Of a stretch of 64,000 nucleotides of DNA, positions 1 to 64,000 are shown piece after piece. The DNA is taken from the NCBI RefSeq assembly GCF_008705135.1, contig NZ_CP023694.1, positions 5,065,001 to 5,129,000 of the forward strand, given 5' to 3'. Source of the stretch: Streptomyces coeruleorubidus. GTDB lineage: Bacteria > Actinomycetota > Actinomycetes > Streptomycetales > Streptomycetaceae. The stretch's first letter is position 1; each line of letters opens with the position of its first letter. The notes under the pieces are model-generated. The model did no database searches and was not told the DNA's origin. It saw only the letters and a list, made by a program, of their open reading frames with translations. The translations under genes and the position numbers were made by a program.

Positions 1-180
1 CTGGGGATAAGCGTGCGGACGTGCCGGGCGCACATCGCCCGGCTGTCGGAGACGCTGGGGGCGGCGAGCCGCACGCAGTTGGGTGTGCGGATCGCCCAGG
101 TGGGCCTGGACGGTCCCCCGCGGCCGGCTGCCTCCCCTACCCTCAGCGTTCCTGGTCAAGAATCCCGGACTGCCCGATGA
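1..180 (+). CDS. LuxR-type HTH regulator, C-terminal fragment
   Basis: The frame is open from the window edge to a TGA at 178-180, so only the last 59 codons are present. The segment contains the recognition-helix part of a LuxR/NarL-type HTH (residues VRTCRAHIARL), almost the same as the matching part of the two minus-strand regulators that follow. A different tail of about 25 residues follows the HTH. The gene runs convergently into its paralogue and the two coding ends overlap by 38 bp. By homology it should bind DNA as the third member of this regulator cluster; the sensing part lies outside the window. Confidence 0.75.
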   Translation: MGISVRTCRAHIARLSETLGAASRTQLGVRIAQVGLDGPPRPAASPTLSVPGQESRTAR

Positions 181-1132
181 GGTAGCCCAGTTGGGCCCTG
201 CTCCGGCTGCCCAGCGTCGCGGCGAGCTTGGCGATGTGGACGCGGGCCGTGCGGATGTTCATGCCGAGCCGGTCGGCGATGACGGCGTCGGTGTGGCCTT
301 CGGTGAGGAGGGCGGCTATGGCGCGTTGGCGGGGCGTGATGCCGTTGTGGGAGGGCTGAGGGGCGGCTTCGGGGAATACCGGGGTGGCAAGGCGCCAGAA
401 GCGGTCGAAGGTGGTGGACAGGTATCCGACGATGGCCGGGTGGCGTATCTCCAGCGCGAGGTCGCCGTTGCCGTCGGCGGGGAGGAAGGCGACGACCCGG
501 TCGACGATGATGAGCCGGTCGGTGAGCTCGTCCAGGGCGCGCGCCTCGATGTCGCCCCTCAGCCGTTCCTGGTGCGCGACGGTCAAGGGGGAGTGGCGGA
601 GGGTGTGCTGGTAGAGGGTGCGGATGCGGCCGCCGCGGTCCAGCAGAGCCTGGTCGCGGTCCGTGGCGACGGCATAGGCCGCCTCGACCCGTTGCCTGGT
701 GAGCTTGGTGCGCGGCTGGATGGTGAGCAGCTCCAGGGAGGCGTCCGCCATGGCCTCGGTGATGGCCTTGTTGATCCGCTCCTTCCCGTTGAGGAGCGTG
801 AGCGTCGGTGTGGTGGCCGCAGCCGCGCGATGCCCTTCGAGAGCCATGAGCGGCTCGAATGTCTCGGCCAGCCGTTCCTCCCGCCGTCGTTCGCGCGCGA
901 TCCGTTCCCCGGAGGTCCGCAGCAGCCGGTGGAGAGCGACGGCCGGCGCCACGGGCTCGAGCCGGTCGAGGTCGTCGACGGCGGGGTGCAGCAAACCGAA
1001 GTCCGTCAGGCAGGGCGCGGCGGGGACCGCGTCGGCGGGTACGTGCCCTTCGCGCAGGGCCCGTTCGTACAGCTCCGTCCTGGCACGGCACAGTTCTTCC
1101 GCGTCGTGCATGGGGTGTGGCGCCGACGTCAC
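143..1132 (-). CDS. LuxR-HTH regulator with PLD-like (TrmB-type) middle domain
   Basis: A 329-residue protein with three parts: an N-terminal region with the APCL...GLL hallmark of a large streptomycete regulator family, a middle region (about 100-250) of the type annotated as TrmB/phospholipase-D-like sensor, and a C-terminal LuxR HTH (about 270-325, GMNIRTARVHIAKL). I chose the GTG at 1132 because a GAGGAGG ribosome site lies 8 nt upstream, inside the 17-bp gap behind the upstream paralogue; the ATG at 1111 is the alternative. It is co-transcribed with the next regulator and about half identical to it by eye. It probably controls the adjacent peptide unit, but no ligand is known. Confidence 0.85.
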   Translation of the reverse strand: MTSAPHPMHDAEELCRARTELYERALREGHVPADAVPAAPCLTDFGLLHPAVDDLDRLEPVAPAVALHRLLRTSGERIARERRREERLAETFEPLMALEGHRAAAATTPTLTLLNGKERINKAITEAMADASLELLTIQPRTKLTRQRVEAAYAVATDRDQALLDRGGRIRTLYQHTLRHSPLTVAHQERLRGDIEARALDELTDRLIIVDRVVAFLPADGNGDLALEIRHPAIVGYLSTTFDRFWRLATPVFPEAAPQPSHNGITPRQRAIAALLTEGHTDAVIADRLGMNIRTARVHIAKLAATLGSRSRAQLGYLIGQSGILDQER

Positions 1133-1149
1133 TCGGGACTTCCTCCTCT

Positions 1150-2094
1150 TCAGTGGTCCTGCTGCAGGATCCCCGACTGCGCTATGAGGTATCCGAGTTG
1201 GGCTCGGCTGCCACTGCCCAGGGCCGACGCCAGCTTGGCGATGTGAGCACGGCAGGTGCGGACGTTCATGCCGAGGCGGCGTGCGATGGCCTCGTCGACG
1301 TGGCCCTCGACCAGAAGCTTGGCTATGGAGTGCTGGACGTCCGTGATACCGCCGGTGGCCGCTTCGTACGGCGTGCCGGTGCTCAGTGGGACCGCGCGGT
1401 CCCAGAGGTATTCGAAAAGCTTGATCAGGTAGCGGACCAGGCCGGGGTGGCGCAGTTCCAGGGCGACCTGCTGGTCGTCCCGGGCGGGGATGAAGGCGAC
1501 GGTTTGGTCGCAGATGATCAAACGTTCCACCAGCTCGTCTATGGTGCGGTACTCCGCCTTGCCGTCGGAGAGCCTGGCCGCGTAGGCCAGTTGCTCCGGG
1601 TTGTAACGGGCGGTGTGCTGGTACACCGTACGGATTCGCACGCCCCGTTCGATGAGTGGCTTGTCGCGTTCCAGCCCTCTCAGGAGGCTGCGTTCGGACA
1701 TGCGGTCGCTCGGCTGGAGGGTGAGGACCTCGGTCCGGCACTGGACTGTGGCCATGTTGAGTGCGGCGTTGATACGTTCACCACCTTCCAGCACGGTGAT
1801 GGAGTCACTTACCGTTGCGATCTGGGTGCCCAGGGCCATGAACGGCTGAAAGGTCTCCGCGAGGTCGACGGCCAGGCGCCTGCGCTCGGCGATCTCGTGT
1901 TCCAGGGGGTTGAGTTGCCGGGAAAGGGCGACGACCGGGGCCACGGGGCGCAGCCAGTCGGGATCGTCCGGATCGGGGTGGAGCAGGGCGAACTCCATCA
2001 GGCAGGGGGCCGGTTCCACGTCTGCGCGTGCGATGCGTCCGGTGCGCAGAGCGGTGGCGTACAAGCGTCCGCCCTCCTCGCACCACTCGGTCAT
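1150..2094 (-). CDS. LuxR-HTH regulator with PLD-like (TrmB-type) middle domain
   Basis: A 314-residue paralogue of the downstream regulator with the same architecture: the N-terminal APCL...ALLHPDPDDP segment, a middle sensor-like region containing the IRTVYQHTARY and DELVERLIICDQ motifs shared with its neighbour, and a C-terminal LuxR HTH with GMNVRTCRAHIAKL. The ATG at 2094 aligns with the neighbour, but its SD (AAAGGGA, about 12 nt away) is poorly placed, so a start up to 2139 (TTG, leaderless or after GGGTGGAG) is possible. It is transcribed divergently from the peptide gene at 2247 and heads the regulator pair. The tandem arrangement suggests duplication and divergence on related signals. 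Confidence 0.83.
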   Translation of the reverse strand: MTEWCEEGGRLYATALRTGRIARADVEPAPCLMEFALLHPDPDDPDWLRPVAPVVALSRQLNPLEHEIAERRRLAVDLAETFQPFMALGTQIATVSDSITVLEGGERINAALNMATVQCRTEVLTLQPSDRMSERSLLRGLERDKPLIERGVRIRTVYQHTARYNPEQLAYAARLSDGKAEYRTIDELVERLIICDQTVAFIPARDDQQVALELRHPGLVRYLIKLFEYLWDRAVPLSTGTPYEAATGGITDVQHSIAKLLVEGHVDEAIARRLGMNVRTCRAHIAKLASALGSGSRAQLGYLIAQSGILQQDH

Positions 2095-2246
2095 CGCATG
2101 GGGATGTGTCCCTTTTGCTCGATCTGTGGTCAAATCTCCACCCCCCAGGGTCCTGAACATGCAGGAACATGATGCATCGATTGTGTGGCCATGACGTGCC
2201 CGAATGAGCCATCGTCGTACTCGACGGGGGAAAAGGGGACCTTCAA
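2095..2246. promoter_or_regulatory. Divergent control region of regulators and peptide unit
   Basis: This 152-bp region separates the regulator pair (minus) from the peptide gene (plus). It contains GAACATG twice as a direct repeat exactly 10 bp apart (2155-2161 and 2165-2171) and the palindrome GATGCATC (2171-2178). Their helical phasing and divergent position make them reasonable candidate sites for the LuxR proteins. The AAAAGGGG element before 2247 is the peptide gene ribosome site. Confidence 0.4.
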
Positions 2247-2459
2247 GTGAGGACGAAGCCGACTATGCGGAACAGAATGCTTCGCTCGGTGCTTGTCGCC
2301 GCCTTCTCCGTCGTTGTAACCCTCGGCGCGCTGAGTGGCTTCTCCGATGAGAAGGGCGATGTTCGGGCGAACACCAGTTGGCCGGCGGTGGCTCAGACCA
2401 GCTACGGCGTGAACAACACCAGCTGGCCGAGTTCCGCGACAGCGGGATCCGGGAGCTGA
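2247..2459 (+). CDS. Small exported peptide with two NTSWP motifs
   Basis: A 70-residue product with an Arg/Lys-rich start, a hydrophobic segment at about residues 15-31 and a short polar tail, the pattern of a Sec signal or a single N-terminal membrane anchor. The exported part repeats NTSWP at 42-46 and 57-61, with Gln-Thr-Ser-Tyr between, and ends in Ser/Gly/Ala residues. There are no cysteines. The GTG start has AAAGGGG about 8 nt upstream. The next gene starts 2 nt after the stop, so the two are translationally coupled. I do not recognise a characterised family. Its position beside paralogous regulators suggests a signal or matured peptide, which is an inference. Confidence 0.65.
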   Translation: MRTKPTMRNRMLRSVLVAAFSVVVTLGALSGFSDEKGDVRANTSWPAVAQTSYGVNNTSWPSSATAGSGS

Positions 2460-2461
2460 CC

Positions 2462-2797
2462 GTGACCACTCCACCCGACGACCGCTCCTTCCGCCGCGAA
2501 ATGGCCACCGCCTACCGCTCCGGCTGGCACTTCATCGACCTGGTCACCGCCATCCCCCACAGCGGCGACTCGTTGATGGTGACTGTTTTCGGCGAGCCGG
2601 TGGTCGTCACGCGGGACGAGGACGAGGACGTACGGGCTTACCGGTGTCTGCGGCGGCCTCGGGGGGCGCCGCAGCCCGTGCGGTGTGCCGTACGGTACGG
2701 AATGATCTTTGTGAACCTGGACCAAAGGGACCACGAGCAGGTGGAGGCCGACTCTCCTGCCCCGAGGACCATCTCTGCCACCCCCCGCAGTGCCTGA
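2462..2797 (+). CDS. Short Rieske-like protein lacking the His ligands
   Basis: A 111-residue product starting with a GTG 2 nt after the peptide gene; CGGGAG lies 8 nt upstream. Residues 18-60 (GWHFIDL, IPHSGD, FGEPVVVTRDEDEDVRAY) match the entry strands of Rieske domains of ring-hydroxylating oxygenases, and YGMIFVNLD (79-87) matches the strand after the cluster. Where C-x-H and C-x2-H should stand, it has C62-x-R64 and C75-x2-R78 with a short 10-residue interval. It therefore probably cannot bind a normal [2Fe-2S] Rieske cluster. It also lacks a catalytic iron domain. It may be a binding or maturation partner of the peptide; a decaying pseudogene is the alternative. Confidence 0.6.
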   Translation: MTTPPDDRSFRREMATAYRSGWHFIDLVTAIPHSGDSLMVTVFGEPVVVTRDEDEDVRAYRCLRRPRGAPQPVRCAVRYGMIFVNLDQRDHEQVEADSPAPRTISATPRSA

Positions 2798-2840
2798 CGC
2801 GATTCCCCCGTCGTAACAGATCGCTCAGGTGCTTCCCCCC

Positions 2841-2881
2841 GCAGCGGCGTCACCGTGACCTGAACACGGTGACGCCGCTGC
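2841..2881 (+). terminator. Strong hairpin terminator of the peptide unit
   Basis: A perfect 17-bp stem (2841-2857 with 2865-2881) closes a 7-nt loop 43 bp behind the Rieske-like gene and is followed by a short T-rich stretch. It also faces the end of the convergent PPOX gene and could serve both strands. Confidence 0.85.
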
Positions 2882-2988
2882 AGTTTCTGGCGACATTTCC
2901 GGTTATCACCGCAGTCACGCAGTGGCCGGATCCAGTCGATCACCGGTGTGGATTTTCACTTCGGTCAACCTCGGCATCAGCCGCGGCA

Positions 2989-3405
2989 TCAACCCCGCCC
3001 CATCGCTCGGGTCAGCTCGATCTCGATCACCACGCGTGCGGGATTCGGCGAGGGGGTCCGTCCGTAGCGCTCGGCGTAGCGGCGTACCGCCTCCGCGACC
3101 CGGTCCGGCTCGGTGCGGACGAAGGCCCGGCCCTCCAGTGTCGCCCAGCGCCGGCCCTCCATCTGGCAGACGGCGACCGCCGCCCCCTGTTCCCCCGCGG
3201 CCAGCACGTGCCGCGCCTTGGCGCTCGCCTTGTTGGTGATTACCCGAGCGAGCCGGGCCGCGGGATCGTATGTGACCCCGACGGGTACCACGTGCGGAGT
3301 GCCGTCCGGGCGGGGAGTCGTCAGGGTGCACACGTGCCGTTCCCGCCAGAAGCTGAGGTACGGCTCGTCCGGAGCGCCGGGATCGACGGAGTACTTGGTC
3401 GCCAT
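2989..3405 (-). CDS. PPOX-family (F420/FMN-dependent) oxidoreductase
   Basis: A 138-residue single-domain protein of the pyridoxamine-phosphate-oxidase-like split-barrel family. The opening FWRERHVCTLTTPRPDGTPHVVPVG is the family signature, followed by a strand with cofactor contacts around ITNKASAKARHV and a C-terminal helix-strand ending in VVIEIEL. Members of this actinobacterial branch use deazaflavin F420 or FMN to reduce unsaturated substrates; the natural substrate here is unknown. The gene is divergent from clpB, sharing a 104-bp control region with the HAIR operator, so HspR could also influence it. Confidence 0.85.
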   Translation of the reverse strand: MATKYSVDPGAPDEPYLSFWRERHVCTLTTPRPDGTPHVVPVGVTYDPAARLARVITNKASAKARHVLAAGEQGAAVAVCQMEGRRWATLEGRAFVRTEPDRVAEAVRRYAERYGRTPSPNPARVVIEIELTRAMGRG

Positions 3406-3444
3406 GCCCCGGAACTTAACCCCTGCGCCCCTCCCCGAATGGTC

Positions 3445-3465
3445 CTTGAGTGGACTAGACTCAAC
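3445..3465. promoter_or_regulatory. HAIR inverted repeat (HspR operator)
   Basis: CTTGAGT, a 7-bp spacer, then ACTCAAC: one mismatch from the established HspR-associated inverted repeat consensus (CTTGAGT-N7-ACTCAAG) of actinobacteria. It is 45 bp before the clpB start. HspR, with DnaK as co-repressor in Streptomyces, blocks clpB transcription until heat shock. Confidence 0.92.
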
Positions 3466-3509
3466 TTTGTGTACGTCGTTCGGGTCAGTGCAAGGAGGAG
3501 AACGCGAAC

Positions 3510-6131
3510 GTGGACGCCGAGCTGACCAACCGGAGCCGGGACGCGATCAACGCGGCCAGCAACATGGCCGTCACGGAGGGGCACCCTGACCTCACCCCCG
3601 CCCATCTGCTTCTCGCGCTGCTCCAGGGACAGGACAACGAGAACATCACCGATCTGCTCGCCGCGGTCGACGCCGACCAGGCGGCCGTGCGCGCCGGAGC
3701 CGAGCGGGTGCTCGCCGGGCTGCCCAGTGTGACCGGATCCACCGTGGCGCCGCCCCAGCCCAACCGCGAGATGCTCGCCGTCGTCGCCGACGCGCAGGCC
3801 CGCGCCAAGGACCTGGGGGACGAGTACCTCTCCACGGAGCACCTCCTCATCGGCATCGCCGCGAAGGGCGGCGCGGCCGGCGAGGTGCTGTCCCAGCAGG
3901 GCGCCGACGCCAGGAAGCTCCAGGACGCCTTCCAGAAGACGCGGGGAGCGCGCCGGGTGACCACGGCCGACCCCGAGGGCCAGTACAAGGCCCTGGAGAA
4001 GTTCGGGACGGACTTCACCGCCGCCGCGCGGGAAGGGAAGCTCGATCCCGTCATCGGGCGGGACCAGGAGATCCGGCGCGTGGTGCAGGTGCTGTCCCGC
4101 CGTACGAAGAACAACCCCGTGCTCATCGGTGAGCCCGGGGTCGGCAAGACCGCCGTCGTCGAAGGGCTCGCCCAGCGGATCGTCAAGGGGGACGTGCCGG
4201 AGTCCCTGAAGGACAAGCGGCTCGTCGCGCTCGATCTGGGGGCCATGGTCGCCGGGGCCAAGTACCGGGGCGAGTTCGAGGAGCGGCTGAAGACCGTCCT
4301 CGCCGAGATCAAGGACTCCGACGGGCAGATCATCACCTTCATCGACGAGCTGCACACCGTCGTGGGGGCCGGTGCCGGCGGCGACTCCGCCATGGACGCC
4401 GGGAACATGCTGAAGCCCATGCTCGCGCGCGGTGAGCTGCGCATGGTGGGTGCCACGACCCTCGACGAGTACCGCGAGCGGATCGAGAAGGACGCGGCCC
4501 TGGAGCGGCGCTTCCAGCAGGTGCTGGTCGCCGAGCCGAGCGTCGAGGACTCCATCGCGATCCTGCGCGGCCTCAAGGGCCGCTACGAGGCCCACCACAA
4601 GGTGCAGATCGCCGACAGCGCGCTGGTCGCCGCCGCCGCCCTCTCCGACCGGTACATCACCTCCCGCTTCCTGCCCGACAAGGCCATCGACCTCGTCGAC
4701 GAGGCGGCCTCGCGGCTGCGGATGGAGATCGACTCGTCCCCTGTCGAGATCGACGAGCTCCAGCGCGCCGTCGACCGGCTGAAGATGGAGGAGCTGGCGA
4801 TCGGCAAGGAGACCGACGCGGCCTCCCGCGAGCGTCTGGAGAAGCTGCGCCGCGACCTCGCCGACAAGGAGGAGGAGCTGCGCGGCCTCACCGCCCGCTG
4901 GGAGAAGGAGAAGCAGTCCCTCAACCGCGTCGGTGAGCTGAAGGAACGCCTCGACGAACTGCGCGGCCAGGCCGAGCGCGCCCAGCGCGACGGCGACTTC
5001 GACACCGCCTCCAAGCTGCTCTACGGCGAGATCCCCGCCCTGGAGAAGGAGCTGGAGGCCGCCTCCGAGGCCGAGGAGGCGTTGACATCTTCCGCCTCCG
5101 GCGGGGGCTCCAAGGACACCATGGTCAAGGAGGAGGTCGGCGCCGACGACATCGCCGACGTCGTCGCCTCCTGGACCGGGATCCCCGCCGGGCGGCTGCT
5201 GGAGGGCGAGACGCAGAAGCTGCTGCGCATGGAGGACGAGCTGGGCAAGCGGCTCATCGGCCAGACGGAGGCCGTGCGGGCGGTCAGCGATGCCGTACGG
5301 CGGTCCCGCGCCGGAATCTCCGACCCCGACCGCCCCACCGGCTCCTTCCTCTTCCTCGGGCCGACCGGTGTCGGCAAGACGGAACTGGCCAAGGCCCTCG
5401 CCGACTTCCTCTTCGACGACGAGCGGGCGATGGTCCGCATCGACATGTCGGAGTACAGCGAGAAGCACAGCGTGGCCCGGCTGGTCGGTGCCCCGCCCGG
5501 ATACGTCGGTTACGAGGAAGGCGGCCAGCTCACGGAGGCGGTGCGCCGCCGTCCGTACTCCGTCGTCCTGCTGGACGAGGTGGAGAAGGCCCACCCCGAG
5601 GTCTTCGACATCCTGCTCCAGGTGCTCGACGACGGGCGTCTCACGGACGGGCAGGGCCGCACGGTCGACTTCCGCAACACCATCCTCGTGCTGACGTCGA
5701 ACCTGGGCAGCCAGTTCCTGGTCGACCCGCTCACCAGTGAGGCGGAGAAGAAGGAACAGGTCCTGGAGGTGGTGCGGACCTCCTTCAAGCCGGAGTTCCT
5801 CAACCGCCTGGACGACCTGGTCGTCTTCGCCGCCCTGACCAAGCCCGAGCTGGAGCGCATCGCCAAGCTCCAGATCGAGCGCCTGGCCAAGCGCCTCGCC
5901 GAGCGGCGCCTCGCCCTGGACGTCGCGCCCGAGGCCCTGGCCTGGCTCGCGGAGGAGGGCATGGACCCGGCGTACGGCGCCCGCCCGCTGCGCCGCCTCG
6001 TCCAGACAGCCATCGGCGACCGCCTCGCCAAGGAGATCCTCTCCGGCGAGATCAAGGACGGCGACACGGTCCGCGTCGACCGCATCGGCGACGAACTGCT
6101 GGTGGGACCGGCTACGGGCAAGACGCTGTAG
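3510..6131 (+). CDS. clpB: ATP-dependent disaggregase ClpB
   Basis: An 873-residue Hsp100 protein of normal ClpB length. It has an N-terminal repeat domain (1-145), first AAA+ module with Walker A GEPGVGKT at about 207 and Walker B FIDELH, the coiled-coil middle domain (about 400-530) that separates ClpB from ClpA/C, and a second AAA+ module with GPTGVGKT at about 617 and a C-terminal D2 small domain. It threads aggregated proteins through its hexameric pore and works with DnaK/DnaJ/GrpE. The GTG start follows AAGGAGG at a good distance. The HAIR element upstream indicates HspR repression and heat-shock induction. Confidence 0.98.
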
Positions 6132-6135
6132 GACC

Positions 6136-6609
6136 TCACATGGTGAACGCCGAGAAGCGCATCCGCGCCGTCTCGGCGTTCACGTACTCCACCCGCACCT
6201 GCACCACGTGTGCCCCGGCCGTGGCGGGCAGGCCGTCCTCGTGGCTCACGTCGAGACAGAGAGCCCCGCAGGAGGCGTCCGAGCGGGCCTCGGGCGCCTT
6301 CGGATACGTCTCGCGCAGCCAGTCGCGCACGTCCTCGCGCGGCATCCGCAGCACCGCCGTGTACGCGGTGTCGATGCCCTGCTGCATGGTGCAGTCCCCG
6401 ACGTGGGCGTTCACCGGAGGCGAGGCACCGCCGAAGGCCAGCGCCTCGGCGCAGGGCACCTTCTCCAGGGCCCGCGCGCGTGGGTCCCCCTCGTCCGACA
6501 GGGCCCACACGAAGAGGCCGGCGGTCAGGAACCCGAGGACGAGCACCGGCACGGCCAGGACGGGCAGGATCAGCCGCCACCGCGTGTAACCCCTGCCCGG
6601 TTCCGCCAT
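6136..6609 (-). CDS. Membrane-anchored hypothetical protein
   Basis: A 157-residue protein with a charged start, one hydrophobic helix (about 12-36) and an outer domain. That domain contains four cysteines (in VPCAEAL, GDCTMQ, SCGALCLD), which could form two disulphides outside the membrane. It ends 4 bp from clpB and converges on it, leaving no room for a separate terminator. I do not recognise a family and assign no function; the composition is typical of streptomycete surface proteins. Confidence 0.75.
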   Translation of the reverse strand: MAEPGRGYTRWRLILPVLAVPVLVLGFLTAGLFVWALSDEGDPRARALEKVPCAEALAFGGASPPVNAHVGDCTMQQGIDTAYTAVLRMPREDVRDWLRETYPKAPEARSDASCGALCLDVSHEDGLPATAGAHVVQVRVEYVNAETARMRFSAFTM

Positions 6610-6771
6610 CGCAGCCCCCTCCGCCCGTCATTCAGGAGGACGGCGTGCGGCACCTGGAGGTTGCGGTTGACCGGATCGTGTCAGCCATGGGCTTAGCGGG
6701 GTAGTCGGGGCTTGCCACCCCCCTCCCCGCATGGGGGAGGATGGCGGGATCCGTACGAAGGGAAAATCACG

Positions 6772-7299
6772 GTGACCATCGACCCGTCCTCGATTCCGAA
6801 CTTCGGGGGCCAGCCCGAGCCGCAGCCGTCAGGTCCGGCGGGCCCCGTCGTCCCGGATCAGGACCTCGTGAAGCAGCTCCTCGACCAGATGGAGCTCAAG
6901 TACGTCGTCGACGACGAGGGAGACCTCGCGGCGCCGTGGGAGCAGTTCCGCACCTACTTCATGTTCCGGGGTGAGGGAGACCAGCAGGTCTTCTCCGTGC
7001 GGACGTTCTACGACCGGCCTCACGAGATCGAGGCCAAGCCGCAGATCCTGGAGTCCATCGACGACTGGAACCGCCGCACCCTGTGGCCCAAGGTCTACAG
7101 CCACACCCACGACGACGGCACGGTCCGCCTGATCGGCGAGGCCCAGATGCTGATCGGCATGGGCGTGAGCCTGGAGCACTTCGTCTCCTCGACGGTCAGC
7201 TGGGTGCGGGCCGCGATCGAGTTCGACAAGTGGCTCATCGAGCAGCTCGGTCTCGAGGAGGAGATCAACGAGGCGGAGAAGCCCGAGGACGAGGAGTAG
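6772..7299 (+). CDS. YbjN-domain protein
   Basis: A 175-residue soluble protein. I chose GTG 6772 because GAAGGGA lies 7-8 nt upstream; an in-frame upstream start at 6712 has no such site. The core (about 40-165) shows the YbjN pattern: a conserved FRG/Y-F strand, IEAKPQILESIDDWNRRTLWPKVY, and a C-terminal helix with hydrophobic and Trp positions. The tail is very acidic. YbjN proteins have a secretion-chaperone-like fold and are linked to stress and motility phenotypes in enterobacteria; in actinomycetes the role is unknown. It converges on the aminotransferase gene. Confidence 0.85.
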   Translation: MTIDPSSIPNFGGQPEPQPSGPAGPVVPDQDLVKQLLDQMELKYVVDDEGDLAAPWEQFRTYFMFRGEGDQQVFSVRTFYDRPHEIEAKPQILESIDDWNRRTLWPKVYSHTHDDGTVRLIGEAQMLIGMGVSLEHFVSSTVSWVRAAIEFDKWLIEQLGLEEEINEAEKPEDEE

Positions 7300-7330
7300 G
7301 CCCCAGCAGGCCCCGCCCCAGCGGCGCGTC

Positions 7331-7367
7331 GGCGCGTACGAGCAGAGAGGTACGTGCTGTACGCGCC
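7331..7367. terminator. Bidirectional hairpin terminator
   Basis: Arms 7331-7344 and 7355-7367 pair with one bulge (GGCGCGTAC opposite GTACGCGCC), and TTTT follows at 7375 on the plus strand. It sits between two convergent genes. Confidence 0.7.
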
Positions 7368-7377
7368 GTACGCCTTT

Positions 7378-8571
7378 TCAGGCCCCGCCGACGCCCTTCA
7401 GGCGGCGTACGGCCTCCTCCAGCACCCCCGTCCGCTTGCAGAACGCGAACCGTACGAACGGGGCGCCCTCCTCGCGGTGGTCGTAGAAGACCGCGTTGGG
7501 GATCGCGACGACACCGGCGCGTTCCGGCAGGGCGCGGCAGAAGGCGAAGCCGTCCGTCTCGCCCAGGGGGCGGATGTCGGTGGTGACGAAGTAGGTCCCC
7601 GACGGCCGGAAGACCCGGAAACCGGCCTCCTCCAGGCCCGCCGCCAGCAGGTTCCGCTTGACCAGCATGTCGTCCCGGAAGGCCGTGAAGTACGACTCGG
7701 GCAGCGCCAGGGCCTCCGCGACCGCGTACTGGAACGGCCCCGACGCCACGTACGTCAGGTACTGCTTCGCCGAGCGCACCGCCGTGACCAGCTCCGGCGC
7801 GGCCGTCACCCAGCCGACCTTCCAGCCGGTGAACGAGAACGTCTTGCCGGCCGACCCGATGGTGACCGTACGCTCGCGCATCCCCGGGAACGTCGCCAGC
7901 GGCACGTGCTCGGCGTCGTCGAAGACCAGGTGCTCGTACACCTCGTCCGTCACCACGAGCAGGTCCCGCTCCACCGCCAGCTCGGCGATCGCGGCCAGCT
8001 CCGCGCGGGTGAGGACCGTGCCGGTCGGGTTGTGCGGGGTGTTGATCAGCAGCAGCCGGGTGCGGTCGGTGACCGCGTCGCGCAGTTCGTCCAGGTCGAG
8101 ACGGAAGCTGTCCTCGTGCGGGCGGAGCGTGACCGGCACCCGCGTACCGCCCGCCATCGCGATGCACGCCGCGTACGAGTCGTAGTACGGCTCGAAGGCG
8201 ATCACCTCGTCACCCGGCTCCAGCAGGGCGAGCAGCGAGGCGGCGATGGCCTCCGTGGCGCCCGCGGTGACCAGGACCTCCCTGTCCGGGTCGTACGACA
8301 GCCCGTAGCGCCGCTGCTGGTGGGCGGCGACCGCGGTGCGCAGCTCGGGGACGCCGGGCCCCGGCGGGTACTGGTTGCCGAGGCCGTCCCGCAGCGCCCG
8401 CACGGCGGCCTCCCTGACCTCCTCGGGGCCGTCGGTGTCGGGGAAGCCCTGCCCGAGGTTGATGGCGCCGGTGCTCAGGGCCAGGGCCGACATCTCGGCG
8501 AAGATCGTCGTCCCGAACTCGGCGAGCCGGCGGTTGAGGAGGGGGCGCGCGCTGGAGGTCATGCGGGTCAT
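7378..8571 (-). CDS. Class I PLP aminotransferase, DapC-like
   Basis: A 397-residue fold-type I aminotransferase. Landmarks are LGQGFPD near residue 40, the aromatic/phosphate loop TAGATEAI (102-109), NTPHNPTGTV (178-186), VTDEVYEHL (207-215) and the Schiff-base lysine K243 in SAGKTFSFTGWKVGW. This subgroup in actinobacteria is usually annotated as N-succinyl-diaminopimelate (DapC) or kynurenine/glutamine aminotransferase; the motifs alone do not decide. It may start at M1 or at M4. It stands alone between convergent and divergent neighbours. A DapC role would link it to lysine and cell-wall synthesis with ask/asd further on. Confidence 0.88.
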   Translation of the reverse strand: MTRMTSSARPLLNRRLAEFGTTIFAEMSALALSTGAINLGQGFPDTDGPEEVREAAVRALRDGLGNQYPPGPGVPELRTAVAAHQQRRYGLSYDPDREVLVTAGATEAIAASLLALLEPGDEVIAFEPYYDSYAACIAMAGGTRVPVTLRPHEDSFRLDLDELRDAVTDRTRLLLINTPHNPTGTVLTRAELAAIAELAVERDLLVVTDEVYEHLVFDDAEHVPLATFPGMRERTVTIGSAGKTFSFTGWKVGWVTAAPELVTAVRSAKQYLTYVASGPFQYAVAEALALPESYFTAFRDDMLVKRNLLAAGLEEAGFRVFRPSGTYFVTTDIRPLGETDGFAFCRALPERAGVVAIPNAVFYDHREEGAPFVRFAFCKRTGVLEEAVRRLKGVGGA

Positions 8572-8698
8572 CCTCCGCCGAAGCTCTGGACTTCCTCAAC
8601 TCTGCTTTGGGGCGCGTCGGGGGCGGGCATCCCCTGTTCACGCAAGAGCGAGGCGCCCACGGGGGGCCGCTTCGGGGGAACGGAAGGAGGGTGGCGCC

Positions 8699-8965
8699 AT
8701 GGTAGTCGGCATCATCCTGGCGGTGATCGGAGTCGTCCTGGTCGGGGCGCTGGTGTCCAAGGCCCGCAGCGGCGGATCCGGGCGGACGACCCGTCGCGGG
8801 GCGGGGGCGTCCACCGGATCGGGGCACGCAAGCGGGGGCAGCTGGTGGGCCGGGAGCGGAGACTCCGGCTCGTCCGGCGGAGACAGCGGGGGGCACTCCT
8901 GCGGCGGCGGGTCGTCCTGCGGCGGGGGTGGAGGAGGAGGCGGCTGCGGCGGCGGAGGCAGCTGA
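8699..8965 (+). CDS. Small membrane protein with Gly/Cys-rich tail
   Basis: An 88-residue protein with an ATG preceded by GGAAGGAGGG at good spacing. Residues 4-20 form one hydrophobic helix with no signal cleavage motif. The rest is Gly/Ser-rich and ends in runs of glycine interrupted by three cysteines (CGGG-SC-GCGGGG). This low-complexity end is like the tail of the TIGR04222-type membrane proteins, but the main domain of that family is missing. The cysteines might bind metal or be modified; no function is assigned. Confidence 0.65.
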   Translation: MVVGIILAVIGVVLVGALVSKARSGGSGRTTRRGAGASTGSGHASGGSWWAGSGDSGSSGGDSGGHSCGGGSSCGGGGGGGGCGGGGS

Positions 8966-9008
8966 CGTACGTCGGCCGCGCTCCCGACGGGGGAGCCGCA
9001 CCCACCGA

Positions 9009-9044
9009 ACGCGGGGTCCGCACTGGGGCGGGCCCCGCGTTCCC
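9009..9044 (+). terminator. Hairpin terminator after the Gly-rich gene
   Basis: Fifteen-bp arms (9009-9023 and 9030-9044) pair with a single G-T wobble around a 6-nt loop. There is no U-tract, which is normal for Streptomyces. Confidence 0.7.
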
Positions 9045-9126
9045 GTGCCCACCGGAGGGGCCGGGGTTTCCCGTGCCGGCCGGGGTTCCGGTGTTCCCGT
9101 CCGGAGGGCGTGCCGAACGCCTGTTG

Positions 9127-9218
9127 GGCAACTTCGAGTGTGTTCTGGCAACTTCGCATGCCTGTAGGACAACTGCCGCCGAGAAGTCATGGACCGAGGT
9201 GTGACTCCGGCAACTGCG
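9127..9218. repeat. Phased CAACT repeat array
   Basis: Four copies of a g(g/a)CAACT(t/g) word occur with CAACT at 9129, 9149, 9170 and 9211. The intervals are 20, 21 and 41 bp, close to two, two and four helical turns, so all copies face the same side of the helix. The first two copies are identical over 10 bp. This suggests a cooperative protein-binding array upstream of the DUF2617-speE genes. Confidence 0.4.
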
Positions 9219-9570
9219 TGCGTCAAGCGGGCACTTCGGGAGGACAGTGAAGGGCCGGGTGCCCGCCCGTCACAGCATGCCGGCGTGAGCCACGGCGCAC
9301 CGGCGCACGCCTCCCCGGCAAGGGCGCACGCCGTAGTTGAACAGTTGAGCTGTGGAGCCCTCTGAGGGATGGAAACCCTACGAACTTGGGTAAAGACGCT
9401 GTTGCGGCGCCACAGTTCATGATTCCCTCTAAAACACCGACGCAGCCTCTCGGACGTTCTGCGGACCTTCCCGAAACCGGCCGACCGGTTTGCCCCGGGC
9501 CGAATCCCCCGGTGCGACCGGGGTGCAGCGGACCCATCTCCCTCTCCTTGTGTGCTTGCGGAGCCGATCC

Positions 9571-10101
9571 ATGCTCACGACCCTGAACACCTCCTACACC
9601 GACACGCGCGCGGCCGATCTCGCCTGGGCCCTGGGGCGCGAGCCGCTTCCCGCACTGGCCACGCTCGACCTCGAACTGACGGGCATCAAACTTCAGTTGC
9701 GACTTCTCGGCGCGTCCCACCAGGTTCTGCTGGAGGAAGAGGGGGGCGTCTGCTCGGAGACGGTGGCGTGCATTCCCGGCAGCAGCACGCCGCTTCCGCT
9801 GGGCGTCGCCAAGCGGGTGGGCGACTGGGAGTACGAGTTCGCGGCCCGGGTCGAGGTCCTCTCGCCCGGCTCCTTCGCGGGCCGCGCCCAGGAGTTGCTG
9901 GCCCTCGTCTCCGACCATCCGCACGGCCTGGCCGGCGTCTTCCCCGGCAGCCCGCACGCCTTCACGGCACTGCTGGCCCAGCACCACGAGGGACAGGTGC
10001 ACTGGCGCACCTGGCACGCGTACCCGCAGGACGGGCAGTTGGTGGCGACCCGCACGAAGGTGGGCGTACGGGTGCCGGCGTCGGTCGCCGCCGCCAACTG
10101 A
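9571..10101 (+). CDS. DUF2617 family protein
   Basis: A 176-residue protein starting MLTTLNTSYTDTRAADLAW, the typical opening of DUF2617, with the conserved LLGASHQVLL segment at about 50 and the ending WHAYPQDGQLV-T-T. The family is nearly confined to actinobacteria. It is regularly encoded with a membrane spermidine-synthase homologue and small proteins DUF350, DUF4178 and DUF4247; here only the speE homologue follows, 120 bp downstream. ATG 9571 has GCGGAG 8 nt upstream. The function is unknown, but context links it to polyamine chemistry or a membrane complex. Confidence 0.85.
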   Translation: MLTTLNTSYTDTRAADLAWALGREPLPALATLDLELTGIKLQLRLLGASHQVLLEEEGGVCSETVACIPGSSTPLPLGVAKRVGDWEYEFAARVEVLSPGSFAGRAQELLALVSDHPHGLAGVFPGSPHAFTALLAQHHEGQVHWRTWHAYPQDGQLVATRTKVGVRVPASVAAAN

Positions 10102-10221
10102 ATCTCCCCGGCACTTCACTCACTCGGCGAACCGGATCTCGTACCGTCATCGGGCCTCTGTAAACCAGCACCACACGTGTGGGTGACGAACCGCAGTGGA
10201 GGCGTGACGTAACGTCGCAGC

Positions 10222-11877
10222 GTGATCGAGCCGCACGCGCCCGCCCCGCCCGGTTCCCCGCCGCCCTGGAGCGCCCCGGGCGGCCCCGGCGGCCCGGCGC
10301 GGCTGCCCGTCCGGCCGGGCACCGGACGGTTCCTGGTCCTGGCGGGTGTGTTCGTCTGCGCGGCCTGCGGACTGGTGTACGAACTCGAACTGGTCGCCCT
10401 GGCCTCGTACTTGATGGGTGACTCCGTCACCCAGGCGTCCGTCGTGCTGTCCGTCATGGTCTTCGCGATGGGCATCGGCTCCCTCGCCGCGAAGCGGCTG
10501 CGCGGGCTCGCCGCGGCCGGCTTCGGCGCGGTCGAGGCGACACTCGCCCTCGTCGGCGGGTGCAGCGCGATGGCCCTGTACGCCGTCTTCGCCTGGACCG
10601 GCGACTGGGGCGGGATGTGGGCCAGCGGGCCGCGCTGCCTCCTGGTCGCCTTCTCCCTCGCGACCGGGCTGCTCATCGGCGCCGAGGTCCCGCTGCTGAT
10701 GGAGCTGATCCAGCGCATCCGCCGCCAGGACGCGGGCGGTGCGGTGGCCGACCTGTTCGCCGCGGACTACGTCGGTGCGCTCGTCGGCGGACTCGCCTTC
10801 CCCTTCCTCCTGCTGCCGTTCCTCGGCCAGCTCACCGGCGCGCTGATCACCGGCGCCGTCAACGCGGTCGTCGGGGGCGCGCTGGTGCTCGGCCTGTTCC
10901 GCCGGGACCTGACCCGGCGCGCCCGCTGGCTGCTGCTGCTCGCCAACGCGCTCGTGCTGGCGATCCTCGCCTCGGCCGCCGTCCTCGTCGACGACTTCGA
11001 GCGGGCCGCCCGGCAGGCGGTGTACGGCGGGGACGTACGGGTGGCGCTCCGGACCGGCGTGCAGGAAGTGGTCCTCACCGGGGGCACGCACGGACGGCCC
11101 CTCGACCTGTTCCTCGACGGCCGGCTGCGGGTCAGCGGGCGCGACGAACCGCGCTACCACGAGGCACTCGTCCACCCGGCCATGACCGGGCCGCACGCGC
11201 GCGTGCTGATCCTCGGCGGCGGTGACGGACTGGCGGCACGCGAGGTGCTGCGGCATCCCGGGGTGGACCGGGTCGACGTCGTCGAACTCGACGAGGAGGT
11301 GCTGCGGCTGGCCCGCACCGACCCGGCCCTGTCCGCGCTGAACGAGCACGCGTTCGGCGACCCGCGCGTGCGCGTGACCACGCAGGACGCCTTCGGCTGG
11401 CTGCGCGGAGCGCCGGCGGCGTCGTACGACGTGGTCCTCTCGGATCTGCCGGACCCGGGCATCACGGCCAGTACGAAGCTGTACTCGCAGGAGTTCTACG
11501 GCCTCGCGCGGCGGGTGCTCGCCCCCGGCGGCCGGCTCGTGGTGCACGCCGGGCCCGTCGCGTCCAGCCCGCGGGTGTACTGGACGGTGGACGCGACCCT
11601 CCGCGCGGCCGGTTTGCGCACCGCCCAGTACCGCACGGGCGGCCGCCACGCCGGTTTCGCCGCCGGCCCCGACCGCACCCCCGCCGACCGCTCCCGGGCG
11701 CCCCGGGACTGGGGCTTCGTCCTGGCCGCCCGGACGGAACCGCGGCCCCGCCTCGGCCCGGACGGTCCACGCCCGCACGTCCTCACGGACGCGTCCCTCG
11801 CGGCGGGGGAACGGGCGGCACGGGGCACGCGGATCGCGGGGCTGCCCGCGTCGACGCTGGTGCATCCGCGCTACTGA
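10222..11877 (+). CDS. speE: Polyamine aminopropyltransferase with N-terminal membrane domain
   Basis: A 551-residue protein. A proline-rich start is followed by about seven membrane helices (35-260, including the MxxE-like [15 protein letters not shown] segment of this family) and a soluble spermidine-synthase domain (about 270-520). The SAM site is [15 protein letters not shown], with the ELDEEVL acidic contact and the DLPDP loop of the aminopropyl-transfer site. These fused proteins are usually annotated as spermidine synthase, but their real substrate in actinomycetes is unproven. The start is uncertain, as the GTG at 10222 has a weak ribosome site. It is paired with DUF2617 upstream. Confidence 0.88.
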
Positions 11878-12002
11878 GCGGGCCCGGGGCGGCCTGACGA
11901 GGGAGGGCGAGGGCGGTGAGGATACGCCTGGTGGGGGCGTATCGGGGGCTAATCCCGAAGGCGGGGGTGCGTTTCGGCGCGTGCTGGGTAGAGTCCGTCC
12001 AC

Positions 12003-13028
12003 ATGGAGCACGAGGTGTTCGTTCCGGTTCCGGCCGAGCGGCTCAGGGAGGTGCTGGACGACCCCGCGCGGGTCGCCCGGGCGGTCCCGGGGCTCCAGCA
12101 GGACGCCGGCGCCGAGCCCGTCACCGGGCGGCTGAAAATCCGGGTCGGCAGCCACTCCGTCACGTACCGGGGTGCCGTACGGGTGTCCCGGGCGGACGAC
12201 GGGGCGTACGCCGTCGAGGGCGACGCCACGGAGGCCCGCGGCAGCGGCTCGGTGAAACTCACGCTGCGGATCGCCCTGCGGGACGCGCAGGACGGTACGA
12301 CGGTCGTGTTCGACGGTACGGCCGCCGCGGACGGGCGGATCAAGGACCTCCCGTCCGACGCGGTGGAGGGCGCCGTCACCCGCCTGCTGAACCGTTTCGC
12401 GGAACACCTGGCCGCGGCAGCCCCGGAAACGACCACGCCCCTCGCCACCCAGGACTTCGAACCCCGCGCCACGACCGATTACGAGACGACCCCGGACGCG
12501 GACGACGCGGCTCCGCCGCCTCTGCCTCCGGCGGGGGCCGAGGGGGGCGTGATGGCCGACGCCGACGAGGAGGCCGGGGCTTCGTCGGCCCCGGGACGCG
12601 CCGGCGAGGCGTCGGCTCGTGGTCACGCCGACGACCTTCGCGCCACTGAGGCCGGCGACGAGTCCTCCGCGCCGGGTGACGCCGACGAGCCCCCCGCCCC
12701 CGCAGCCGACGACGCTCCCGCCCCGGCCCCCGAGCCCCCCGCCGTCTTCGGGAGCGATATTCCGCCGTCCTCTCTCGGTCCCTCGCACGAGAAAGACGAG
12801 GACGACGAGGACGACGAGGACATCGCCGAGGCGGCGCACGCGCGGCGGACGATGATCGGGCGCAGTGCCGAGGAGGTCGATCACGCCCCGCCGCGAGGCC
12901 GGTACGCGCCGGTGCCCGCGCCGCAGACCGTGATGCCCACCGCCCCGCTGCGCTGGGCGGCCCCCGCGGCGGCGCTCGCGCTGGCGTCGGCCATCGTGGC
13001 GGTCCGGGCCCTGCGCAGGCGCCGCTGA
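12003..13028 (+). CDS. SRPBCC (CoxG-like) protein with acidic linker and C-terminal TM
   Basis: A 341-residue protein beginning MEHEVFVPVPAERLREVLDDP, a classic SRPBCC/CoxG (DUF1857-like, carbon monoxide dehydrogenase subunit G) opening; the fold spans about 1-140. Residues 150-300 are a low-complexity Ala/Asp/Glu/Pro linker with a run of Asp/Glu near 265. One membrane helix (about 315-333) and an Arg-rich end follow. This is a tail-anchored layout with the ligand-binding domain in the cytoplasm. CoxG homologues recruit or carry respiratory-chain or lipid ligands; none is shown here. ATG 12003 was preferred to upstream starts because the fold begins there. Confidence 0.8.
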   Translation: MEHEVFVPVPAERLREVLDDPARVARAVPGLQQDAGAEPVTGRLKIRVGSHSVTYRGAVRVSRADDGAYAVEGDATEARGSGSVKLTLRIALRDAQDGTTVVFDGTAAADGRIKDLPSDAVEGAVTRLLNRFAEHLAAAAPETTTPLATQDFEPRATTDYETTPDADDAAPPPLPPAGAEGGVMADADEEAGASSAPGRAGEASARGHADDLRATEAGDESSAPGDADEPPAPAADDAPAPAPEPPAVFGSDIPPSSLGPSHEKDEDDEDDEDIAEAAHARRTMIGRSAEEVDHAPPRGRYAPVPAPQTVMPTAPLRWAAPAAALALASAIVAVRALRRRR

Positions 13029-13079
13029 AAAGCCCCGCACCGGGTGATGCCCTCTTGATCACCCCAGTAGGGTCGTCCC

Positions 13080-13868
13080 GTGAGTGACGACAACATCACG
13101 CTGACCGCGGGCGACGCGGAGGTGACCGTGCAGCCGGGCAACGGCGGCCGGGTCGGAGGGCTGCGGATCGGCGGCGTCGAGGTGCTCCGGCAGGGGGAGC
13201 GGTACGGCTCCTTCCCGATGGTGCCGTGGTGCGGGCGGATCCGCGACGGGCGCTTCCTCGACGGCGCCGTCGTACGGCAGATGCCCCTCAACGCCCCGCC
13301 CCACGCCATCCACGGCACCGCCCGCGACGGCGCCTGGCGCACCGCCCGCACGAGCACGGCCGAGGCCGTCCTCACCCACGAGCTCGTCGACCCCTGGCCC
13401 CACCCGGGCCGCGTCACCCAGGTCGTCGCCCTCGCCGAGGACGCGCTGACGCTGACCATGTCCGTGGAGACGTACGAGTCGTCGTTCCCGGCGCAGATCG
13501 GCTGGCACCCGTGGTTCAACCGGAACCTCGGCGGCGAGGACGTGCGCATCGACTTCGACCCGGCCTGGCAGGAGGAGCGCGGCGACGACCACCTGCCCAC
13601 CGGCAACCGCGTCGAGCCGAAGCCCGGCCCCTGGGACGACTGCTTCGGCATGCCCGGCGGCGTCGACGTGACCCTCACCTGGCCCGGGCAGCTGGAGCTG
13701 AAGGTGGCCAGCAGGCAGGAGTGGGTCGTCGTCTACGACGAGCAGGAGGCGGCCGTGTGCGTGGAGCCGCAGACCGGCCCGCCCAACGGGCTCAACAGCA
13801 TGCCGCGCCTGGTCACGCCCCTGGAGCCGCTGGAGGCCACCACGACCTGGAGCTGGCGCCGCCTCTAA
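13080..13868 (+). CDS. Aldose 1-epimerase family protein
   Basis: A 262-residue galactose-mutarotase-like beta-sandwich protein. It shows the family landmarks GGRVGGLRIGG near residue 21, WCGRIRDGRF near 50, the catalytic histidine in APPHAIHGTARDGAW (about 80), GWHPWFNR (about 141) and the late EPQTGPPNGLN with the acidic catalytic residue. It interconverts the anomers of an aldose or sugar phosphate. The GTG start lies 6 nt after TAGGGT (13068-13073), as for leaderless transcripts. The stop codon forms part of the predicted -10 of pyrE. Confidence 0.87.
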   Translation: MSDDNITLTAGDAEVTVQPGNGGRVGGLRIGGVEVLRQGERYGSFPMVPWCGRIRDGRFLDGAVVRQMPLNAPPHAIHGTARDGAWRTARTSTAEAVLTHELVDPWPHPGRVTQVVALAEDALTLTMSVETYESSFPAQIGWHPWFNRNLGGEDVRIDFDPAWQEERGDDHLPTGNRVEPKPGPWDDCFGMPGGVDVTLTWPGQLELKVASRQEWVVVYDEQEAAVCVEPQTGPPNGLNSMPRLVTPLEPLEATTTWSWRRL

Positions 13869-13878
13869 GCTGGGCGGC

Positions 13879-14427
13879 ATGACGGACACACGCGGCGCGC
13901 TGCTGCAGCAGATCAAGGACAAGGCCGTGGTGCACGGCAAGGTGACCCTGTCGTCGGGTCTCGAGGCCGACTACTACGTCGACCTGCGCCGCGTCACCCT
14001 CGACGGCGAGGCAGCGCCGCTGGTCGGGCAGGTGCTGCTCGACCTGACCGCCGACCTGGAGTTCGACGCGGTGGGCGGCCTCACCATGGGCGCCGACCCC
14101 GTCGCCGCCGCCATGCTGCACGCGGCCGCAGCGCGCGGGCGGCGCCTGGACGCCTTCGTCGTGCGGAAGGCCGCGAAGGCGCACGGCCTGCAGCGCCGCG
14201 TCGAGGGCCCGGACATCGCGGGCCGCCGCGTGCTGGTCGTCGAGGACACCTCCACCACCGGCGGCTCCCCGCTCACCGCCGTCGAGGCCGTGCGCGAGGC
14301 CGGGGCCGAGGTCGTCGCCGTCGCGACCATCGTCGACCGGGCCACCGGCGCCGCGGAGAAGATCCAGGAGGGCGCCGGGGTGCCGTACCTCTTCGCGTTC
14401 TCCAAGGACGAGCTGGGCCTGGACTGA
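13879..14427 (+). CDS. pyrE: Orotate phosphoribosyltransferase
   Basis: A 182-residue type I phosphoribosyltransferase. The PRPP-binding loop VLVVEDTSTTGGSPL lies at about 118-132 and the catalytic flexible loop with VVRKAAKAHG at about 93-103. It transfers the ribosyl phosphate of PRPP to orotate, giving OMP in pyrimidine synthesis. It stands apart from the main pyr operon, as in other streptomycetes. The predicted -10 TAAGCT (13866-13871) overlaps the stop of the epimerase gene and ends 7 nt before the ATG, so the mRNA is probably leaderless or nearly so. Confidence 0.94.
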   Translation: MTDTRGALLQQIKDKAVVHGKVTLSSGLEADYYVDLRRVTLDGEAAPLVGQVLLDLTADLEFDAVGGLTMGADPVAAAMLHAAAARGRRLDAFVVRKAAKAHGLQRRVEGPDIAGRRVLVVEDTSTTGGSPLTAVEAVREAGAEVVAVATIVDRATGAAEKIQEGAGVPYLFAFSKDELGLD

Positions 14428-14571
14428 GCCCGGAACGACCAGGGCGTGGACGGTGGCCTGGACCTTCCGGCCAAGTCTGGAAAGATGGGGCCGACGATGA
14501 CGTCGCACCCCAAGGTCTAGGTCAGGGCCGAGAACGCAGTACGCCAACCCGCAGATACAAGGAGCGGACGC

Positions 14572-15594
14572 ATGCCCATCGCAACTCCCGAGGTCTACAA
14601 CGAAATGCTGGACCGGGCGAAGGCAGGAAAGTTCGCCTACCCGGCCATCAACGTGACCTCCACCCAGACCCTGCACGCGGCCCTGCGCGGTTTCGCTGAG
14701 GCGGAGAGCGACGGCATCGTCCAGATCTCCACGGGTGGCGCCGAGTTCCTGGGCGGTCAGTACAGCAAGGACATGGTGACCGGCGCGGTCGCCCTGGCCG
14801 AGTTCGCGCACATCGTCGCCGAGAAGTACCCGGTGAACATCGCGCTGCACACGGACCACTGCCCGAAGGACAAGCTCGACGGGTACGTACGCCCGCTGCT
14901 GGCGCTCTCCAAGAAGCGCGTCGAGGCCGGCCTGGCCCCGCTGTTCCAGTCGCACATGTGGGACGGCTCCGCCGAGACCCTCGCCGACAACCTCTCCATC
15001 GCGCAGGAGCTGCTGGAGCAGGCCCGCGCTGCGAAGATCATCCTCGAGGTGGAGATCACCCCGACCGGTGGCGAGGAGGACGGCGTCTCCCACGAGATCA
15101 ACGACTCCCTCTACACCACCGTCGACGACGCGATCCGCACCGCCGAGGCCCTGGGCCTGGGCGAGAAGGGCCGCTACCTGCTCGCCGCGTCCTTCGGCAA
15201 CGTGCACGGCGTGTACAAGCCGGGCAACGTCGTCCTGCGTCCCGAGCTGCTGAAGGAGCTGAACGAGGGCGTCGCCGCCAAGTTCGGCAAGGCCTCCCCG
15301 TTCGACTTCGTCTTCCACGGCGGCTCCGGCTCCTCGGAGGAGGAGATCCGGACCGCCCTGGAGAACGGCGTGGTCAAGATGAACATCGACACGGACACGC
15401 AGTACGCCTTCACGCGCCCGGTCGCGGACCACATGTTCCGCAACTACGACGGCGTCCTGAAGGTCGACGGCGAGGTCGGCAACAAGAAGACCTACGACCC
15501 GCGCACCTGGGGCAAGCTGGCCGAGGCCTCCATGTCCGCGCGTGTCGTCGAGGCCTGCGGCCACCTGCGCTCGACCGGCACCAAGATCAAGTAA
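14572..15594 (+). CDS. fba: Class II fructose-bisphosphate aldolase
   Basis: A 340-residue zinc-dependent aldolase. Motifs are LHTDHCPKDKLDGYVRP near residue 97 (catalytic Asp and a zinc His), EVEITPTGGEEDGVSHE near 160, FGNVHGVYKPGN near 205 (zinc His) and VFHGGSGSS near 245 (zinc His and phosphate loop). It splits fructose 1,6-bisphosphate in glycolysis and runs in reverse in gluconeogenesis. AAGGAG precedes the ATG at ideal spacing. The 144-bp upstream region gives it its own promoter, and a strong terminator follows, so it is monocistronic. Confidence 0.97.
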   Translation: MPIATPEVYNEMLDRAKAGKFAYPAINVTSTQTLHAALRGFAEAESDGIVQISTGGAEFLGGQYSKDMVTGAVALAEFAHIVAEKYPVNIALHTDHCPKDKLDGYVRPLLALSKKRVEAGLAPLFQSHMWDGSAETLADNLSIAQELLEQARAAKIILEVEITPTGGEEDGVSHEINDSLYTTVDDAIRTAEALGLGEKGRYLLAASFGNVHGVYKPGNVVLRPELLKELNEGVAAKFGKASPFDFVFHGGSGSSEEEIRTALENGVVKMNIDTDTQYAFTRPVADHMFRNYDGVLKVDGEVGNKKTYDPRTWGKLAEASMSARVVEACGHLRSTGTKIK

Positions 15595-15616
15595 GTCCGT
15601 TCCGGATCACGCGTTC

Positions 15617-15646
15617 GAGCCCGGCACCTCTCCTGGTGCCGGGCTC
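15617..15646 (+). terminator. fba: fba hairpin terminator
   Basis: A perfect 12-bp stem (15617-15628 with 15635-15646) with a 6-nt loop, followed by TTCC. It lies directly before the promoter of the MFS gene. Confidence 0.88.
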
Positions 15647-15663
15647 TTCCGTATGCTCCCTGC

Positions 15664-17133
15664 ATGCCCGATGTGCGGATCGCCTCGCCCCAGGGCCGGT
15701 GGATCCTGCTCACCACCGTCCTCGGCTCCAGCATGGCCCTGCTGGACTCGACCGTCGTCAATGTGGCGCTGCCCCGCATCGGCCGTGACCTTGACGCGGA
15801 CATGGCGGCCCTCCAGTGGACCGTCAACGCGTACATGGTCACGCTGGCCGGGCTGATCCTGCTGGGCGGGGCGCTGGGCGACCGTTTCGGGCGCCGGAAG
15901 GTGTTCGTCGTCGGTGTGGTGTGGTTCGCGGTGGCGTCCTTGCTGTGCGGGATCGCGCCGAACGCCGGGGTGCTGATCGCCGCGCGTGCCCTGCAAGGGG
16001 TGGGCGGTGCCCTTCTCACACCGGGGTCGCTGGCGCTGATCCAGGCGTCCTTCCACCCGGACGACCGGGGACGCGCGGTGGGCCTGTGGTCCGGCTTCGG
16101 CGGGGTCGGGGCGGCGGTCGGGCCCTTCGTCGGCGGCTGGCTGGTGGACGGGCCGGGCTGGCGGTGGGTGTTCCTGCTGAACGTTCCGCTGGCCCTGCTG
16201 TGCGTGCCCGTGGCGCTGCGGCACGTGCCCGAGTCGGGCGGCGAGGGGGCCCGGGGCCGGTTCGACGTGCTGGGGGCGGTGCTGGGCGCGTCGGCGCTCG
16301 CGCTGCTGACGTACGCGTTGATCGAGGCGGCCGGTGCGGACAGCCTGGTGGTGGCGGGTACGGCGGTGGCGGGAGCGGTCGCGGCCGTGGCGTTCGTGGT
16401 CGTCGAGCGGCGGCGGTCCGAGCCGATGATGCCGCCGGACATCTTCTCCTCCCGCCAGTTCACCGCGGTCAACCTCGTCACGCTGTGCGTGTACGCGGCC
16501 CTCGGCGGATTCTTCTTCCTCGCCGCGCTTCAGCTCCAGGTGGTCGTGGGCTATTCGGCCCTCGCGGCCGGTACGGCGTTGCTGCCGACGACCGTGCTGA
16601 TGCTGCTGCTGTCGGCGCGGTCCGGCGAGCTGGCCGACCGGATCGGGCCGCGGCTGCCGCTCACGGTGGGGCCGCTGCTGTGCGCCGCGGGGATGCTGCT
16701 GATGCTGCGGGTCGGGCCGGGGGCGTCGTACGTGGCCGACGTGCTGCCGGCGCTCATGGTGCTCGGGCTGGGCATGGTCACGCTGGTGGCGCCGCTGACG
16801 GCGACCGTGCTGGGGTCGGTGGACGTCTCCCGGGCGGGGCTGGCCAGCGGGATCAACAACGCGGCGGCCCGGGCGGCGGGGCTGGTGGCGGTGGCGGCGT
16901 TGCCGTTGCTGGCGGGGATGGGGGAGGAGGCGTACCGGGAGCCGGCCGCGTTCGACGCCGCCTTCGGGAAGTCGATGGCGTGGTGTGCGGGGGCGCTGGT
17001 GGTGGGGTCGGTCGTCGCGGCCGCGGCGGTACGGAGGCCGCCGCCGGGCTGCAAGCGGCCGGAGTGCCTGAGGCAGGGGGGTGTGACGGCACCGCCGCTG
17101 GAGGGGGAGCCGGTGCGGAAGCGGTTGTCCTAG
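15664..17133 (+). CDS. MFS drug:H+ antiporter (DHA2, 14-TM)
   Basis: A 489-residue transporter with about 14 membrane helices. Motif C-like and family segments are LDSTVVNVALPRIGRDL (near 25), WTVNAYMVTLAGLILLGGALGDRFGRRK (loop 2-3 motif A, near 55-80), and RALQGVGGALLTPGSLALI (near 108). This is the EmrB/QacA subfamily, which expels drugs or metabolites by proton exchange. The ATG follows TATGCT by 6 nt, so the transcript is probably leaderless. No regulator gene adjoins it and the substrate cannot be read from sequence. A copy of the dispersed repeat lies behind its stop. Confidence 0.9.
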   Translation: MPDVRIASPQGRWILLTTVLGSSMALLDSTVVNVALPRIGRDLDADMAALQWTVNAYMVTLAGLILLGGALGDRFGRRKVFVVGVVWFAVASLLCGIAPNAGVLIAARALQGVGGALLTPGSLALIQASFHPDDRGRAVGLWSGFGGVGAAVGPFVGGWLVDGPGWRWVFLLNVPLALLCVPVALRHVPESGGEGARGRFDVLGAVLGASALALLTYALIEAAGADSLVVAGTAVAGAVAAVAFVVVERRRSEPMMPPDIFSSRQFTAVNLVTLCVYAALGGFFFLAALQLQVVVGYSALAAGTALLPTTVLMLLLSARSGELADRIGPRLPLTVGPLLCAAGMLLMLRVGPGASYVADVLPALMVLGLGMVTLVAPLTATVLGSVDVSRAGLASGINNAAARAAGLVAVAALPLLAGMGEEAYREPAAFDAAFGKSMAWCAGALVVGSVVAAAAVRRPPPGCKRPECLRQGGVTAPPLEGEPVRKRLS

Positions 17134-17149
17134 GTGCGGGGGGTTTGTG

Positions 17150-17267
17150 CTGAGGCCGGGGCGTTGCGCAGCCCGGCGCGACGGGGTGCCGCTTCTTTGG
17201 GACGGGTGCCGCCCTGGGGGTACCTCCCAGGCCCTTAAGGCACTGGGGGAGGCACGACTGCCCGCAG
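17150..17267 (-). repeat. Dispersed intergenic repeat, copy 1
   Basis: About 117 bp that recurs in the opposite orientation at 53903 and 57379. It contains nested palindromes: a CCTGGGGGTACCTCCCAGG core at 17213-17231 and, beside it, GTGCC/GGCAC arms around TTAA. It lies 16 bp after the MFS stop and 25 bp before the next start. It could fold into a long hairpin and end transcription. The two plus-oriented copies lie between convergent genes. Confidence 0.8.
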
Positions 17268-17292
17268 CTCATGCCTGCGGCAGACTTGGGGC

Positions 17293-17706
17293 ATGTCCAT
17301 TCACGAGAACCTCCTCGGGGGCCCGCCCCCGACCCACCTCCCCGACGACCCCGGGCCACGGGAACTGCTCGCGTCGGGTACCGCGCCGGTCGACGTCGCC
17401 GCCGCGCACCCCACCTCCTCCCTCGCCTGGGCGCAGCTCGCCGACGAGGCGTACGAGCGGGGCGCGACCGTCGAGTCGTACGCGTACGCCCGCACGGGCT
17501 ACCACCGCGGCCTGGACGCGCTGCGCCGCAGCGGCTGGAAGGGCCACGGCCCGGTCCCCTGGGAGCACGAGCCGAACCGCGGCTTCCTGCGTGCCCTGCA
17601 CGCCCTCGCCCGTGCCGCACAGGCGATCGGCGAGCAGGAGGAGTACGAGCGCTGCTCCCAGTTCCTTAAGGACTCCTCGCCGACGGCGGCGCAGGTCCTG
17701 GGCTGA
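17293..17706 (+). CDS. DUF3151 family protein
   Basis: A 137-residue protein with the DUF3151 pattern: LLGGPP opening, a helical repeat-like middle (AAAHPTSSLAWAQLADEAYERGATVESYAYARTGYHRGLDALR, about 36-78, split here by its conserved Tyr/Ala positions) and WKGHGPVPWEHEPNRGFLRAL near 82-102. The fold looks TPR-like. The family is conserved through actinobacteria and has no known function. It is encoded alone, with its own terminator, next to the tryptophan catabolic genes. Confidence 0.87.
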   Translation: MSIHENLLGGPPPTHLPDDPGPRELLASGTAPVDVAAAHPTSSLAWAQLADEAYERGATVESYAYARTGYHRGLDALRRSGWKGHGPVPWEHEPNRGFLRALHALARAAQAIGEQEEYERCSQFLKDSSPTAAQVLG

Positions 17707-17722
17707 CGGCGGTCCGTGTGTG

Positions 17723-17749
17723 AGGCCCGTCCGCCGAGCGGGCGGGCCT
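17723..17749 (+). terminator. Terminator of the DUF3151 gene
   Basis: Arms 17723-17733 and 17739-17749 pair over 11 bp with one G-T pair and a 5-nt loop; two T follow. Confidence 0.75.
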
Positions 17750-17856
17750 TGCGGTTCCGGGGGACGATTGCGGAGTATGCCCGTGGGGACCGGGGCCCCC
17801 GTGCCGGCATCGGCAGGGGCGGACCGCTACCCGGAGTTACAAAGCAGGAGACAGCG

Positions 17857-18687
17857 ATGTCCCACGAGGCCCACGAGCCCGAGACCCCGCATCTCGATTT
17901 CCACGGCACGACGCCGTACGAGGACTACGTCAAGGCGGACGTCCTCACCCACCTCCAGCACACCCTCTCCGACGACCCCGGAGAGATGGTCTTCCTGGTC
18001 ACGACCCAGGTGATGGAGCTGTGGTTCACCGTCATCGTCCACGAGTGGGAGACGGCGGCACACGCGCTGCGCGGCGACGACGTACCCACCGCGACCGCCG
18101 CGCTGAAGAGGTCCGTACGCGAGCTGGAGGCGCTCAACGCCTCCTGGAAGCCGCTCGGCCAGCTCACGCCGGCCCAGTTCAACTCGTACCGCAGCGCCCT
18201 CGGCGAGGGCTCCGGCTTCCAGTCGGCGATGTACCGGCGGATGGAGTTCCTGCTCGGCGACAAGTCCGCGTCCATGCTCGTCCCGCACCGGGGCGCGCCG
18301 CGCGTGCACGCCGAGCTGGAGAAGGCGCTGCACGAGCCGAGCCTGTACGACGAGGTGGTGCGGCTGCTCGCGCGGCGCGGGTACGACATCCCGCAGACCG
18401 TGCTGGGGCGTGACGTGTCGCAGCGCTACGAGCCGTCCTCGCAGGTGGAGGCCGCCTGGACGGCCGTCTACTCGGGTGACGAGAGCGACGAACTCGCCCG
18501 GCTCGGCGAGGCGTTGAGCGATGTCGCCGAGCTGGTGTGGCGCTGGCGCAACGACCACCTCGTCGCCACCCGCCGCGCGATGGGCGCCAAGACCGGCACG
18601 GGCGGCTCCGCCGGAGTGGCCTGGCTGGAGAAGCGGGCGCAGAAGCAGGTGTTCCCCGAGCTGTGGACGGCGCGGTCCTATGTCTGA
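17857..18687 (+). CDS. kynA: Tryptophan 2,3-dioxygenase
   Basis: A 276-residue haem protein. LDFHGTTPYEDYVKADVLTHL opens the family domain (about 13-33) with the substrate-binding region TTQVMELWFTVIVHEW (about 50-65). The axial haem histidine is in WRNDHLVATRRAMG (about 230) followed by the flexible GTGGSAGVAWL loop. It opens the indole ring of L-tryptophan to N-formylkynurenine, the first and committed step. AGGAG lies 7 nt before ATG 17857. Its end overlaps kynU by 8 bp, so the two are co-translated. A start further upstream would be out of line with the family. Confidence 0.95.
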   Translation: MSHEAHEPETPHLDFHGTTPYEDYVKADVLTHLQHTLSDDPGEMVFLVTTQVMELWFTVIVHEWETAAHALRGDDVPTATAALKRSVRELEALNASWKPLGQLTPAQFNSYRSALGEGSGFQSAMYRRMEFLLGDKSASMLVPHRGAPRVHAELEKALHEPSLYDEVVRLLARRGYDIPQTVLGRDVSQRYEPSSQVEAAWTAVYSGDESDELARLGEALSDVAELVWRWRNDHLVATRRAMGAKTGTGGSAGVAWLEKRAQKQVFPELWTARSYV

Positions 18688-19864
18688 ACTCGCGATGCGC
18701 GCGGAGAAGCTGGACGCCGCCGACGACCTGCGCGGCAAGCGGGACGCCTTCCTTTTGGACGACGTGGTGTACCTCGACGGCAACTCGCTCGGCGCGCTGC
18801 CGGCCGTCGTCCCCGGGCGGGTCGAGGACGTCGTACGCCGCCAGTGGGGCGAGCTGCGCATCCGGTCCTGGGAGGAGAGCGGCTGGTGGACCGCGCCCGA
18901 GCGGATCGGTGACCGGATCGCCCCGCTGGTCGGGGCGGCGCCCGGGCAGGTCGTGGTGGGCGACTCGACAAGTGTCAACGTGTTCAAGGCACTCGTGGGT
19001 GCGGTGCGGATGGCCGGGGAGGGCCGCGACGAGATCATCGTCGATGCCACGACCTTCCCCACCGACGGCTATATCGCACAGTCCGCCGCCCGGATGACCG
19101 GCTGCACGCTGCGGCCGGTGGCACCGGCACAGGTGCCGGGCGCGCTGGGCGACCGGACCGCCGCCGTCCTCCTCAACCACGTCGACTACCGCACCGGCCG
19201 GCTGCACGACCTGCCGGCGCTGACGGCCGCCGTGCACGGGGCGGGCGCGTACGTCGTCTGGGACCTGTGCCACAGCGCGGGCGCGCTGCCGGTGGGGCTG
19301 GACGAGCACGGCGTGGATCTCGCGGTCGGCTGCACCTACAAGTACCTGAACGGCGGGCCGGGTTCACCGGCGTACCTGTACGTGCGCCGGGAGCTTCAGC
19401 ACCGCTTCGACTCCCCGCTGCCCGGGTGGAACTCCCACGCCGAGCCGTTCGGGATGCGGAGCGGGTACGAGCCGGCACCCGGCGCCCTGCGCGGCCGGGT
19501 CGGCACGCCGGACATCCTCTCCATGCTCGCCCTGGAGGCGGCTCTGGAGGTGTGGGACGGGGTGCCGGTCGAGGCGGTGCGGGCCAAGTCGCTCGCGCTG
19601 ACGGACTTCTTTTTGGAGTGCGTGGCCGCGTATGTGCCCGAGGGCAGGGTCGAGTGCCTGACGCCGGTGCCGCACGCGGAGCGGGGCAGCCAGATCGCCC
19701 TGCGCTGCGACGGGGCCGGTGACGTGATGAAACGGCTCATCGAGCGGGGTGTGGTCGGCGACTTCCGGGCGCCGGACGTGCTGCGCTTCGGCTTCACGCC
19801 GCTGTACGTGGGCTTCGCCGACGTGGAGCGGGCGGCGCGGGTGCTGGCTCAGACGCTGGGGTGA
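18680..19864 (+). CDS. kynU: Kynureninase
   Basis: A 394-residue fold-type I PLP enzyme. It has LDGNSLGALP near 33, the cofactor loop VGDSTSVNVFKAL near 95, DLCHSAGALPV near 195 and the Schiff-base lysine in CTYKYLNGGPGSPAYLYV near 220. It cleaves L-kynurenine to anthranilate and alanine. Translational coupling to kynA (8-bp overlap) fits a two-step unit. No kynurenine 3-monooxygenase gene is nearby, so the product is anthranilate rather than quinolinate. A terminator follows immediately. Confidence 0.95.
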   Translation: MSELAMRAEKLDAADDLRGKRDAFLLDDVVYLDGNSLGALPAVVPGRVEDVVRRQWGELRIRSWEESGWWTAPERIGDRIAPLVGAAPGQVVVGDSTSVNVFKALVGAVRMAGEGRDEIIVDATTFPTDGYIAQSAARMTGCTLRPVAPAQVPGALGDRTAAVLLNHVDYRTGRLHDLPALTAAVHGAGAYVVWDLCHSAGALPVGLDEHGVDLAVGCTYKYLNGGPGSPAYLYVRRELQHRFDSPLPGWNSHAEPFGMRSGYEPAPGALRGRVGTPDILSMLALEAALEVWDGVPVEAVRAKSLALTDFFLECVAAYVPEGRVECLTPVPHAERGSQIALRCDGAGDVMKRLIERGVVGDFRAPDVLRFGFTPLYVGFADVERAARVLAQTLG

Positions 19865-19875
19865 GTTCCCCGGGA

Positions 19876-19907
19876 CGAACGGCCCCTGCCGCCGCGGGGG
19901 CCGTTCG
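19876..19907 (+). terminator. kynAU terminator
   Basis: A perfect 11-bp stem (19876-19886 with 19897-19907) around a 10-nt loop, 11 bp after the kynU stop and followed by GTCTTC. Confidence 0.85.
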
Positions 19908-20026
19908 GTCTTCACCCAGCGTGACATCCACGTGTCCGCCCACGTCACCTGCCTGATACCGTCCCGGCCAACGGCCGGATCCCCGCCTGGTCCGCCATCT
20001 ACGTTTGATCGCTGAGAGGTTGGAGC

Positions 20027-20893
20027 ATGACGGACGACGTCGCAGCAGCACGGGCCGCCGCCGAGGAGAAGTCGGCGTTCTCCCACGCGCCCGTCGCCCC
20101 CGACGCCACCGCCGCCTACGGCGACCACGCCGACCAGGTGATCGACTTCTACGCCCCGCGCCGGCAGGGCGGCCCGGGCGGGCCCGCCCCGGTCGTCCTC
20201 GTGCTGCACGGCGGTGCCTGGCGGGCGCCCTACGACCGCCGTCACATCAGCCCGTTCGCGGACTTCCTCGCCCGCCGCGGGTTCGCCGTGGCCAGTGCCG
20301 AGTACCGGCGCGGTCGTGACGACGACTCCGTCGCGGGCCGCTGGCCCGACACCTTCGACGACGTCGCGGCCGCGCTGGACGCCCTTCCGGCGCTCGTCCG
20401 GGAGCTGCTGCCGCAGGCCGACCCGCGCCGTACGGTCATCACCGGGCACTCGGCGGGCGGGCACCTCGCCCTGTGGGCCGCTGCCCGGCACGTCCTGCCG
20501 GCCGGCTCGCCCTGGCGCGCCGGCAGCCCGGCGGCTCTGCGCGGCGTGGTCGCCCTCGCCCCGATCGCGGACCTCGCGGTCGCCGACAAGCTGGACGTGT
20601 GCGGCGGTGCCGTACGACAACTCCTGGGCGGAGACGAGCACTTCGCCGAGCGGCAGCCGTACGCGGACCCGGCGCTGCTGCTGCCCACCGGCATCGCCAC
20701 CACCCTCGTCCAGGGCCGCACGGATCTCGACGTGCCGCAGGTGGTCGCCGAGTCGTACGCGGACGCGGCGGCGAAGGCCGGGGAGATGGTGGGAGTGACG
20801 CTGCTGGAGGACGTGGGGCACTTCCCGCTCATCGACCCGGCGGCGGACGCGTGTGCCGTGGTGGTGGAGGAGATCGCGCAACTGGCTTGGTGA
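20027..20893 (+). CDS. Alpha/beta hydrolase, probable kynurenine formamidase
   Basis: A 288-residue alpha/beta hydrolase with the oxyanion-hole motif HGGAW near 64 and the nucleophile elbow GHSAGGHLALW near 144-154; the catalytic Asp and His are in TDLDVPQV and EDVGHFPL near the end. The HGGxW type is shared with eukaryotic BNA7/AFMID formamidases. Its place after kynA-kynU makes N-formylkynurenine hydrolysis to kynurenine likely, filling the missing middle step. That role is inferred from context, and a general esterase is the alternative. It has its own promoter region of 120 bp after the kynU terminator. Confidence 0.82.
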   Translation: MTDDVAAARAAAEEKSAFSHAPVAPDATAAYGDHADQVIDFYAPRRQGGPGGPAPVVLVLHGGAWRAPYDRRHISPFADFLARRGFAVASAEYRRGRDDDSVAGRWPDTFDDVAAALDALPALVRELLPQADPRRTVITGHSAGGHLALWAAARHVLPAGSPWRAGSPAALRGVVALAPIADLAVADKLDVCGGAVRQLLGGDEHFAERQPYADPALLLPTGIATTLVQGRTDLDVPQVVAESYADAAAKAGEMVGVTLLEDVGHFPLIDPAADACAVVVEEIAQLAW

Positions 20894-20947
20894 GAGGCCT
20901 TCTCGGGGTGCCTTCTCGGGGTGCTCATAGAGGCGACCCCGGTCATA

Positions 20948-20964
20948 CCCGTAGTACCTGAGAG
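20948..20964. promoter_or_regulatory. 17-bp motif shared by two two-component units, site A
   Basis: CCCGTAGTACCTGAGAG, identical to 25350-25366. It stands about 105 bp before the hydrolase gene that begins the first two-component operon. A 13-bp tandem repeat (20897-20923) precedes it. It is a candidate binding site for the paralogous NarL-type regulators or a promoter shared by them. Confidence 0.55.
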
Positions 20965-21069
20965 CCAGGCCGCAGGTGAGCTCCCCGGTGTGACGCGAAC
21001 GACGAGTCCCGATCCGTAACTTCCCTTCCGTGCGGACCCGATGGCCGGGTGCGCCGGAGGGGGACGACC

Positions 21070-22071
21070 ATGGGGTTCGCAGCGAAGTACCGCCGTGGGG
21101 GCGGCGGTCGGCACCGCGGCGGCCGATGGCGTCGAGCCGCGCTCGCCGGTCTCATCACCGGCGCGGTGGTGTTCCCTCTCTCCGCGTCGGGACGCCCGGA
21201 GATCCCCGCGCCGGCCCCCGCCTCCCTCGCACCCCTCAGCGCGTCGACGCTCGACGAGGCGTACGCGGCCAACCGTGCCAACGCCGCCGAAGCGGCCCGG
21301 ATGGCCGCCGCCCACCAGGACCGGGACCGTGCCGCGACGGACCGCGCGCTGGCCACCCCGGCCCGGCGTCTCCTCGGGTTCGACGGCCGCGGCTCCGGCC
21401 GGGTGACGGAGGTCCTGGGCGACCTCGCCCGCGCCGACCGCATCGCCGTCCTGGTCCCCGGCTCCGACACGAGCCTCGACACCTACGGCCGGTTCCACAC
21501 GGCGGCCGCCGCCCTGTACGGGCAGCTCGCCCGGCAGGCCCCCGCGGGCACGCGCACGGCGGTCGTGGCCTGGCTGGGCTACGAGACGCCGGGCACGGTC
21601 AGCGCGACGGTCACGACGACCGGCAGGGCGGAGCAGGCGGCCCCGCGGCTGCGCGCGCTCGTCACCGACCTGCGTGCCATAGCGGGCGGCGGACCGCGCA
21701 TCTCGCTGCTGTGCCACTCGTACGGCTCGGTCGTCTGCGGCCGTGCCGCCGCCGGGCTCGCCGTCGACGACATCGCGCTGGTCGGCAGTCCCGGCACCGG
21801 CGCGGACTCCGCGGCCGCCCTGCACACCCGCGCCCGCGTCTGGGCGGCCCGCGGCGGCGACGACTGGGTGGAGAACATCCCGCACCTCAGCGCGGACCTG
21901 TTCGGCACCACCGTCGGCTTCGGCACCGACCCCGTCTCCCCGGCCTTCGGCGCCCGGGTCTTCGCGGCCGGCGACGGCGGCCACAGCGACTACTTCAGCC
22001 CCGGCTCGACCTCCCTGACCAACCTGACCCGGATCGTCCTGGGCGAGACCAAGGCGGTGACTCATGACTGA
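21070..22071 (+). CDS. Membrane/secreted alpha/beta hydrolase (DUF1023-like)
   Basis: A 333-residue protein starting at ATG 21070, six nt after GGAGGGGG. An Arg-rich N-terminus and one hydrophobic helix (about 20-38) mark it as membrane-anchored or exported. The C-terminal alpha/beta hydrolase has the nucleophile motif CHSYGS in LLCHSYGSVVCGR (about 214) and DGGHSDYF near the end carrying the catalytic His. This matches the DUF1023 lipase/esterase-like family of streptomycetes. It overlaps the acyltransferase gene by 8 bp and leads the four-gene operon with a sensor kinase, so it may act on envelope lipids or glycans. Confidence 0.82.
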   Translation: MGFAAKYRRGGGGRHRGGRWRRAALAGLITGAVVFPLSASGRPEIPAPAPASLAPLSASTLDEAYAANRANAAEAARMAAAHQDRDRAATDRALATPARRLLGFDGRGSGRVTEVLGDLARADRIAVLVPGSDTSLDTYGRFHTAAAALYGQLARQAPAGTRTAVVAWLGYETPGTVSATVTTTGRAEQAAPRLRALVTDLRAIAGGGPRISLLCHSYGSVVCGRAAAGLAVDDIALVGSPGTGADSAAALHTRARVWAARGGDDWVENIPHLSADLFGTTVGFGTDPVSPAFGARVFAAGDGGHSDYFSPGSTSLTNLTRIVLGETKAVTHD

Positions 22072-23284
22072 CGTCGGAGTACTCGGAGTCCGAGGTGTCC
22101 GGCATGCGGTGCGCCGCGGCGCCGAACGCGTCGGCGCGGCCACCCCGGCCGGCCGCGACCGGGCCGTGGACGCGCTGCGCGCCGCCGCGGTCCTCGGTGT
22201 CGTCCTCGGGCACTGGCTGGTCACGGCCCTGGTCGCCGACAGCGGCACCCTGCGCACGGCGAGCCCCCTCCAGCACATGCCCTGGCTGACGCCCGTCTCC
22301 TGGATGTTCCAGACGCTCGCCGTGTTCTTCCTGGTCGGCGGGCATGTCGCCACACGCAGTCTGGCCTCGGCCCGGGCCCGGGGCATCCCGTACCACCACT
22401 GGCTGACGGCCCGGCTGACCCGGCTGTTCACACCGGTCGCCGCCGTCCTCACCCTGTGGACGATCGCCGCGCTCGCCCTGCTGCTGTCGGGTGCGGAGTT
22501 CGGGACGGTGCGGACGCTGGTGAAGCTGGCCCTGTCCCCGCTGTGGTTCCTCGTGGTGTTCGCGGCCCTGACGGCGGCGACCCCGCTGCTGACCCGGCTG
22601 AACCCGCTCTGGCCGCTGGCCGTCGTACTCCATGTGGACCTGCTGCGCTTCGGCCTCGGCGGCCCCTCCTGGCTGGGCTGGGTGAACGTGGCCGCGGGCT
22701 GGCTGGTGCCCTACACCCTGGGCGCGGCCTGGACCCGGGGCGAGCTGGAGCGCCGCCGCGCGGGCTGGATCCTGCTCGCCGGCGGTGCGGCGGCGACCGC
22801 CGGGCTCGTCGTGTGGGCGGGCTATCCGGCGTCGATGGTCGGCGTCCCGGGGGAGGGCATGTCCAACCTGGACCCGCCGACGCTGGCCGTCGTCACCTTC
22901 GGGCTGGCCCAGTGCGGCCTCGCCCTGCTGCTGCGCGAGCGGCTGCGGCGGGCGATGCGCCGGCCCGTGGCGTGGGCGGCGGTGGCCCTCGTCAACCTCT
23001 CCGCGATGACCGTCTTCCTGTGGCACCAGACGGCCCTGATGGCCACGACGGCCACCGGCCTCCTCGCGGGGCACTTCCCCGGCCTGCACACGGTGCCCGA
23101 CAGCCTCGGCTGGGTCGGGGCCCGGCTGCTCTGGCTGCCCGTGTTCGCCCTGGTCCTCGCGGTCTGCTGGGCCGCCTTCCGGTCCTTCGAGCAGGGCGCG
23201 GGCGGCCGGGGCCGCAGGTCGCGGGTGGTGCGGGAGCACCGTCCGTCCGACCGGGGGACAGCGGTGGAGGCGCGCCATGTCTAG
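22064..23284 (+). CDS. Acyltransferase 3 family membrane protein
   Basis: A 406-residue protein with about ten membrane helices. It opens with RDRAVDALRAAAVLGVVLGHW (about 30-50), the acyltransferase-3 (DUF1624/OafA-like) start with the conserved His, followed by FFLVGGH near 88 and the RLTRLFTPV segment. Members move acyl groups onto surface sugars, peptidoglycan or antibiotics. It overlaps the hydrolase before it and the kinase after it, each by 8 bp, so all three are translated together. An envelope-modifying function reported on by the sensor kinase is plausible. Confidence 0.85.
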   Translation: MTDVGVLGVRGVRHAVRRGAERVGAATPAGRDRAVDALRAAAVLGVVLGHWLVTALVADSGTLRTASPLQHMPWLTPVSWMFQTLAVFFLVGGHVATRSLASARARGIPYHHWLTARLTRLFTPVAAVLTLWTIAALALLLSGAEFGTVRTLVKLALSPLWFLVVFAALTAATPLLTRLNPLWPLAVVLHVDLLRFGLGGPSWLGWVNVAAGWLVPYTLGAAWTRGELERRRAGWILLAGGAAATAGLVVWAGYPASMVGVPGEGMSNLDPPTLAVVTFGLAQCGLALLLRERLRRAMRRPVAWAAVALVNLSAMTVFLWHQTALMATTATGLLAGHFPGLHTVPDSLGWVGARLLWLPVFALVLAVCWAAFRSFEQGAGGRGRRSRVVREHRPSDRGTAVEARHV

Positions 23285-24638
23285 GCTGGGGCGCGTGACG
23301 GACACGGGGGTGGGCCGCGCGCTGCGGGCGCGCGTCAGGGGCTGGCTGCGGGTGCTGCGCGAGGACCTGTGGACTGCCCGGGCGGACCCGCTGCCGCCCT
23401 CCACCTGGCTGCGCTGGCTGCCGCACGGGCTGGTGTGCCTGGTCGCGTTCGGTGTCACCGTCGGCGCGGTGGGGCAGCTCGTCGACAACGGCGGGGTGGG
23501 TACGCAGATCGCCTTCCCACTCGGACTGGCGCAGGGCGGTGCCATGGTGCTCGCGCTGTGGCGGCCCATCCCGGCGTGGTGGCTCTCGACGGCGGCCATG
23601 CTGCTGGGCGCCCTCGAAGTGCGCCGCCAGCTGCTGGCCGGTGGCGCCCCCGACTTCACCTGGCCCTGGACGTCGGCGGGGATCATCGGACACATGGCGG
23701 TGCTGCTGCTGCTCGCCCTGCGGGTGCGCACCCGGGTGTCCGTCGAGGCGCTCGCGCTGACCGCGCTCCTCACCTACGTCGTCCAAGGGCTGCTGGGCGC
23801 GGGCGGCTATTCGTCCACCGGGGTGCTCGCGGTCACCCTGTTCGCCGTCGTCGTGGTCCTCGGCACCGCCCTGCGCGGCCGCCGCGAGGCCCGTGCGCAA
23901 CTCGTCGAGCAGACCACGCTCACCGCCGAGGAGCGCACCCGGCGCACGCTGCTGGAGGAGCGCAGCCGCATAGCGCGGGAGCTGCACGACGTGGTGGCCC
24001 ACCACATGTCGGTCATCTCCATACAGGCGCAGGTCGCCCCGCACCTGGTGGAGAACCCGCCCGACGAGCTCAAGGAGAACCTCGCCGGCATCCGGGAGAA
24101 CGCCCTGGAGGCGCTGACCGAGCTGCGCCGCGTGCTGGGCGTGCTGCGCTCGGAGCACCCCGGGCCGGGGGAGCCCGCCGGCCCGGACGGCGACATCGCC
24201 GGCCATGCCCCGCAGCCCACCCTCGACCGGCTCGACGCGCTGGTGGAGAACACCCGGGCCGCCGGCCGCGAGGTCATCACCGAGATCAACGGCGAGCGGC
24301 GGCCGCTGCCGCCCGGCGTGGAGCTGTCCGCGTACCGGATCGTGCAGGAGGCGCTGAGCAACGTCCTGCGGCACGCGCCCGGCGCGAGCGCCAAGGTCCG
24401 TCTGACGTATCAGCCGGACGGGCTGGAGGTGGAGATAGTCAACTCCAGGCCGACCGGCCCCGCTCCGCCGTCGACGGGAGCGGGACACGGACTGCTCGGC
24501 ATGCGGGAGCGGGTCGCGATGCTCGGCGGCACCATGACGGCGCACCCGTGGCACTGGGACGGCTTCAAGGTCACCGCGTTCCTCCCGGACGTCCCGCCCG
24601 CCGACGCCCCGGGCACCCATCACCCCACGGCCCCTTAG
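23277..24638 (+). CDS. Sensor histidine kinase (NarL/DesK type)
   Basis: A 453-residue kinase. About five to six membrane helices (40-200) are followed by the HisKA_3 dimerisation motif RSRIARELHDVVAHHMSVI with the phosphorylated His near 237. The HATPase domain has the N-box SAYRIVQEALSNVLRHA (about 347) and G-box GAGHGLLGMRERV near the end. There is no extracellular sensor domain, so it likely senses the membrane itself or an accessory protein. It phosphorylates the regulator encoded 10 bp downstream. A paralogous kinase follows at 25431. Confidence 0.93.
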   Translation: MSRLGRVTDTGVGRALRARVRGWLRVLREDLWTARADPLPPSTWLRWLPHGLVCLVAFGVTVGAVGQLVDNGGVGTQIAFPLGLAQGGAMVLALWRPIPAWWLSTAAMLLGALEVRRQLLAGGAPDFTWPWTSAGIIGHMAVLLLLALRVRTRVSVEALALTALLTYVVQGLLGAGGYSSTGVLAVTLFAVVVVLGTALRGRREARAQLVEQTTLTAEERTRRTLLEERSRIARELHDVVAHHMSVISIQAQVAPHLVENPPDELKENLAGIRENALEALTELRRVLGVLRSEHPGPGEPAGPDGDIAGHAPQPTLDRLDALVENTRAAGREVITEINGERRPLPPGVELSAYRIVQEALSNVLRHAPGASAKVRLTYQPDGLEVEIVNSRPTGPAPPSTGAGHGLLGMRERVAMLGGTMTAHPWHWDGFKVTAFLPDVPPADAPGTHHPTAP

Positions 24639-24648
24639 GAGGGACCTC

Positions 24649-25332
24649 ATGACGAGCGGTACCGGCAAACCCATCCGGGTTCTCATCGTCGACGACCAGG
24701 CGATGGTCCGGCAGGGCTTCACCGTGCTGCTCGGCACCCAGCCCGACATAGAGGTCGTCGGCGACGCGAAGGACGGAGAGGGCGGTGTCGCGAAGGCCGC
24801 CGAGACCGCCCCGGACGTCGTCCTCATGGACATCCGCATGCCCGGGATCGGCGGCATCGAGGCCACCGAGCGCATCACGACCGCCCACCCGGACATCAGG
24901 GTGCTGGTGCTCACCACCTTCGACCTCGACGAGTACGTGTACGACGCGCTGCGCGCCGGAGCCTCCGGGTTCCTGCTGAAGGACGCGTCGTCGGAGCAGC
25001 TCGCCGAGGCGGTCCGGGTCATCGCGGCCGGCGACGCGCTGCTCGCCCCGGTCATCACCCGGAAGCTGATCGCCGAGTTCTCCCGGCTGGACGACCGGCC
25101 CCGCGCCCCGCTCAAGGAACGGATCGGTGACCTGACCGAGCGCGAGACGGAGGTGCTCGCCCTGATCGCGCAGGGCCTGTCGAACGCGGAGATCTCCAAG
25201 CACCTGTTCGTCGCCGAGCAGACGGTGAAGACCCACGTGGGCCGGATCCTGGTGAAGCTGGGCCTGAGGGACCGGACGCAGGCGGCGGTGTTCGCGTACG
25301 AGTCGGGGCTGGTCCGTCCGTCGGGGTACTGA
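24649..25332 (+). CDS. NarL/LuxR-type response regulator
   Basis: A 227-residue regulator with a receiver domain (VLIVDDQAMVRQG; phospho-acceptor Asp in VVLMDIRMPG near 61; Lys in FLLKDAS near 111) and a LuxR HTH at about 155-215 (LTERETEVLALIAQGLSNAEI). GGAGGG lies before the ATG. It should control promoters after phosphorylation by the kinase of the same operon, probably including its own unit through the 17-bp motif. It is close in sequence to the second regulator at 26765, with a nearly identical VLVLTTFDLDEYVY segment. Confidence 0.94.
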   Translation: MTSGTGKPIRVLIVDDQAMVRQGFTVLLGTQPDIEVVGDAKDGEGGVAKAAETAPDVVLMDIRMPGIGGIEATERITTAHPDIRVLVLTTFDLDEYVYDALRAGASGFLLKDASSEQLAEAVRVIAAGDALLAPVITRKLIAEFSRLDDRPRAPLKERIGDLTERETEVLALIAQGLSNAEISKHLFVAEQTVKTHVGRILVKLGLRDRTQAAVFAYESGLVRPSGY

Positions 25333-25349
25333 AGCCGGGCCCCGGGGGC

Positions 25350-25388
25350 CCCGTAGTACCTGAGAGGGACGGTGTGGAACCCCTCTCA
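25350..25388. promoter_or_regulatory. Motif site B with flanking inverted repeat
   Basis: Contains the same 17-bp sequence as site A (25350-25366). Here its end is one arm of an inverted repeat, TGAGAGGG at 25361-25368 and CCCTCTCA at 25381-25388, separated by 12 bp. It lies 17 bp after the first regulator gene and 42-81 bp before the second kinase. Confidence 0.55.
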
Positions 25389-25430
25389 CTGGGGACGACC
25401 GCGTCCCGGGGGGCGCATACCGTTCTGTAC

Positions 25431-26768
25431 GTGACCGAGACGACTCACTCGCAGACCACGCCACCGGGGGGCGGGGCCAAGCCACGCAGCCCGGAGTACC
25501 GGCTGGCCGTGGACGCCCTGCGCGGGCTGCGGCAGGACCTCATCCACGACGCGTTCGCCTACCGCCAGCTGCCGCGCATGCGCGTCGACGGCCCCCTGAC
25601 CAGGAGGCTGCCCGGCCGTCTGCGGGAGCTCGCGGCCTGGACGCCGCACGCCGTGATCTGCGCGGCCGCCCTGATCGCCCTGGCCATCGCCACGGTCGAC
25701 CAGGGCATGGCCCTGGTGCTCGGCCTGCTCGCCGCGGTCCCGGTCCTGCTGACCCTGGTCCGCCCGGTCGGCGCGTTCTGGGTGTCCATGGCGGCCACCC
25801 CCCTGGCTCTCCCGTTCGGCGACGACTGGGGCGACTGGCCCTGGCTGCCGGGCAGCTTCGCCTGTCACCTGACGGTGCTGACGATCGTGGCCATACGCAC
25901 CAGGCCGCGCACGGCCGCCTGGATGTGGGCGCTCACCGCGGCCTACGGCGTCCTCGCGGAGACGCTCTTCGGCACGGCGGGCCGCTACAGCACCAATACC
26001 GGCCCCATGCTGGTCGTCTCCGCGTTCGTCCTCCTTGCCGTGACCGTCTGGCACATCCGCCGGCACGCGGAGCAGGAGGTCACCGCCCAGCAGACGGTCA
26101 CCGCGCACGAGCGCTCCCGCCGCACCCTGCTGGAGGAGCGCACGACGATCGCCCGCGAGCTGCACGACGTGGTCGCCCACCACATGTCGGTGGTCGCCAT
26201 CCAGGCGGAGGCCGCGCCCTACCGGGTGGAGAACCCGCCGCCGGAGCTGGAGAAGGCCTTCGCCACGATCCGGGAGAACGCGGTGGCGGCCCTGACCGAG
26301 CTGCGCCGCGTCCTGGGCGTCGTCCGCGCCGAGGACTACGAGGCCCCGGACGCCCCGCAGCCCACGCTCGCCGACCTGGAAGGGCTGCTGGCCAATGTGC
26401 GGGAGGCCGGACTGGGCGTCGAGAAGGTGGTGACCGGCGCGGTCCGCGAGCTGCCGCAGGGCGTGGAGCTGTCGGCGTACCGGATCGTGCAGGAGGCCCT
26501 GAGCAACACCCTGCGGCACGCGCCCGGTGCGAGTGCCCGCGTCGAGATCGGGTACGTTCTCGGCGGCCTGGGCCTGCGCATAGTCAACGGCCCGCCGCCG
26601 AACCCGGGCCTGATCAAGCCCTCGCCGGGCGCCGGGCACGGCATCACGGGCATGCGGGAGCGCGTGACGATGCTGAACGGCGAGATGACGGCGGGCCAGA
26701 CGGACGACGGAGGCTACGAGGTGGCGGTGTTCCTGCCGGTCGCCCTGCCGGACGAGGACGACGCATGA
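25431..26768 (+). CDS. Sensor histidine kinase (NarL/DesK type), paralogue
   Basis: A 445-residue kinase of the same build as the previous one: several membrane helices (about 65-210), HisKA_3 motif TIARELHDVVAHHMSVV with the phosphorylated His near 245, and a HATPase domain (N-box SAYRIVQEALSNTLRHA, G-box GAGHGITGMRERV). I chose GTG 25431, which follows a CATACCG-like box closely enough for a leaderless transcript; GTG 25374 is in frame and would add 19 residues. The gene overlaps the next regulator by 4 bp. Duplication of a whole kinase-regulator pair explains the resemblance to 23277-25332. Confidence 0.92.
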   Translation: MTETTHSQTTPPGGGAKPRSPEYRLAVDALRGLRQDLIHDAFAYRQLPRMRVDGPLTRRLPGRLRELAAWTPHAVICAAALIALAIATVDQGMALVLGLLAAVPVLLTLVRPVGAFWVSMAATPLALPFGDDWGDWPWLPGSFACHLTVLTIVAIRTRPRTAAWMWALTAAYGVLAETLFGTAGRYSTNTGPMLVVSAFVLLAVTVWHIRRHAEQEVTAQQTVTAHERSRRTLLEERTTIARELHDVVAHHMSVVAIQAEAAPYRVENPPPELEKAFATIRENAVAALTELRRVLGVVRAEDYEAPDAPQPTLADLEGLLANVREAGLGVEKVVTGAVRELPQGVELSAYRIVQEALSNTLRHAPGASARVEIGYVLGGLGLRIVNGPPPNPGLIKPSPGAGHGITGMRERVTMLNGEMTAGQTDDGGYEVAVFLPVALPDEDDA

Positions 26769-27430
26769 CCATTCGCGTGCTGATCGCGGACGACCAGATG
26801 ATGGTGCGCGAGGGCTTCTCGGTCCTGCTGAACGCGATGCCGGACATCGAGGTCGTCGGCGAGGCGGTGAACGGCCGGGAGGCCGTCGCGAAGGTCCGCG
26901 AACTCGCCCCGGACATCGTGCTGATGGACATCCGCATGCCCGAGCTGAACGGCATCGAGGCGACCCGCGAGATCGTCGCCGCCGACGGCGCGGCGAAGGT
27001 GCTGGTGCTCACCACCTTCGACCTCGACGAGTACGTCTACCAGGCGCTGCGCGCGGGAGCCTCCGGGTTCCTCCTCAAGGACGCCTCGGCCCGCCAGCTC
27101 GCCGACGGCGTGCGGGTCGTGGCCGCCGGTGAGGCCCTCCTGGCCCCCTCGGTGACCAGGCGCCTGATCACCGAGTTCTCCAAGCTCTCCGAGACCCCCC
27201 GCCTCATGCCCTCGGCGCAGGCGGCGTACGGCGACCTCACCGACCGGGAGACGGAGGTGCTGATCCTCATCGCGCAAGGCCTGTCGAACGCGGAGATCGC
27301 CGAGCGGCTGGTGGTCGCCGAGTCGACGATCAAGACGCATGTCAGCCGGATCCTGGTGAAGCTGGGCCTGAGGGACCGGACGCAGGCGGCGGTGTTCGCG
27401 TACGAGGCGCGGCTGGTGACGCCCGGCTAG
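26765..27430 (+). CDS. NarL/LuxR-type response regulator, paralogue
   Basis: A 221-residue receiver plus LuxR-HTH regulator. The receiver shows VLIADDQMMVREG, the phospho-acceptor Asp in IVLMDIRMPE, and FLLKDASARQLADG; the HTH runs from LTDRETEVLILIAQGLSNAEI to the end. The ATG overlaps the kinase stop (ATGA), a standard coupling signal. The recognition helices of the two paralogues are similar (VAEQTVKTHVGRIL and VAESTIKTHVSRIL), so they may bind overlapping sites such as the shared 17-bp motif. Confidence 0.94.
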   Translation: MTIRVLIADDQMMVREGFSVLLNAMPDIEVVGEAVNGREAVAKVRELAPDIVLMDIRMPELNGIEATREIVAADGAAKVLVLTTFDLDEYVYQALRAGASGFLLKDASARQLADGVRVVAAGEALLAPSVTRRLITEFSKLSETPRLMPSAQAAYGDLTDRETEVLILIAQGLSNAEIAERLVVAESTIKTHVSRILVKLGLRDRTQAAVFAYEARLVTPG

Positions 27431-27446
27431 CCGGGGGCACGTCGGA

Positions 27447-27489
27447 ACACCCCTGGTCAGACAGGGGGGTGTGGGGCTAGCGTCCGTCC
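27447..27489 (+). promoter_or_regulatory. P450 promoter with inverted repeat
   Basis: An imperfect inverted repeat (ACACCCCTG at 27447-27455; CAGGGGGGTGT at 27462-27472) lies just before TAGCGT (27478-27483). The -10-like box ends 6 nt from the ATG, so transcription probably starts at the start codon. The repeat would overlap the -35 and could be an operator. Confidence 0.45.
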
Positions 27490-28710
27490 ATGGCAGCTGT
27501 TTCCGACCTCGCGTTCGACCCGTGGGACCCGGCGTTCCTCGCCGACCCGTACCCCGCCTACGCCGAGCTGCGTGCCCGGGGCCGCGTGCACTACTACGAG
27601 CCCACGAACCAGTGGCTCGTCCCGCACCACGCGGACGTCTCGGCGCTGCTGCGCGACCGGCGCCTGGGCCGGACGTACCAGCACCGGTTCACGCACGAGG
27701 AGTTCGGCCGCACCGCGCCCCCGCCGGAGCAGGAGCCGTTCCACACGCTCAACGACCACGGGATGCTCGACCTGGAGCCGCCGGACCACACCCGGATCCG
27801 GCGCCTGGTGTCGAAGGCGTTCACACCGCGCACGGTGGAGCGGCTGAAGCCGTACGTGCGGGGTCTGGCGGACGAGCTGGCCTCGGCCCTGGCCGAAGCG
27901 GGCGGCGGCGACCTGCTGAAGGACGTCGCCGAGCCCCTCCCGGTGGCGGTGATCGCCGAGATGCTCGGCATCCCGGAGTCCGACCGGGCTCCGCTGCGCC
28001 CCTGGTCGGCGGACATCTGCGGGATGTACGAGCTGAACCCGTCCAGGGAGACGGCGGCGAAGGCGGTCAGGGCGTCGGTGGAGTTCTCCGACTACCTGCG
28101 CGAACTGATCGCGGCCCGCCGCAAGGAGCCGGGCGAGGACCTCGTCTCGGGCCTGATCGCGGCCCACGACGAGGGCGACCGCCTCACCGAACAGGAGATG
28201 ATCTCCACCTGCGTCCTCCTCCTGAACGCCGGCCACGAGGCCACGGTGAACTCCACGGTCAACGGCTGGTACGCCCTGTTCCGCAACCCGTCCCAGCTGG
28301 AGCTGCTGCGCGCGGACCACACGCTCATCCCTTCCGCCGTGGAGGAGCTGATGCGCTACGACACCCCGCTCCAGCTCTTCGAGCGCTGGGTCCTGGACGA
28401 GATCGAGATCGCCGGCACGACGATCCCCCGCGGCGCGGAGATCGCCATGCTCTTCGGCTCCGCCAACCATGACCCGGCGGTGTTCGAGAACCCGTCCGCC
28501 CTCGACCTGACCCGCCGGGACAACCCCCACATCTCCTTCAGCGCCGGCATCCACTACTGCATCGGCGCACCCCTGGCCCGCATCGAACTGGCCGCCTCGA
28601 TGGGGGCGCTGCTGGAGAGGGCACCGACGCTGCGACTGGCCGCCGAGCCGGAGAGGAAGCCGAACTTCGTGATCAGGGGGCTGGAGGGGCTGGCCGTGGA
28701 GGTGGGCTGA
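27490..28710 (+). CDS. Cytochrome P450 (CYP107-like)
   Basis: A 406-residue soluble bacterial P450. The I-helix is LLNAGHEATVNS near 245, the K-helix ExxR is in VEELMRYDTPLQ near 288, and the haem loop FSAGIHYCIGAPLAR carries the cysteine ligand at residue 357. It inserts one oxygen atom into a substrate using electrons from a ferredoxin, but no ferredoxin or reductase gene is adjacent. Length and motifs fit the CYP107 family, which hydroxylates macrolides and other varied substrates. The substrate is unknown. It is probably leaderless, and its stop codon lies in an 18-bp tandem duplication. Confidence 0.93.
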   Translation: MAAVSDLAFDPWDPAFLADPYPAYAELRARGRVHYYEPTNQWLVPHHADVSALLRDRRLGRTYQHRFTHEEFGRTAPPPEQEPFHTLNDHGMLDLEPPDHTRIRRLVSKAFTPRTVERLKPYVRGLADELASALAEAGGGDLLKDVAEPLPVAVIAEMLGIPESDRAPLRPWSADICGMYELNPSRETAAKAVRASVEFSDYLRELIAARRKEPGEDLVSGLIAAHDEGDRLTEQEMISTCVLLLNAGHEATVNSTVNGWYALFRNPSQLELLRADHTLIPSAVEELMRYDTPLQLFERWVLDEIEIAGTTIPRGAEIAMLFGSANHDPAVFENPSALDLTRRDNPHISFSAGIHYCIGAPLARIELAASMGALLERAPTLRLAAEPERKPNFVIRGLEGLAVEVG

Positions 28711-28741
28711 TCACCCGTCCTGCGCTGATCACCCGTCCTGC
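28706..28741. repeat. 18-bp perfect tandem duplication
   Basis: Two identical 18-bp units (28706-28723 and 28724-28741) starting GCTGATCACCCGTCC. The first contains the P450 stop codon. A partial third copy (TGATCG) follows. It probably arose by replication slippage and has no coding effect. Confidence 0.85.
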
Positions 28742-28762
28742 TGATCGCTGGTGGAATCGACA

Positions 28763-30361
28763 TCAGGTGATCATGTCCCGCCTCCGCAACCCCGCAAGCC
28801 CCGCGGCCACCAGCGCCACCGCCAGCCCGGTCAGCACCACCACCGGCCCCCACTCCATGGATCCTCCCGGCAGCTTCGGCAGATGCCCGAACGGCGAGAG
28901 GTCCAGCACCGCCTGCGGTACATCGAGCGCGGGGCCGACCCAGCCGATCAGCAGGACCGCCCCGGCCACGCCCCAGGCCGCCGCTGCCGCCCGGGGCAGC
29001 AGGCCGTGCAGCAGGACGGCGAGGCCGCCGATCACCCAGATCGCCGGCAGTTGCACCAGGCACGCTCCCAGGATCGGACCGGTCTCCCTGCCGTAGCCGG
29101 CGGCCAGGCCGAGGCCGGCCAGGAGCATGATGAGCGTCGAGCCGCCGAAGGCGATCACCAGGTGGCCCGCGGCCCAGCGCAGGCGTCCGACCGCGTTCGC
29201 CAGGACCGGTTCCGCCCGGCCGGAGGTCTCCTCGCCGTTGAGGCGGAGCACCGACGCCACGATGTACAGCGCCGCGACCAGCCCGAGCATGCCGACCATC
29301 GACGCCAGGAACGCGTCCGTCAGGCCGGACCGGCCGCCCATCCGCTCGAAGATGCGCCGGGCGTTCTCGTTGTCGCCGACCAGGTCGGCCGCGCCCTCGG
29401 TCATGCCGCCGTAGACGATCCCGGCGAGGAGGAAACCGATGCTCCAGCCCAGCACGCCGCCCCGCTGCAACCGCCAGGCCAGCGCCCCCGCGCTGCCCAG
29501 GCGCCCGGTCGCCGGGCCCGGCCGGGTGGGCAGGAAGCTCATGCCCAGGTCCCGGCGGCCGGCCAGCCCGTACGCCACCGCGCCCTGGACGAGGGCCGCC
29601 CCGGCGAGCAGCGCCAGCACCCACCAGCGTTCGTCCGCGTACGGGCGCAGGTTCTCCAGCCAGCCGAGCGGCGACACCCACGTCAGCACCGACGAGCCGT
29701 CGTCCGTCGCCGAGTCGCCCGCCGCGCGCAGCACGAACGCGGCGCCCAGCACCGCCGCCGTCAGCCCACGGGCCAGCCGCGCGCTCTCCGTGAGCTGGGC
29801 GACGATCGCCGCCATCGTGGCGAAGACCATCCCAACACCGGCGATGCCGAGTCCGAGAGCCAGTGCCCCGGCCGTGCCCTGACCGGCCAGGCCGGCCGTC
29901 AGCAGCAGCGCCAGCACCCCGTTCGCGACCGCCGCCGCCAGCAGGGCCGCCGTCAGGGAGGCCCGGCGGCCCACCATGCCGGACGCGACCAGCTCCTGAC
30001 GGCCGCTCTCCTCCTCGTCCCGGGTGTGCCGTACGACGACCAGCAGGCTCATCACGGCGGCCAGGGCGCCCGCGTAGACGCCGGCCCGCCAGGCCGTCAG
30101 CGCGCCCAGCGAGTCGCCGAAGACCGGGCCGACCATCGCGCGCAGCGAGGAGTTGGTCTCCATCTGCCGGATCAGGTCGGCGCGTTCGGCCGGGGTGCCG
30201 TAGAGGCCCTCCAGGGTGTTCGGCATGGAGAGGACCATCAGGGCGTTCACCGCGATCCACACCGGGATCATCAGCCGGTCCCGGCGCAGGGCGAACCGCA
30301 GCAGCGTGCCGGTCCCGGCCAGCTGGCGTGAGCTGCCGGGCCGCACCGCGAAGGTCGTCAT
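28763..30361 (-). CDS. ABC exporter permease
   Basis: A 532-residue membrane protein with about 12 helices in two similar halves, as in ABC-2 type exporters of the actinobacterial polyketide/drug class (conserved [10 protein letters not shown]-like and [12 protein letters not shown] and [14 protein letters not shown] segments, the last two equivalent in each half). The ATG at 30361 overlaps the ATPase stop by 4 bp, giving strict co-translation. It forms the channel driven by the ATPase encoded just before it. The divergent GbsR-type regulator suggests induction by an exported compound, not identified. Confidence 0.88.
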
Positions 30362-31254
30362 CGGGCGGCCGCCTCGTCCTGGTAGTGGCGCAGGAACAGT
30401 TCCTCCAGCGTCGGCGGCGTCGACGTCAGCGACCGTACGCCCGACTCGCTCAGGGACCGCAGGACGGCGTCCAGTCCGTCGGTGTCGACCTGGAGCCGCA
30501 CCCGGCGCCCCTGCACGTCGAGGTCGTGGACGCCGGGCAGGCCCGCCAGCCCGTCGGGCGGGCCCGCGAGTTCGGCGACGACACTGGTGCGGGTCAGGTG
30601 GCGCAGGTCGGCGAGCGAACCGCTCTCGACCGTGCGGCCCTTGCGGATGATGCTCACCCGGTCGCACAGCTCCTCGACCTCGCTCAGGATGTGGGAGGAG
30701 AGCAGGATCGTGCGGCCCCGGTCGCGCTCTTCCGCCACACAGCGCTGGAAGACCTCCTCCATCAGCGGGTCCAGGCCCGAGGTCGGCTCGTCGAGGATCA
30801 GCAGGTCGACGTCGGAGGCGAACGCGGCGACCAGGGCGACCTTCTGCCGGTTGCCCTTGGAGTACGTGCGGCCCTTCTTGGTGGGGTCGAGTTCGAACCG
30901 CTCGATCAGCTCCGCGCGGCGCCGGGGGTCCAGTCCTCCGCGCAGCCTGCCGTACAGGTCGATGACCTCGCCGCCGGAGAGGTTGCGCCACAGCGTCACG
31001 TCCCCGGGGACGTACGCGATACGGCGGTGCACCTCCACCGCGTCCGTCCAGGGGTCGTGGCCGAGCACCTGGGCGGCGCCCGAGTCGGCGCGCAGCAGGC
31101 CGAGCAGGACCCGAATGGTGGTGGACTTGCCCGAGCCGTTGGGGCCGAGGAAGCCGTGGACCTCGCCGGAGGCGACCTCCAGGTCGAGCCCGTCGAGAGC
31201 GTGCGTCCGTCCGAAGGACTTGTGCAGTCCGGAGACGGTGATGGCCTTCGTCAT
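30358..31254 (-). CDS. ABC exporter ATPase
   Basis: A 298-residue ATP-binding subunit. Walker [10 protein letters not shown] is near 39, the signature is a YSKGNRQK variant of LSGGQ near 135, Walker [13 protein letters not shown] near 156 and the switch His in [11 protein letters not shown] near 192. A C-terminal extension of about 80 residues, as in DrrA-like exporters, follows. The YSKGNRQK variant is normal for this subfamily. It energises the permease of the same operon. Its promoter shares the 74-bp region with the divergent regulator. Confidence 0.94.
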
Positions 31255-31274
31255 GCTTCAGAACGTACGCTTCT

Positions 31275-31290
31275 TTCAGAAATTTGTGAA
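31275..31290. promoter_or_regulatory. Palindromic operator between ABC exporter and GbsR regulator
   Basis: TTCAgAAATTTgTGAA is a 16-bp palindrome with only the pair at positions 5 and 12 unmatched. It is the only AT-rich stretch nearby and lies between the two divergent starts, so it could control both. Binding by the GbsR/MarR protein is inferred. Confidence 0.65.
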
Positions 31291-31328
31291 GTTAAGGAAG
31301 CCTATGAAGCGTGGATAGGATGAACCAC

Positions 31329-31826
31329 ATGACGGAATCAGCCAGCAGCGCGCGGGACACGGAGGCCGTGTCGAGGTTCGTCGAGTCCTTCGCGGCGCAG
31401 CTCGTCGAGGCTGGGATGCAGAGGATGCCCGCCCGGGTCTTCGCCGCGCTCCTCTCCTCGGACGAGGGCTCGATGACCTCGGCCGAGCTGGGCGAACAGC
31501 TCCGGATCAGTCCCGCGGCGGTGTCCGGGGCGGTGCGCTACCTGGCCCAGACGCACATGGTCTCGCGCGAACGGGAGCCCGGCTCACGCCGTGAGCGCTA
31601 CCGCGTCCACGGCAACCAGTGGTACGAGGCACTGACCAACCGCGAGGCCGTCATCAAACGCTGGGAAGGCGCCCTGCGCGAGGGCGTCACCAGCCTCGGC
31701 GCCGACACCCCGGCCGGCCGCCGCATGGCCGAAACGCTCGCGTTCTTCGAGTTCATCGAGACCGAGATCGTGGAGATGATGGAGCGCTGGCGCGTGCACC
31801 GGGAGAAGAAGTTCGGGCAGGAATGA
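31329..31826 (+). CDS. GbsR/MarR-family transcriptional regulator
   Basis: A 165-residue winged-helix protein. The HTH is at about 45-75 (MTSAELGEQLRISPAAVSGAVRYL) and the wing at about 80-95 (REREPGSRRERYRV), the arrangement of the GbsR/MarR group that governs osmoprotectant or drug export genes. A C-terminal helix pair (about 110-160) gives dimerisation. I chose ATG 31329 because AGGA lies 8-9 nt upstream; ATG 31320 is also in frame. It is divergent from the exporter and next to the palindrome, so autoregulation with exporter repression is likely. Confidence 0.86.
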   Translation: MTESASSARDTEAVSRFVESFAAQLVEAGMQRMPARVFAALLSSDEGSMTSAELGEQLRISPAAVSGAVRYLAQTHMVSREREPGSRRERYRVHGNQWYEALTNREAVIKRWEGALREGVTSLGADTPAGRRMAETLAFFEFIETEIVEMMERWRVHREKKFGQE

Positions 31827-31840
31827 CGAGCGGCCGCGGC

Positions 31841-32701
31841 TCACGGCGCCGCCGGCACCGTCAGCCCCCAGGCCCCCTCCCGGACCACCCACGTCCGGGT
31901 CCGTACCGGCCCCGACACCACCGTGTCCGCCCGGTAGCGGAAGTGGGCACCCGACACCGTCACCGTCCGGCCCTCCGCGAGCAGGGGTGAGGCCTCGGCG
32001 CCCACCGACACCGGGCGGACCTCCACCGAGGCCACCCCGGAGGCCGAGGGCGACACCGACACCGCCTCGACCGGCTGGTTCAGGTCGACGAGGGTTTCGC
32101 CGTCGACCTCGACGCGCAGCCGGGAGGGGCCGGGCTCGGGAGCGGAGGCGAGCCGGGACGGGCGGGCGGCCGGGACCAGGGTGCGCACCAGGGACTGGCA
32201 GGTCCGCAGCCAGGGGCGGCCCGGCGCGACCTCGTCCGGCGCGTCCGGGCCGGCCTGCAACGGCGGTATCCGCAGCGCGCCGAGCACCACCCCGTCACTG
32301 TCGTCGACCATCAGGTCCATCCGCCGCTCGACCCCGTCGAGCACCGCCCGAGCCGCCGCCACCGTCCCGGTCGGCACCCCCAGCGACCGGGCGAGGGACA
32401 GCACGCCCCCGACCGGTATCACCGACAGCGCGCATCCGGTCAGCTCCCGATGCCGGTGCAGCAGCGACACCGCGCGGATCAGGGCCCGGTCGTCGCCGAC
32501 CACGACCGGGCGCCGCGAGCCCCGCCGGGCCAGCGCCCGGGCGAACTCCTCCGGCCCCTCCGGCAGGCACAGCTTCACGGTCGCACCCGCTCCGAGCACG
32601 TCTTTCGCTATCCGGACGGACTCGCCGTCCGACCTACGGGCGACCGGGTCGATGACCACCAGGAGCTGCTCGGATGTCGCGGAAGTCGCCACCTCGGCCA
32701 T
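31841..32701 (-). CDS. Diacylglycerol/lipid kinase-like protein
   Basis: A 286-residue protein. The N-terminal half resembles the DAG kinase catalytic domain: [20 protein letters not shown] (near 13), [20 protein letters not shown] (near 65) and [19 protein letters not shown] (near 95), where the usual GGDGT motif reads VGDDR, and the normal NxxAR is LSLARSLG. The C-terminal half is the beta-sandwich of lipid kinases. The altered glycine motif leaves catalytic activity open, although streptomycete members commonly carry this form. It is convergent with the regulator gene and divergent from purA. Confidence 0.8.
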
Positions 32702-32734
32702 GCCTCGCTTCCTCGGGTAGCATCTTTGTGCAAG

Positions 32735-32762
32735 AGCCCCTTGCGCTATTGCGCCAGGGGCT
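32735..32762 (+). other. Stem-loop in the purA leader
   Basis: Arms 32735-32746 and 32751-32762 pair over about 11 of 12 positions around a TATT tetraloop, with one mismatch, then TCGTCTATT. It lies 125 bp before the purA start and could end a short transcript or fold in the leader RNA. Confidence 0.45.
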
Positions 32763-32886
32763 TCGTCTATTCCGGGGCATCCGGTCCGACGGTTGGCGGC
32801 CAACGGCGGTCGCGGTGTACGCGGCTTCATACCTCCGCGTTCGCCCTCGACCATGGACATGCCCCACCCGGAAGGGGTGTACGCGC

Positions 32887-34170
32887 GTGCCCGCACTTGT
32901 GCTGCTCGGTGCTCAGTGGGGTGACGAAGGCAAGGGAAAGGCCACCGACCTGCTCGGTGGATCCGTGGACTATGTAGTGCGCTACCAGGGCGGCAACAAC
33001 GCCGGCCACACGGTGGTCGTCGGAGACCAGAAGTACGCACTGCACCTCCTCCCTTCCGGAATCCTGTCCCCCGGCTGCACGCCGGTCATCGGTAACGGTG
33101 TCGTCGTCGACCCGTCGGTCCTGCTCTCCGAGCTGAGCGGTCTGAACGAGCGTGGTGTCGACACCTCCAAGCTCCTCCTCAGCGGTAACGCGCACATCAT
33201 CACGCCGTACAACGTCACGGTCGACAAGGTGACGGAGCGCTTCCTCGGCAAGCGGAAGATCGGCACGACCGGGCGCGGCATCGGACCGACCTACGCCGAC
33301 AAGATCAACCGTGTCGGCATCCGCGTGCAAGACCTGTACGACGAGTCGATCCTCACGCAGAAGGTCGAGGCGGCCCTCGACGTCAAGAACCAGATCCTCA
33401 CCAAGCTCTACAACCGGCGCGCGATGGCCGTCGACCAGGCCGTCGAGGAGCTGCTGGGCTACGCCGACAAGCTCGCGCCGTACGTCGCCGACACCGTCCT
33501 GGTCATCAACCAGGCGCTGGAGGAGGACAAGGTCGTCCTGTTCGAGGGCGGCCAGGGCACGCTCCTCGACATCGACCACGGCACGTATCCCTTCGTCACC
33601 TCCTCCAACCCGACCGCGGGCGGCGCCTGCACGGGCGCGGGTGTCGGTCCGACGAAGATCAGCCGCGTCATCGGCATCCTCAAGGCCTACACGACCCGTG
33701 TCGGCGCGGGCCCGTTCCCGACGGAGCTCTTCGACGAGGACGGCGAGGCGCTGCGCCGCATCGGCGGCGAGCGTGGCGTCACCACCGGCCGTGACCGCCG
33801 CTGCGGCTGGTTCGACGCGGTCATCGCCCGCTACGCGACCCGCGTGAACGGCCTGACCGACTTCTTCCTCACCAAGCTCGACGTCCTCACCGGCTGGGAG
33901 CAGATCCCGGTCTGCGTGGCGTACGAGATCGACGGCAAGCGCGTCGAGGAGCTCCCGTACTCCCAGACCGACTTCCACCACGCGAAGCCGGTCTACGAGA
34001 TGCTGCCGGGCTGGAGCGAGGACATCAGCAAGGCCAAGTCCTTCTCCGACCTGCCGAAGAACGCCCAGAACTACGTCAAGGCGCTGGAGGAAATGTCCGG
34101 CGCCCCGATCTCCGCGATCGGCGTGGGCCCGGGCCGGGACGAGACGATCGAGATCAACTCGTTCCTGTAG
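32887..34170 (+). CDS. purA: Adenylosuccinate synthetase
   Basis: A 427-residue enzyme. It starts [18 protein letters not shown], with the GTP-binding P-loop GDEGKGK at about 12-18. GNNAGHTVV (catalytic His, about 37), [15 protein letters not shown] (about 125), the [24 protein letters not shown] stretch (about 223-245) and the [10 protein letters not shown] loop (about 300) complete the family pattern. It joins IMP and aspartate with GTP to form adenylosuccinate, the first AMP-specific step. GTG 32887 follows GGAAGGGG. A 185-bp leader with a stem-loop precedes it, and a terminator follows. Confidence 0.98.
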
Positions 34171-34194
34171 GCCGCACGGCCGTCAGCGCTCCCT

Positions 34195-34221
34195 CACCGG
34201 CGCCCCGCGCGGGCGCCGGTG
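34195..34221 (+). terminator. purA: purA terminator
   Basis: An 11-bp perfect stem (34195-34205 with 34211-34221), 5-nt loop, 24 bp after the stop. Confidence 0.8.
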
Positions 34222-34279
34222 ATCGGGCTTAGGCTGAAAGTCCTAGCCCGCGTGCGTCGACGAGAAGAAGGTGAGTGCG

Positions 34280-34573
34280 ATGCGCGTCATGCTCAAGGCC
34301 TCCATGGACACGGAGAAGGCCAACGAAGCCATCCGGAACGGCACCTTGGGGAAGCTGATCCAGGAGTCACTGGAACAGATCAAGCCCGAAGCGGCCTACT
34401 TCACCTCCGAGCACGGCAAGCGCACGGCCTTCCTGTTCTTCGACATGCAGGACAGCTCGCAGATGCCGGTGCTCAGCGAGCCCTTCTTCCTCCAGCTCAA
34501 CGCGGAGGTCACCTACACGCCGGTGATGAACGTGGAGGACGTCCAGAAGGGCCTCTCCCAGCTCGGACGCTGA
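34280..34573 (+). CDS. Small conserved hypothetical protein
   Basis: A 97-residue soluble protein, MRVMLKASMDTEKANEAI at the start, with a strand-helix-strand pattern (FTSEHGKRTAFLFFDMQD near 47-64, a second helix near 70, a strand near 80 and a final helix). This looks like a ferredoxin-like alpha/beta sandwich of the dimeric DUF3303/Dabb kind. ATG 34280 has GAAGGTGAG at a suitable distance; GTG 34271 is also in frame. No function is known. It is encoded alone and converges on the next gene with a gap of 10 bp. Confidence 0.75.
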   Translation: MRVMLKASMDTEKANEAIRNGTLGKLIQESLEQIKPEAAYFTSEHGKRTAFLFFDMQDSSQMPVLSEPFFLQLNAEVTYTPVMNVEDVQKGLSQLGR

Positions 34574-34583
34574 GCCCCGCGGT

Positions 34584-35234
34584 TCAGCTGAACACGATCA
34601 TCGACCCCTGGGCCAGACTCCGCGTCACGGCCGCGTGCAGACCCAGCCAGACGTGGCGTTCCCGGGCGAAGGGGCTCGGATCGTACGGGGCCGGCACGGC
34701 GGGTTCCTCCAGTTCCGTGGGCACGAGCGGCGGTTGTGGCGCGGCCGGCGGGTTGGCCGGGTCGATCCCGATGACGGGGGCGACCACCTCCAGCTCCCGC
34801 AGCAGGGCGTGCGAGGAGCCCAGCGGACCGCCGCCCGCGAGGAGCTCGTCGTCGGCGAGCGGGCTGGGGAAGTCGACGGGGACGTAGGCACCCGCGTGGT
34901 CGTAGTGCCAGACGAGGTGCGACTGCTGGGCCGTCGACTCGAACATCTCCAGCAACTGCTCGTAGTCGCCGCCGAGTTCGTCCACAGGCGTCACCGGCAG
35001 GCCGCACACCTGGAGCAGGTAGGCGCGGCGCAGGAAGTGCAGCGCGTCGTAGTCGAAGCCCGCCACCGGGGCGACGTCGCCCGACAGGCCCGGCATGTAC
35101 TGGTACACCGGCACCGGCGGCAGCCCCGCCTCGGCGAGCACCTTGTTGTATTGCGCGAGTTCCTCGGCGAACGGATTGTCCGGCGTGTGGCACAACACGT
35201 CGACGAGCGGTACCAGCCACAGGTCACAGGCCAA
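34584..35234 (-). CDS. Hypothetical protein
   Basis: A 216-residue soluble protein. It starts at a TTG (35234) preceded by GAGGAG at good spacing, and no better start exists. The sequence is rich in Leu, Pro and Tyr, with a first domain at about 1-150 and a Pro-rich linker (VIGIDPANPPAAPQPP) before a final segment. A Cys pair is spaced far apart (C3, C15). I do not recognise it. It lies 124 bp downstream of the GntR gene on the same strand and might be read through from it. Confidence 0.65.
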   Translation of the reverse strand: MACDLWLVPLVDVLCHTPDNPFAEELAQYNKVLAEAGLPPVPVYQYMPGLSGDVAPVAGFDYDALHFLRRAYLLQVCGLPVTPVDELGGDYEQLLEMFESTAQQSHLVWHYDHAGAYVPVDFPSPLADDELLAGGGPLGSSHALLRELEVVAPVIGIDPANPPAAPQPPLVPTELEEPAVPAPYDPSPFARERHVWLGLHAAVTRSLAQGSMIVFS

Positions 35235-35358
35235 AGAAGGCTCCTCGCTCAGCTCGGTGGGTCGGGTGGCACGGTGGTCAGGGAAGGGTATCGGTGCGGC
35301 ACGAAAAGCGGCTCCCGCCGTGCATGTCCCATACCCACACGGACAGATGCGACGCAGG

Positions 35359-36060
35359 TCATCCCGAGGCGAGGCGTTCGATCAGGGCGACGGAGTGGGC
35401 GTTGTAGCCGGCGATGATCGACCGGGCGGTGTCGTTGTCGCGGGCGATCAGGGCGTCGACCAGTTCGGTGTGCCCGGCCCAGAGCTCGCCGCGCAGGTCG
35501 GTGATCCGGCGCAGGTACTGCACCGCGCAGACCCAGGTCTGTACGCGCAGCCGGTTCAGGAAGTCGGCGAGGTAGGGGTTGCCGAAACAGGCACCGAGCT
35601 CGCGCCAGAAGCGCAGGTCGTAGCCGATGAGGACGGTGAGGTCACCGGCGGCGGCGGCCCGCTGCGCCTCCTCGCCGCGCCTGCGGACCCCGGCGACGAC
35701 GGCGGCGGCCCGGGGATCGTCCGGCCGCACGGCGCCGGGATGCCCCTCGGTCAGCGCCAGGAACATCCCCTCGATGACCAGGCCGCGCGCCTCGATCATG
35801 CCGCGGAAGTCGTCGACCGAGTACTCGTGGACGCGGAAGCCGCGGTGCTGGTCGGCGTCGAGGAGCCCCTGCGCGGAGAGGTCGACCAGCGCCTCGCGGA
35901 CCGGCGTGGCGGACACCCCGTACTGCTCGGCGATCTCCTTGACCGTGAACTCCTGCCCCGGCTGGAGCCGACCCGCCAGCACCTCGTCACGAAGCGCGTC
36001 GGCGATCTGCTGCCTCAGGGTGCTGCGCGTCACGGCGCCGTTGCCGGAGCTGCGGGGCAT
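35359..36060 (-). CDS. GntR-family regulator, FCD/FadR type
   Basis: A 233-residue regulator with an N-terminal winged helix (about 12-75; IADALRDEVLAGRLQPGQEF, then VKEIAEQYGVSATPVREAL) and an all-helical FCD ligand domain (about 85-225) that has the metal/ligand His positions in HTELVDALIARD near 196. FadR-type FCD proteins bind small organic acids. The class III aminotransferase gene lies directly upstream on the same strand, 139 bp away, and is a likely target together with its own promoter, where CGTTCGAACG (36130-36139) is a perfect 10-bp palindrome. Confidence 0.9.
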   Translation of the reverse strand: MPRSSGNGAVTRSTLRQQIADALRDEVLAGRLQPGQEFTVKEIAEQYGVSATPVREALVDLSAQGLLDADQHRGFRVHEYSVDDFRGMIEARGLVIEGMFLALTEGHPGAVRPDDPRAAAVVAGVRRRGEEAQRAAAAGDLTVLIGYDLRFWRELGACFGNPYLADFLNRLRVQTWVCAVQYLRRITDLRGELWAGHTELVDALIARDNDTARSIIAGYNAHSVALIERLASG

Positions 36061-36199
36061 GGTCAGGGCGTCTCCCTCGTCGCGTTCGGGTGGCGTGCAC
36101 GTATATGTCTACGGCCACGCCACCTTACGCGTTCGAACGAGGAGTGAGGCGGTCGCCTACTGACGGGTTGTGGTCGGTTACGGACGGGACAACGGCTGT

Positions 36200-37555
36200 T
36201 TACTCCGTGTACTCGTCCGCCACCGAGAGCGCCGCGTCCAGGGCCGCGAGACCCTCCTTGAGTTCCGCCTCGGTGATGTTGCAGGGCGGCACCACGTGCG
36301 TCCGGTTCATGTTCACGAACGGCCACAGCCCGCCGCCCTTCGCGGCGGCGGCGAAGGCGGCCATCGGCGCGTTCGCCTCCCCGGCCGCGTTGTAGGGCAC
36401 CAGCGGCTGACGCGTCTCACGGCTCCGGACCAGCTCCAGCGCCCAGAACATGCCGACACCGCGCACCTCTCCCACGCTCGGGTGCCGCGCGGCCAGCTCC
36501 CGCAGCTCCGGCCCGAGGACGGACGCGCCCAGCCGGGCCGCGTTCTCCACGACCTCTTCCTCCGCCATGACGTTGATCGTCGCGACCGCGGCGGCGCACG
36601 CCAGCGGGTGCCCGGAGTACGTCAGACCACCGGGGTAGGGCCGCTTTCCGAAGGTCTGCGCGATCGCGCCGGAGATCGCCACACCGCCCAGCGGCACATA
36701 CCCGCTGTTCACGCCCTTGGCGAAGGTCAGCAGGTCGGGCGTGACGTCGAACAGGTCCGCCGCGAACCACTCGCCGGTCCGCCCGAACCCGGCCATGACC
36801 TCGTCCAGGACGAAGACGATCCCGTACTTGTCGCACAGCTCCCGCACCCCGGCGAGATAGCCGGGCGGCGGGACCATGATCCCGGCCGTACCGGGGATCG
36901 TCTCCAGGATGATCGCCGCGACGGTCGAGGGCCCCTCGAAGGCGATCGTGGTCTCCAGGTGCTCCAGCGCCCGCGCGCACTCCTGCTCCTCGGTCTCGGC
37001 GTAGAAGCGGGAGCGGTAGAGGTAGGGCGCCCAGAAGTGCACGACCCCGGCGGTGCCACTGTCGGAGGCCCAGCGGCGCGGGTCGCCGGTGATGTTCACG
37101 GCCTGCTGCGTACCGCCGTGGTACGAGCGGTACGCCGAGAGCACCTTCGGGCGGCCCGTGTGCAGCCGGGCCATCCGGATCGCGTGCTCGACAGCGTCGG
37201 CGCCGCCGTTGGTGAAGAAGATCTTGTCCAGGTCACCCGGTGTCCGCTCGGCGATCAGCCGGGCCGCCTCCGACCGGGCCTCGATCGCGAACGCGGGCGC
37301 GAAGGTCGTCATCCTCGCCGCCTGCTCCTGGATCGCGGCGACGACCTTGGGGTGCTGGTAGCCGACGTTCGTGTAGACGAGCCCGCTGGAGAAGTCGAGG
37401 TAGCGCCTGCCGTCGTAGTCCCAGAAGTACGACCCCTCCGCCCCGGCGACGGCGAGCGGGTCGATGAGCTCCTGAGCGGACCAGGAGTGGAACACATGGT
37501 CACGGTCGGCGGCCTTGACGGCGGCACCGGCTTCGGGGTTCGGCTGAGGGGTCAT
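36200..37555 (-). CDS. Class III PLP aminotransferase (omega-amino acid type)
   Basis: A 451-residue enzyme of the beta-alanine/taurine/aspartate-pyruvate group. Motifs are LDFSSGLVYTNVGYQHPKV near 54, FFTNGGADAVEHAIRMAR (phosphate loop, near 112), YRSYHGGTQQAV near 141, FVLDEVMAGFGRTGEW (cofactor Asp, near 246) and the Schiff-base Lys in TFAKGVNSGYVPLGG near 280. It moves amino groups from an amine or omega-amino acid to pyruvate or a keto acid. The FCD-type GntR gene next to it suggests substrate-induced expression. The exact donor is not predictable. Confidence 0.9.
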   Translation of the reverse strand: MTPQPNPEAGAAVKAADRDHVFHSWSAQELIDPLAVAGAEGSYFWDYDGRRYLDFSSGLVYTNVGYQHPKVVAAIQEQAARMTTFAPAFAIEARSEAARLIAERTPGDLDKIFFTNGGADAVEHAIRMARLHTGRPKVLSAYRSYHGGTQQAVNITGDPRRWASDSGTAGVVHFWAPYLYRSRFYAETEEQECARALEHLETTIAFEGPSTVAAIILETIPGTAGIMVPPPGYLAGVRELCDKYGIVFVLDEVMAGFGRTGEWFAADLFDVTPDLLTFAKGVNSGYVPLGGVAISGAIAQTFGKRPYPGGLTYSGHPLACAAAVATINVMAEEEVVENAARLGASVLGPELRELAARHPSVGEVRGVGMFWALELVRSRETRQPLVPYNAAGEANAPMAAFAAAAKGGGLWPFVNMNRTHVVPPCNITEAELKEGLAALDAALSVADEYTE

Positions 37556-37656
37556 GCGGGCGAGCGTAGGCGCGGGGGAGAGGGCGGTGAAATCGGCGGC
37601 CTGTCTGCCGTCGGCGGCATTCCGCGACAGGTTGTCCAGACGGGACGGAGCGCGTT

Positions 37657-37715
37657 GACAGCATGCTGCGCCCCATGCATTGACAGCGTGCTGTCTAAAT
37701 GTCAGGATGCTGTCA
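37657..37715 (+). promoter_or_regulatory. MarR operator array overlapping promoter
   Basis: Three related palindromes lie side by side: GACAGCATGCTGc (37657-37669), GACAGCGTGCTGTC (37682-37695, perfect but for the centre) and TGTCAGGATGCTGTCA (37700-37715). They overlap a good promoter: TTGACA at 37680-37685, a 17-bp spacer and CAGGAT at 37703-37708. Occupancy would block RNA polymerase. The DJ-1/MarR operon begins 39 bp downstream, so MarR autorepression is likely. Confidence 0.75.
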
Positions 37716-37753
37716 TAGCCCTTCGGGGTGGAGCCCGGGTCTCAGGAGGAGCC

Positions 37754-38395
37754 ATGAACGCCATCGCAGACCGCAAGCCCGTCCATCTCGCCGTCTACGA
37801 CACCCTCGCCGACTGGGAGACGGGCCACGCCACGGCACATCTCGCCCGCGCCGGATACGAGATCCGGACCGTCGGCCCGTCCACCGGCCCGGTCACCAGC
37901 ATCGGCGGACTGCGCATCCAGCCCGGCGCGGCCCTGGACGACGTACGGCCCGAGGACAGCTCCCTGCTGATCCTCCCGGGCGCCGACCTCTGGACTGAGA
38001 CATCAGCCGCTACCGCGGCGGGGTCCGGTGACCTGGCGCCCTTCGCCCGCAAGGCCCGGGAGTTCCTGGAGGCCGGCGTGCCGGTCGCCGCGATCTGCGG
38101 CGCCACCGCCGGGCTCGCCCGGGAGGGCCTGCTCGACGACCGGTCCCACACCAGCGCCGTCTCCTTCTACCTGGCCGCGACCGGCTACGCGGGCGGCGAG
38201 CGCTACGTCGAGACCGACGCCGTCACCGACGGAAACCTCGTCACCGCCGGCCCGACCGAGCCCGTCGCCTTCGCCCGGGAGATCTTCCGGCTGCTCGGGG
38301 TGTACGAGGGCGAGGTGCTCGACGCCTGGTACCGGCTGTTCCACGACTCCGACGCGGCGGCGTACGCCGTGCTGGAGAAGGCCGGGGCGGCATGA
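37754..38395 (+). CDS. DJ-1/PfpI family protein (type 1 glutamine amidotransferase-like)
   Basis: A 213-residue protein with ATG 37754 after AGGAGG. The fold runs VHLAVYDTLADWETG (near 9), LLILPGADLW (near 75) and the nucleophile elbow VPVAAICGATAGLAREG with Cys near 114, followed by a His in SHTSAV. The family includes chaperones, glyoxalases and amidases. The Cys-His pair suggests catalytic activity, but the substrate is not known. The gene overlaps the MarR gene by 4 bp, as in many redox- or drug-responsive MarR units, so a detoxification or sensor role is plausible. Confidence 0.88.
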   Translation: MNAIADRKPVHLAVYDTLADWETGHATAHLARAGYEIRTVGPSTGPVTSIGGLRIQPGAALDDVRPEDSSLLILPGADLWTETSAATAAGSGDLAPFARKAREFLEAGVPVAAICGATAGLAREGLLDDRSHTSAVSFYLAATGYAGGERYVETDAVTDGNLVTAGPTEPVAFAREIFRLLGVYEGEVLDAWYRLFHDSDAAAYAVLEKAGAA

Positions 38396-38886
38396 GCCGG
38401 GAGCGTCAGGACCTGTTCAGCCGCAGCGCCCTCGGGGTGTTCCGGCTGAACGGCCAGTTCCTCGCCGTCGCGGAGGAACTGGCCCGGCCCGCCGGGCTGA
38501 CCGCCGCCTGGTGGCAGGTGCTCGGCGCGGTCCTCGGCGAGCCCCTGCCCGTCTCCGGCATCGCCCGCGCCATGGGCATCACACGGCAGAGCGTGCAGCG
38601 CATCGCCGACCTGCTGGTGGAACGCGGGCTCGCCGAGTACCGGCCGAACCCCGCGCACCGCCGCGCCAAGCTCCTCGCCCCGACCGAGGAGGGGCGTGCG
38701 GCGATCGCCCGTATCGGCCCCGGGCACGCGGCGTTCGCCGACCGGCTGGCGGAGGCGTTCGGGGAGGCGGAGCTGGCGGAGGCGGTGCGGGTGCTGGAAC
38801 GGCTGTCGAAGGTGCTCGACAAGGAGGGGCTGCCCGTCACGGAACGTCCGCCCGGCACGACGACTCGGCCTGTTACGGAACCGTAG
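38392..38886 (+). CDS. MarR-family regulator
   Basis: A 164-residue winged-helix dimer. A helical N-terminus (1-45) is followed by the HTH (PVSGIARAMGITRQSVQRIADLLVERGL, about 52-80), the wing (NPAHRRAKLLAPT) and C-terminal dimer helices. ATGA overlap with the DJ-1 gene gives coupling. The three palindromes at the operon promoter fit a MarR dimer binding site, so it probably represses its own operon until a ligand or oxidant binds. The sequence contains no Cys, so direct thiol sensing is unlikely. Confidence 0.9.
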   Translation: MSRERQDLFSRSALGVFRLNGQFLAVAEELARPAGLTAAWWQVLGAVLGEPLPVSGIARAMGITRQSVQRIADLLVERGLAEYRPNPAHRRAKLLAPTEEGRAAIARIGPGHAAFADRLAEAFGEAELAEAVRVLERLSKVLDKEGLPVTERPPGTTTRPVTEP

Positions 38887-38965
38887 AGCTAGCTCAGCTC
38901 ACCCCGCCCGGGCCCCGCACTATCCTCGGTCTGTTGCTCGCGTGTGGGGGGAAGGCGGCTGAGCG

Positions 38966-40963
38966 ATGGAGAAACTGGGGCCCGGGGATCCGCAACGGAT
39001 CGGTGCGTACCGGCTGCTGGCGCGGCTCGGGGCGGGCGGCATGGGGCACGTGTATCTGGCCCGCTCGGAGCGGGGCCGTACGGTCGCCGTGAAACTCGTG
39101 CGCGAGGAGCTGGCCGCGCAGGAGGAGTTCCGGGAGCGGTTCCGGCAGGAGGTGCGGGCCGCGCGGCGGGTCGGCGGGTACTGGACGGCGCCGGTGCTGG
39201 ACGCGGACACCGAGGCGGCGGTGCCGTGGGTGGCCACCGGGTACGTCGCCGGGCCGAGCCTCCAGCAGGTCGTCGGACACGACCACGGTGCCCTGCCCGA
39301 GCGGACGGTCCGCATCCTCGCGGCCGGGCTCGCGCACGCGCTGAAGGACATCCACGCCGCGGGCATCGTCCACCGCGACCTCAAGCCGTCCAACGTCCTG
39401 GTCACCATCGACGGCCCGCGCGTCATCGACTTCGGTATCGCCCGAGCCCTCCAGACCGTGACGGACGGCGGACTCACGCGCACCGGCGCGCTCGTCGGAT
39501 CGCCCGGTTTCATGGCGCCCGAGCAGGTGCGGGGCGACCGCATCACCCCGGCCTGCGACGTCTTCTGCCTCGGCTCGGTCCTCGCCTACGCCGCCACCGG
39601 CGCCCTGCCCTTCGGCACCGCCAACAGCGGCGTGCACGCCCTGATGTTCCGCATCGCCCAGGAGGAACCGGACCTGGAGGGCGTCCCCGAGGGCATCGCC
39701 GACCTGGTCCGCGACTGCCTGCGCAAGGACCCCGCCGCACGTCCGTCCCTCGACCGCGTCCTGGAACGCAGCGGCGCGGACGACACCGTCGCCGACGGCC
39801 GCGCCCTCGACCCCTGGCTCCCGAGCGCCCTGGTCGCCCAACTCGGGCGGCACGCGGTGCGGTTGCTGGACGCGGAGGACCCGGAGGGGGAGGCCGCGGG
39901 GGAGCGGGCCGGTGCCGCCGGCCTCCCTGTCCAGCGGCAGGATTCCGGTTCCGACGAGAGCCACGGGAGCTCCGGCCCCGGCCCCGGCCCGACACCCGAA
40001 CACGCCCCCGCCGCCGACGAATCGTCCCCGAGCCCCGCGCCGCCCCCGGCCCCCGCGACGGTGCCCGCCGCACCCCCGGTCCCGCCCCCGCCGGGCCGCC
40101 CGGGCGAGGGGCCGCCGCTGAACCATCTGCCCACCATGGTCGCGGGCCAGAGCACCGCCCCGGCGCCCCAGCAGCCCCCGGGTGCCCCGTCCCACCCCCA
40201 GACGCCCCCGCCCCCGTACCCGGCGTACGGCTATCCCCAGCAGCACCCCCAGCCCGGCGCGCAGGGCGCCGCCCCGCCCTTCCACCCCGCCTACGGCGGC
40301 CTCGGCGCCACACCGCCCTACGGTCCGCCGCCGTACGGAACGGGCCAGCCCTACGGCCCGACCCCGCCCTACGGCCCGCCGCGGGAGCCGGCGCGAAGAG
40401 ACGGCCGTTCCACCGCGCTGCTCGTCGTGATCGCCCTGGTCGTCGCGCTGGCCGCGGGCGGCTCGGTCTACGCGCTGATGCAGGGCGGCGACGGCGACCA
40501 GGCCGGCGGCGACCCCACCCCCACGCAGAGCACCGACGCGCCCCCGACCACGCCGGGCCCGTCCCCGACGGCCCCGCAGCCGGACACCTCCGCCTCCCCG
40601 GCGGACGGTTCGATCCCGACGGGGTACCTGGGCACCTGGTCCACGACCATCGACAACGCCGACGGACCGCACAGCCGCTCGCTGACCATCCAGCAGGGCG
40701 AGCCGGGCGACACGGTCCTGTCCCTCGTGGCGGACGGCCCGACCAAGGGCGGCGGCAGCTACCACTGCGTGTTCGAGGGCCGGCTGACCACGGCCCCCGG
40801 CGCCGACGGCACGCTGAAGATCGGCCCGTCCACCGTGAAGGTCGGGCAACCGCGCACCGCGTGCACCCCGGGCGCGGCCACCGAGGTCACCCTCCTCCCG
40901 GACGGCACGCTCCAGCGCGTCAACACGAGCAGCGGGGAGCGGCTGACGTACACGAGGCAGTGA
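38966..40963 (+). CDS. Membrane Ser/Thr protein kinase (PknB-like, no PASTA)
   Basis: A 665-residue kinase. The kinase domain (about 12-265) has the Gly loop GAGGMGHVYLA, the Lys in VAVKLV, the catalytic loop HRDLKPSN at about 136 and DFGIAR near 152; the APE motif reads MAPEQ. A Pro/Tyr/Gly-rich linker (about 300-480) leads to one membrane helix (about 482-505), a Thr/Pro stalk and a compact outer domain (about 550-665) with two Cys. The outer domain is not PASTA and is likely the sensor. Substrates cannot be predicted. It lies 79 bp after the MarR gene; a strong terminator was not found between. Confidence 0.94.
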   Translation: MEKLGPGDPQRIGAYRLLARLGAGGMGHVYLARSERGRTVAVKLVREELAAQEEFRERFRQEVRAARRVGGYWTAPVLDADTEAAVPWVATGYVAGPSLQQVVGHDHGALPERTVRILAAGLAHALKDIHAAGIVHRDLKPSNVLVTIDGPRVIDFGIARALQTVTDGGLTRTGALVGSPGFMAPEQVRGDRITPACDVFCLGSVLAYAATGALPFGTANSGVHALMFRIAQEEPDLEGVPEGIADLVRDCLRKDPAARPSLDRVLERSGADDTVADGRALDPWLPSALVAQLGRHAVRLLDAEDPEGEAAGERAGAAGLPVQRQDSGSDESHGSSGPGPGPTPEHAPAADESSPSPAPPPAPATVPAAPPVPPPPGRPGEGPPLNHLPTMVAGQSTAPAPQQPPGAPSHPQTPPPPYPAYGYPQQHPQPGAQGAAPPFHPAYGGLGATPPYGPPPYGTGQPYGPTPPYGPPREPARRDGRSTALLVVIALVVALAAGGSVYALMQGGDGDQAGGDPTPTQSTDAPPTTPGPSPTAPQPDTSASPADGSIPTGYLGTWSTTIDNADGPHSRSLTIQQGEPGDTVLSLVADGPTKGGGSYHCVFEGRLTTAPGADGTLKIGPSTVKVGQPRTACTPGAATEVTLLPDGTLQRVNTSSGERLTYTRQ

Positions 40964-41094
40964 CCAACTCGCGGTTCCCGTGGAGCTGTTGAACGTACGG
41001 CGAATTCCGGCCGACGAAGTCCGGATACCCGCTCGTACGGCCGTACGGTGGCCGGACGATCGATTTCGTCCGGGCGGCGGCGGGGGCACCGACG

Positions 41095-42639
41095 ATGGAG
41101 TGGCTGAGCGCGGAGAACCTCGTGGCCGTCGCGACGGCCGTCCTCGGCATCAGCGCCTCGGGCGTCATGGTCTGGTACGAACGCCGGGTGCCGCGCCGCA
41201 AACGGATCGGCTACCGCGTGCAGATGGACAACCCCATCGGCGACGACGTGCGCTCGGGCCGCGCCAACCGCCGGCTGGGGCTGTTCGACGAGGCGCCCGA
41301 CATGACGGACGCGACCCTGGTTCTGCTGCGCATCGAGAACGACGGCTCACTGGCCATCGACCGCGACGACTACACGGGCCCCGAAATCCACGGCCTCACC
41401 GCGGTGTTCACCGACCGCACCATCCGCGGGGTCTCGGTCACCCAGCCCTCCGACACCGACCACCTCATGGACCACTTCACCGCGGCCCGGGGCTTCGGCT
41501 ACGAGGACAACGCGCTGCGCATCCCGCGCGTCCCGCTCAACCGCGGCGACTACTTCAAGCTTCTCGTGCTGCTCTCCGGCGGCGACGTGGGGCGCGAGGT
41601 GCGGCTGGTCGGGGGCCTGCGGGAGGGCGAGGTGCGCCCCAACCGCGCGGCCGCCCCGGACGACAAACCACCGCTGTTCAGCCGGGCCGCCCGGCTGATC
41701 ACCATCATGCTCACGCTGTGCGTGGTCACGCTGGCCGCGATCGTCGTCGCCCAGGACGACACCCCGCCCCCGATCGGCTGCGCGAGCGGCAGGCTCACCC
41801 TCACCGGTTCGACCGCGTTCGCGCCCGTTCTGCGCGAGGTGGCCGAGAAGTACGAGCGGGACTGCGGCGGCGACCCGGTCATCGACGTGGACCCGCACGG
41901 CTCGACGGCCGGAATACGGGAGCTCGCGGCGGCCGGCGCGCAGGCGGCACGGGACGGGCAGGGCTCACCCCCGGTGGTGGCCCTGTCGGACGGCCCCAAG
42001 CCGGCCGGGCTGCCCGAGCTGCGCGAGAACAGGGTGGCGGTGTCGGTCTTCGCGCTCGTGGTCAACGACGCCGTACGCCTGAAGAACCTGTCCACGGACG
42101 ACGTGCGGCGCCTCTACCGGGGCGAGATCCGCAACTGGCGGCAGCTCGGCGGCCCGGACCTGCCCGTGCACCTGGTCAGCCGGGACGCCAACTCCGGGAC
42201 GAGACAGGTGTTCCAGCGCCGGGTGCTGGGACGGGGGGAGATCGCCAACTCCTCCGTCGACTGCGTCCACAAGGACGACCCGACGGCGGCCGTCATCCGC
42301 TGCGAACTCGACTCGACGGACCAGGTGCTGAGCACGGTCGCCGACCTCCCGGGCGCCATCGGCTACAGCGAACTCAACCTGGCCGCCCGCGCCGAGGGCC
42401 TGCACTCCCTGCGCCTGGACGGCGACCCCGCCTCCGCCGACGCCATCGAGGACGGCACCAGCGAATACCCCTACCGCGAGCTCGAGTACGCCTATACCTA
42501 CGGCCGTCCCCCGGCCGACTCCCTGGCGTCGAGCTTCCTCACCTACCTCTCCCGCGGCAACGGCCAGGACGTCATCCGCACGCACGGCCACCTGCCGTGC
42601 TGGACCCCGGAGGGCCTGACCCTGTGCGCGCAGGACTGA
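41095..42639 (+). CDS. Two-TM protein with phosphate-binding-protein-like outer domain
   Basis: A 514-residue protein. TM1 is at about 8-26, a cytoplasmic region at about 27-200, and TM2 at about 203-222. The outer domain (about 230-510) is a type II periplasmic-binding fold: LTLTGSTAFAPVLREVAEKYERD resembles the PstS start (GSTAxxP), and SRDANSGTRQVFQRRVLG (near 363) matches the PstS phosphate-binding Ser-Gly-Thr loop. It has no Pst transporter genes near it. The binding protein fused to a membrane-held inner domain looks like a sensor or accessory protein, perhaps for the neighbouring kinase. Substrate and partner are unknown. Confidence 0.82.
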   Translation: MEWLSAENLVAVATAVLGISASGVMVWYERRVPRRKRIGYRVQMDNPIGDDVRSGRANRRLGLFDEAPDMTDATLVLLRIENDGSLAIDRDDYTGPEIHGLTAVFTDRTIRGVSVTQPSDTDHLMDHFTAARGFGYEDNALRIPRVPLNRGDYFKLLVLLSGGDVGREVRLVGGLREGEVRPNRAAAPDDKPPLFSRAARLITIMLTLCVVTLAAIVVAQDDTPPPIGCASGRLTLTGSTAFAPVLREVAEKYERDCGGDPVIDVDPHGSTAGIRELAAAGAQAARDGQGSPPVVALSDGPKPAGLPELRENRVAVSVFALVVNDAVRLKNLSTDDVRRLYRGEIRNWRQLGGPDLPVHLVSRDANSGTRQVFQRRVLGRGEIANSSVDCVHKDDPTAAVIRCELDSTDQVLSTVADLPGAIGYSELNLAARAEGLHSLRLDGDPASADAIEDGTSEYPYRELEYAYTYGRPPADSLASSFLTYLSRGNGQDVIRTHGHLPCWTPEGLTLCAQD

Positions 42640-42672
42640 GCTGCCCGTGCATAAGCCGGCCGGCACCCCCGC

Positions 42673-43428
42673 TCACCGGGGCTCCGGTGGCCGCTGCCGC
42701 GGCATGTTCGGCCGCGCACCACCCCCCGGCGGCACGGAGAACCGCCCAGGGAAACCCCCCGCGTCGCCCCCGCGCCCACCCCCCGAGAACACCACCGCCT
42801 GCAACCCCACGGGCGCACCCCCGCTCCGGAACTCCCCGACCCACTCCGCCGTCTCCGCCCGCACCAGCTCGCTCACATCCTCGGAGAACCTCCGCAGCAC
42901 CCCGAGACACCGCTCGGCCGCCTCACTCGCCGTCCCCTCCGCCGGTCCCAGGACCTCCCGCACGCACTCCGCCGCCCAGTCGAACTGAAGTGCCTGCAAC
43001 CGCCGCTGCACGGCCTGCGCGGTGGCCACGTCCCGCATCCAGCCCGACGTCACGCCGAAGTACCGGTCGACGGCGACACACGCCACCCCCAGCAGCAGTG
43101 CCAGACACCCCCAGGGCGCGATGCCGCCCGCGACCCCGGTCAGATCCAGCAGGGGCAGCGCGACGCCGGTGACCGCCCCCACCGCGGCCCCGCAGCGCAA
43201 CACCCGCGCGCACCGCCGCTTCCACACCCGGTCCTCGAGATACCAGGCCGCCGTCCGCAGCGCCCCTCGCTCCACCCACCGGTACAGCTCGTCCAGCCGG
43301 ACCGCCGGCTCCCCCCAGTCCCCGAGCGGGAAGGCCCGCCCGGTCAGATCGCCCGGCCGCAGCCGGGCCGCCCCCTCGCCCCGTCCGTCCTGAAGCGGCC
43401 CCTCGGGCTGCATCTCCGGCTGACCCAC
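42673..43428 (-). CDS. SLATT-like two-TM protein
   Basis: A 251-residue protein. I chose GTG 43428 because GGGAG is 6 nt upstream. Residues about 50-80 hold the charged helix LDELYRWVERGALRTAAWYL, followed by a tight hydrophobic pair (near 93-111 and 118-136) and RYFGVTSGWMRDVATAQAVQRRLQALQFDW. This order is that of SLATT domains, two-TM pore modules of nucleotide-dependent defence systems. No nucleotide cyclase or SLOG gene adjoins it. The Gly/Pro-rich tail is unlike SLATT proteins. It converges on the binding-protein-like gene with a gap of 33 bp. A defence role is inferred only. Confidence 0.72.
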   Translation of the reverse strand: MGQPEMQPEGPLQDGRGEGAARLRPGDLTGRAFPLGDWGEPAVRLDELYRWVERGALRTAAWYLEDRVWKRRCARVLRCGAAVGAVTGVALPLLDLTGVAGGIAPWGCLALLLGVACVAVDRYFGVTSGWMRDVATAQAVQRRLQALQFDWAAECVREVLGPAEGTASEAAERCLGVLRRFSEDVSELVRAETAEWVGEFRSGGAPVGLQAVVFSGGGRGGDAGGFPGRFSVPPGGGARPNMPRQRPPEPR

Positions 43429-43671
43429 CCGGCACTCCCTACTGACCACGCTGCGTGACAAGTGGCACACACGACGCACACGCGCCGGACCCTTCCTACC
43501 CCCCAACGGGTGGCGAAGATGTAGCTTTCGCCGCTTTTCCGCCCGGAAGTATTCCTTGATCAGTTATAGGGCGCGAGGGAAACTCACTCGAAAGAGTGCT
43601 GGGGCGACGGCAGGCCCGACCACGTAGGCTCGTGCCGAACGGGAAAACCCGTACCGAGCAAGGAGCTGATC

Positions 43672-44013
43672 GTGATCCCCGGTGGTGGCCAGCCCAATAT
43701 GCAGCAGCTGCTCCAGCAGGCCCAGAAGATGCAACAGGACCTGGCACAGGCGCAGGAGGAACTGGCGCAGACGGAGGTCGACGGCCAGGCGGGCGGCGGC
43801 CTCGTGACCGCGACCGTCACCGGCGCCGGCGAGCTGCGCAACCTGAGGATCGACCCGAAGGCGGTGGATCCGGAGGACACCGAGACCCTCGCCGATCTGG
43901 TCGTGGCGGCTGTGCAGGCGGCCAACGAGAACGCGCAGGCGCTCCAGCAGGAGAAGCTGGGCCCGCTCGCGCAAGGTCTGGGCGGCGGCGGCATCCCCGG
44001 TCTGCCGTTCTGA
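43672..44013 (+). CDS. YbaB/EbfC nucleoid-associated protein
   Basis: A 113-residue protein with a GTG start after CAAGGAG. The N-terminal helix is Gln-rich ([21 protein letters not shown]) and the core strand-loop is [29 protein letters not shown], typical of YbaB/EbfC DNA-binding dimers. It ends in a Gly-rich tail ([11 protein letters not shown]). It binds DNA and affects nucleoid shape and recombination-repair. It is 99 bp before recR, the conserved pairing found across bacteria, although dnaX is not here. Confidence 0.93.
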
Positions 44014-44112
44014 GACGCCTACCGCTTCCTCGGACGGGCGGCTGACAACTACGGTACGTACGGGAAGGCCGTGCGGCGCGAACGACCTCGATGATCCACG
44101 AAAGGCAGTCCG

Positions 44113-44712
44113 TTGTACGAAGGCGTGGTCCAGGACCTGATCGACGAGTTGGGGCGGCTGCCCGGCGTCGGTCCGAAGAGCGCCCAGCGGATCGCCTTCC
44201 ACATCCTCCAGGCGGAGCCCACGGACGTACGACGGCTCGCCCAGGCGCTCATGGAGGTCAAGGCGAAGGTCCGCTTCTGCGCGACCTGCGGCAACGTCGC
44301 GCAGGAGGAGCTGTGCAACATCTGCCGCGACGCCCGCCGCGACCCCGCCGTCATCTGCGTCGTCGAGGAACCGAAGGACGTCGTGGCGATCGAGCGCACG
44401 CGTGAGTTCCGGGGCCGCTACCACGTCCTGGGCGGCGCGATCAGCCCGATCGACGGGGTGGGGCCGGACGACCTGCGGATCAGGGAACTCCTGGCGCGCC
44501 TGGCCGACGGCACGGTCACGGAGCTCATCCTCGCCACGGACCCGAATCTCGAAGGCGAGGCGACCGCCACGTACCTCGCCCGCATGATCAAGCCCATGGG
44601 CCTGAAGGTCACCCGCCTGGCCAGCGGCCTCCCGGTGGGTGGCGACCTGGAATACGCGGACGAGGTGACCCTCGGTCGCGCCTTCGAGGGGAGACGACTC
44701 CTAGATGTCTGA
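44113..44712 (+). CDS. recR: Recombination mediator RecR
   Basis: A 199-residue protein of full length. The helix-hairpin-helix [20 protein letters not shown] (about 12-31), the four-Cys zinc finger CATCGN...LCNICRD (about 57-75) and a Toprim domain (about 81-175; [14 protein letters not shown] and [18 protein letters not shown]) are all present. It works with RecO and RecF to load RecA on gapped DNA. The start is the TTG at 44113, with AAAGG 8 nt upstream, and no ATG or GTG fits the family start. Its end overlaps the next gene by 8 bp. Confidence 0.97.
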
Positions 44713-45364
44713 CGCCACGCTGCACGCGACCGACCAGAACCCGGACGACTTCGCCGTCCAGATCGCGGACCAGGTCGAGAGCTTCCTGGTCGCCGTCATG
44801 GAGATCGCGAGGGGCGACGAGCCGGAATCGGCCGTTCCCTTCCTGCTCCTGGAGGTCTCCCAACTCCTCCTGGCCGGCGGCCGCCTCGGCGCGCACGAGG
44901 ACATCGTGCCCGACGAGCGCTACGAGCCCGACCCGGGCCCCGAGCCGGACGTCGACGAGCTCCGCGAGAACCTGGCGCGGCTCCTCGACCCCATCGACGT
45001 CTACTCGGAGGTCTTCGACCCCTACGAGCCCCGCAAGGCGCCGGTGCCGGCCCGTATCTCCGACGACCTCACCGACGTCATCACCGACCTGCGCCACGGC
45101 ATGGCCCACTACCGGGCGGGCCGCACCACGGAGGCCCTGTGGTGGTGGCAGTTCTCCTACTTCTCCAACTGGGGCTCCACCGCCTCCGCGACCCTCCGGG
45201 CCCTCCAGTCGGTCCTCGCCCACGTCCGCCTCAACCAGCCCCTGGCCGAACTCGACGGCCTGGACACGGACCAGGCCATGGGCGACGACACGCTGGAGTT
45301 CGAGGCGGGCAGGGTGATGGCGGAGGAGATCGCGGAGCCGCTGGGGTTGCGCCCGGCCAAGTAG
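44705..45364 (+). CDS. DUF5063 family protein
   Basis: A 219-residue acidic protein overlapping recR by 8 bp. It starts with [20 protein letters not shown] and has [22 protein letters not shown] near 120 and [29 protein letters not shown] near 141-169, the DUF5063 core with a run of three Trp. The family is found almost only after recR in actinobacteria, hinting at recombination or nucleoid-linked function. No enzyme motif is visible. It converges on the PhzF gene with 14 bp between them. Confidence 0.85.
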
Positions 45365-45378
45365 GAGGCCGAGGTCTC

Positions 45379-46215
45379 TCAGAGTCGTACGGCCGTGCCG
45401 GTCACGCCGATGCCGGTGTCCGGCTCCGCCGGTACCGTCACCGTGATCGTGCTCGGCCGTCCCATGTCCACGCCCTGGTGAACCGTCAGGGTGGCAGGGG
45501 TGCCGACGAGTCCGAGCTCACGCAGGTAGCCACCGAACGCGGCGGCCGCCGCTCCCGTGGCCGGGTCCTCGACCACACCGCCGGGCGGGAACGGGTTGCG
45601 GGCGTGGAAGACCGTGGGGGACTCCCGCCAGACCAGGTCGATCGTGGTCCAGTCCTCGCGGGCCATGAGGGCGCCGAGCGCGGCCATGTCGTAGTCCAGG
45701 CCGGCCAGCCGGTCCCGGCTCGCCGCGGCGATGACCGGGTGCCAGGCTCCGGCGAAGGCCGCCCGGGGCGGCAGCGCCGGGTCCAGGTCTCCGGCGGACC
45801 AGCCCAGAATCCCCAGCAGCTCGGCCAGATCGGCCTCCTCGAGCGGTGCCGTACGCGGTGCGACGCTCACCAGGGTCGCCACGAGGGTGCCGTCGGCCGC
45901 CCGGTCGGTGGTGACGGTGACCGGGCCCGCCGCCGTGCGCAGCCGCAGGCGTCCGGTGCCGTGCCGCTCCGCGTGGGCGACGGCCGTGGCGATCGTCGCG
46001 TGGCCGCAGAAGGGCACCTCGGCGAGCGGGCTGAAGTACCGCACGTCCAGGGATCCGTCGCCCGAGTCCACCGCGAACGCCGTCTCGGAGTAGCCGACTT
46101 CGGCCGCCGTCGCCAGCATGGTCGCGTCGTCGCTCCCGGTGGCGTCCAGCACCACCCCCGCGGGGTTGCCGCCCTTGGGATCCGTGCTGAACGCCACGTA
46201 GCGCAGTATCTCCAT
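45379..46215 (-). CDS. PhzF-family isomerase-like protein
   Basis: A 278-residue two-domain protein. GGNPAGVVLDA (near 15), the catalytic Glu in YSETAFAV (near 43), FSPLAEVPFCGHATIATA (near 61-79) and EDPATGAAAAAFGGYL (near 236-251) are the PhzF signature. PhzF itself isomerises DHHA in phenazine synthesis; most homologues outside such clusters act on other metabolites, and no phz genes are here. The ATG 46215 follows TACTGT by 6 nt on the minus strand, so the message is probably leaderless. The start at 46296 is far longer than family length. Confidence 0.9.
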   Translation of the reverse strand: MEILRYVAFSTDPKGGNPAGVVLDATGSDDATMLATAAEVGYSETAFAVDSGDGSLDVRYFSPLAEVPFCGHATIATAVAHAERHGTGRLRLRTAAGPVTVTTDRAADGTLVATLVSVAPRTAPLEEADLAELLGILGWSAGDLDPALPPRAAFAGAWHPVIAAASRDRLAGLDYDMAALGALMAREDWTTIDLVWRESPTVFHARNPFPPGGVVEDPATGAAAAAFGGYLRELGLVGTPATLTVHQGVDMGRPSTITVTVPAEPDTGIGVTGTAVRL

Positions 46216-46388
46216 GCCGTGACAGTAGCGTCCGGCTCCATGCCCACGCTGCGTGATTTGGGCGCTCCTTGTACGGCCCCTGTACGTGGGCTGCACGGCG
46301 GCTAACCGGTGACACGCGAGTCTGGAGTCACTTCCACCGCAAGAGAAGCGGAGGCAAGTCGACTCCCCTCGATCTCACTGGAGATGTC

Positions 46389-46916
46389 ATGGACCGCCGC
46401 CCCGTACGCCGTCGCATAACCGTCGCCGCCGCTGTCGCCGCCCTGGCCGCCGGTACCTTCGCCCTCGGCGCCGGGGCCGCCGGAGCCGACTCGAGCGGCA
46501 CGTCCGGGAAGAACTCCGCCAAGATGGCCACCGAGGCCCAAGTGCTCGGGCTCTTCGACCAGTGGAACGCGGCGCTTCAGACCGGCGACCCGCAGAAGGT
46601 CGCCGACCTGTACGCGAAGGACGCGGTCCTGCTGCCGACCGTCTCCGACAACGTCCGTACGGACAGAGCCGAGATCGTCGACTACTTCGAGCACTTCCTC
46701 CGGAACAAGCCGGCCGGCACGAAGGTCGAGTCGGTCGTCAACGTCCTCGACCGGGACACCGTCATCGACACCGGTGTGTACGAGTTCGCGCTCACCGACC
46801 ACGAGACGGGCGCGAAGAACACCGTCAAGGCCCGCTACACGTACGCCTACGAGAAGCAGGCCGACGGCACGTGGCTGATCGTCAACCACCACTCCTCGAA
46901 GATGCCCGAGAGCTGA
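46389..46916 (+). CDS. Secreted SnoaL-like (SgcJ/EcaC family) protein
   Basis: A 175-residue protein. Residues 1-33 are an Arg-rich signal peptide with a hydrophobic core (TVAAAVAALAAGTFALGAG) and likely cleavage after GAAGAD. The mature part is a cone-shaped NTF2-like domain: VLGLFDQWNAALQTGDPQKVADLYAKDAVLLPT is the SgcJ/EcaC start, and WLIVNHHSSKMP the end. The family includes redox and polyketide-tailoring proteins; here it is exported. CTGGAGATGTC before the ATG gives the ribosome site. Its end overlaps the kinase gene by 35 bp in convergent orientation. Confidence 0.87.
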   Translation: MDRRPVRRRITVAAAVAALAAGTFALGAGAAGADSSGTSGKNSAKMATEAQVLGLFDQWNAALQTGDPQKVADLYAKDAVLLPTVSDNVRTDRAEIVDYFEHFLRNKPAGTKVESVVNVLDRDTVIDTGVYEFALTDHETGAKNTVKARYTYAYEKQADGTWLIVNHHSSKMPES

Positions 46917-48267
46917 CCGCCCGGAGGGTGATCGTCACGCACAGGCCGCCTCCGGGAGCGTCCGTCAGGGCCACGGTCCCGCCGTCGTCCGTCGCCAGCT
47001 GCCTGACGACGGCGAGACCGAGACCGGAGCCGCCCTTGCCGGTCAGGCCCTGGCCCCGCCAGAAGCGGTCGAAGGCGCGGGACTTCTCGGCGTCCGACAT
47101 GCCGGGTCCCTCGTCCAGGACCGACACCCCCACCACATCGTCCCGCGGGTCCACCCGCACGGTGATCGTCCCGCCGTCCGGTGAGACCTCCAGGGCGTTG
47201 GAGAGCACGTTGTCCAGCATCTGGTCCAGATGACCGGGGCCGGCCAGCACAGACGGCCGGCCGTCGGTACTCCCCCTGAGCGCGATGGTGACTCCGCGCT
47301 CGTCGGCGGCCGGCCTCCACACGCCGAGCCGCTCCCGCAGGATGTCCAGCAGCGGGAGCGGCTCGGCGGCCGTCACCTTCGCCTCGGCCCGGGCCAGCAC
47401 CAACAGGCCGTTGACCAGCCGGTTCATGCGTACGACCTCGGCGGTGGCCTGCTCCACGTCCTCCCGTACGACCTCGTCGTCCACACCGTCCGCGATGTTG
47501 TCCAGGGACAGCCGCAGGGCCGTGAGAGGCGTGCGCAGCTGGTGCGAGGCGTCCGCCACGAAGATGCGCTGGGCCGCGATCAGTGTGTCCAGGCGTTCCG
47601 CGCCCTGGTTGAGGGTGCGCGCCAGCGTCTGGGTCTCGGGCGGGCCCGTCACGGGGGAGCGGGCGGTCAGGTCGCCGTCGCTGAACCTGCTCGCCATGGC
47701 GTTGAGCTGGCGCAGCGGGCGGGTCAGGCGCCGCGCCACCCCCACGCCGAGCAGGGCGGCCACCACGAGGACCAGCGCCGCGAGGATCGCCCGGAAGCCC
47801 CAGATCGTCCACAGGCGGTCGGTCATCTCGTTCGTCGAGTAGACGATGCGCACGGCACCGACGGCCCGGTCCTCGCCGGCCGCCTCGGCGGGGACCGTGA
47901 TCACCAGATCGGGACCCCAGATGAAGGAGGAGCCCCAGTCGGTCGTGGGGTCGTTCCGGTCGAGGGCCGCGGTCAGGGCCGTGTCCTCCGCGGGGCGGAG
48001 CAGGCCCGGCGCGCAGCCCGGGGCGCCGGCCACCTGGACGTCGCCGGGCGTCTGGGCGGCGTACGCCTCGGCCATCTCCTGGAGCGCCTCGCACGAGGTG
48101 GAGTCGCCGTTGGCCAGCAGCAGCGCCATGGTCTCGGCCTCGCGCACCACGGAATCCTCGGTGTCGCCCCGCAGCTGGGAGGTGAGCGAGAAGGCCACCG
48201 GCACCGTGAACAGGGCGATGGCGATCGCGACGAGAAAGATGTAGCTGCGGACGAGCTGGCGGATCAT
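46882..48267 (-). CDS. Sensor histidine kinase (OmpR-partner type)
   Basis: A 461-residue kinase with TM1 at 10-28, an outer domain (about 30-155) with two Cys, TM2 near 165-185 and a HAMP segment. The phosphorylated His lies in VADASHQLRTPLTALRLSL near 247. The HATPase has DNVLSNALEVSPDGG (N-box), DEGPGMSDAEKSRAFDRFWRG (G1/F-box) and GGSGLGLAVVRQLA (G2). It overlaps the regulator gene by 4 bp. The outer domain probably reads an envelope signal, which is not known. Confidence 0.92.
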   Translation of the reverse strand: MIRQLVRSYIFLVAIAIALFTVPVAFSLTSQLRGDTEDSVVREAETMALLLANGDSTSCEALQEMAEAYAAQTPGDVQVAGAPGCAPGLLRPAEDTALTAALDRNDPTTDWGSSFIWGPDLVITVPAEAAGEDRAVGAVRIVYSTNEMTDRLWTIWGFRAILAALVLVVAALLGVGVARRLTRPLRQLNAMASRFSDGDLTARSPVTGPPETQTLARTLNQGAERLDTLIAAQRIFVADASHQLRTPLTALRLSLDNIADGVDDEVVREDVEQATAEVVRMNRLVNGLLVLARAEAKVTAAEPLPLLDILRERLGVWRPAADERGVTIALRGSTDGRPSVLAGPGHLDQMLDNVLSNALEVSPDGGTITVRVDPRDDVVGVSVLDEGPGMSDAEKSRAFDRFWRGQGLTGKGGSGLGLAVVRQLATDDGGTVALTDAPGGGLCVTITLRAVSSRASSRSGG

Positions 48268-49004
48268 GAGGGGTCGCTGCCAGTTCGGGTGCTCGGGTCG
48301 CCGCCGCCGTCCTGGTCGCCGCCGTCCTTGACGATCTCCAGCCGGAAGCCGACCCCGCGCACCGCCTCGATCGTGATCGCGCCCGCCAGCTTCCGCCGCA
48401 GCGCCGCCACATGCACGTCCAGCGTCTTCGTCGGCCCGAACCAGTTCGCGTCCCAGACCGCTTCCATGATCTGCTCGCGCGACATCAGCGCCCCGGGCTC
48501 CTCGGTGAGGAAGGCCAGCAGGTCGTACTCCTTGGGCGCGAGGGCCACCTCCTCGCCGTCGAGCCGCACCCGGGCCGCCTTGCGGTCGACGGTCAGGCGG
48601 GGGCCGTAGCGGTCGGGGCCGTTCCCGGGTCCCCCGGCCGCGGGGGTGCGGGGCCGCGCGCGGCGCATCACCGCCCGGATGCGGGCGATGACCTCCCGGA
48701 CGCCGAACGGCTTGGAGACGTAGTCGTCCGCGCCGATCTCCAGGCCCACCACCCGGTCCGTCTCGTCGCTGCGGGCGCTGATCACGATGATCGGGACGTC
48801 GCCGCGCTCGCGCAGCGCCTTGCAGACGTCGAGGCCGTCGGTGTCGGGCAGGCCGAGGTCGAGCAGGACGACGTCGTAGGGGCTCGTGTGGTCCAGCGCC
48901 GCCCGGCCCGTGGTGACCCACTCGACCTCGAAGCCGTAGCGCCTCAGGCCGCGTCTGAGGGACTCGGCGACCGGTTCATCGTCTTCCACCAGGAGTACGC
49001 GCAC
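48264..49004 (-). CDS. OmpR/PhoB-type response regulator
   Basis: A 246-residue regulator: receiver (VLLVEDDEPVAESL; phospho-acceptor in VVLLDLGLPDTDG near 51; Lys in VSKPFGVREV near 101) plus a winged-helix DNA-binding domain (about 135-225, with ALAPKEYDLLAFLTEEPG and TLDVHVAALRRKLAG). A disordered Gly/Asp tail of about 20 residues follows. Its stop overlaps the kinase start. It is divergent from ask with 235 bp between. Confidence 0.94.
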   Translation of the reverse strand: MRVLLVEDDEPVAESLRRGLRRYGFEVEWVTTGRAALDHTSPYDVVLLDLGLPDTDGLDVCKALRERGDVPIIVISARSDETDRVVGLEIGADDYVSKPFGVREVIARIRAVMRRARPRTPAAGGPGNGPDRYGPRLTVDRKAARVRLDGEEVALAPKEYDLLAFLTEEPGALMSREQIMEAVWDANWFGPTKTLDVHVAALRRKLAGAITIEAVRGVGFRLEIVKDGGDQDGGGDPSTRTGSDPS

Positions 49005-49239
49005 AGGCGAACCCTAGTGCTTGAAAGTTGGGGCACACGGTTCGGCCCACGTGCGATTGTGACCCCGGGCACTTTCTCGCGTGGCCGGTGCCGAGATGGG
49101 CATGAGCAGCTCTGAGCGAGTACCCCGGAAGTCTCACCATGCGATATCGCGGAAGGGATTTTCGGACGCTCGTTAGACTGAGCCGACCGCGGTACGAATG
49201 CGTATGAGCGGATAGAGACGGATTGAGCGAGGAGCGCAC

Positions 49240-50517
49240 GTGGGCCTTGTCGTGCAGAAGTACGGAGGCTCCTCCGTAGCCGATGCCGAGGGCATCAAGC
49301 GCGTCGCCAAGCGGATCGTGGAAGCGAAGCAGAACGGCAACCAGGTGGTTGCCGTCGTTTCCGCGATGGGCGACACGACGGACGAGCTGATCGATCTCGC
49401 CGAGCAGGTTTCCCCGATGCCTGCCGGGCGCGAGCTCGACATGCTGCTGACCGCCGGAGAGCGGATCTCCATGGCACTGCTGGCCATGGCGATCAAAAAG
49501 CTGGGCCACGAGGCCCAGTCGTTCACCGGCAGCCAGGCAGGTGTCATCACCGACTCGGTCCACAACAAAGCCCGGATCATCGACGTCACGCCGGGCCGGA
49601 TCAAGACCTCGGTGGACGAGGGCAACATCGCGATCGTGGCGGGCTTCCAGGGTGTCAGCCAGGACACCAAGGACATCACCACCCTCGGCCGCGGCGGCTC
49701 CGACACCACCGCGGTGGCCCTCGCCGCCGCCCTCGACGCCGATGTGTGCGAGATCTACACCGACGTCGACGGCGTGTTCACCGCCGACCCGCGCGTGGTG
49801 AAGAAGGCCCGGAAGATCGACTGGATCTCCCTCGAGGACATGCTCGAGCTGGCGGCATCCGGGTCGAAGGTGCTGCTCCACCGCTGTGTGGAGTACGCCC
49901 GCCGGTACGACATCCCGATCCACGTCCGGTCCAGCTTCAGCGGACTTCAGGGCACGTGGGTGAGCAGTGAGCCGATTACGCAAGGGGACAAGCAGGTGGA
50001 GCAGGCCATCATCTCCGGTGTCGCGCACGACACCTCCGAGGCCAAGGTCACGGTCGTCGGCGTGCCGGACAAGCCGGGCGAGGCGGCCGCGATCTTCCGG
50101 ACGATCTCGGACGCCGAGATCAACATCGACATGATCGTGCAGAACGTGTCCGCCGCCTCCACGGGTCTGACGGACATCTCCTTCACGCTCCCCAAGGCCG
50201 AGGGCCGCAAGGCCATCGACGCCCTGGAGAAGAACAAGGGCGGCATCGGCTTCGACTCCCTGCGCTACGACGACCAGATCGGCAAGATCTCCCTGGTCGG
50301 CGCCGGGATGAAGACGAACCCGGGCGTCACGGCCGACTTCTTCAAGGCGCTGTCCGACGCCGGTGTGAACATCGAGCTGATCTCGACCTCCGAGATCCGC
50401 ATCTCGGTCGTCACGCGCGCCGACGACGTGCCCGAGGCCGTCCGCGCCGTGCACACCGCGTTCGGGCTCGACTCCGACAGCGACGAGGCCGTCGTCTACG
50501 GAGGCACCGGCCGCTGA
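49240..50517 (+). CDS. ask: Aspartokinase (alpha subunit frame)
   Basis: A 425-residue aspartokinase. The amino-acid kinase domain begins [21 protein letters not shown] and contains [24 protein letters not shown] near 143-168. Two ACT domains follow residue 255 ([44 protein letters not shown]). It phosphorylates aspartate as the first step to lysine, threonine, methionine and diaminopimelate, with feedback at the ACT domains. GAGGAG precedes GTG 49240. asd overlaps by 1 bp (TGATG). A TTAGACT box at 49172 is a possible -10. Confidence 0.96.
49996..50517 (+). CDS. ask: Aspartokinase beta subunit from internal start
   Basis: The GTG at codon 253 begins [20 protein letters not shown], the same place as the known beta-subunit start of Corynebacterium lysC. 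AAGGGGA lies 7 nt before it, a good ribosome site inside a coding region. The product would be 173 residues with both ACT domains, giving an alpha2-beta2 enzyme. This is inferred from position and the ribosome site. Confidence 0.65.
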
Positions 50518-51602
50518 TGACCGGTCTCCGACGGGCCGACCGGCCCGGCCGCTCCGAGCGGCCGACGCTCGCCGTCGTGGGAGCGACCGGCGCCGTCGGC
50601 ACGGTCATGCTCCAGATCCTGTCCCAGCGGGCGGACATTTGGGGCGAGATCCGACTGGTCGCCTCCCCCCGCTCGGCCGGCCGCAAGCTGGCCGTGCGCG
50701 GCGAGGAGACCGAGGTCGTGGCGCTCACCGAGGAGGCCTTCGACGGGGTCGACGTCGCCATGTTCGACGTCCCCGACGAGGTCGCCGAGCGGTGGGCGCC
50801 CCTGGCCGCCGCCAAGGGCGCGGTGGTGGTCGACAACTCCGGCACGTTCCGGATGGACCCGGACGTGCCGCTCGTCGTGCCCGAGGTCAACCCGCACGCC
50901 GTACGGATGCGCCCGCGCGGCATCATCGCCAACCCCAGCTGCACGACGCTCTCCATGATCGTGGCCCTGGGCGCGCTGCACGCCGAGTTCGGGCTGCGCG
51001 AGCTGGTGGTCTCCTCGTACCAGGCGGTCAGCGGCGCCGGCCGCGCGGGCGTGGCGACGCTGCGGCAGCAGCTCTCCCTGGTCGCCGGCACGGAGCTGGG
51101 GACCAGCCCCGGTGACGTACGGCGGGCCGTGGGCGACAGCACCGGGCCGTTTCCGGAGCCGGTCGCGCTGAACGTCGTGCCGTGGGCCGGGTCGCCGCGC
51201 GAGGACGGCTGGTCGTCGGAGGAGCTGAAGGTCCGCGACGAGTCCCGCAAGATCCTCGGACTGCCAGGCCTGCCCGTGGCCGTCACCTGCGTCCGCGTTC
51301 CGGTGATCACCACGCATTCGCTGACCGTGCACGCCCGCTTCGAGGGCGAGGTCACCGTCGACAAGGCCCGGGAGATCCTCGCCACGGCGCCCGGGGTCGT
51401 GCTGTTCGACAACCCGGCCGCGGGGGAGTTCCCGACGCCCGCCGACGTGGTCGGCACCGACCCGACGTGGGTCGGACGGGTGCGGCGGGCGCTGGACGAC
51501 CCGACGGCGCTCGAACTGTTCGTCTGTGGGGACAACCTGCGCAAGGGCTCCGCGCTCAACACCGCCCAGATCGCCGAACTGGTGGCCGCCGAGCTTTCGT
51601 GA
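50517..51602 (+). CDS. asd: Aspartate-semialdehyde dehydrogenase
   Basis: A 361-residue NADPH enzyme: nucleotide loop [15 protein letters not shown] (about 21-35), [24 protein letters not shown] near 101, the catalytic Cys in [13 protein letters not shown] near 143 and the phosphate/His region [15 protein letters not shown] near 262. It reduces aspartyl phosphate to the semialdehyde, the branch point for lysine/DAP and threonine/methionine. It is translated by stop-start overlap with ask, a fixed operon in actinomycetes. The terminator 180 bp downstream ends the unit. Confidence 0.96.
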
Positions 51603-51782
51603 CGCGCCGGGCCGGTGGCCCCCGCCGGCTCTCGTGAGGTTGCACGGAGTTTCGAGAAGTTTCGCCACGCGGAAATCCCCCGGCCGGTGTCATAGGCGGT
51701 TTGTAGGATCTGTGTACGACATGTGAGCCGGTCGATGGTCCGGACCACTTGTCCCGAACCCCATCGGCATCCGAGGATTTAC

Positions 51783-51818
51783 CTCCCCGCCCTCCGCAAC
51801 CGCGCGGAGGGCGGGGAG
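51783..51818 (+). terminator. Strong hairpin terminator after asd
   Basis: A perfect 15-bp stem (51783-51797 with 51804-51818), 6-nt loop, followed by CGTCTTT. It may serve asd or a short RNA that starts near 51716. Confidence 0.88.
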
Positions 51819-51856
51819 CGTCTTTGCGGTCGCCCTTCCGGGCCGCGGGACACATA

Positions 51857-51895
51857 CAGGCGTGGGGACGCCTGGACCGGGCGTGGGGACGCCCG
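51857..51895 (+). repeat. Two tandem GGGG-loop hairpins
   Basis: Two adjacent hairpins (51857-51874 and 51878-51895) each have a 7-bp stem and an identical GGGG loop, with the same CGT-GGGG-ACG middle and compensating bases outside it. The first stem is CAGGCGT, the second CGGGCGT. Three bases separate them. They are in the leader of the sigma gene. Confidence 0.6.
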
Positions 51896-52053
51896 TTCAT
51901 ATCTGGACATAGGGGAAGAGCGGGACGCATGAGGGCATTTGATGCACCATCGGTTGTGCTGCCTGACGCGGGTAGACCTTCGACAGCGAAGGTCGGCGTG
52001 AAAGTGATGCCCGGCGCGTACAACCCTGACAGGGGTGAGCGTGTCCAACAGGC

Positions 52054-52728
52054 GTGGCAGAGGTACTCGACTTCAGCGCGGCACGCGGCACGGTCATTCG
52101 ACCGCCCCGTCCGGCGGCTCTACGACCCCGCATGTCCGGTACGCCCGGCGGCATGCCGGTGATCGCGCCCGTGCCCGCAGCGCGGCCGGCCCGCATCCCG
52201 AACCAGCGTGAAGGCGCCGAGGACGGTGTCGCGGCCGGGACCACCGTCGACCACCTCACCGAGACCTACCGGGCGCACTACCGCTCGCTGCTCGGTCTCG
52301 CCGCCCTCCTCCTCGACGACACCGCCTCCTGCGAGGACGTCGTCCAGGAGGCCTTCATCCGCGTCCACTCGGCCCGCAAGCGGGTCCGCGACCCCGAGAA
52401 GACCCTGGCGTACCTGCGTCAGACGGTCGTCAACCTGTCGCGCTCGGCGCTGCGCCGCCGCATCCTCGGCCTGAAGCTGCTGTCGAAACCCATGCCCGAC
52501 ATGGCGAGCGCCGAGGAAGGCGCCTACGACCAGCTGGAGCGCGACTCCCTCATCAAGGCGATGAAGGGCCTCCAGCGCCGCCAGCGCGAGGTGCTGGTGC
52601 TGCGCTACTTCGCGGACATGACCGAGGCCCAGGTCGCCGAGACCCTCGGCATATCCCTGGGCTCGGTCAAGGCGTACGGCTCGCGCGGCATCGCGGCGCT
52701 CCGGCTGGCCATGGAGGCGCCGGCATGA
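52054..52728 (+). CDS. SigE-family RNA polymerase sigma factor (ECF type)
   Basis: A 224-residue protein. The first 65 residues are a basic Pro/Ala-rich extension without sigma motifs. Region 2 runs about 70-140 (YRAHYRSLLGLAALLLDD, DVVQEAFIRVHSARKRV) and region 4 about 170-220 (LQRRQREVLVLRYFADMTEAQVAETLGISLGSVKAY). It directs RNA polymerase to its regulon. GTG 52054 begins MAEVLDF, but an upstream ribosome site is not clear. The next gene overlaps by 4 bp and encodes a likely membrane partner, which may work as an anti-sigma factor although no zinc-binding motif is seen. Confidence 0.9.
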   Translation: MAEVLDFSAARGTVIRPPRPAALRPRMSGTPGGMPVIAPVPAARPARIPNQREGAEDGVAAGTTVDHLTETYRAHYRSLLGLAALLLDDTASCEDVVQEAFIRVHSARKRVRDPEKTLAYLRQTVVNLSRSALRRRILGLKLLSKPMPDMASAEEGAYDQLERDSLIKAMKGLQRRQREVLVLRYFADMTEAQVAETLGISLGSVKAYGSRGIAALRLAMEAPA

Positions 52729-53885
52729 GCGACGGCGCGCGCCGCGACGGGCGCGACCGGCACGAGCCCTTCGAATGGCACGAGCCGACAAAGCTGCACG
52801 GGCAAGATCCGAAGCAATCGCACGCTGGGAACGGAACTGTGAACCACGGCCTGGACGAACAGAGCCCCAAGGGGCTCGAATCGGACGAGCTGGACCTGCG
52901 CAGGATGCTGCACGAAGTGGTGCAGGAGGTGGAACCGCGCGACGGCACGCTGGACTATCTGCGGAAGGCGGTGCCCCAGCGGCGGACCCGCAAGCGGCAG
53001 GCCGTCGTCGGCATGGCAGCCGCCGCGCTGTTCATCGGCACGGCCGTCCCCGCCCTCGTGCACGTCTCCAACTCCACCGGCTCCGAGGCCAACCCGTCCG
53101 CGATCGGCCACGCTTCCGAGGCACAGGGCGGCGTGAGCCAGGGCAAGGGCCCGGACGGCGGCGAGAGCACCGCGGGCAGCTCCCCCGGCAAGACCGAGGG
53201 CAAGGACAAGGGCGACAAGAAGCAGAAGGACAAGGAAGGCAAGAGCCCCGGCGCCTCGGCCGGAGCGTCCCAGGGGGCCGGCCCGTCCTCCACCGCCGCC
53301 GCCGGCATCCAGGCCTGTACCGCCGCCCAGCTCGGCCCCGCCGCCGGAAGCAGCGCCGCACCCGACTCCACCGGCGCGGTCTACGGTTCCTTCCGCGTCA
53401 CCAACGTCTCGGCGGCGAGCTGTACGGTCACCGGCCCCGGCTCCGTGAGCGCGCTGGCGCAGGGCGCGGCCGACGTCAGCAAGGTCGGGCAGGCCCGGCA
53501 CACGGCCGGGGACGCGGCGGCCGGCCTGCCCGACCCGTCCCTGGAGGCCGCCCAGCTCGTGCTGGCGCCGGGCGCCGCCTACGACGTGAAGTTCGCCTGG
53601 GTCCCCAGTGAGACCTGCCCCGTCCCCGGCGGTGACCCCGACCCCGACCCGGACCCCACTCCCGACCCCACTCCGACGGAGGACGGCGCGGCCGCGGGCG
53701 GCACCTCCACCGGCGGCGACACGGGCACGGGCACGGCCCCGCAACTGGCCAGGGAGGACGGCACTGTCGACGGCAGCGTGGCGGTGACGTACACACCGGC
53801 GACCGGCTCGGGCGCGGGCTCGGTGACGGTGTCCAACGCGTGCGCGGGGACGGTCTACTGGACGGGCGTACTGGCGGCGTCCTAG
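52725..53885 (+). CDS. Membrane-anchored partner of the sigma factor, Gly/Pro-rich outer domain
   Basis: A 386-residue protein. Residues 1-90 are cytoplasmic with LDLRRMLHEVVQEVEPRDGTLDYLRKAVPQ near 45-75, a short motif often next to sigma genes. One membrane helix (about 93-113) follows, then a long charged/Lys-Gly-Glu linker and an outer domain (about 190-290, four Cys) with a Asp-Pro repeat (DPDPDPDPTPDPTP) before the last strand. It is not a standard RsrA-type anti-sigma factor, as there is no HxxxCxxC. Its ATGA overlap with the sigma gene strongly suggests a linked task, perhaps releasing the sigma in response to a wall signal. Confidence 0.8.
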   Translation: MSDGARRDGRDRHEPFEWHEPTKLHGQDPKQSHAGNGTVNHGLDEQSPKGLESDELDLRRMLHEVVQEVEPRDGTLDYLRKAVPQRRTRKRQAVVGMAAAALFIGTAVPALVHVSNSTGSEANPSAIGHASEAQGGVSQGKGPDGGESTAGSSPGKTEGKDKGDKKQKDKEGKSPGASAGASQGAGPSSTAAAGIQACTAAQLGPAAGSSAAPDSTGAVYGSFRVTNVSAASCTVTGPGSVSALAQGAADVSKVGQARHTAGDAAAGLPDPSLEAAQLVLAPGAAYDVKFAWVPSETCPVPGGDPDPDPDPTPDPTPTEDGAAAGGTSTGGDTGTGTAPQLAREDGTVDGSVAVTYTPATGSGAGSVTVSNACAGTVYWTGVLAAS

Positions 53886-53902
53886 CCGCGCAGCTGCCTC
53901 AG

Positions 53903-54019
53903 CTGCGGGCAATCGTGCCTCCCCCAGTGCCTCAAGGGCCTGGGAGGTACCCCCAGGGCGGCGCCGTCCCAAAGAAGCGGCACCCCGCTACGCCGGGCTG
54001 CGGACCCACCCGCCCTCAG
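53903..54019 (+). repeat. Dispersed intergenic repeat, copy 2
   Basis: About 117 bp matching copies 1 and 3, including GTGCCTCCCCCAGTGCC, CAAGGGCCTGGGAGGTACCC and the CGGCACCCCGCTACGCCG end. It lies between the ends of two convergent genes and would provide a hairpin for both. Its outer part is more diverged than its core. Confidence 0.8.
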
Positions 54020-54031
54020 CAGCGACGCCGC

Positions 54032-54883
54032 TCACTTTGCGCCGACGTCCGCAGCGACAGGCTCCTCCTCCGGTACCAACCCCAGCTCCGCATCCCGCGC
54101 GAACTCGATCTCGCGCCGCAGCAACCGGAACCACATGAAGATCACAAACCCCACGAAGGCGAACCACTCAGCGGTGTAACCGAGGTTCTGGAACGCCTTC
54201 AGATCCAGCCCGGTGTCCGGCGGCGCACTCGCCGGCACCGCCTTCATCCCCGAGTCACCCTTCGCCAACGTGACCCACGCGTCGTACACGTCGTACGGCA
54301 CCAGGTTCACCAGAGACGCCGCACTGATCGCCGCGGTCTGCCCGGCCGGCAGGCCGCCCTGCGCGCTGACGCCGTTGTCACCCGGTGTCTCGGACGCCTG
54401 GAGCGCCCCCGTGACCGTGACCTCACCGGCGGGCGGCGCGGGCGCCTTCGCCGCGTCTGCGGCACCGGGCAGCCAGCCGCGGACCACCGGCAGCGCCTCG
54501 CCCGAGTCGGTGTGCAGCAGCGTCAGGACGTAGAAGCCCTGATTGCCGTCGAGCTCCCGGCCGGGCACCAGCAGCTGCTTGCCGTAGCGGCCGGTCGCGG
54601 TGACCTGCTTCCCGGACGTCGCCTTGGTCACCGGCAGCATCTCCCCGAGCGGCCGAGGCGCCTCGTGCCGGGCCTCGGAGACCTGCTCGGTCGCCGTGCG
54701 GTGGTCCTGCACACGGTCCTCGAACCGGCCGAGCTGCCAGGACCCCATGAAGATGCAGAAGGGGATGGACAACAGCACGAAGACGTTGATCCCCCACCAT
54801 CGGGGCGTCAGCAGAAACCGGTACACACCCTTACGGTACGGGTCTGCCGGGCGGGTCCGGGCCGCGGGGTCGGTACCACTCAA
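54032..54883 (-). CDS. SURF1-family protein
   Basis: A 283-residue protein with TM1 at about 28-48 (WWGINVFVLLSIPFCIFMGSWQLGR) and TM2 near 240-260, either side of an outer domain that has NLVPYDVYDAWVTL near 180. This is SURF1/Shy1, which helps assemble the haem a-containing cytochrome c oxidase. The conserved GxWQLxR at TM1 is present. It overlaps the SnoaL-like gene by 4 bp. No cox genes are nearby. Confidence 0.92.
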   Translation of the reverse strand: MSGTDPAARTRPADPYRKGVYRFLLTPRWWGINVFVLLSIPFCIFMGSWQLGRFEDRVQDHRTATEQVSEARHEAPRPLGEMLPVTKATSGKQVTATGRYGKQLLVPGRELDGNQGFYVLTLLHTDSGEALPVVRGWLPGAADAAKAPAPPAGEVTVTGALQASETPGDNGVSAQGGLPAGQTAAISAASLVNLVPYDVYDAWVTLAKGDSGMKAVPASAPPDTGLDLKAFQNLGYTAEWFAFVGFVIFMWFRLLRREIEFARDAELGLVPEEEPVAADVGAK

Positions 54884-55254
54884 TACCGCTCCGTCAGGTG
54901 CTCCCGGCCAGCCGGGGGCTCATACGGCTCGGGCCAGAAGTCGGTGACGGTGGATATCCGGCCCTCTCCGTCCCCGGTGAAGAAGGAGATGCCGTACATC
55001 TCCTCCAGCCCCACCGCGAAGTGGATCCAGGTGACGACCTGGCCCGGCTCGGCGACGACGCGCTCGACACGCAGATGCCAGTCGCCCGGATACTCGCGGT
55101 TGAACCGGACGTACCGCTCCCGCCCGCTGATGCGCTCGCGGGTCTGGGGCAACGTGTAGACGACGTCCTCGGCCAGGGTGCCGGCGAACGCGGCCCAGTC
55201 CCTCGCCTCGGCCGCGGTCCAGAACCTCTCGACGGTCTCGCGCAGATCGGTCAT
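54880..55254 (-). CDS. SnoaL-like (NTF2-fold) protein
   Basis: A 124-residue cone-fold protein starting MTDLRETVERFWTAAEARDW, with VVYTLPQTRERISGRERYVRFNREYPGDWHLRVERV near 35-70 and FFTGDGEGRISTVTDFWPEPYEPPAGRE at the end. The pattern fits limonene-epoxide hydrolase/ketosteroid-isomerase-like enzymes, yet no conserved Asp-His pair can be named with certainty. It is translationally coupled to SURF1. The ATG 55254 fits the fold. Function is unknown. Confidence 0.85.
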   Translation of the reverse strand: MTDLRETVERFWTAAEARDWAAFAGTLAEDVVYTLPQTRERISGRERYVRFNREYPGDWHLRVERVVAEPGQVVTWIHFAVGLEEMYGISFFTGDGEGRISTVTDFWPEPYEPPAGREHLTERY

Positions 55255-55507
55255 GCCGAGCAGTGTGCACACCGCCACTGACAATCGGCTCTGACCTGCG
55301 CGAACGCCACTCCAGGCCGTGGCCCGGTCAGTCCTTGCGGGCCCGGATCGAGTACATCTCGCCGACTCGGCGAGCCTCGTGCCGGCCGGTCGGCGTGGGG
55401 GAGTACGTGGTCATCCCTGACCTGCTGGGAAGGGGAACCGGTGGAGGTTATCCACAGGCTGAGGACCTCGTCGGCGAATTGTCGGCGAGGGCGTGCAGTA
55501 TGGGGCC

Positions 55508-57361
55508 ATGACTGAGAGCAACCGATCCGACGCGCGGGAACAGCGGGACCAGCACCAGCAAGAGGGACAGGCGGGACAGCAGGAGCGGATGCCGGACTGG
55601 GAGAAGCGCTTCCGGGCGCCCCGGGTGTCCCTGCCCGACTGGGCGGAGGAGGCGCCGGACCGCTCCCTGTTCGTGTCGAACGCGACGGGGACGTACGAGC
55701 TGTACGCGTGGGACCGCAAGACGGGCGAGCAGCGCCAGGTGACGGACCGGCCGAACGGCACGACGGACGGCGTGCTGTCACCGGACGGCGCCTGGATCTG
55801 GTGGTTCGACGACAAGGACGGCGACGAGTTCGGCGTCTGGCGCCGCCAGCCCTTCACGGGCGGCCCGGACGAACTCGCCGCAGAGGGCCTGGACGCCTCC
55901 TACCCGGCGGGCCTCGCCCTCGGCCGCGACGGGCGCACGGCGGTCGTCGGCCGCTCGACCGACGAGGACGGTACGACGATCCACCTCGTCCGCACGGGCG
56001 AGCAGCCGGTGGAGATCTACCGCCACCGCGAGTCGGCCGGGGTCGGAGACCTCTCCCGCGACGGCTCGCTCATCGCCATCGAGCACACCGAGCACGGCGA
56101 CGCCATGCACTCCGCCCTGCGCGTCCTGCGCACCGACGGCACGCCGGTCGCCGACCTCGACGACACCGAGGGCGGTACGCGCGAGCTCGGCCTGGAGGTC
56201 CTCGGCTTCGCCCCGGTCGACGGCGACACCCGCCTCCTCATCGGCCACCAGCGCCGGGGCCGCTGGGAGCCCCTGGTCTGGGACGTCGCCTCCGGCGAGG
56301 AGACGGACCTGGCGCTGGAACTGCCGGGCGACGTGAGTGCCGAGTGGTACCCGGACGGCAGCGGCCTGCTCATCGCGCACAGCTTCGAGGCCCGCAGCGA
56401 GCTGTTCCGCTACGACCTGGCGAGCCGCGCCCTGACCGAGATCCCGACACCGCCCGGCACGGTGTCCGGCGCCACGGCCCGGCCCGACGGCAGCGTGGAG
56501 TACATGTGGTCCTCGGCCGCCGAACCGTCGGCGGTCCGCTCCACGGCCGGCGGTGTCGTGCTCGACCCGCCCGGCATGAAGTCACCCGGCTCGGTGCCGG
56601 TGGAGGACGTGTGGGTGGAAGGCCCCGGCGGCCGTATCCACGCACTCGTCCAGAAGCCGCAGGGCACCACCGGCCCGCTCCCCACGGTCTTCGACATCCA
56701 CGGCGGCCCGACCTGGCACGACAGCGACTCCTTCGCGGCGGGCCCGGCGGCCTGGGTCGACCACGGCTACGCGGTGGTCCGGGTCAACTACCGCGGCTCG
56801 ACGGGCTACGGCCGTGCCTGGACGGACGCCCTGAAGCACCGCGTGGGCCTCATCGAACTGGAGGACATCGCCGCGGTCCGCGAGTGGGCCGTCACCTCCG
56901 GCCTCGCGGACCCCGAGCGTCTCGTCCTGACCGGTGGTTCCTGGGGCGGCTACCTCACCCTCCTCGGCCTCGGCGTCCAGCCCGACGCGTGGGCCCTGGG
57001 CATCGCGGCGGTCCCCGTCGCCGACTACGTCACGGCGTACCACGACGAGATGGAAGCGCTGAAGGCGATGGACCGCACGCTCCTCGGCGGCACCCCCGAA
57101 GAGGTCCCCGACCGCTTCGAGGCCTCTTCCCCCCTCACCTACGTCGACCAGGTCAAGGCCCCGGTCTACATCTCCGCCGGCGTGAACGACCCCCGCTGCC
57201 CCATCCGCCAGATCGAGAACTACGTCAAGCGCCTGGAGGCGAGAGGCGCGGTCCACGAGGTGTACCGCTACGACGCCGGGCACGGGTCACTGGTGGTGGA
57301 CGAGCGGATCAAGCAGGTGCGGCTGGAGCTGGAGTTCGCGGAGAGGCACCTGAAGAACTAG
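55508..57361 (+). CDS. S9-family prolyl oligopeptidase-like peptidase
   Basis: A 617-residue protein. An N-terminal beta-propeller (about 40-370) with WD-like strands precedes the alpha/beta hydrolase domain. The catalytic Ser is in LTGGSWGGYLTLL (near 480), the Asp in SAGVNDPRCPIRQIENY (near 560) and the His in YDAGHGSLVV (near 590). PTVFDIHGGPTWH (near 395) is the oxyanion loop. It cleaves short peptides after proline or similar residues, probably in the cytoplasm as no signal is seen. ATG 55508 follows CAGTAT by 6 nt, so it is likely leaderless. Confidence 0.92.
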   Translation: MTESNRSDAREQRDQHQQEGQAGQQERMPDWEKRFRAPRVSLPDWAEEAPDRSLFVSNATGTYELYAWDRKTGEQRQVTDRPNGTTDGVLSPDGAWIWWFDDKDGDEFGVWRRQPFTGGPDELAAEGLDASYPAGLALGRDGRTAVVGRSTDEDGTTIHLVRTGEQPVEIYRHRESAGVGDLSRDGSLIAIEHTEHGDAMHSALRVLRTDGTPVADLDDTEGGTRELGLEVLGFAPVDGDTRLLIGHQRRGRWEPLVWDVASGEETDLALELPGDVSAEWYPDGSGLLIAHSFEARSELFRYDLASRALTEIPTPPGTVSGATARPDGSVEYMWSSAAEPSAVRSTAGGVVLDPPGMKSPGSVPVEDVWVEGPGGRIHALVQKPQGTTGPLPTVFDIHGGPTWHDSDSFAAGPAAWVDHGYAVVRVNYRGSTGYGRAWTDALKHRVGLIELEDIAAVREWAVTSGLADPERLVLTGGSWGGYLTLLGLGVQPDAWALGIAAVPVADYVTAYHDEMEALKAMDRTLLGGTPEEVPDRFEASSPLTYVDQVKAPVYISAGVNDPRCPIRQIENYVKRLEARGAVHEVYRYDAGHGSLVVDERIKQVRLELEFAERHLKN

Positions 57362-57378
57362 CGGCGCAGCCCGCTAGC

Positions 57379-57495
57379 CTGCGGGCAGTCGTGCCTCCCC
57401 CAGTGCCTTAAGGGCCTGGGAGGTACCCCCAGGGCGGCACGGGTGGGCGCGGGCGGCACCCCGCTGCGCCGGGTTGCGCCACGCCCCGGCCTCAG
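57379..57495 (+). repeat. Dispersed intergenic repeat, copy 3
   Basis: About 117 bp matching copies 1 and 2 over the CTGCGGGCAG start, GTGCCTCCCCCAGTGCC core and CACCCCGCTGCGCCGGG end. It lies between convergent genes. After it, GCC-GAG-rich pseudo-repeats (57496-57600) with GACGCCGGGTGGCG have no gene. Confidence 0.8.
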
Positions 57496-57601
57496 CTCCG
57501 ACGCCGAGCACCTCGTGACGCCGGGTGGCGCGACCCCTCGCGCCTCAGCCGCAACGCCGAGTACCACGTAACGCCGAGCAGTGAACCCCACCGCTCGGCG
57601 A

Positions 57602-59497
57602 CTACGCCCCCGCCCGCTCCCGCCGCCTCCGCCCCAGCAACTCCGCCAACCCCCGCCGCGTAGCCGCCAGCACCACCCGATCACCGGCCCCCAGCACATA
57701 CGTAGGAGGCAGATCCCACACCAGCCCCGAAGCCGGCGCGCCTTCCTCCACCGGACCCTCCCCCTCACCCCGCCGCCCCCCAGGAGGTGCCGTATTGAGC
57801 GCCAGCACCCGCCACGCCCCCGCCCGGAACGCCTGCCCCACCGTCCGCCCCTCCAACTGCGGATGCCCGGCCACCTCCACCTCCGCGAACAGCAGAACCC
57901 GCCGTTCCACCGGAATCGCCCCCAGGATCTGCCGCCCCATCATCGCCCCAGCGAACGCGGGCGCGGCCAGATGCGACACACTCCGGCTCCGGGTGAGGGC
58001 GAACGGATGCGCGGCCCGGAGCGTCCGGTACACCGCGGTCGCGAAGTCGTCGTCGTACAGCCGCAACACCACCCGCAGATCGGGCCGCACGGACCGCGCG
58101 TACAACGCGGCCTCCAGATTCGTCGTGTCCGCACTGGTCAACGCCAGCAACGCATGCGCCCGATGGATCTTCGCGGCCTCCAGCACGCCCTCCTGCGTGA
58201 CGTCCCCGAGCACCACCGGCACCCGCAGCCGCCGCGCCGTGGCCATCCCCCTGGCTTCCGGGTCGGACTCGACGCACACCACGGGAATGTGCAGCTCCCG
58301 CAGCCGCGTCAGCACCCGCGTCCCGATCTTGCCGAGCCCGAGCAGCACCACATGCCCGCCCAGCCCCCGCGGCGGCTTCCGCAGCGCGGACGCGCTGCGG
58401 AACGTGCCCAGCGCCTCCAGCACCGCGGCCAGCAGCACCGGCAGCAGCAGCAACCCCACCAGCCCGGACAGCAGTTGCAGCACCTGTCGCCCGGTCGACT
58501 CGTGGAACGCGGGATCGTTGATGCCGAACAGGTCGAGCAGCGTGACGTACGTGGCGTACAGCGGATGCTCCCCGGCCACGAACATCAACGCGACGGCGAG
58601 CGCGAGCACACACCCCACAAGACCGGCCAGCGACCACCGCAGCCGGCGTGAGAACAGCGAGGCGAACGGCGGCACACCGCCCCGCCCGGAGGGCAGGGAC
58701 GGGCCGGAGTACGACACCTGCTCCAGGACGACGGTCCCGCGCCCGGTCGCCGACGCCACCGCGGCCTCGTCCGGCAGCAGCTGCGGCCCCTGCTCCCCGC
58801 TGCCCTCGGAACCGTCCGCGCCGGCCGGGTCGTTGCTCGTCGCGGACAGCAGCGCCAGCGTGCACAGGCCGGGGTCGGCCACCTCGCCGGGCCGCGGCGG
58901 CTGCCGCTCCACGGCACGCAGGACGAGCCCCTCGGTCTGGACGACCTTGCTGGTCCCGACGAGGGCGGTGGCGGCCAGCGCGGGCGCGGCCGTGTCGGCG
59001 TCGGACAGCACGGTCGTCGACGCGTCCAGCCCTGCCGTCCCGGGCCCCGTGCCCGAGGCCACCGCCGCGGTCTGGTCCAGCAGTTCCTCGATGTGCTGGC
59101 CCAACCGCCGGTTGTACAAACGGAGTACGAGCCTGAGGCGGGGGTTGAGCCGGCGGGCGGTGAGCGCGGCGCGGATGTTGGTCTCGTCGTCGTCGTACAC
59201 GAGCGCCAGGGCCGCCGCCCGGTCGGCGCCCACCTCGGTGAGCACGGCCTCGGTGACCTCGGCGGCCTCCACCACCTGCTCGTTGGAGGCCGGTTCGGCG
59301 CCGCCCGCGCCCGTCCGGTTGACGGCCGCGCTGAACCGGTCGAGCAGGGCCGCCGAGGCGGCCCGGGCGCGTCCGACCACCGGCTGCCGCACCCGGCGCA
59401 CCGAGGGCGGCACCACGAGCGTGACCTGCTCGCCGTACACACCACGGAGTTCGGCGGCCAGCCGGTGCGCGAGCCCGTCGTCCCCGCACACGATCAT
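57602..59497 (-). CDS. Duplicated TrkA-N (RCK) protein with two membrane helices
   Basis: A 631-residue protein. The N-terminal TrkA-N Rossmann fold starts MIVCGDDGLAHRLAAEL and ends near 300, followed by two to three membrane helices (about 270-380, with LAGLVGCVLALAVALMFV and the GINDPAFHESTGRQVLQLLSGLVGLLLLPVLL stretch). A second Rossmann fold starts VVLLGLGKIGTRVLTRL near 405 with GxGxxG, and a C-terminal TrkA-C-like domain. It resembles a NAD-binding potassium channel regulator with its own pore helices but no TVGYG filter that I can see. I chose ATG 59497; the upstream start at 59737 adds 80 residues with no fold. The permease gene is divergent. Confidence 0.85.
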   Translation of the reverse strand: MIVCGDDGLAHRLAAELRGVYGEQVTLVVPPSVRRVRQPVVGRARAASAALLDRFSAAVNRTGAGGAEPASNEQVVEAAEVTEAVLTEVGADRAAALALVYDDDETNIRAALTARRLNPRLRLVLRLYNRRLGQHIEELLDQTAAVASGTGPGTAGLDASTTVLSDADTAAPALAATALVGTSKVVQTEGLVLRAVERQPPRPGEVADPGLCTLALLSATSNDPAGADGSEGSGEQGPQLLPDEAAVASATGRGTVVLEQVSYSGPSLPSGRGGVPPFASLFSRRLRWSLAGLVGCVLALAVALMFVAGEHPLYATYVTLLDLFGINDPAFHESTGRQVLQLLSGLVGLLLLPVLLAAVLEALGTFRSASALRKPPRGLGGHVVLLGLGKIGTRVLTRLRELHIPVVCVESDPEARGMATARRLRVPVVLGDVTQEGVLEAAKIHRAHALLALTSADTTNLEAALYARSVRPDLRVVLRLYDDDFATAVYRTLRAAHPFALTRSRSVSHLAAPAFAGAMMGRQILGAIPVERRVLLFAEVEVAGHPQLEGRTVGQAFRAGAWRVLALNTAPPGGRRGEGEGPVEEGAPASGLVWDLPPTYVLGAGDRVVLAATRRGLAELLGRRRRERAGA

Positions 59498-59595
59498 GTG
59501 CGTGGCCGGATCACCTGGCAGACCTTGGTTCGGAACGCTCCCCACAAGGGAGAAGACTGCCTCACCGGGACGGCTGGTTCCAGAAGGGAACCACG

Positions 59596-60720
59596 GTGAC
59601 TGAACACCCGAGGTGGCCCGGCCGTACAGAAGGGGAGGCAATGCCCGTGCGCACGACCGGAGGTACCGGGCCCGTGGCCACCACGAAACCCGCCCCGCAG
59701 GAGACCGACGAGACGGTCGGGAACGAGACCGCCCCACCGGTCGCCGACAAGGGCCCGGGCCCGGACGACGCCCGCCACCTCAACTCCCCTCTCCTGCTCA
59801 CCCTCCTGCTGCTCACGGCCGTGATGCTCCAGGACCCGATCCGCGGGGCCCTGTCCGCACCGGTGATGCAGAGCTGGATGACGGTGTTCGTCGCGGTCAT
59901 GGTCCAGGCGCTGCCGTTCCTGGTGCTCGGGGTGCTGCTGTCGGCGGCGATCGCGGTGTTCGTGCCGCCGTCCTTCTTCGCCAGGGCCCTGCCGAAGCGC
60001 CCGGCCCTGGCCGTCCCGGTCGCGGGCGCGGCGGGCGTGGTGCTGCCGGGCTGCGAGTGCGCGTCGGTGCCGGTGGCCGGAGCGCTGGTCCGCCGAGGGG
60101 TCACACCGGCGGCGGCGCTGGCGTTCCTCCTCTCGGCGCCCGCCATCAACCCGATCGTGCTGACGGCGACGGCCGTCGCGTTCCCCGGCAACCCGGAGAT
60201 GGTCCTGGCCCGCTTCGTCGCGAGCCTGCTGGTGGCGTGCGCGATGGGCTGGCTCTGGCACCGCCTCGGCCGCACGGACTGGCTGCGCCCGCCCGACAGA
60301 CCCTCGTACGAGGGCCGGGGCAGGGGCGCGGCCTTCTGGGGCTCGGTGCGCCACGACGTGATGCACGCCGGCGGTTTCCTGGTGATCGGTGCGATGGCAG
60401 CGGCGACGCTGAAGGCGGTGGTGCCGGAGGAGTGGCTGCGCGTGGCGGCCGGGCATCCGGTGCTCTCGGTGCTGGCCCTCGCGGTGCTCGCCGTCCTGCT
60501 GTCCATCTGCTCGGAGGCGGACGCGTTCGTCGCGGCGTCCCTGACCCAGTTCTCGCTGACGGCCCGTCTGACGTTCCTGGTCGTGGGGCCGATGATCGAC
60601 CTGAAGCTCTTCGCGATGCAGGCGGGCACCTTCGGACGTGCCTTCGCCCTGCGCTTCGCCCCCGCGACGTTCGCCCTGGCCGTCGTCGTATCGGCCCTGA
60701 CCGGAACGGTCCTGCTGTGA
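59596..60720 (+). CDS. Eight-TM permease (UPF0718/DUF318 type)
   Basis: A 374-residue membrane protein with a 65-residue polar head and about eight helices. It carries the family motif PGCECASVPVAGALVRRG near 152 with two Cys, AFLLSAPAINPIVL near 179 and LLSICSEADAFVAASL near 308. These permeases, known as YcgR/YraQ types, are linked to zinc or other metal supply and are often paired with a TIGR03943 protein, which is just what follows. GTG 59596 has AAGGGA 6 nt upstream, while the ATG at 59641 is an alternative start. The genes overlap by 4 bp. Confidence 0.87.
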   Translation: MTEHPRWPGRTEGEAMPVRTTGGTGPVATTKPAPQETDETVGNETAPPVADKGPGPDDARHLNSPLLLTLLLLTAVMLQDPIRGALSAPVMQSWMTVFVAVMVQALPFLVLGVLLSAAIAVFVPPSFFARALPKRPALAVPVAGAAGVVLPGCECASVPVAGALVRRGVTPAAALAFLLSAPAINPIVLTATAVAFPGNPEMVLARFVASLLVACAMGWLWHRLGRTDWLRPPDRPSYEGRGRGAAFWGSVRHDVMHAGGFLVIGAMAAATLKAVVPEEWLRVAAGHPVLSVLALAVLAVLLSICSEADAFVAASLTQFSLTARLTFLVVGPMIDLKLFAMQAGTFGRAFALRFAPATFALAVVVSALTGTVLL

Positions 60721-61424
60721 ACCGCCTGGCCCAGACGGCCCTCCTCTTCCTGCTCGGCGCGACGCTCCTGCACGCCGGCCTGACCGACCTCTACCTGCGC
60801 TACGTCAAGGCGGGCCTGCGCCCGCTGGTCCTGCTGGCGGGCGTGGTGCTGATCGCGACGGCGGCGGCGACGCTCTGGTACGAACGCCGCCAATCAGCCA
60901 CACGACAGCACCACCACCACGAGCCCCGTATCTCCTGGCTCCTCGCCCTCCCCGTCCTCGCCCTGATCCTGGTCGCCCCGCCGGCCCTGGGCTCCTACAG
61001 CGCGGCGCACACGGGCACGGCCCTGACGAAGCCCTTCGGTTTCCCGGACCTCCCCGCCGGCGAGCCCCTCCGCCTCGGCGTGGCCGACTACGCCGGGCGC
61101 GCGGTCTACGACGACGGCCGCTCCCTCCGCGACCGCGAGCTGAAGATCACCGGCTTCGTCACCCTGGACCGGACGGGCGCCCCCTACCTGGTCCGCATGG
61201 GCCTCAACTGCTGTGCGGCGGACGCCCAGCCGGTCAAGATCGCCCTGACCGGCAACGTCCCCCCGGTCCTGAGCCCGGACACCTGGCTGGAGATCACCGG
61301 CCGGTACACACCCCGCCGGACCAAGGACCCGGTCAACGACGGCCCGATCCCGTACCTCGACGTCACCAGAGCCAGGCCGGTACCGGCACCGGCCGACCCG
61401 TACGACGAGACGTGGAACAACTGA
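60717..61424 (+). CDS. TIGR03943-family protein (YcgQ-like)
   Basis: A 235-residue protein: two membrane helices (about 3-25 and 35-50), a His-rich loop (RQHHHHEP near 64-70), a third helix near 75-95 and an outer domain. The core VRMGLNCCAADAQPVKI near 157-173 and the PYLDVTRA end are the TIGR03943 signature with vicinal Cys. It starts at GTG 60717, overlapping the permease stop (GTGA). The histidine loop could bind metal. In Bacillus the YcgR/YcgQ pair is Zur-controlled, so zinc handling is suggested, but I found no Zur box here. Confidence 0.88.
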   Translation: MNRLAQTALLFLLGATLLHAGLTDLYLRYVKAGLRPLVLLAGVVLIATAAATLWYERRQSATRQHHHHEPRISWLLALPVLALILVAPPALGSYSAAHTGTALTKPFGFPDLPAGEPLRLGVADYAGRAVYDDGRSLRDRELKITGFVTLDRTGAPYLVRMGLNCCAADAQPVKIALTGNVPPVLSPDTWLEITGRYTPRRTKDPVNDGPIPYLDVTRARPVPAPADPYDETWNN

Positions 61425-61431
61425 GCCGCGC

Positions 61432-61472
61432 GTACTCCGTTTACTCCGCGTACTTCGCGTACTCCCGTACTA
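61432..61472 (+). repeat. 9-bp tandem repeat after the permease operon
   Basis: Five units of a GTACTCCGC-like 9-mer start at 61432, 61441, 61450, 61459 and 61467, with one base changed or lost in later units. The array is 7 bp after the TIGR03943 stop, between two plus-strand operons. No hairpin can form from it. Confidence 0.65.
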
Positions 61473-61524
61473 GAAGAGCAACTTCCGGGTACTCGGGAAT
61501 GCCGCTGATCAGCGAGGGGGAGGT

Positions 61525-61992
61525 ATGACCACACCGAGCGGCGAGACCGGGACGGTGCGGGGGACCGGGACGCAGACCGACCGCGCGGCGGAAGTCACCC
61601 GGGACCTCCTGACCGAGGCGCGTGAGCAACTCGCGAAGGCCGACAGCAAGGCCGGACTGACGCTGGCGACCCTGGGCGCGGCCCTGACCGCCCTGCTGGG
61701 CGCGATCGCCGGCGGTCTCATCGCACCCGGCCAGTACGCCGTGATCCCCCAGCTCCTGGTATGGGCCGGCTGCGCCGCCTGCGCCCCGTCCCTCGTCCTC
61801 CTCGGTCTGGCCGTATCCCCCCGGCGCCCCTCCCCGGTCTCCTCCTCCGGCTCCTCCGGCGACGCGACACAGCTGGAGGTCCTGTCCCGCACCGCGTGGA
61901 TCAAGTACCGCTGCATACGCCGGGCGATGGCCTGGGGCGCGGTCTTCCTCACACTCACCCTGGCGGGGACGCTGGCCGGGGTCCTGTCTTAG
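61525..61992 (+). CDS. PycTM (DUF5706)-like Pycsar effector family protein
   Basis: A 155-residue protein with GAGGGGGAGGT before the ATG. The first helix (AAEVTRDLLTEAREQLAKADSKAGLTLATLGAALTALLGAI, about 20-60) matches the PycTM start with the ADxKA motif. TM1 is at about 47-67, TM2 at about 73-93, then a Ser/Pro loop and a third hydrophobic segment near 130-150. PycTM proteins are membrane-killing effectors of pyrimidine-cyclase phage defence. No cyclase is nearby, and orphan copies are common in streptomycetes. A nearby regulator or unknown partner may activate it. Its stop overlaps the next gene, which is convergent. Confidence 0.78.
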   Translation: MTTPSGETGTVRGTGTQTDRAAEVTRDLLTEAREQLAKADSKAGLTLATLGAALTALLGAIAGGLIAPGQYAVIPQLLVWAGCAACAPSLVLLGLAVSPRRPSPVSSSGSSGDATQLEVLSRTAWIKYRCIRRAMAWGAVFLTLTLAGTLAGVLS

Positions 61993-62732
61993 CGGTTCAA
62001 GACGTGGGGGTTGTACACCCAGACCGCGACCTCGCCGCCGCAGTCCAGACACGCGGTCATCAGGAGCGCCCGGTTGACCTGCCTGGCGCCGTCCGCGCTG
62101 CTGACGGTCCCGGCCATCGGCGTACCCGCACGCTTCATGTCCCGCAGGTGGATCAGGTTGGCCGGGTAGGTCCGCAGGCACGTCGCACACTGGAGCGGGG
62201 CGCGCAGGGCGGCCCGGGCCTGCGGTGCCTGATCACCGAAGACCTCCGACAGCGCCTCGTACAGCGGATAGAGGTCACTGGCCGACGCCGCGTCGATGGT
62301 CGTCTTCAGCAGGGCGACGTGGCCGGCGGCGGCGTCGCGGCTGAACGTGTCGAAATCCTCGTGCACCAGACAGTGCCGGTCCCCGACCACGAGCTCCCGC
62401 CGGGGCAGGTCACCGGCGCCGGCCGTCGTCTCGTCCCCGACGAACCGGACGAAGACACCGCCGCGGTCGTTGAAGGTGTTGTGGACGACCCGGTACCGCG
62501 ACGTCGTCACATCGTCCCGCAGCTCGTGCCGGTCGAGGATCGCCCCGATGAAGGCGTCATCGGCCCGCCGGACGTCACCGATCCACAGGCCTTCCAACTC
62601 CCCGGCCCCGTCCCGCAGGAGCACGTACTCGTCATCGGCCGACCGCCCCCGCCCCTGCGCCAGCCCCTGTGCCGGGCGCTGCGGCGGCTCGTCCCCCGAC
62701 CGTCGCTCCCGCCACCTGCGGAACAACCCCAC
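61989..62732 (-). CDS. Hypothetical protein with C-terminal zinc-ribbon-like Cys
   Basis: A 247-residue soluble protein. GTG 62732 follows GGAGGGG. The N-terminal 30 residues are basic. The middle has LEGLWIGDVRRADDAFIGAILDRHELRDDV near 46-75 and YRVVHNTFNDRGGVFVRFVGDETT near 80-105. The end has C-x2-C in LQCATCLRTYPANLIHLRDM (near 185) and C-x2-C in TACLDCGGEVAVWVY (near 230), which could bind one zinc ion. No family is recognised. It overlaps the PycTM gene by 4 bp (shared TTAG) and seems to be in an operon with the gene at 62773. Confidence 0.75.
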   Translation of the reverse strand: MGLFRRWRERRSGDEPPQRPAQGLAQGRGRSADDEYVLLRDGAGELEGLWIGDVRRADDAFIGAILDRHELRDDVTTSRYRVVHNTFNDRGGVFVRFVGDETTAGAGDLPRRELVVGDRHCLVHEDFDTFSRDAAAGHVALLKTTIDAASASDLYPLYEALSEVFGDQAPQARAALRAPLQCATCLRTYPANLIHLRDMKRAGTPMAGTVSSADGARQVNRALLMTACLDCGGEVAVWVYNPHVLNR

Positions 62733-62772
62733 TGCCCACCCCTCCGAGTTCCGGCACTCTTCCGCCGACGGC

Positions 62773-63498
62773 CTACGTCATCTTCCTTCCCCCGCGCTTC
62801 TCGGCACGGGACAGCAACTCCCACGGAAGCAAAGGCGTCACGTTCCGGTCGGCGGAGAGATAGGCGAGGTGCAGGACACGCGCCGGCCCGTCCACGCACA
62901 CGAGCCAGTGCGCGACGTCGACGCGGCCGAGTGCCGCGCCGGCGCGGCGGAACACGCCGTCCACCCACTGGATGTAGCCGCCGGGCATGAGCCGCCGGAT
63001 GCGCCGCGGCTTCGTACTGGGCAGGAGGCTCACGACCACGTGCAGGTCGTCACCGAACCGCCGCCCTTCCCCGTCCCGGGCCGCGGCGACGAACGCCAGC
63101 GCGTCCTCGCCCGCCAGCCGCCGCCACCCCGGCCGCCGTGTCAGGGTCATGCCGGTGGCCTCGACTCTGGCCATGTGCTGGGGGACGACCCGCCGTACCC
63201 AGGCGTTGACCTCGTCCGCCCACACCACGACGGCCACGACCGACCGCCCGCCGGACAGCTCGTATGCGTACGTGCCCGTACGGGACAAGGGATCGGGCCC
63301 GACCTCACCGTCCCGCTCCAGCCGGAGCACGAGGGCGTGGGCGACCAGCTCGGTCGGCTCCGCCGCGGGGTAGGTGGTCACCCGCGTCCCGGTGAGGACG
63401 TCACAGGACTCCCTCTCGATCGAGTCGACGAGCTCCCGGACCTCACCGATGTCGAGGTCGTCCCCCTGATGAAGTATCAGCACTCGCTCCGCGCCCAT
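62773..63498 (-). CDS. Hypothetical protein
   Basis: A 241-residue soluble protein: ERVLILHQGDDLDIGEVRELVDSIERESCDVLTG opens the chain (nucleotide-binding-like strand-loop only in outline), then ALVLRLERDGEVGPDPLSRTGTYAYELSGG and VVAVVVWADEVNAWVRRVVPQHM near 75-100, and LMPGGYIQWVDGVFRRAGAAL near 178-198. The start could be ATG 63498 or GTG 63516. It precedes the zinc-ribbon gene on the same strand by 40 bp. I cannot place either in a family; both are candidates for partners of the PycTM protein. Confidence 0.7.
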   Translation of the reverse strand: MGAERVLILHQGDDLDIGEVRELVDSIERESCDVLTGTRVTTYPAAEPTELVAHALVLRLERDGEVGPDPLSRTGTYAYELSGGRSVVAVVVWADEVNAWVRRVVPQHMARVEATGMTLTRRPGWRRLAGEDALAFVAAARDGEGRRFGDDLHVVVSLLPSTKPRRIRRLMPGGYIQWVDGVFRRAGAALGRVDVAHWLVCVDGPARVLHLAYLSADRNVTPLLPWELLSRAEKRGGRKMT

Positions 63499-63560
63499 AG
63501 GGGCATGGCACCACACCGGGCACGGGACCGGTCCCGGACGGCGAGGCCCTCGGACAGGAT

Positions 63561-64000
63561 TCAGCGAGGCGCGCCGGTCGTCCCCCGCACGACAAGCCGG
63601 GGCGCGACGACGTCTTCCCAGGCCGCGGCGTCCTCACCCTCCAGGCGTGCGACATCCTCCAGGCGTGCGACGGCCCGGCCGACCGCGAGCCGGGCGAGGC
63701 GCGCGCTGTCCTGGCCGACGGTGGTGAGGTCGATGTGGGCCAGCCGGGCCAGGTGGCTGTCGTCGAAGCCGACGACGGAGATGTCGCCGGGAACCGTCAC
63801 ACCGGAGCGGAGGAACACGTCGAGAACGCCGGTCGCGCAGCGGTCGTTGAAGGCCAGTACGGCGGTGGGGCGCGGGCGGGCCGCCAGCAGGCCCCGGGCG
63901 GCCGAGGCGCCTTCCTCCTCGGTCAGACCGCCGGGCAGGACACGGATGTGTTCACCCAGGCCGTGGCGGTTCATGGCGGTGCGGTAGCCGCGGCGCCGGT
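63561..64000 (-). CDS. LacI-family transcriptional regulator, C-terminal fragment
   Basis: The frame is open to the window edge, so the N-terminal DNA-binding domain is missing. The last 145 residues are the second half of the LacI/GalR sugar-binding fold: GASAARGLLAARPRPTAVLAFNDRCATGVLDVFLRSGVTVPGDISVVGFDDSHLARLAHIDLTTV is highly typical (seen near 63710-63900), and the end is LVVRGTTGAP. It would respond to a sugar and control nearby uptake or utilisation genes beyond the window. Confidence 0.9.
   Translation of the reverse strand, partial: RRRGYRTAMNRHGLGEHIRVLPGGLTEEEGASAARGLLAARPRPTAVLAFNDRCATGVLDVFLRSGVTVPGDISVVGFDDSHLARLAHIDLTTVGQDSARLARLAVGRAVARLEDVARLEGEDAAAWEDVVAPRLVVRGTTGAPR

Follow-up and report, generated by a model that had tools for sequence, protein, structure and literature searches.

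The closest described counterparts of the locus reported here are the RRNPP quorum-sensing systems of the Bacillota (Rgg/SHP, PlcR/PapR, PrgX and AimR), whose receptors carry TPR repeats. Yeast precursors of the alpha-factor type contain several identical pheromone copies with divergent spacers between them, and signalling in Streptomyces is usually told through gamma-butyrolactones. That gamma-butyrolactone-centred view also appears in a review (PMC4748050), and a BldK-imported oligopeptide controls antibiotics and development in Streptomyces coelicolor, reportedly via the bald cascade (PMC11303876). A search of the PMC literature, with preprints and most subscription papers beyond its scope, returned no description of the present system, found NTSWP only in unrelated papers, and gave nothing on SCO3663 or on the motif strings.

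The locus resembles RRNPP systems in that a gene for an exported short-peptide precursor adjoins one that encodes a cytoplasmic DNA-binding regulator, here regA, and in that ligand and receptor diversify together; the feature of a small exported propeptide beside the receptor gene is met in 188 of 188 peptide-bearing loci. It differs in its receptor, which joins a TrmB/PLD-like sensor to a LuxR-type HTH without TPR repeats (no Pfam TPR family matches regA or regB at E 1), in that many precursors are multi-copy with a DxxW-type core, and in its Actinomycete hosts. Judged by analogy, the system would work like RRNPP, yet it is not classed as RRNPP. Identical copies separated by divergent spacers are shared with alpha-factor-type precursors, although this system is bacterial and its inferred receptor is an intracellular transcription factor. 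Compared with TrmB and TrmBL2 of archaea, regA adds a C-terminal LuxR-type HTH, and the proposed ligand is a peptide and not a sugar. The BldK signal offers a further likeness, an imported oligopeptide (import being only proposed here) tied to antibiotic control in Streptomyces, but we have no evidence that this signal is identical with DxxW-type peptides. We consider it quite probable, in the absence of any experiment, that the unit encodes a peptide pheromone in multiple copies, that regA is its cognate receptor, and that lineages exchange the two as a 'pherotype' cassette.

Organization of the locus

The window is the whole stretch of 64,000 nucleotides that was analysed. A check of open reading frames placed the two regulators, the peptide, the Rieske-like gene and the third regulator where the first-pass annotation had put them. 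The minus strand carries regB (143-1111), a LuxR-HTH regulator with a GerE domain (E 7.5e-6), and regA (1150-2094), proposed as the cognate receptor on the basis of fold matches and motif co-variation; the open frame of regA extends up to 2160. On the plus strand, the 3' end of the open reading frame of regC, the third paralogous regulator (1-180), is convergent on regB with an overlap of 38 bp; the whole gene, L005:8987-10180, reaches about 1 kb beyond the window and stops at window position 180. The 70-aa frame to which we assign the proposed role of pheromone precursor (2247-2459, plus strand, GTG start) is followed after two bases by the translationally coupled gene for the 111-aa Rieske-like protein (2462-2797, plus strand, GTG start). 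The locus adjoins a heat-shock gene.

An operator-like palindrome, TCCTGAACATGCAGGA, lies between regA and the peptide gene at 2151-2166 (strand not assigned), and the pattern TCCTGN6CAGGA recurs at a nearly fixed place in 90 of 101 regA-peptide intergenic regions. The window's palindrome (TCCTGNNCATNCAGGA) is the sole exact match in its genome, and when one mismatch is allowed the count is 31, against 30 for a reversed control, so a genome-wide palindrome regulon was rejected. The leader CGACGGGGGAA (2222-2232, plus strand) is complementary to the 3' UTR element TTCCCCCGTC (2803-2812, plus strand). Downstream, at 2841-2881 on the plus strand, a perfect 17-bp stem closes the loop ACCTGAA (z -5.76 for the segment 2795-2890). 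A strong terminator had been proposed just after the gene pair; a conserved hairpin is indeed there, but it lacks a long T run and is missed by a simple terminator scan. The perfect stem is present in 181 of 190 homologous loci and a similar imperfect hairpin in eight of the other nine (the remaining one, L026, was mis-parsed), and because it is conserved across loci the hairpin is not a product of chance. In Rfam, no family comes up to or even near its gathering score for this hairpin, which is probably a terminator or a 3' UTR RNA element.

The exported precursor

The 190 homologous loci are not a random sample. They include the best 30 matches, 22 of 30 in a second match set from which 8 oxygenase matches were dropped, 80 named genomes whose protein is closest to that of the window (out of more than 500 relatives) and 58 selected regions; some genomes occur twice, and the fair unit is the distinct precursor, of which there are 163. 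An export-type small ORF is observed at this place in 188 of the 190, which bears out the first-pass view of the frame as a real protein, and peptide homologues are present in 203 of 295 Streptomyces genomes. Judged from sequence, the precursor has a basic N-terminus, a hydrophobic export segment and a variable tail, and the NTSWP that had been noticed in it occurs twice (2370-2384 and 2415-2429, plus strand, both read from the sequence).

The motif [DEN]-[STPLIVF]-x-W is found in 188 of 188 precursor tails (163 distinct), in 1-7 copies each and as a single copy in 52 of the 163. Its definition was drawn up after the first sequences had been seen; the ORF picker was blind to it, and one long precursor, L212, is a manual addition. 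Across all precursors we observe 37 tetrapeptides, yet in 105 of the 111 distinct multi-copy precursors the tetrapeptide is identical throughout, and in the six others the copies disagree always at position 3. Agreement within precursors at positions 1, 2 and 3 is 100, 100 and 96.7% (369 pairs), against 74.6, 38.1 and 21.5% when shuffled. Synonymous codons, by contrast, are identical between motif copies in 68.7% of comparisons within precursors and 67.7% between them, and because codons differ as much within as between precursors, the copies must be kept identical by selection at the protein level. Spacers between copies agree in only 27%, and all nine bases are common to 109 of 357 copy pairs; recent tandem duplication as the source of identical copies is ruled out by the codon and spacer comparison. 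By eye, the spacers have no fixed protease signature and a clear AxA cleavage site is missing from many Streptomyces precursors, whereas outside Streptomyces AxA often directly or almost directly precedes D[ST]xW.

The Rieske-like protein

A Rieske cluster is bound by two Cys and two His. The 111-aa protein appears to resemble the Rieske domains of ring-hydroxylating oxygenases in fold and N-terminal sequence, at weak scores only, but its cluster ligands are incomplete and the catalytic domain is absent. The 50 structure matches listed, again weak, are Rieske-type oxygenases and demethylases and one protein without a telling name; the best Rieske-like match has E 2.8e-3 and none reaches 1e-3. 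Pfam Rieske is met only with the longer frame and below its cut-off (E 0.017), and NCBIfam has nothing for either the peptide or this protein. The earlier description 'ligandless' fits the family, in which Arg stands at both His positions and neither Cys is strictly conserved (16 sequences; C62 is missing in L054-L057 and C75 is lost in L043); the window's own protein keeps both Cys. The better estimate of the gene's occurrence is 247 of 295 Streptomyces genomes (the raw 255 of 295 counts eight with ordinary oxygenases). A role as maturation enzyme, part of the first-pass proposal, gains no support, and as a general requirement it is excluded: the ligands are incomplete, the protein hardly tracks peptide type, and it is found in 1 of 114 sampled genera, against 13 of 114 with regulator relatives. 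It would be an accessory, found only in Streptomyces in our sample, whose role is unproven.

regA as candidate receptor

The structure model of regA comprises a TrmB/PLD-like sensor (residues 1-240) and a LuxR-type HTH (246-312). Residues 1-238 match TrmBL2 (Foldseek E 8e-14, Z 16.9), with an alignment rmsd of 7-19, the parts being turned relative to each other; the sensor matches the TrmB sugar-binding domain 2f5t over 129 residues (Z 14.8, rmsd 2.6). The winged HTH and coiled coil that TrmB-family regulators carry ahead of the effector domain are only tentatively indicated for regA by the TrmBL2 alignment. Many PLD-fold chains match the sensor as well, so a PLD-like effector domain is present, and residues 246-312 match LuxR-type HTHs at Z about 11. 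In profile searches, no Pfam match to the TrmB family is found for regA at E 1, Pfam GerE scores 16.8 bits for regA, below the cut-off of 23.5, and 25.9 for regB, above it, and NCBIfam gives only weak HTH matches to regA and regB, far below cut-offs. Gene order suggests that regA corresponds to SCO3664, a gene in which an inserted transposon increased actinorhodin over 50-fold.

Linkage and co-variation of the peptide with regA

Peptide homologues without the regulator would have refuted the proposed unit, and none was found in the sample: regA lies divergent beside the peptide in 188 of 188 loci, and the only two of the 190 without regA (L158 and L159) are also without peptide. Beyond this linkage we observe that regA co-varies with the motif when ClpB distance is controlled for (partial Mantel r 0.574, p 0.001, n=101), in a set restricted to loci that have regA and an alignment of over 250 ClpB residues (112, or 101 after removal of duplicates). 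Where ClpB distance is below 0.04, regA distance averages 0.053 between loci that share a motif and 0.171, 0.213 and 0.253 at one, two and three motif differences. The Rieske-like gene follows the motif weakly but significantly (protein r 0.146, p 0.001; DNA r 0.117, p 0.006), as does PPOX (r 0.09, p 0.019).

Ratios of amino-acid to fourfold-site differences, worked out from the per-segment difference figures, rise with motif change from 0.22 to 0.73 at regA 121-140 and from 0.14 to 0.74 at 161-180, against little rise in the HTH (0.18 to 0.23). Outside the three sensor segments the ratio goes up as well, with the largest rise at 221-250 (0.19 to 0.50). As far as aligned sequences can tell, the motif-linked amino-acid change is concentrated in the putative PLD-like sensor. 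Across all of regA, however, a difference in motif comes with about twice the divergence at fourfold sites, which shows that replacement of linked DNA in blocks accounts for part of the co-variation.

The pairing is also observed to recur with distant relatives of regA. Exported motif peptides lie near 19 of 45 such regulators, 14 of 33 outside Streptomyces (47 loci were taken from a longer list and two duplicates dropped; 12 of the 45 are Streptomyces), and no recognised peptide was found around the other 26 of 45. Export-type motif ORFs occur in 2 of 146 control pieces near clpB, all Streptomyces, and in 2 of 22 pieces from the window, which has three motif ORFs in 61 kb; since some control pieces contain chance motif ORFs, a few of the 19 distant cases may be chance. 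A scan of the upstream side only gave fewer motif ORFs near distant regulators. In the window's own genome, a more distant regulator adjoins a peptide with DLPWT twice.

Alternative explanations

One alternative is that the peptide serves as an exported factor of another kind (surface, spore or regulatory), that regA merely controls its gene, and that block replacement of neighbouring DNA produces the co-variation; the fourfold-site divergence across regA speaks for it. We nonetheless regard this as improbable: the Rieske-like gene, equally close to the peptide, hardly follows the motif, amino-acid change rises far more in the sensor segments than in the HTH although the two have similar fourfold divergence, the copies are identical despite unrelated codons and spacers, and the same pairing recurs with distant regulators in other gene settings. 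An antimicrobial, bacteriocin-like RiPP, its tail a toxin, the Rieske-like protein providing immunity or tailoring and the regulators controlling production, would account for a small exported precursor, a fast-evolving tail and a coupled second gene. The partner should then follow peptide type, yet the Rieske-like protein hardly varies and, among the genera sampled, was found in Streptomyces alone; the proteins searched from regB to PPOX (a set without the genes beyond regC) include no transporter and no modification enzyme, and repeated identical tetrapeptides fit a signal better than a toxin. This reading seems to us very unlikely, and a toxin-immunity pair in particular is out, since the partner hardly co-varies.

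A signal might also never return to the cytoplasm, being sensed at the membrane or outside it by another receptor to which regA responds indirectly; the many Streptomyces precursors without a clear AxA site by eye, and the lack of a visible permease beside the peptide, are in its favour. But regA resembles soluble TrmB, PLD and LuxR-type proteins, its sensor co-varies with the motif, and AxA before D[ST]xW outside the genus (again by eye) would give a free N-terminal signal, and we give this variant very little credence. Because the repeats are identical and regA co-varies with the motif, signalling is much the best reading, and the first-pass suggestion of paralogous regulators with an exported signalling peptide is upheld by the conservation of the frame and its constant partner regA.

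Proposed mechanism and implications

In the pheromone model the precursor would be exported by the general secretory route, and proteases would release short peptides with the repeated core (here N-T-S-W, probably NTSWP), several copies per precursor giving a higher yield. The mature peptide would re-enter the cytoplasm, most likely via an oligopeptide permease, and bind the TrmB/PLD-like sensor of regA, altering the activity of its LuxR-type DNA-binding domain. regA may act at the regA-peptide intergenic region, where the palindrome lies, and on further targets, with antibiotic production probably among the processes it controls. Replacement of peptide and regA together between lineages would give different species different 'passwords'. 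Cleavage, import, binding by regA, the direction of control and its targets are all inferred; sequence analysis revealed no mature peptide, and no importer or protease was noticed in the unit. The main steps are open to testing by short synthetic peptides.

If true, the model implies that most sampled Streptomyces genomes, and other genera, share a conserved peptide channel whose species codes can be read; it would explain how regA-type regulators get switched, add the TrmB/PLD-like receptor to peptide quorum sensing, and provide cheap synthetic inducers to try on silent antibiotic clusters. More tentatively, and with somewhat more doubt than belief, we raise the possibility of an Actinomycete-wide pheromone language, with precursors of 1-7 D/E/N-x-x-W cores, LuxR-type readers with TrmB/PLD sensors, and dozens of species passwords swapped as receptor-ligand cassettes, in which Streptomyces regA (SCO3664) restrains antibiotics and arrays of paralogues eavesdrop on other species.

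regB, regC and other paralogues

Regulator paralogues form arrays near the locus, with up to seven regulators at one locus. regC and regB are 48% and 49% identical to regA. As partners of the NTSWP peptide, which the first-pass grouping would have allowed, they receive no support: neither tracks the motif significantly in the 101-locus set (regB r 0.09, regC r 0.02). The nearest relatives of regB are other non-adjacent regulators; it is probably another receptor of the same family, and regB, regC and the additional copies probably sense other signals. Copying of regB from a regA of another password type was rejected, 189 of 190 non-adjacent regulators being closer to non-adjacent ones in nearest-neighbour distances; the lone exception is the second regulator of L150.

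Conservation of the locus

Read from the clpB/PPOX side, the locus on the 9.34 Mb single-contig chromosome carrying the window consists of the Rieske-like gene (2462-2797, +; 111 aa), the peptide gene (2247-2459, +; 70 aa), regA (1150-2094, -), regB (143-1111, -) and regC (8987-10180 of locus L005); on that side stand a PPOX-type gene assigned from domain matches (2989-3405) and what we take to be clpB (3510-6131). The peptide is of export type, contains NTSWP twice and is coupled to the Rieske-like gene; regA is divergent from it, regB lies behind regA, and regC converges on regB. With 49% and 48% identity to regA, respectively, regB and regC are its paralogues. Among the 80 named homologous loci nearest to the window's protein (the best 80 of more than 500 relatives, 91-99% identity), 79 are from Streptomyces and one from an actinobacterium.

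The Rieske-like gene was matched in 255 of 295 Streptomyces genomes, or 247 once ordinary oxygenases, which make up 8 of the 12 weakest matches, are set aside. We pooled 190 loci from several homology searches and picked small upstream ORFs by requiring a basic start and a hydrophobic segment, without using the tryptophan motif described below. Such an export-type ORF was picked at 187 loci, and at 188 with the manual addition of locus L212, whose seven-copy precursor exceeded the length filter and was included once its frame had been seen. In all 188 peptide-bearing loci, regA lies no more than 700 bp from the peptide and in divergent orientation. Both expectations of the first-pass annotation, that the peptide gene adjoins this type of regulator and that its frame is kept as protein, are thereby borne out in this sample. 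At the other two loci, L158 and L159, second Rieske-like copies were found with neither regA nor peptide; these copies (at ~4312 and ~4494, respectively) belong to two genomes and lie 93-213 kb from the contig start. A composite-peptide search detected homologues in 203 of 295 genomes (judged by eye, two in each of two genomes and one in every other), and the 40 top-ranking matches are each immediately upstream of the Rieske-like gene. Regulator number is more variable: the 135 loci with over 4 kb of upstream sequence comprise 63 with three regulators, 38 with two, 11 with one, 21 with four to seven and 2 with none.

A repeated motif in the precursor

The tetrapeptide [DEN][STPLIVF]xW occurs in the tail of all 188 precursors, and in the 163 distinct precursors it accounts for 370 of 377 tail tryptophans. 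Copy number ranges from one to seven (1 in 52, 2 in 54, 3 in 35, 4 in 12, 5 in 6, 6 in 1 and 7 in 3), with extremes such as DVGW x7 (locus L189), DSGW x7 (L212), DSTW x6 (L138) and EPTW x5 (L177). There are 37 distinct tetrapeptides overall, yet 105 of the 111 multi-copy precursors repeat a single tetrapeptide throughout; within-precursor identity at positions 1, 2 and 3 is 1.00, 1.00 and 0.967, versus 0.746, 0.381 and 0.215 in 1000 shuffles. Identical copies (n=357 pairs) share codons at positions 1-3 in 68.7% of cases, versus 67.7% where one tetrapeptide is compared between different precursors, and spacer residues agree in 27% (653/2413). Because codons and spacers of identical copies are no more alike than this, the copies are, on these comparisons, mostly old as DNA sequences, their identity being maintained at the protein level.

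Co-variation of regA with the motif

When ClpB distance is controlled for, regA distance tracks motif distance across the 101 loci that have both regA and ClpB (partial Mantel r 0.574, p 0.001). The corresponding values for the Rieske-like gene are r 0.146 (p 0.001) as protein and r 0.117 (p 0.006) as DNA, and PPOX gives r 0.090 (p 0.019, n=85); no significant association with the motif was found for regB (r 0.092, p 0.145, n=51) or regC (r 0.019, p 0.40, n=68). At ClpB distances below 0.04, regA distance is 0.053 for the 76 pairs of loci that share a motif, and 0.171, 0.213 and 0.253 with one, two and three motif differences (124, 140 and 41 pairs).

Linkage alone yields some co-variation, and fourfold sites limit this evidence: regA differs at ~0.18-0.26 of them with the same motif versus 0.40-0.53 with different motifs, the Rieske-like gene at 0.08-0.16 versus 0.08-0.19, which show that the entire regA gene has been replaced along with the peptide. 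The ratio of amino-acid to fourfold differences, derived from the same figures, rises from same to different motif in regA residues 61-100 (0.42 to 0.82), 121-140 (0.22 to 0.73) and 161-180 (0.14 to 0.74), and only from 0.18 to 0.23 in the HTH (251-314); the increase is smaller in the remaining segments, among which 221-250 changes furthest (0.19 to 0.50). Columns linked to the motif peak in 61-100, 121-140 and 161-180, which map to the long helix and, within the predicted sensor, to loops and helices. In the structure model (mean pLDDT 83.3, pTM 0.55), residues 1-238 resemble TrmBL2, ~96-240 resemble PLD-fold proteins and 246-312 resemble LuxR-type HTHs.

Starting from an export type evident in the sequence and from the observed repeats, gene pairing and sensor co-variation, we propose as the most likely course that the precursor would leave by Sec export, be trimmed outside the cell to a short W-containing peptide, re-enter through an oligopeptide permease and bind in the PLD-like sensor of regA, altering its DNA binding. 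Trimming, uptake, binding and the change in DNA binding are inferences that rest on regA looking like a cytoplasmic protein and on RRNPP systems, a precedent for exported peptides acting on cytoplasmic regulators. The locus would represent a new receptor and precursor type within the general kind of system in which a cytoplasmic regulator senses an exported peptide, and experimental proof is lacking. We found no earlier description in the literature searched, which excluded preprints and most subscription papers.

Distant regulators

At E 1e-20, relatives of regA are present in 64 of the 296 Actinomycete genomes and in 13 of 114 genera, Streptomyces included; for the Rieske-like protein the figures at E 1e-10 are 23 of 296 genomes and 1 of 114 genera. 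Small export-type ORFs with the motif lie near 19 of 45 distant regulators (5/12 in Streptomyces, 14/33 in other genera), versus 2 of 146 control pieces (2.7 kb each, from downstream of the Streptomyces loci) and 2 of 22 window pieces; the reversed motif was absent around the 45 regulators and from the 146 control pieces. Sequence outside the regulator averages ~3.2 kb at regulator loci, somewhat longer than the control pieces, a difference that accounts for only a small part of the excess. In other genera the motif, by eye, immediately follows an AxA signal-peptidase-like site in 5 of 14 cases, among them AHA-DTSWG (loci L238, L242), AEA-DSSWG (L243) and AQA-DTAWE (L254), and stands one or two residues past it in 6 more. 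The window's own genome has a second pair, in which a more distant 330-aa regulator (C1:5222120; L156:5112-6104) is divergent from an export-type peptide of 70 aa that carries two copies of DLPWT (L156:6273-6485); the pair adjoins a large 1035-aa regulator that is AfsR-like by its domain pattern.

Near-miss W motifs (ATSWG, STIWG, DGAGWQ x2, DGIIWD, terminal DDDW) occur in small export-type ORFs near distant regulators at L247, L251, L255, L259 and L277; they fall just outside the definition and are excluded from the 19.

Candidate control elements and a probable link to antibiotic production

Of the 101 intergenic regions between regA and the peptide gene, 90 contain a TCCTGN6CAGGA palindrome (2151-2166 in the window) at a nearly fixed distance. 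The genome has a single exact match to TCCTGNNCATNCAGGA, and we regard the palindrome as a candidate operator for autoregulation. The peptide leader CGACGGGGGAA (2222-2232) is complementary to an element behind the Rieske-like gene, TTCCCCCGTC(G) (2803-2812). The longest leader/3' UTR match averages 9.1 bp in 131 distinct loci versus 5.5 with shuffled 3' UTRs; pairs taken across loci match equally well (9.3), so the complementarity is conserved and not locus-specific, and long-range or sRNA control is possible. The C-rich 3' UTR and its 17-bp hairpin with loop ACCTGAA (2795-2881) contain a 37-base core that at least 137 of the 190 loci, including many close relatives, share unchanged, with paired stem changes in others. 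An Rfam search of the hairpin gave no family at its cut-off, and the region is perhaps more conserved than a plain terminator requires.

In S. coelicolor, clpB is SCO3661 (PMC2687793), and a table from which SCO3664 is absent gives SCO3665 (327 aa) and SCO3666 (394 aa) as members of the LuxR family (PMC3282765). Their lengths are near those of regB (322 aa) and regC (397 aa). From gene order and length, not sequence, we infer that SCO3662 is PPOX, SCO3663 Rieske-like and SCO3664 regA, the peptide being unnumbered. Transposon insertion in SCO3664 ('regulator') raised actinorhodin more than 50-fold; a complementation plasmid was constructed, and 12 of the 16 complemented mutants of that study, not necessarily including SCO3664, were restored (PMC6585502). 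If SCO3664 is indeed regA, regA is therefore probably a brake on antibiotic production, and the peptide can naturally be hypothesised to release that brake or to set it.

The Rieske-like protein

Sequence and fold of the 111-aa protein point, with weak scores, to the Rieske domain of ring-hydroxylating oxygenases, but its cluster ligands are incomplete. Its strong conservation and its coupling to the peptide make it probable that the protein is of importance in Streptomyces, although nothing in these data shows how. Its C-terminus SATPRSA (2774-2794) is conserved, with variable residues before it and TPHCA in the most distant forms; this end could be an interaction or degradation signal. Divergent forms at loci L054-L057 (47-48% identity) have a different short upstream peptide ending in QQDPAWD or QQDPTWG.
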